Origin: Deltaproteobacteria bacterium
Lineage (GTDB): Bacteria; Desulfobacterota; Desulfobacteria; Desulfobacterales; B30-G6
Assembly: GCA_003647375.1 (NCBI GenBank)
Contig: QMMS01000237.1
Span: 1 to 6,863, forward strand
Direction of reading: 5' to 3'
DNA length: 6,863 nt
Below are positions 1 to 6,863 of this stretch, piece after piece. The notes below the pieces were generated by a model. It did no database searches and had not been told where the DNA came from. It saw only the letters and a list, made by a program, of their open reading frames with translations. How positions within the stretch are numbered: position 1 is the stretch's first letter; each line of letters begins with the position of its first letter. The position numbers and the translations under genes are program-made.

Positions 1-6
1 AGGAGG
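1..6 (+). promoter_or_regulatory. Ribosome binding site of the dehydrogenase gene
   Basis: AGGAGG is a full Shine-Dalgarno match, six bases before the ATG at position 13. It fixes the start of the dehydrogenase. Anything further upstream (promoter or operon partners) lies outside the window. Confidence 0.9.
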
Positions 7-12
7 TTTTAC

Positions 13-900
13 ATGAAAATTGCGTTTATTGGAATGGGAACCATGGGGGTACCCATGGCCCTGAATGTTTTAAAGGCCGGCCATGAAGTCGTTGTTCACA
101 ATCGAACCCGGGAAAAAGAGCTGCCTCTGGCAGATGCAGGGGCTTTGCGGGCTGATACGCCAAGGGAGGCTGCCGCCGGTGCCGAGATAATCATTACCTG
201 TGTCAGTGACACCCCGGATGTTGAAGCGATTGTATTGGGGGCTGAAGGCATCATCCAGGCTGCCCGTGCCGGAAGTCTGCTGATCGACATGTCGACCATC
301 AGCCCCACGGCCACACGTCATATGGCCGCAACCCTTATCGAGAAAGAGATTCGTATGATCGATGCACCGGTTTCAGGTGGGTCCGAGGGCGCGCAGAACG
401 GTACGCTGGCCATCATGGTGGGGGGAGAAGCAGAAGATGTTCAACATGCCATGCCCGTGCTGGAAGCCATGGGGAAAACCATCATGCATGTGGGAGGTAT
501 CGGATCCGGACAGATTACCAAGGCCATCAACCAGGTAATTCTTGCCGGAACCTTTATGGGCGTTGCTGAAGGGATGGTTCTGGGAATGAAAGCAGGGCTC
601 GATATGCAGAAGGTCACCGAGGCCATATCCGGTGGCGCGGCAGGGTCCTGGGTGCTGTCAAACCGGGCCATGAATATGGTTAACAATACCTATCCGCTGG
701 GATTCCGCACCAGGCTGCACCACAAGGATCTTCGCATTGCCCTTGAGGCCGCAAGGGATCTGGGTGTAACCCTGCCCGCCAGTGCTTTGATGGATCAGAT
801 CGAAAACGGCATCATCGGCAGGGGGTATGGCGATGAGGATATGTCCGGCATAGCGCGCACGCATCGGGAACTGGCGGGTCTCGACGATTCCACGCATTAG
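13..900 (+). CDS. NAD(P)-dependent beta-hydroxyacid dehydrogenase (3-hydroxyisobutyrate dehydrogenase / tartronate semialdehyde reductase family)
   Basis: Cytoplasmic oxidoreductase of 295 residues, the usual family length, interconverting a beta-hydroxyacid and its semialdehyde. Visible motifs: the N-terminal Rossmann signature GMGTMG (7-12); Asn-Arg-Thr at 30-32 after the second strand, which in relatives such as plant glyoxylate reductase goes with NADP(H) rather than NAD; substrate loop DAPVSGG (117-123); catalytic Lys170 with Asn173 in TKAINQ; and the C-terminal helical domain with HKDL (237-240). The run GGAAGSWVL (207-215) and LHHKDL resemble the GarR-type tartronate semialdehyde reductase branch. 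It lacks the Arg-containing loop of sulfolactaldehyde reductase YihU, so a sulfosugar role is unlikely. The gene converges on the GRE operon with 9 bp between stop codons and need not share its pathway. Family is secure; exact substrate is not. Confidence 0.92.
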   Translation: MKIAFIGMGTMGVPMALNVLKAGHEVVVHNRTREKELPLADAGALRADTPREAAAGAEIIITCVSDTPDVEAIVLGAEGIIQAARAGSLLIDMSTISPTATRHMAATLIEKEIRMIDAPVSGGSEGAQNGTLAIMVGGEAEDVQHAMPVLEAMGKTIMHVGGIGSGQITKAINQVILAGTFMGVAEGMVLGMKAGLDMQKVTEAISGGAAGSWVLSNRAMNMVNNTYPLGFRTRLHHKDLRIALEAARDLGVTLPASALMDQIENGIIGRGYGDEDMSGIARTHRELAGLDDSTH

Positions 901-909
901 CCCGAATAT

Positions 910-1755
910 TTAAAAATCTGTTATAGGTTCAAGTCTCGACTCAGGATAGATCTGCCCATGGCTCGGGGGCATGGAGTTGTAAACCCAATCGATGTCAAGA
1001 ACACCGAGATTGGTCCAGCGATAACGTTTGAATCCACGGAAAACGCCCCGGACAAAAACAGACTGCATTTTTAGATTGAGTCCGAATATGCCGATGCTCG
1101 TCTCGGGGGTAACCTCCTGCAGTTCATCTTGAAATGCCAGGGAAGAAAAAACCAGGCGCCGGCTGTCTGCGGCCTGGCATTGAATGACGGGGATGATTTT
1201 TGGAAACCCGTCACGATCGATACAGGCCAGAAATTTGAGGGCGTCCATCTGGTTGAACAGGCTTTCGGCAAAGGGTTTGAGGATTCGCTGGTTGTCTCCG
1301 GTAATAGCGGCACCTTTGGCAATGCGGGTGGCGACGGCTGCCGGGATGATTTTTGCCATGGGGATTTTCCCCTCACTGCTGATTTCGAGAAGGTCCAGAT
1401 AGTGCACCGTGTTGATACCGAAATAGGCATTGTACCGGAACATGGGCAGGTTGTTATAGATTTCGTATTCAGGGCCGTCTGATTGCTTGTGGGTCCAGCG
1501 GGCTTTGCCCCGCCAGAGCCTTTTGTCCATGGACATAACCAGAAAACCCACAGCCGGATTCAGCTGCATGTAGTATTTGCTGAGTCCGGTGGAGAACTGG
1601 CCCAGCGTCACCTGTCCGGGGTTCGCAGCCATAATGCTGGTGATGAGCGTCACATGGATGTCACCATCCGGATTGATGCATGCCACCAGGCCGATTTTTT
1701 CCGCCGGTGCGAAGGCCTCGAATTCTTCTTGGGTGAAGTTGTTTCTAATCATCAT
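910..1755 (-). CDS. Tandem split-barrel protein, pyridoxamine 5'-phosphate oxidase-like, third gene of the GRE operon
   Basis: A 281-residue soluble protein that looks like two flavin-reductase-type split barrels in one chain. The opening of the first (about 20-38: LVACINPDGD) recurs at about 173-190 (FLACIDRDGF), each followed by beta-rich sequence. The first half runs to about residue 120 and a helical linker occupies about 135-170. Single-domain PNPOx-like proteins are usually 130-220 residues, so the length fits a duplication. Such proteins bind FMN, F420 or heme, or have lost the cofactor; the cofactor here cannot be told. No signal peptide or membrane segment is seen. It starts 37 bp after the activase stop on the same strand, so co-transcription is likely. 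Two consecutive ATGs (1755 and 1752) are possible starts; only a weak AAGAG precedes them. A role such as flavin-dependent protection or handling of the GRE product is speculation. Confidence 0.8.
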   Translation of the reverse strand: MMIRNNFTQEEFEAFAPAEKIGLVACINPDGDIHVTLITSIMAANPGQVTLGQFSTGLSKYYMQLNPAVGFLVMSMDKRLWRGKARWTHKQSDGPEYEIYNNLPMFRYNAYFGINTVHYLDLLEISSEGKIPMAKIIPAAVATRIAKGAAITGDNQRILKPFAESLFNQMDALKFLACIDRDGFPKIIPVIQCQAADSRRLVFSSLAFQDELQEVTPETSIGIFGLNLKMQSVFVRGVFRGFKRYRWTNLGVLDIDWVYNSMPPSHGQIYPESRLEPITDF

Positions 1756-1792
1756 AATAGCTCTTAATTGTTGGGTTTTGGATACTGACGGC

Positions 1793-2764
1793 TTAAAGTG
1801 CTAAGTTTCCCAATTGGACAGCACCGCTCCAATGGACGCTACCCGGATCGACACCGGATGTTTTTGCTGCCGATACCAACGCATCGATCTGCTCCTGATC
1901 CAGCAGGGTTTCATCCTGAAACTGCCAGGTCAATCCGAGTCGTTTGTATTTGTCTCTGCAAAGATTATTAAAACTGCAAAGTTCCCATCGTTTGACCTGG
2001 CCGCGCAGATGCCGGGCAATCCAGTTTCCGATACCGCTGATGTTTTTCACAGTGCCCGTGGCGCCCGGCACCAGGGGTGTCCGGATCCAGAGACTCTCCG
2101 GATATAGATGGGTTTCAATATATCGGGAAACGTGCATCAGGTTGTCCAGAATGATCTGGTTGTCGCTTCCAGTAAAGAATTTGTGCCGGGCAGCATCGAT
2201 GTCCTTGATGTCAAAGAGAACCAGGGTCGAATAGGGAAGGAGCCTGTCCAGGGCTTTGGGGCTGCATAAACCACAGGTGTCCAGTGCCGTGTGAATGCCC
2301 TGGGCACGGATTTCTTTTAAAAAATCGGCCACAAAACCGGTCTGTAGAGTGGGTTCTCCGCCGGATACGGTTATCCCGCCACCCGATTTTTCAAAATAGA
2401 CCCGGTCTTTGAGAACTTCATGCACAAGATCTTCTATTGCCCATGGGCGGCCCAATTGTTCCAGGGCGGTGGAGGGACAGGTCTCGACACAGGCACCGCA
2501 GCCATCGCATAAGTTACGATCGATGCAGATACCCTCCGGTGTCAGAGTCAGGGCGCTTTGGGGACATGTGTCGAGACAGGTCTTGCATGCGATACATCGT
2601 GAGTCGATCCAGTGGATCTGGGGTTTGGGTGAAATACTTTCCGGGTTATGGCACCAGGTGCAGGCGAGGCTGCAGCCCTTGAAAAAAACAGTTGTTCGAA
2701 GCCCCGGCCCATCTTCGGTGGACATGCGCTGGATTTCGAGAACGAGGCCGATTTTGTTTTTCAT
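1793..2764 (-). CDS. Glycyl radical enzyme activating protein (radical SAM, PflA/HpdA type with two extra ferredoxin clusters)
   Basis: Activase of 323 residues that reductively cleaves S-adenosylmethionine and abstracts a hydrogen from the glycine of its partner GRE. The radical-SAM motif is C31-x3-C35-x2-C38 (CSLACTWC). A ferredoxin-like insert follows with two complete 4Fe-4S motifs, C57-x2-C60-x2-C63-x3-C67 and C86-x2-C89-x2-C92-x3-C96. The SAM-binding GGE motif is at 135-137 in VSGGEP. This architecture is typical of activases of non-PFL GREs (glycerol dehydratase, choline lyase, 4-hydroxyphenylacetate decarboxylase, benzylsuccinate synthase); PflA itself is shorter and lacks the insert. 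The gene lies 316 bp downstream of the GRE on the same strand, and the pairing is confident. The start fits the family N-terminus (MKNKIGLVLEIQRMSTEDGPG-like), but no Shine-Dalgarno sequence precedes it, so low or unusual translation initiation is possible. Confidence 0.96.
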   Translation of the reverse strand: MKNKIGLVLEIQRMSTEDGPGLRTTVFFKGCSLACTWCHNPESISPKPQIHWIDSRCIACKTCLDTCPQSALTLTPEGICIDRNLCDGCGACVETCPSTALEQLGRPWAIEDLVHEVLKDRVYFEKSGGGITVSGGEPTLQTGFVADFLKEIRAQGIHTALDTCGLCSPKALDRLLPYSTLVLFDIKDIDAARHKFFTGSDNQIILDNLMHVSRYIETHLYPESLWIRTPLVPGATGTVKNISGIGNWIARHLRGQVKRWELCSFNNLCRDKYKRLGLTWQFQDETLLDQEQIDALVSAAKTSGVDPGSVHWSGAVQLGNLAL

Positions 2765-2814
2765 GTGTTTGGTATTTAGTACTTTGTATTTTGTGTTGGG
2801 TGTTTAGTGTTGGG
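2765..2814 (-). promoter_or_regulatory. Nearly G-free leader in front of the activase, without a Shine-Dalgarno sequence
   Basis: Read as activase mRNA, the 50 bases before the ATG contain a single G (complement of C2782) and consist of A, C and U. No purine-rich ribosome-binding motif is present. On the plus strand GTGTTGGG occurs twice, at 2793-2800 and 2807-2814, so the tract is itself internally repetitive. An unstructured A/C-rich leader can still support initiation, so it may set a low activase level relative to the GRE. That role is inference; the composition is seen directly. Confidence 0.6.
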
Positions 2815-2830
2815 CGGTTAGCAACCTAAT

Positions 2831-2859
2831 AGTCTACAGTCTAAAAGCCTACAGCCTAT
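2831..2859. repeat. Short degenerate tandem repeat, four units of AGYCTAM
   Basis: AGTCTAC (2831-2837), AGTCTAAA (2838-2845), AGCCTAC (2846-2852) and AGCCTAT (2853-2859) lie head to tail in the GRE-activase gap. The pattern looks like a two-step duplication with a T-to-C difference between the first and second pair. No function can be assigned. Confidence 0.6.
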
Positions 2860-2880
2860 CCCCTCGGACCCTTTTGTTTA

Positions 2881-3086
2881 TTTTGGTTTGATTGATCGTC
2901 GAGGTTGCCGCAGATACAAGGAAGATGCTGTTTTGCTATAGCCGCCTATGCGTAACGGCATCTGACGCTGTAGGTGCGGTAAGATCGGCGATCCCGAAGG
3001 GTTTTAAATTTTAAAAATAAAATCGATAGAATTCATATATTAAAGATAAAAATATTCATTTAAAATTTGAAACAATCAAACTAAAA
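2881..3086. other. Structured element between GRE and activase: potential three-way junction bounded by a 14-bp inverted repeat
   Basis: Four sets of complementary arms nest without conflict. P1 pairs 2881-2893 with 3074-3086. P2 pairs 2894-2911 with 2976-2993 (14 Watson-Crick pairs, 2 G-T, 2 mismatches) and is extended by an inner hairpin 2923-2931 with 2955-2963. P3 pairs 3001-3015 with 3059-3073. P1 abuts P2 and P3 abuts P1 with no unpaired base; only 2994-3000 links P2 to P3. The five non-Watson-Crick pairs (2885/3082, 2899/2988, 2907/2980, 2929/2957, 3005/3069) are all G-U if the plus strand is the RNA, and A-C mismatches if the minus strand is. P1 overlaps the GRE stop codon (3081-3083) and last codon. 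The element could be a structured RNA, a regulatory mRNA fold, or a small MITE-like insertion with terminal inverted repeats; no target duplication is apparent. Confidence 0.6.
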
Positions 3087-5597
3087 TCGACAGTGGCTGA
3101 CCCTCTCTATCACCTCATCCTGGAGTTCTTTGCCCACGGTCGTAAAATAAGCATTGTACCCGGTAATTCGCACAAGCAGGTGCCGATAATCCATGGGATT
3201 TTTCTGGGCGTCTCTCAGCATTTCCGGATCGAGCATGTTGACCTGGAGTGCCGTGCCGCCGTTTTCTGTATATCCTTTTAAAAAGGCTTTAAACTTTTGC
3301 TTATGTTCCGGATCTTTCAGGATGGACGGGTTGAAGGTTATGGTGTGGCTGGCGCCATTGGGAAGGCAGTTGACATATCCATTGAAATTTCCTTCACCAT
3401 CCAGCGCTTTGCCCCCCAACACTTTTCCCACCGAATTGGCATTGGATGTGGGGCCGTTGATGTCGGCACCATTGGAAGGGCATATGGCATTGGAAAGAAA
3501 CTGCCCTTTTGTTCGGCCGTTGGCACTGGCTGCCATGACATATCCATCACCGGCCCAGTAATTCCAGCTGAGCATGCCGGGTCTGAATTGGCGATGGGTG
3601 GACCGGGTTTTATGCTGCCAGGTTTCCCGGCACCAGAGGTCCATGACCTGTTTTGCCAGGGCATCGGCGGCATCATCGTCCTGACCGTATTTGGGGGCCT
3701 TGTTCCTGGCCATGGCCTGAAGCTTTTCATGACCCTGCCAGTTATTTCTGAGCGCTTGAATGAGTTCAGACATGCTGCAGATCTGTTTGTCGAATACCAG
3801 ATATTTTATAGCGAGAAGGGAATCGACGGTCGTGGCATACGTAACGGCTTCCAGGGTGGTAAAATTGATTTCGGCGCCGCCCTGGGTCACATCCAGGCCC
3901 TTTTCCTCACACCCCTTGACCAGGCAGGACAGGTATGGCGTGGTAAGAAAGTCGGCCCGAACCGATTCAGAGGCTTCGTAGACGCCCACGCTTTTTTCAA
4001 TGATATAAACTGTCTGTTTTTCGTATGAATTCCAAAAGTCTTCAAATGTCTTAAACCCGCTTGCATCGCCGGTTTTGGGGCCATCCTGCTTGATTTTTTC
4101 GGGTGTGCCCTTCATGGGATCGACAAATGGGATCAGGTCTCTGCCCCCGGTCAGGGCGAGCTCAACCGCTTTGAGAAGATTCAGGTTCACATCCACTGTG
4201 CCGGACCGATCATTGCCCACCATGGTATTTTCCAGACAGCCCACCGGTGCGTACTCATGCACGTTTGATTCGTTGATCAGGTGGGTGATGCCGGCCTTCT
4301 TGGCTTCCAGGATCATACCGGCCATGGATCTTTCATCGAAGTTGATCAGAAACGGGGCGCCCTGGCTCCCGGATATCATATCGATGACCTTGTCCAGGAA
4401 GTCGTCCGGCGAATTGCGGTGCAACCGGACATTCGGTTTCGGTTCCAGAATGGGCGTCATTTCATCGATGACCTCAAGGAACATGTAGGTCAGTTCGTTG
4501 GTCATGTCCTTGCCATCTTTTCCCATGCCGGAAAGGGTGAGAAGCTGACCAAAGCCTGCAGTGATGCCCTGATTCCCGTTGCGAATCATGGCGTCGTAGG
4601 CGGTATTGCAGTGGAACCAGAAGCATTTGAGAATTTCTTTTGCAAACTCCCGATTCATGCCCTGACTGCTTGAATATTCCCAATAGGGCAGCAGGTACTG
4701 GTCAATACGCCCGAAGGAAACACCCGGGCCGGGGTAGTTTTCATCACTCATGACGAGCATGTGCGTCAGCCAGAGGGATTGTATGGCTTCCCAGAAGGTC
4801 CTGGCCGGTTCCCAGGGGACTGTTGCAAGGTTTCGAGCCATCTCAGAAAGTTCGGTAGCACGTTCCGGGTCGGTTTCTTCTGTTGCCAGTTGCGCGCAGA
4901 GTCGGGTGTATTGTTCGGCCAGGTCTCCGGGCAGGGTGGCGGCGGTCATCATGGCCTTGAGCTGGCTGCCTTTTTGGCCCTTTTGATTTTGGGGATCTAA
5001 CTGGTTGTAGGAGCTCTCTAACGATTCGTAAATACCCTTCCAGCCGATTTTAAGGGCATGTTCATAACCGGGAATGAGGTGGCCGCTGGTGGCGCCGGCA
5101 TTGCCGTAACCATGGTCATGAAACCATTTCATTTCGGCGCGGGCACCCTTTTTACCTACTACTCGCTGGTCATAGGACTCACGTTCTTTTTTGGTAAAGC
5201 AGGTGGAGGTAATGACATTGAATCTGGCGCCGGCGATGAGATCTCCGGGCAACATCTCCTGGGGGACATGTTTCACCATGACCTCCTTGAGAAACCATGC
5301 CTTTCTTTGGGGCAGGGGCCATGTCCAGAAGTCATCGTGGAGTTCAATATTCCTGGCCGCCTGATGGTAGCCGCCGCCCAGGGTGTCTATGAGCATATAG
5401 ACTTCCGGAACAATATAGTAGGTCATTTCCTGGTACTGCAGGTCCCAGGGGGTACCGGTGGACCAGGCCGTGTACTCGTTGTTCCAGCTTCGTTTGCAGC
5501 CTTGAAAATAGTAGTCTCGCAACCAGGTGATGCGAGGGGAGAGTCTTTGGGGCTCCTTGATGGTGTATTCGGTTTTTTCAGCAAGGGAAACATTCAT
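3081..5597 (-). CDS. Glycyl radical enzyme of the pyruvate formate-lyase superfamily, substrate unassigned (decarboxylase/eliminase type)
   Basis: Catalytic subunit of 838 residues, cytoplasmic and oxygen-sensitive. The glycyl radical loop at the C-terminus is VRITGYNA with Gly813 as the radical site. The catalytic cysteine is Cys454 in PVGCLE, with Glu456 two residues on. A Cys-x-Glu pair is characteristic of dehydratases, C-N and C-S lyases and arylacetate decarboxylases; GCLE in particular is what I recall from 4-hydroxyphenylacetate decarboxylase (HpdB). Other family landmarks are GHLIPGYEHALKIGWKGI (172-189), SFGRIDQYLLPYW (294-306), and NVRLHRNSPDDFL (389-401) before the Cys loop. The N-terminus is rich in aromatic residues (for example FWTWP at 90-94). 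Residues 441-456 match no subfamily I can name with confidence. No HpdC-like or Bss-type small subunit is encoded nearby. An ideal GGAGGA precedes the ATG. Candidate reactions include decarboxylation of an arylacetate (phenylacetate decarboxylase PhdB type), dehydration or sulfonate C-S cleavage; none is proven. Confidence 0.95.
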   Translation of the reverse strand: MNVSLAEKTEYTIKEPQRLSPRITWLRDYYFQGCKRSWNNEYTAWSTGTPWDLQYQEMTYYIVPEVYMLIDTLGGGYHQAARNIELHDDFWTWPLPQRKAWFLKEVMVKHVPQEMLPGDLIAGARFNVITSTCFTKKERESYDQRVVGKKGARAEMKWFHDHGYGNAGATSGHLIPGYEHALKIGWKGIYESLESSYNQLDPQNQKGQKGSQLKAMMTAATLPGDLAEQYTRLCAQLATEETDPERATELSEMARNLATVPWEPARTFWEAIQSLWLTHMLVMSDENYPGPGVSFGRIDQYLLPYWEYSSSQGMNREFAKEILKCFWFHCNTAYDAMIRNGNQGITAGFGQLLTLSGMGKDGKDMTNELTYMFLEVIDEMTPILEPKPNVRLHRNSPDDFLDKVIDMISGSQGAPFLINFDERSMAGMILEAKKAGITHLINESNVHEYAPVGCLENTMVGNDRSGTVDVNLNLLKAVELALTGGRDLIPFVDPMKGTPEKIKQDGPKTGDASGFKTFEDFWNSYEKQTVYIIEKSVGVYEASESVRADFLTTPYLSCLVKGCEEKGLDVTQGGAEINFTTLEAVTYATTVDSLLAIKYLVFDKQICSMSELIQALRNNWQGHEKLQAMARNKAPKYGQDDDAADALAKQVMDLWCRETWQHKTRSTHRQFRPGMLSWNYWAGDGYVMAASANGRTKGQFLSNAICPSNGADINGPTSNANSVGKVLGGKALDGEGNFNGYVNCLPNGASHTITFNPSILKDPEHKQKFKAFLKGYTENGGTALQVNMLDPEMLRDAQKNPMDYRHLLVRITGYNAYFTTVGKELQDEVIERVSHCRF

Positions 5598-5602
5598 GTC
5601 TA

Positions 5603-5608
5603 TCCTCC
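5603..5608 (-). promoter_or_regulatory. Strong ribosome binding site of the GRE
   Basis: On the minus strand GGAGGA lies five bases before the GRE ATG (5597-5595). It is a near-perfect Shine-Dalgarno sequence at good spacing and fixes the start codon. It contrasts with the activase, which has none, and fits high GRE and low activase synthesis. Confidence 0.85.
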
Positions 5609-5635
5609 TGTCAAAATTGTACCTGAATGCCGGAT

Positions 5636-5657
5636 GTTATCACAGGATTACGATAAC
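5636..5657. promoter_or_regulatory. Perfect palindromic site GTTATC-N10-GATAAC upstream of the GRE
   Basis: Two 6-bp arms (5636-5641 and 5652-5657) separated by 10 bases sit in the 78-bp gap between the PilZ stop and the GRE start, about 40-60 bp before the GRE ATG. Symmetry and position suit the operator of a dimeric regulator. There is no run of T after it on either strand, so it is not a classic intrinsic terminator. A 6-bp match this close could also arise by chance. Confidence 0.4.
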
Positions 5658-5675
5658 TGGGGATGATTGGAGGGA

Positions 5676-6191
5676 TCACATGATCGCTTGATGATGTCTT
5701 TGACTTAGTATGTAGGAGCCTATGGTGTGGTCTCCCTGTTCCGAATCATCAAATTCAGCCCCTATATAATCTTCGCTAATATGCTTGGCATATGCGGTCT
5801 TTTGAATATGCGTCTCGCCTTTGTCACTGAGATGAAAAGCAACAAGAATCGGATCATCAAAGTAATAGTCGGATGTTTTGATGGTTCTATTTGGATGAGA
5901 TTTGATTTTTAACCCACTGGATGACAAATCGACAACTCTCATGGCGCAACCTTCTGAAGATCTCCTTGCCCCCACCTGACTGCAAATACATGGAACATTT
6001 ATAGCCATTCTATAGTGTTTTCTTCTTTCAAGGATGGATGTCCATGAACATCCGCATATGCACGTTGACTTCACTTTTGTCCGGTTGTTGCATTTTATGT
6101 ATTTTGAAACAGTTACCGTTTTTGATTTAATACAGTTTGGGCAAATAAATGTGGCCTCATTTGATTTGTTTATATGGACTGTCTTAATCAT
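5676..6191 (-). CDS. PilZ-domain protein with N-terminal zinc-ribbon-like motif, probable c-di-GMP receptor
   Basis: A 171-residue soluble protein. Residues 15-50 carry C17-x2-C20 (CPNC) and C44-x-C46-x-C48 (CICGC), a zinc-ribbon-like module. The PilZ domain follows: the Arg motif RKHYR (Arg57-x3-Arg61), then Asp88-x-Ser90-x2-Gly93 in DLSSSG, the two signatures that contact cyclic di-GMP, and the closing strand-helix segment IGAEFDDS...IGSYIL (143-161). Both binding motifs are intact, so ligand binding is expected. Proteins with this CPxC/CxCG plus PilZ layout are, as I recall, common in Deltaproteobacteria; their outputs are mostly unknown. It lies 78 bp upstream of the GRE on the same strand and could share its transcript, though a functional link is not shown. 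Base composition is visibly more AT-rich than that of the GRE operon. The ATG at 6191 is preceded by GGGG about nine bases away, a modest ribosome-binding site. Confidence 0.88.
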   Translation of the reverse strand: MIKTVHINKSNEATFICPNCIKSKTVTVSKYIKCNNRTKVKSTCICGCSWTSILERRKHYRMAINVPCICSQVGARRSSEGCAMRVVDLSSSGLKIKSHPNRTIKTSDYYFDDPILVAFHLSDKGETHIQKTAYAKHISEDYIGAEFDDSEQGDHTIGSYILSQRHHQAIM

Positions 6192-6283
6192 TTCACCATC
6201 CCCGACAAAGATTTACTTTATCAACAATTGAACAGTATTTATTTTACAGCCCACCGTATCATAAAACCAAATTCTTTTATAAT

Positions 6284-6565
6284 AAATTTTTGGGATTATA
6301 ACCAATAAAAAGGTAACCCCGAAAGCGGATGGGTGATCCCTGTGCGAAAGTGAAACTGTCTGAGGTCCATAGAGCCCGTTATGCCGAACAGTTTGTAAAT
6401 ATAACCAGATAAACACATCCGGTATTCAAAGTACAAAATTCATTTTAAAGATATGGCCCTGTTCGGCATTACGGTCTCTTGGGAGCGAGTTTTTCACGTT
6501 CGCACAGGGATTATCCATCCGCGGATACCACCAACCTTCTTTTGGGTTATAATCCCGTAAAATTT
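6284..6565. repeat. Large imperfect inverted repeat (foldback element), arms about 105 bp, AT-rich centre of 67 bp
   Basis: The left arm (6284-6391) is repeated in reverse complement as the right arm (6459-6565). Identical blocks: 6292-6303 with 6545-6556 (12 bp), 6325-6332 with 6515-6522 (8 bp), 6336-6348 with 6499-6511 (13 bp), 6350-6355 with 6492-6497 (6 bp), and 6381-6391 with 6459-6469 (11 bp). The outer AAATTTT tract also matches on both sides. Divergent stretches of similar length lie between the blocks. The centre, 6392-6458, is AT-rich and has no gene. This could be a MITE-like palindromic element or two inverted copies of a dispersed 100-bp repeat. No transposase is present. The AT-rich stretch 6192-6283 before it is the upstream region of the PilZ gene; I see no convincing promoter there. 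Confidence 0.8.
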
Positions 6566-6624
6566 CCTTTCAATTTCAAAAGGGGCGATAACCCGTCAGG
6601 GTTTTCTTTCCCGGAAAGCCTCCC

Positions 6625-6772
6625 GATTATGTTAACCCCAACGTTGCAAAAGCCGGAGGGCTTCAGAGCCAAGGCGTCGAGGGTGAAGCTGTAGTCGTTT
6701 ACCGCGAACCCTCGACAACACCGGATCTGATGTCCTCCGGCTTTCCCGTAGGGTAAACAACATGGCAAAATC
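6625..6772. repeat. Second palindromic element: nested hairpin of about 148 bp
   Basis: The core arms are perfect: 6649-6659 (AAAGCCGGAGG) with 6734-6744 (11 bp), and inside them 6676-6684 (GTCGAGGGT) with 6708-6716 (9 bp). Between these, TCAGAGCC on the left matches TCAGATCC (reverse complement of the right) in 7 of 8 positions. Weaker pairing continues outward through ATGTT (6629-6633) with AACAT (6759-6763) and CGATT with AATCG. The loop is about 23 bases (6685-6707). It is GC-rich and differs in sequence from the foldback element next to it. It resembles a REP/BIME-type or stem-loop repeat. No coding frame in it is believable. Confidence 0.7.
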
Positions 6773-6784
6773 GACCCCATCCTT

Positions 6785-6863
6785 CTTGTCCCGTCGTAGC
6801 TCGAAGAGCGAAGTCGGACTTGTCCCGTCGTAGCTCGAAGAGCGAAGTCGGACTTGTCCCGTC
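6785..6863. repeat. 34-bp direct tandem repeat, two full copies and the start of a third
   Basis: Units at 6785-6818 and 6819-6852 are identical, and 6853-6863 repeats the first 11 bases before the window ends. Units begin CTTGTCCCGTCG and each contains the mini-hairpin GCTC-GAA-GAGC. Copies are contiguous with no unique spacers, so this is a minisatellite-like tandem repeat rather than a CRISPR array. Its full length is unknown because the window cuts it. Confidence 0.9.

Follow-up and report, generated by a model that had tools for sequence, protein, structure and literature searches.

In the window (the whole 6,863-nt stretch of DNA that was analysed), the gap between two genes of an enzyme operon is occupied by a member of a family of IS1380-type MITEs. 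The cargo of these MITEs probably folds as the plus single strand, as a putative RNA or ssDNA, and probably serves the element itself. The family has terminal inverted repeats, 5-bp target duplications, dispersed copies and an empty site, and there are IS1380 elements with the same ends, some of them with an exact duplication. Between the ends, the long hairpin P2 co-varies among divergent copies and the pairing of the plus strand is kept, with G.U pairs tolerated and A.C oppositions rarer.

Site and fold of the element

The host operon runs on the minus strand and consists of a GRE gene, an activase gene and an oxidase-like frame, with the element sitting between the first two. The features are the following:

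3081..5597, minus strand: glycyl radical enzyme (GRE) gene, with its stop codon inside the right terminal repeat of the element
1793..2764, minus strand: gene of the GRE-activating radical SAM enzyme (activase), the next operon gene, on the far side of the element
1755-910, minus strand: frame with a weak pyridoxamine-phosphate-oxidase match, third operon member
2882..3085, plus strand (the strand with the conserved fold): decayed IS1380-type MITE copy, recognised by its folds, its dispersed relatives and a 204-nt excess over locus L001
2882..2893, plus strand: left terminal inverted repeat, the 5' arm of P1 (TTTGGTTTGATT, decayed from CCTAARTTGAGC), recognised by the fold and the consensus of 105 other copies
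2894..2993, plus strand: P2, a long imperfect hairpin with conserved plus-strand structure, aligned with 18 diverse copies
2993..3001, plus strand: CCCGAAGGG mini-hairpin at the junction, recognised by the fold, with two C-G pairs kept in 96 and 98 of 105 other copies
3001..3073, plus strand: P3, an AT-rich hairpin, paired, in which the family shows no strand bias
3074..3085, plus strand: right terminal inverted repeat, the 3' arm of P1, recognised by the fold and spanning the GRE stop codon

An initial annotation of this gap had described nested complementary arms at 2881-3086, folded on the plus strand and meeting in a three-way junction. The nested arms are real. When both strands of this segment were folded, the plus strand reached -74.1 kcal/mol (z -8.4; shuffles -40.3 +/- 4.0) and the minus strand -50.0 kcal/mol (z -4.5; shuffles -32.4 +/- 3.9), so that the plus strand is the more stable one; in either case 0 of 200 shuffles was as good. 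The element as such was confirmed, with its true edges at 2882-3085, one base inside on each side. P1, P2 and P3 are all present, and a fourth tiny arm, CCCGAAGGG, makes the junction four-way. As for the wobble positions, which had been counted as five and all G-U on the plus strand, the plus-strand fold indeed contains no A.C mismatch, its 1x1 mismatches being T.T (2933/2953) and A.A (3030/3039); the number of G.U pairs is seven (four in P2, one in P1 and two in P3), and the five were presumably those of P1 and P2. The fold is also beyond chance because the same anatomy recurs elsewhere, in 136 copies with both ends recognisable. In the case of the window copy the ends are decayed, with 8 and 7 of 13 matches, and a target-site duplication is not recognisable.

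Of 13 genome loci compared, the GRE most similar to that of the window (86% identity) is found in L001, which carries no insert at the homologous GRE-activase junction; the sequence there reads CGATTTTAAAAGCAGGGTCCGAGGGG. Between the same flanking words the spacing is 214 nt in the window and 10 nt in L001. This excess of 204 nt equals the length of 2882-3085, and the element is therefore an insertion, as the annotation had considered with its alternative of a MITE-like insertion; inverted repeats, 5-bp duplications and dispersed copies all bear this alternative out. The GRE stop codon, TAG at 3083-3081, lies within the right terminal repeat, which explains the overlap with the GRE 3' end. The plus strand of the window copy is antisense to the operon genes. 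The insertion would have occurred at the last GRE codons, so that the end of the element now supplies the stop and the operon was left whole.

Regarding the host genes themselves, the GRE scores under the curated cut-off for all 12 NCBIfam models matched (best TIGR01774, 397 of 678 bits), and the best 120 homologues listed are all at least 72% identical; it is thus a widespread GRE with unassigned substrate. In locus L007, visual reading of the stretch immediately after 8514 shows an in-frame TAG early in the activase gene (GGCTAGCG), which could mean a pseudogene or a sequencing error. Rfam gave no family match at gathering score in the window, and on four element-bearing loci its matches were far under the gathering scores (E 0.12 to 4.1). 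ARAGORN found no tRNA-like gene.

A dispersed family with changing ends

In near copies the terminal inverted repeats are 12-13 bp long, with CCTAARTTGAGCG and its complement, and at 136 of 170 places each of the two ends has at least 9 of 13 matches. The consensus of the near copies is 208 nt. Pair counts, as given below, use 105 near copies of 198-212 nt; both sets, the 136 and the 105, exclude the window copy. Near-family loci comprise 80 regions fetched from the match places of copy L052, besides automatically retrieved loci.

A target duplication of 5 bp is exact in 40 of the 136 near copies, with an identity of 0.662 compared to 0.360 in the control, and lengths of 2-4 and 6-10 stay near the control. 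In a first, smaller set, 16 of 40 copies had an exact 5-bp duplication. In the divergent set, the duplication is exact in 30 of the 41 copies whose two ends each match at no fewer than 10 of 12 positions. For the divergent set 52 rows were read, which include a few weak ones (e.g. L282 and L284) that may be chance hairpins; 48 distinct P2 sequences were folded, and 41 copies had both ends.

Searching with the window copy (blastn) found copies in 3 of 6 genomes reached via loci of the GRE search, and in 4 of 4 genomes from the G001 family; across the order, 36 of 194 genomes gave copies. With L052 as query, 12 genomes known to be positive gave from at least 1 to at least 40 matches each, with dozens of dispersed copies in some; per-genome copy numbers are lower bounds here, in the window-copy search of the order and in the scans with R1, the covariance model of P2. 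R1 detected copies in 66 of the 194 order genomes and, in a sample drawn from the phylum, in 23 of 395. Many of these follow the same plan with different end and P3 sequences. In divergent copies the terminal repeat varies in its inner half (CCTAAATCCTGC, CCCAAATTATGC, CCTGAATTTTGC, CCTAAACGTTGC), and P3 differs too, yet the two arms of each copy match one another. The annotation had set dispersed copies, as the mark of a mobile element, against an RNA reading. Such copies were found and the element is mobile; a conserved strand-specific fold, described below, coexists with this mobility.

Common element lengths are 124, about 208 and about 255 nt, with no transposase gene inside. The 124-nt short forms (n=5) retain P1 and P2 only. 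In L032, L034 and L046 (genomes G002 and G007) an extra GC-rich hairpin (CCCCGCCGAAGGGCGGGG) lies within the left arm of P2. Still shorter elements, with about 58-150 nt between two terminal repeats, were seen in L194 (3601-3658), L198 (405-471) and G224; some adjoin gene ends, and they are perhaps deletion forms. Neither the window copy nor L052 had a blastn match in plasmids or phages, nor did L052 in E. coli genomes, and an origin from plasmids, phages or E. coli was rejected on these negatives. Viral carriage was likewise rejected, with 0 matches to one exact pattern.

The window itself holds a further member:

6636..6863, plus strand: second member of this superfamily, more diverged, with its left end at 6636-6647 (CCCCAACGTTGC), P2 from 6648, CCCGTAGGG and the start of the P3 region; its right end lies past the window

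R1, in whose training set this copy is not included, matches it at 6648-6752 with 40.7 bits (E 3e-9), and its left end resembles CCTAAACGTTGC of L246. Inside its P3 region, at 6785-6852, are two perfect tandem 34-mers (CTTGTCCCGTCGTAGCTCGAAGAGCGAAGTCGGA), whose 19-base core is shared by 5 of the 372 loci fetched (L014, L034, L140, L142 and L370). Another large inverted-repeat element is found at 6284-6564, with arms 6284-6314/6534-6564, 6325-6355/6492-6522 and 6366-6391/6459-6484; its end motif, GGGATTATAACC, has no exact match in the 372 fetched loci.

Covariation and strand bias of P2

P2 was aligned in 19 diverse sequences, window copy included, and R1 was built from the same alignment; the score of R1 on the window P2, 117.8 bits, is thus that of a sequence used to build it. 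Of 41 pairs, 17 had changed on both sides, compared to a shuffled mean of 6.5. The covariation score was 0.255 (shuffled, 0.147), a value reached by 0 of 500 shuffles, and slid structures gave 0.082 at most. Covariation among relatives, to which the annotation had looked for support of a structured RNA, is consequently present in P2, the relatedness of the copies being partly controlled. For the minus strand, the pair count was 86.0% compared to 94.1% for the plus strand, the covariation score was 0.168, and two-sided changes affected 19 pairs, again more than the shuffled mean (9.3). The minus strand exceeds the shuffles because Watson-Crick compensations serve both strands, and therefore covariation alone does not pick the strand.

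Folding of the plus strand, as the annotation had guessed, gained its family-wide support from wobble pairs. Among the 105 near copies, P2 has 434 cells of G.T type and 52 of A.C type, and P1 has 98 and 25, respectively. P3, which acts as internal control against mutational strand bias, has 109 and 119. It should be added that the copies are related by descent, so that these cell counts for P2 and P3 are not independent events. G.T exceeds A.C in P2 in all 23 genomes represented, and in the outer stem of P3, summed over the represented genomes, the counts are 48 and 42. Energies show the same distinction. RNAalifold on the near copies scored the plus strand at -37.4 and the minus strand at -5.4. 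The minimum free energy of P2 is better on the plus strand for 104 of the 105 near copies and 44 of the 48 divergent ones, the latter count being possibly inflated by the fact that the orientation of divergent copies was set by the plus-trained R1, though the order of P2 on the left and P3 on the right fixes orientation too. In the case of P3 the corresponding counts are 30 of 105 and 17 of 40.

A plain hairpin MITE with a functionless core, whose strand asymmetry is an inherited accident of the ancestral sequence, could produce part of this pattern, since 225 of the 434 wobble cells of P2 sit at three positions where a wobble is the commonest pair; the weak bias among private changes (next section) also speaks for it. 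However, at the other 36 P2 positions, where the commonest pair is Watson-Crick, the asymmetry persists with 209 G.T and 51 A.C cells (22 positions for, 8 against, 6 tied), and P3 in the same copies is without bias, with 99 and 118 under the same exclusion rule. Moreover, the 17 P2 pairs that change on both sides between lineages stay paired, and the energy bias appears also in divergent copies of other sequence. A functionless core is therefore unlikely in our judgement.

Variation in the internal loops of P2 is coupled as well. Among the 105 near copies, columns 40-41/83-84 are GA/GA in 69 and GC/AA in 26, columns 22-23/102-103 are GG/GA in 68 and GT/AA in 14, and columns 32-33/92-93 are GA/GA in 39 and GC/GA in 38. 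The GA/GA loops may correspond to tandem G.A pairs. Altogether, the plus-strand fold of the P2 core has been kept by evolution, which suggests a role of the plus strand in single-stranded form.

Level of selection and position relative to genes

Changes private to one copy within its genome were counted in 84 copies of 8 genomes. In P2, 39 of them led from Watson-Crick to G.T and 23 from Watson-Crick to A.C (p 0.056), while C>T and G>A changes were equal in number (31 each). There is thus no sign of mutational strand bias, and selection after insertion appears weak. Because the bias of private changes is small, the strong asymmetry arises between copy lineages and not in fresh changes of inserted copies, which would fit a selection of source copies for spreading.

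To describe the surroundings of the copies, any plain open frame with 100 codons or more was counted as a flanking gene. Both flanking genes are in sense orientation for 28 near and 5 divergent copies, and both are antisense for 37 near and 13 divergent copies. In such operon-like settings, antisense (50) is thus slightly more frequent than sense (33; p 0.08). Copy orientation is not biased towards the mRNA sense, and a role in host mRNAs is not supported.

Alternatively, antisense copies would be carried in operon mRNAs as the minus strand, and selection would weaken the hairpin of that strand by A.C mismatches in place of strengthening the plus strand. The slight antisense excess, the weaker minus fold and the antisense position of the window copy agree with such an avoidance. 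Yet avoidance would not by itself maintain compensatory pairs, and it should appear in private changes, where the bias is small. We hold this explanation to be improbable.

Element right ends adjoin genes more often than left ends, and this was observed for both gene directions in the 136 near copies. Right ends lie within 30 nt of a gene in 30 of 66 cases for sense and 44 of 62 for antisense genes; for left ends the counts are 14 of 75 and 25 of 51 in the two gene directions. When an antisense gene is at the right of a near copy, its stop falls between -12 and +6 relative to the element end in 36 of 62 cases, and the GRE stop in the right repeat of the window copy thus matches a family habit. 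TTGAAA occurs within the last 25 nt of 74 of 136 copies. An outward hybrid -35/-10 promoter at the right end was considered and rejected, as -10-like hexamers at spacings of 16, 17 and 18 were seen in 0, 0 and 1 of these 74 copies.

The clustering before start codons raised a host 5'UTR function as a candidate, and the orientation counts downgraded it. More generally, the plus strand could serve the host in cis, within untranslated regions (5' or 3') of adjacent mRNAs, as a leader, processing site or attenuator. The 30 of 66 right ends just upstream of sense start codons are what such a role would predict, but copies antisense to both genes are at least as frequent as sense copies, right ends are found at the stops of antisense genes too, and private changes are nearly balanced. 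A host-serving RNA of this kind is accordingly very improbable. Lastly, that the element is a lone antisense regulatory RNA dedicated to the GRE gene, as the annotation had proposed from the plus-strand fold and the overlap with the GRE 3' end, can hardly be maintained, given the dispersed copies in the order, zero R1 matches in GRE loci L001-L008, the empty junction of L001, and the promoter-like matches near the element (3, compared to 1.1 in shuffles, SD 1.1), which all lie right of P2 and would therefore not transcribe it.

IS1380-family elements as candidate mobilisers

The ends of the MITEs, which we take to be of the IS1380 kind, motivated a search with PF13701 (IS1380-family transposase). 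Of the 194 order genomes, 75 have a match, 56 of them over the cut-off. Among 26 element-bearing genomes, 10 have a PF13701 match and 16 have none. A MITE and its helper are often separated, as is usual for MITEs.

Four PF13701 loci share 13-base ends of the CCTAARTTGAGCG type with the MITEs. L346 has the ends CCTGAATTGAGCG/CCTAAATTGAGCG with TGATA flanking both sides, and L349 has CCTAAATTGAGCG/CCTAAGCTAAGCG with ATAAT flanking both sides; L354 and L358 have CCTAAGTTGAGCG/CCTAAATTGAGCG and no clear duplication (3 of 5 and 1 of 5 bases). L361 carries CCTGAATTTTGCA at both ends and TTATA on both sides, which fits the CCTGAATTTTGC type of genome G059. Four of the five IS elements displayed begin CCTAARTTGAGCGA. 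Other PF13701 loci carry different ends, e.g. CCTGAATCCGTGA and CCTAAAACAAGCG.

In two genomes the IS and the MITEs have ends of the same kind: in G435, the IS at L313 has CCCGGATTATGC/CCCAAATTATGC and a broken transposase gene, and in G545, the IS at L308 has the end CCCAAATTATGC and a transposase gene cut by the contig end. The genomes with CCTAARTTGAGCG-ended IS (G118, G076, G069 and G056) contain one R1 match in all, in G076. G128 shows a mismatch, with CCTGAATTTTGC ends on the IS (L310) and MITEs of the CCTAARTTGAGCG type. A scan of 26 PF13701 loci with R1 turned up no P2, and therefore P2 looks like cargo rather than a piece of an IS end. In the tabulated data of PMC3281130 (Table 2), IS1247 of the IS1380 family is given as 1672 bp, with IR 16/13 and DR 5. 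IS1380-family insertion sequences are thus the likely mobilisers of these MITEs.

Other candidates were tried and rejected. In the case of IS4/IS5-type transposases (PF01609), none of 22 loci had a pair of MITE-type ends round the gene. Autonomous copies were sought between widely spaced repeat pairs in 17 + 20 regions, and no transposase was recognised among the frames judged by eye.

Proposed mode of spreading

According to the reading that we prefer, an IS1380 transposase acting in trans would have moved the element. The plus strand of P2 would then work single-stranded, most likely as RNA or alternatively as ssDNA during mobilisation. Selection would act mainly on active source copies, through their ability to spread, and not so much on individual insertions or the adjoining host gene.

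A bolder and distinctly tentative version is that of an "RNA-assisted MITE". These would be phylum-wide, protein-free DNA transposons whose sole cargo is a strand-specific folded RNA needed for spread; the IS1380 transposase would cut, and the P2 RNA, perhaps via a host RNA-binding protein, would give targeting, stability or protection.

Comparison with known systems

Bacterial MITEs are a well-known class and are usually seen as ends round leftover sequence. The family described here has freely changing ends and P3, but one strand retains its core fold throughout a wide group.

In a review of bacterial MITEs, among them the Correia element, QMITEs and Chunjie, stable predicted folds of their transcripts are reported (PMC10969869). 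The sRNAs Cbsr3, Cbsr13 and Cbsr16 of Coxiella burnetii derive from QMITEs according to the same source, and MITE-borne RNA as such is therefore not new. As described there, these elements have several properties in common with our family, namely a length of 100-260 nt, inverted repeats, target duplications, lack of a transposase, AT-rich insertion places and stable predicted transcripts. IS1380 is mentioned at 0 places in the review text. The Chunjie MITE of Geobacter uraniireducens, according to the same review, is 235 bp long; its other copies measure 178 to 235 bp, and one lies in an operon. By description its size and operon placement are similar, and it is possibly a relative. In Thiomargarita, the dsrA group I intron holds a long-hairpin MITE that also forms part of a structured RNA (PMC4853749); terminal TATAG repeats and the intron host set it apart by description from our family.

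IS1380-family insertion sequences have the ends (CCTAARTTGAGCG and the others) and the 5-bp duplication in common with the MITEs, and they differ in that the MITEs are without a transposase gene and the IS loci (26 PF13701 loci, searched with R1) without P2. Rfam families share with P2 a conserved structure suited to a covariance model, and none of them matches at gathering score. In the literature searched, mostly without subscription papers and judged by listings and the opening lines of abstracts, the matches listed include no IS1380-type MITE of sulfate reducers and no strand-specific conservation in a bacterial MITE; as evidence of novelty this is weak.

A strong "structured RNA" signal in an intergenic region of these bacteria should be viewed with caution, as it may be a mobile element, and for one common kind of intergenic repeat our analysis points to IS1380 as a likely mobiliser. 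In contrast to the bacterial MITEs covered by the passages considered in PMC10969869, where strand-specific conservation is not seen, the core here covaries widely and keeps the fold of one strand. What appears to be new is thus a MITE with strand-specific conservation of its core fold, whose nature as RNA is putative, and this makes it testable whether a non-coding, protein-free transposon can carry its own functional single-stranded structure.
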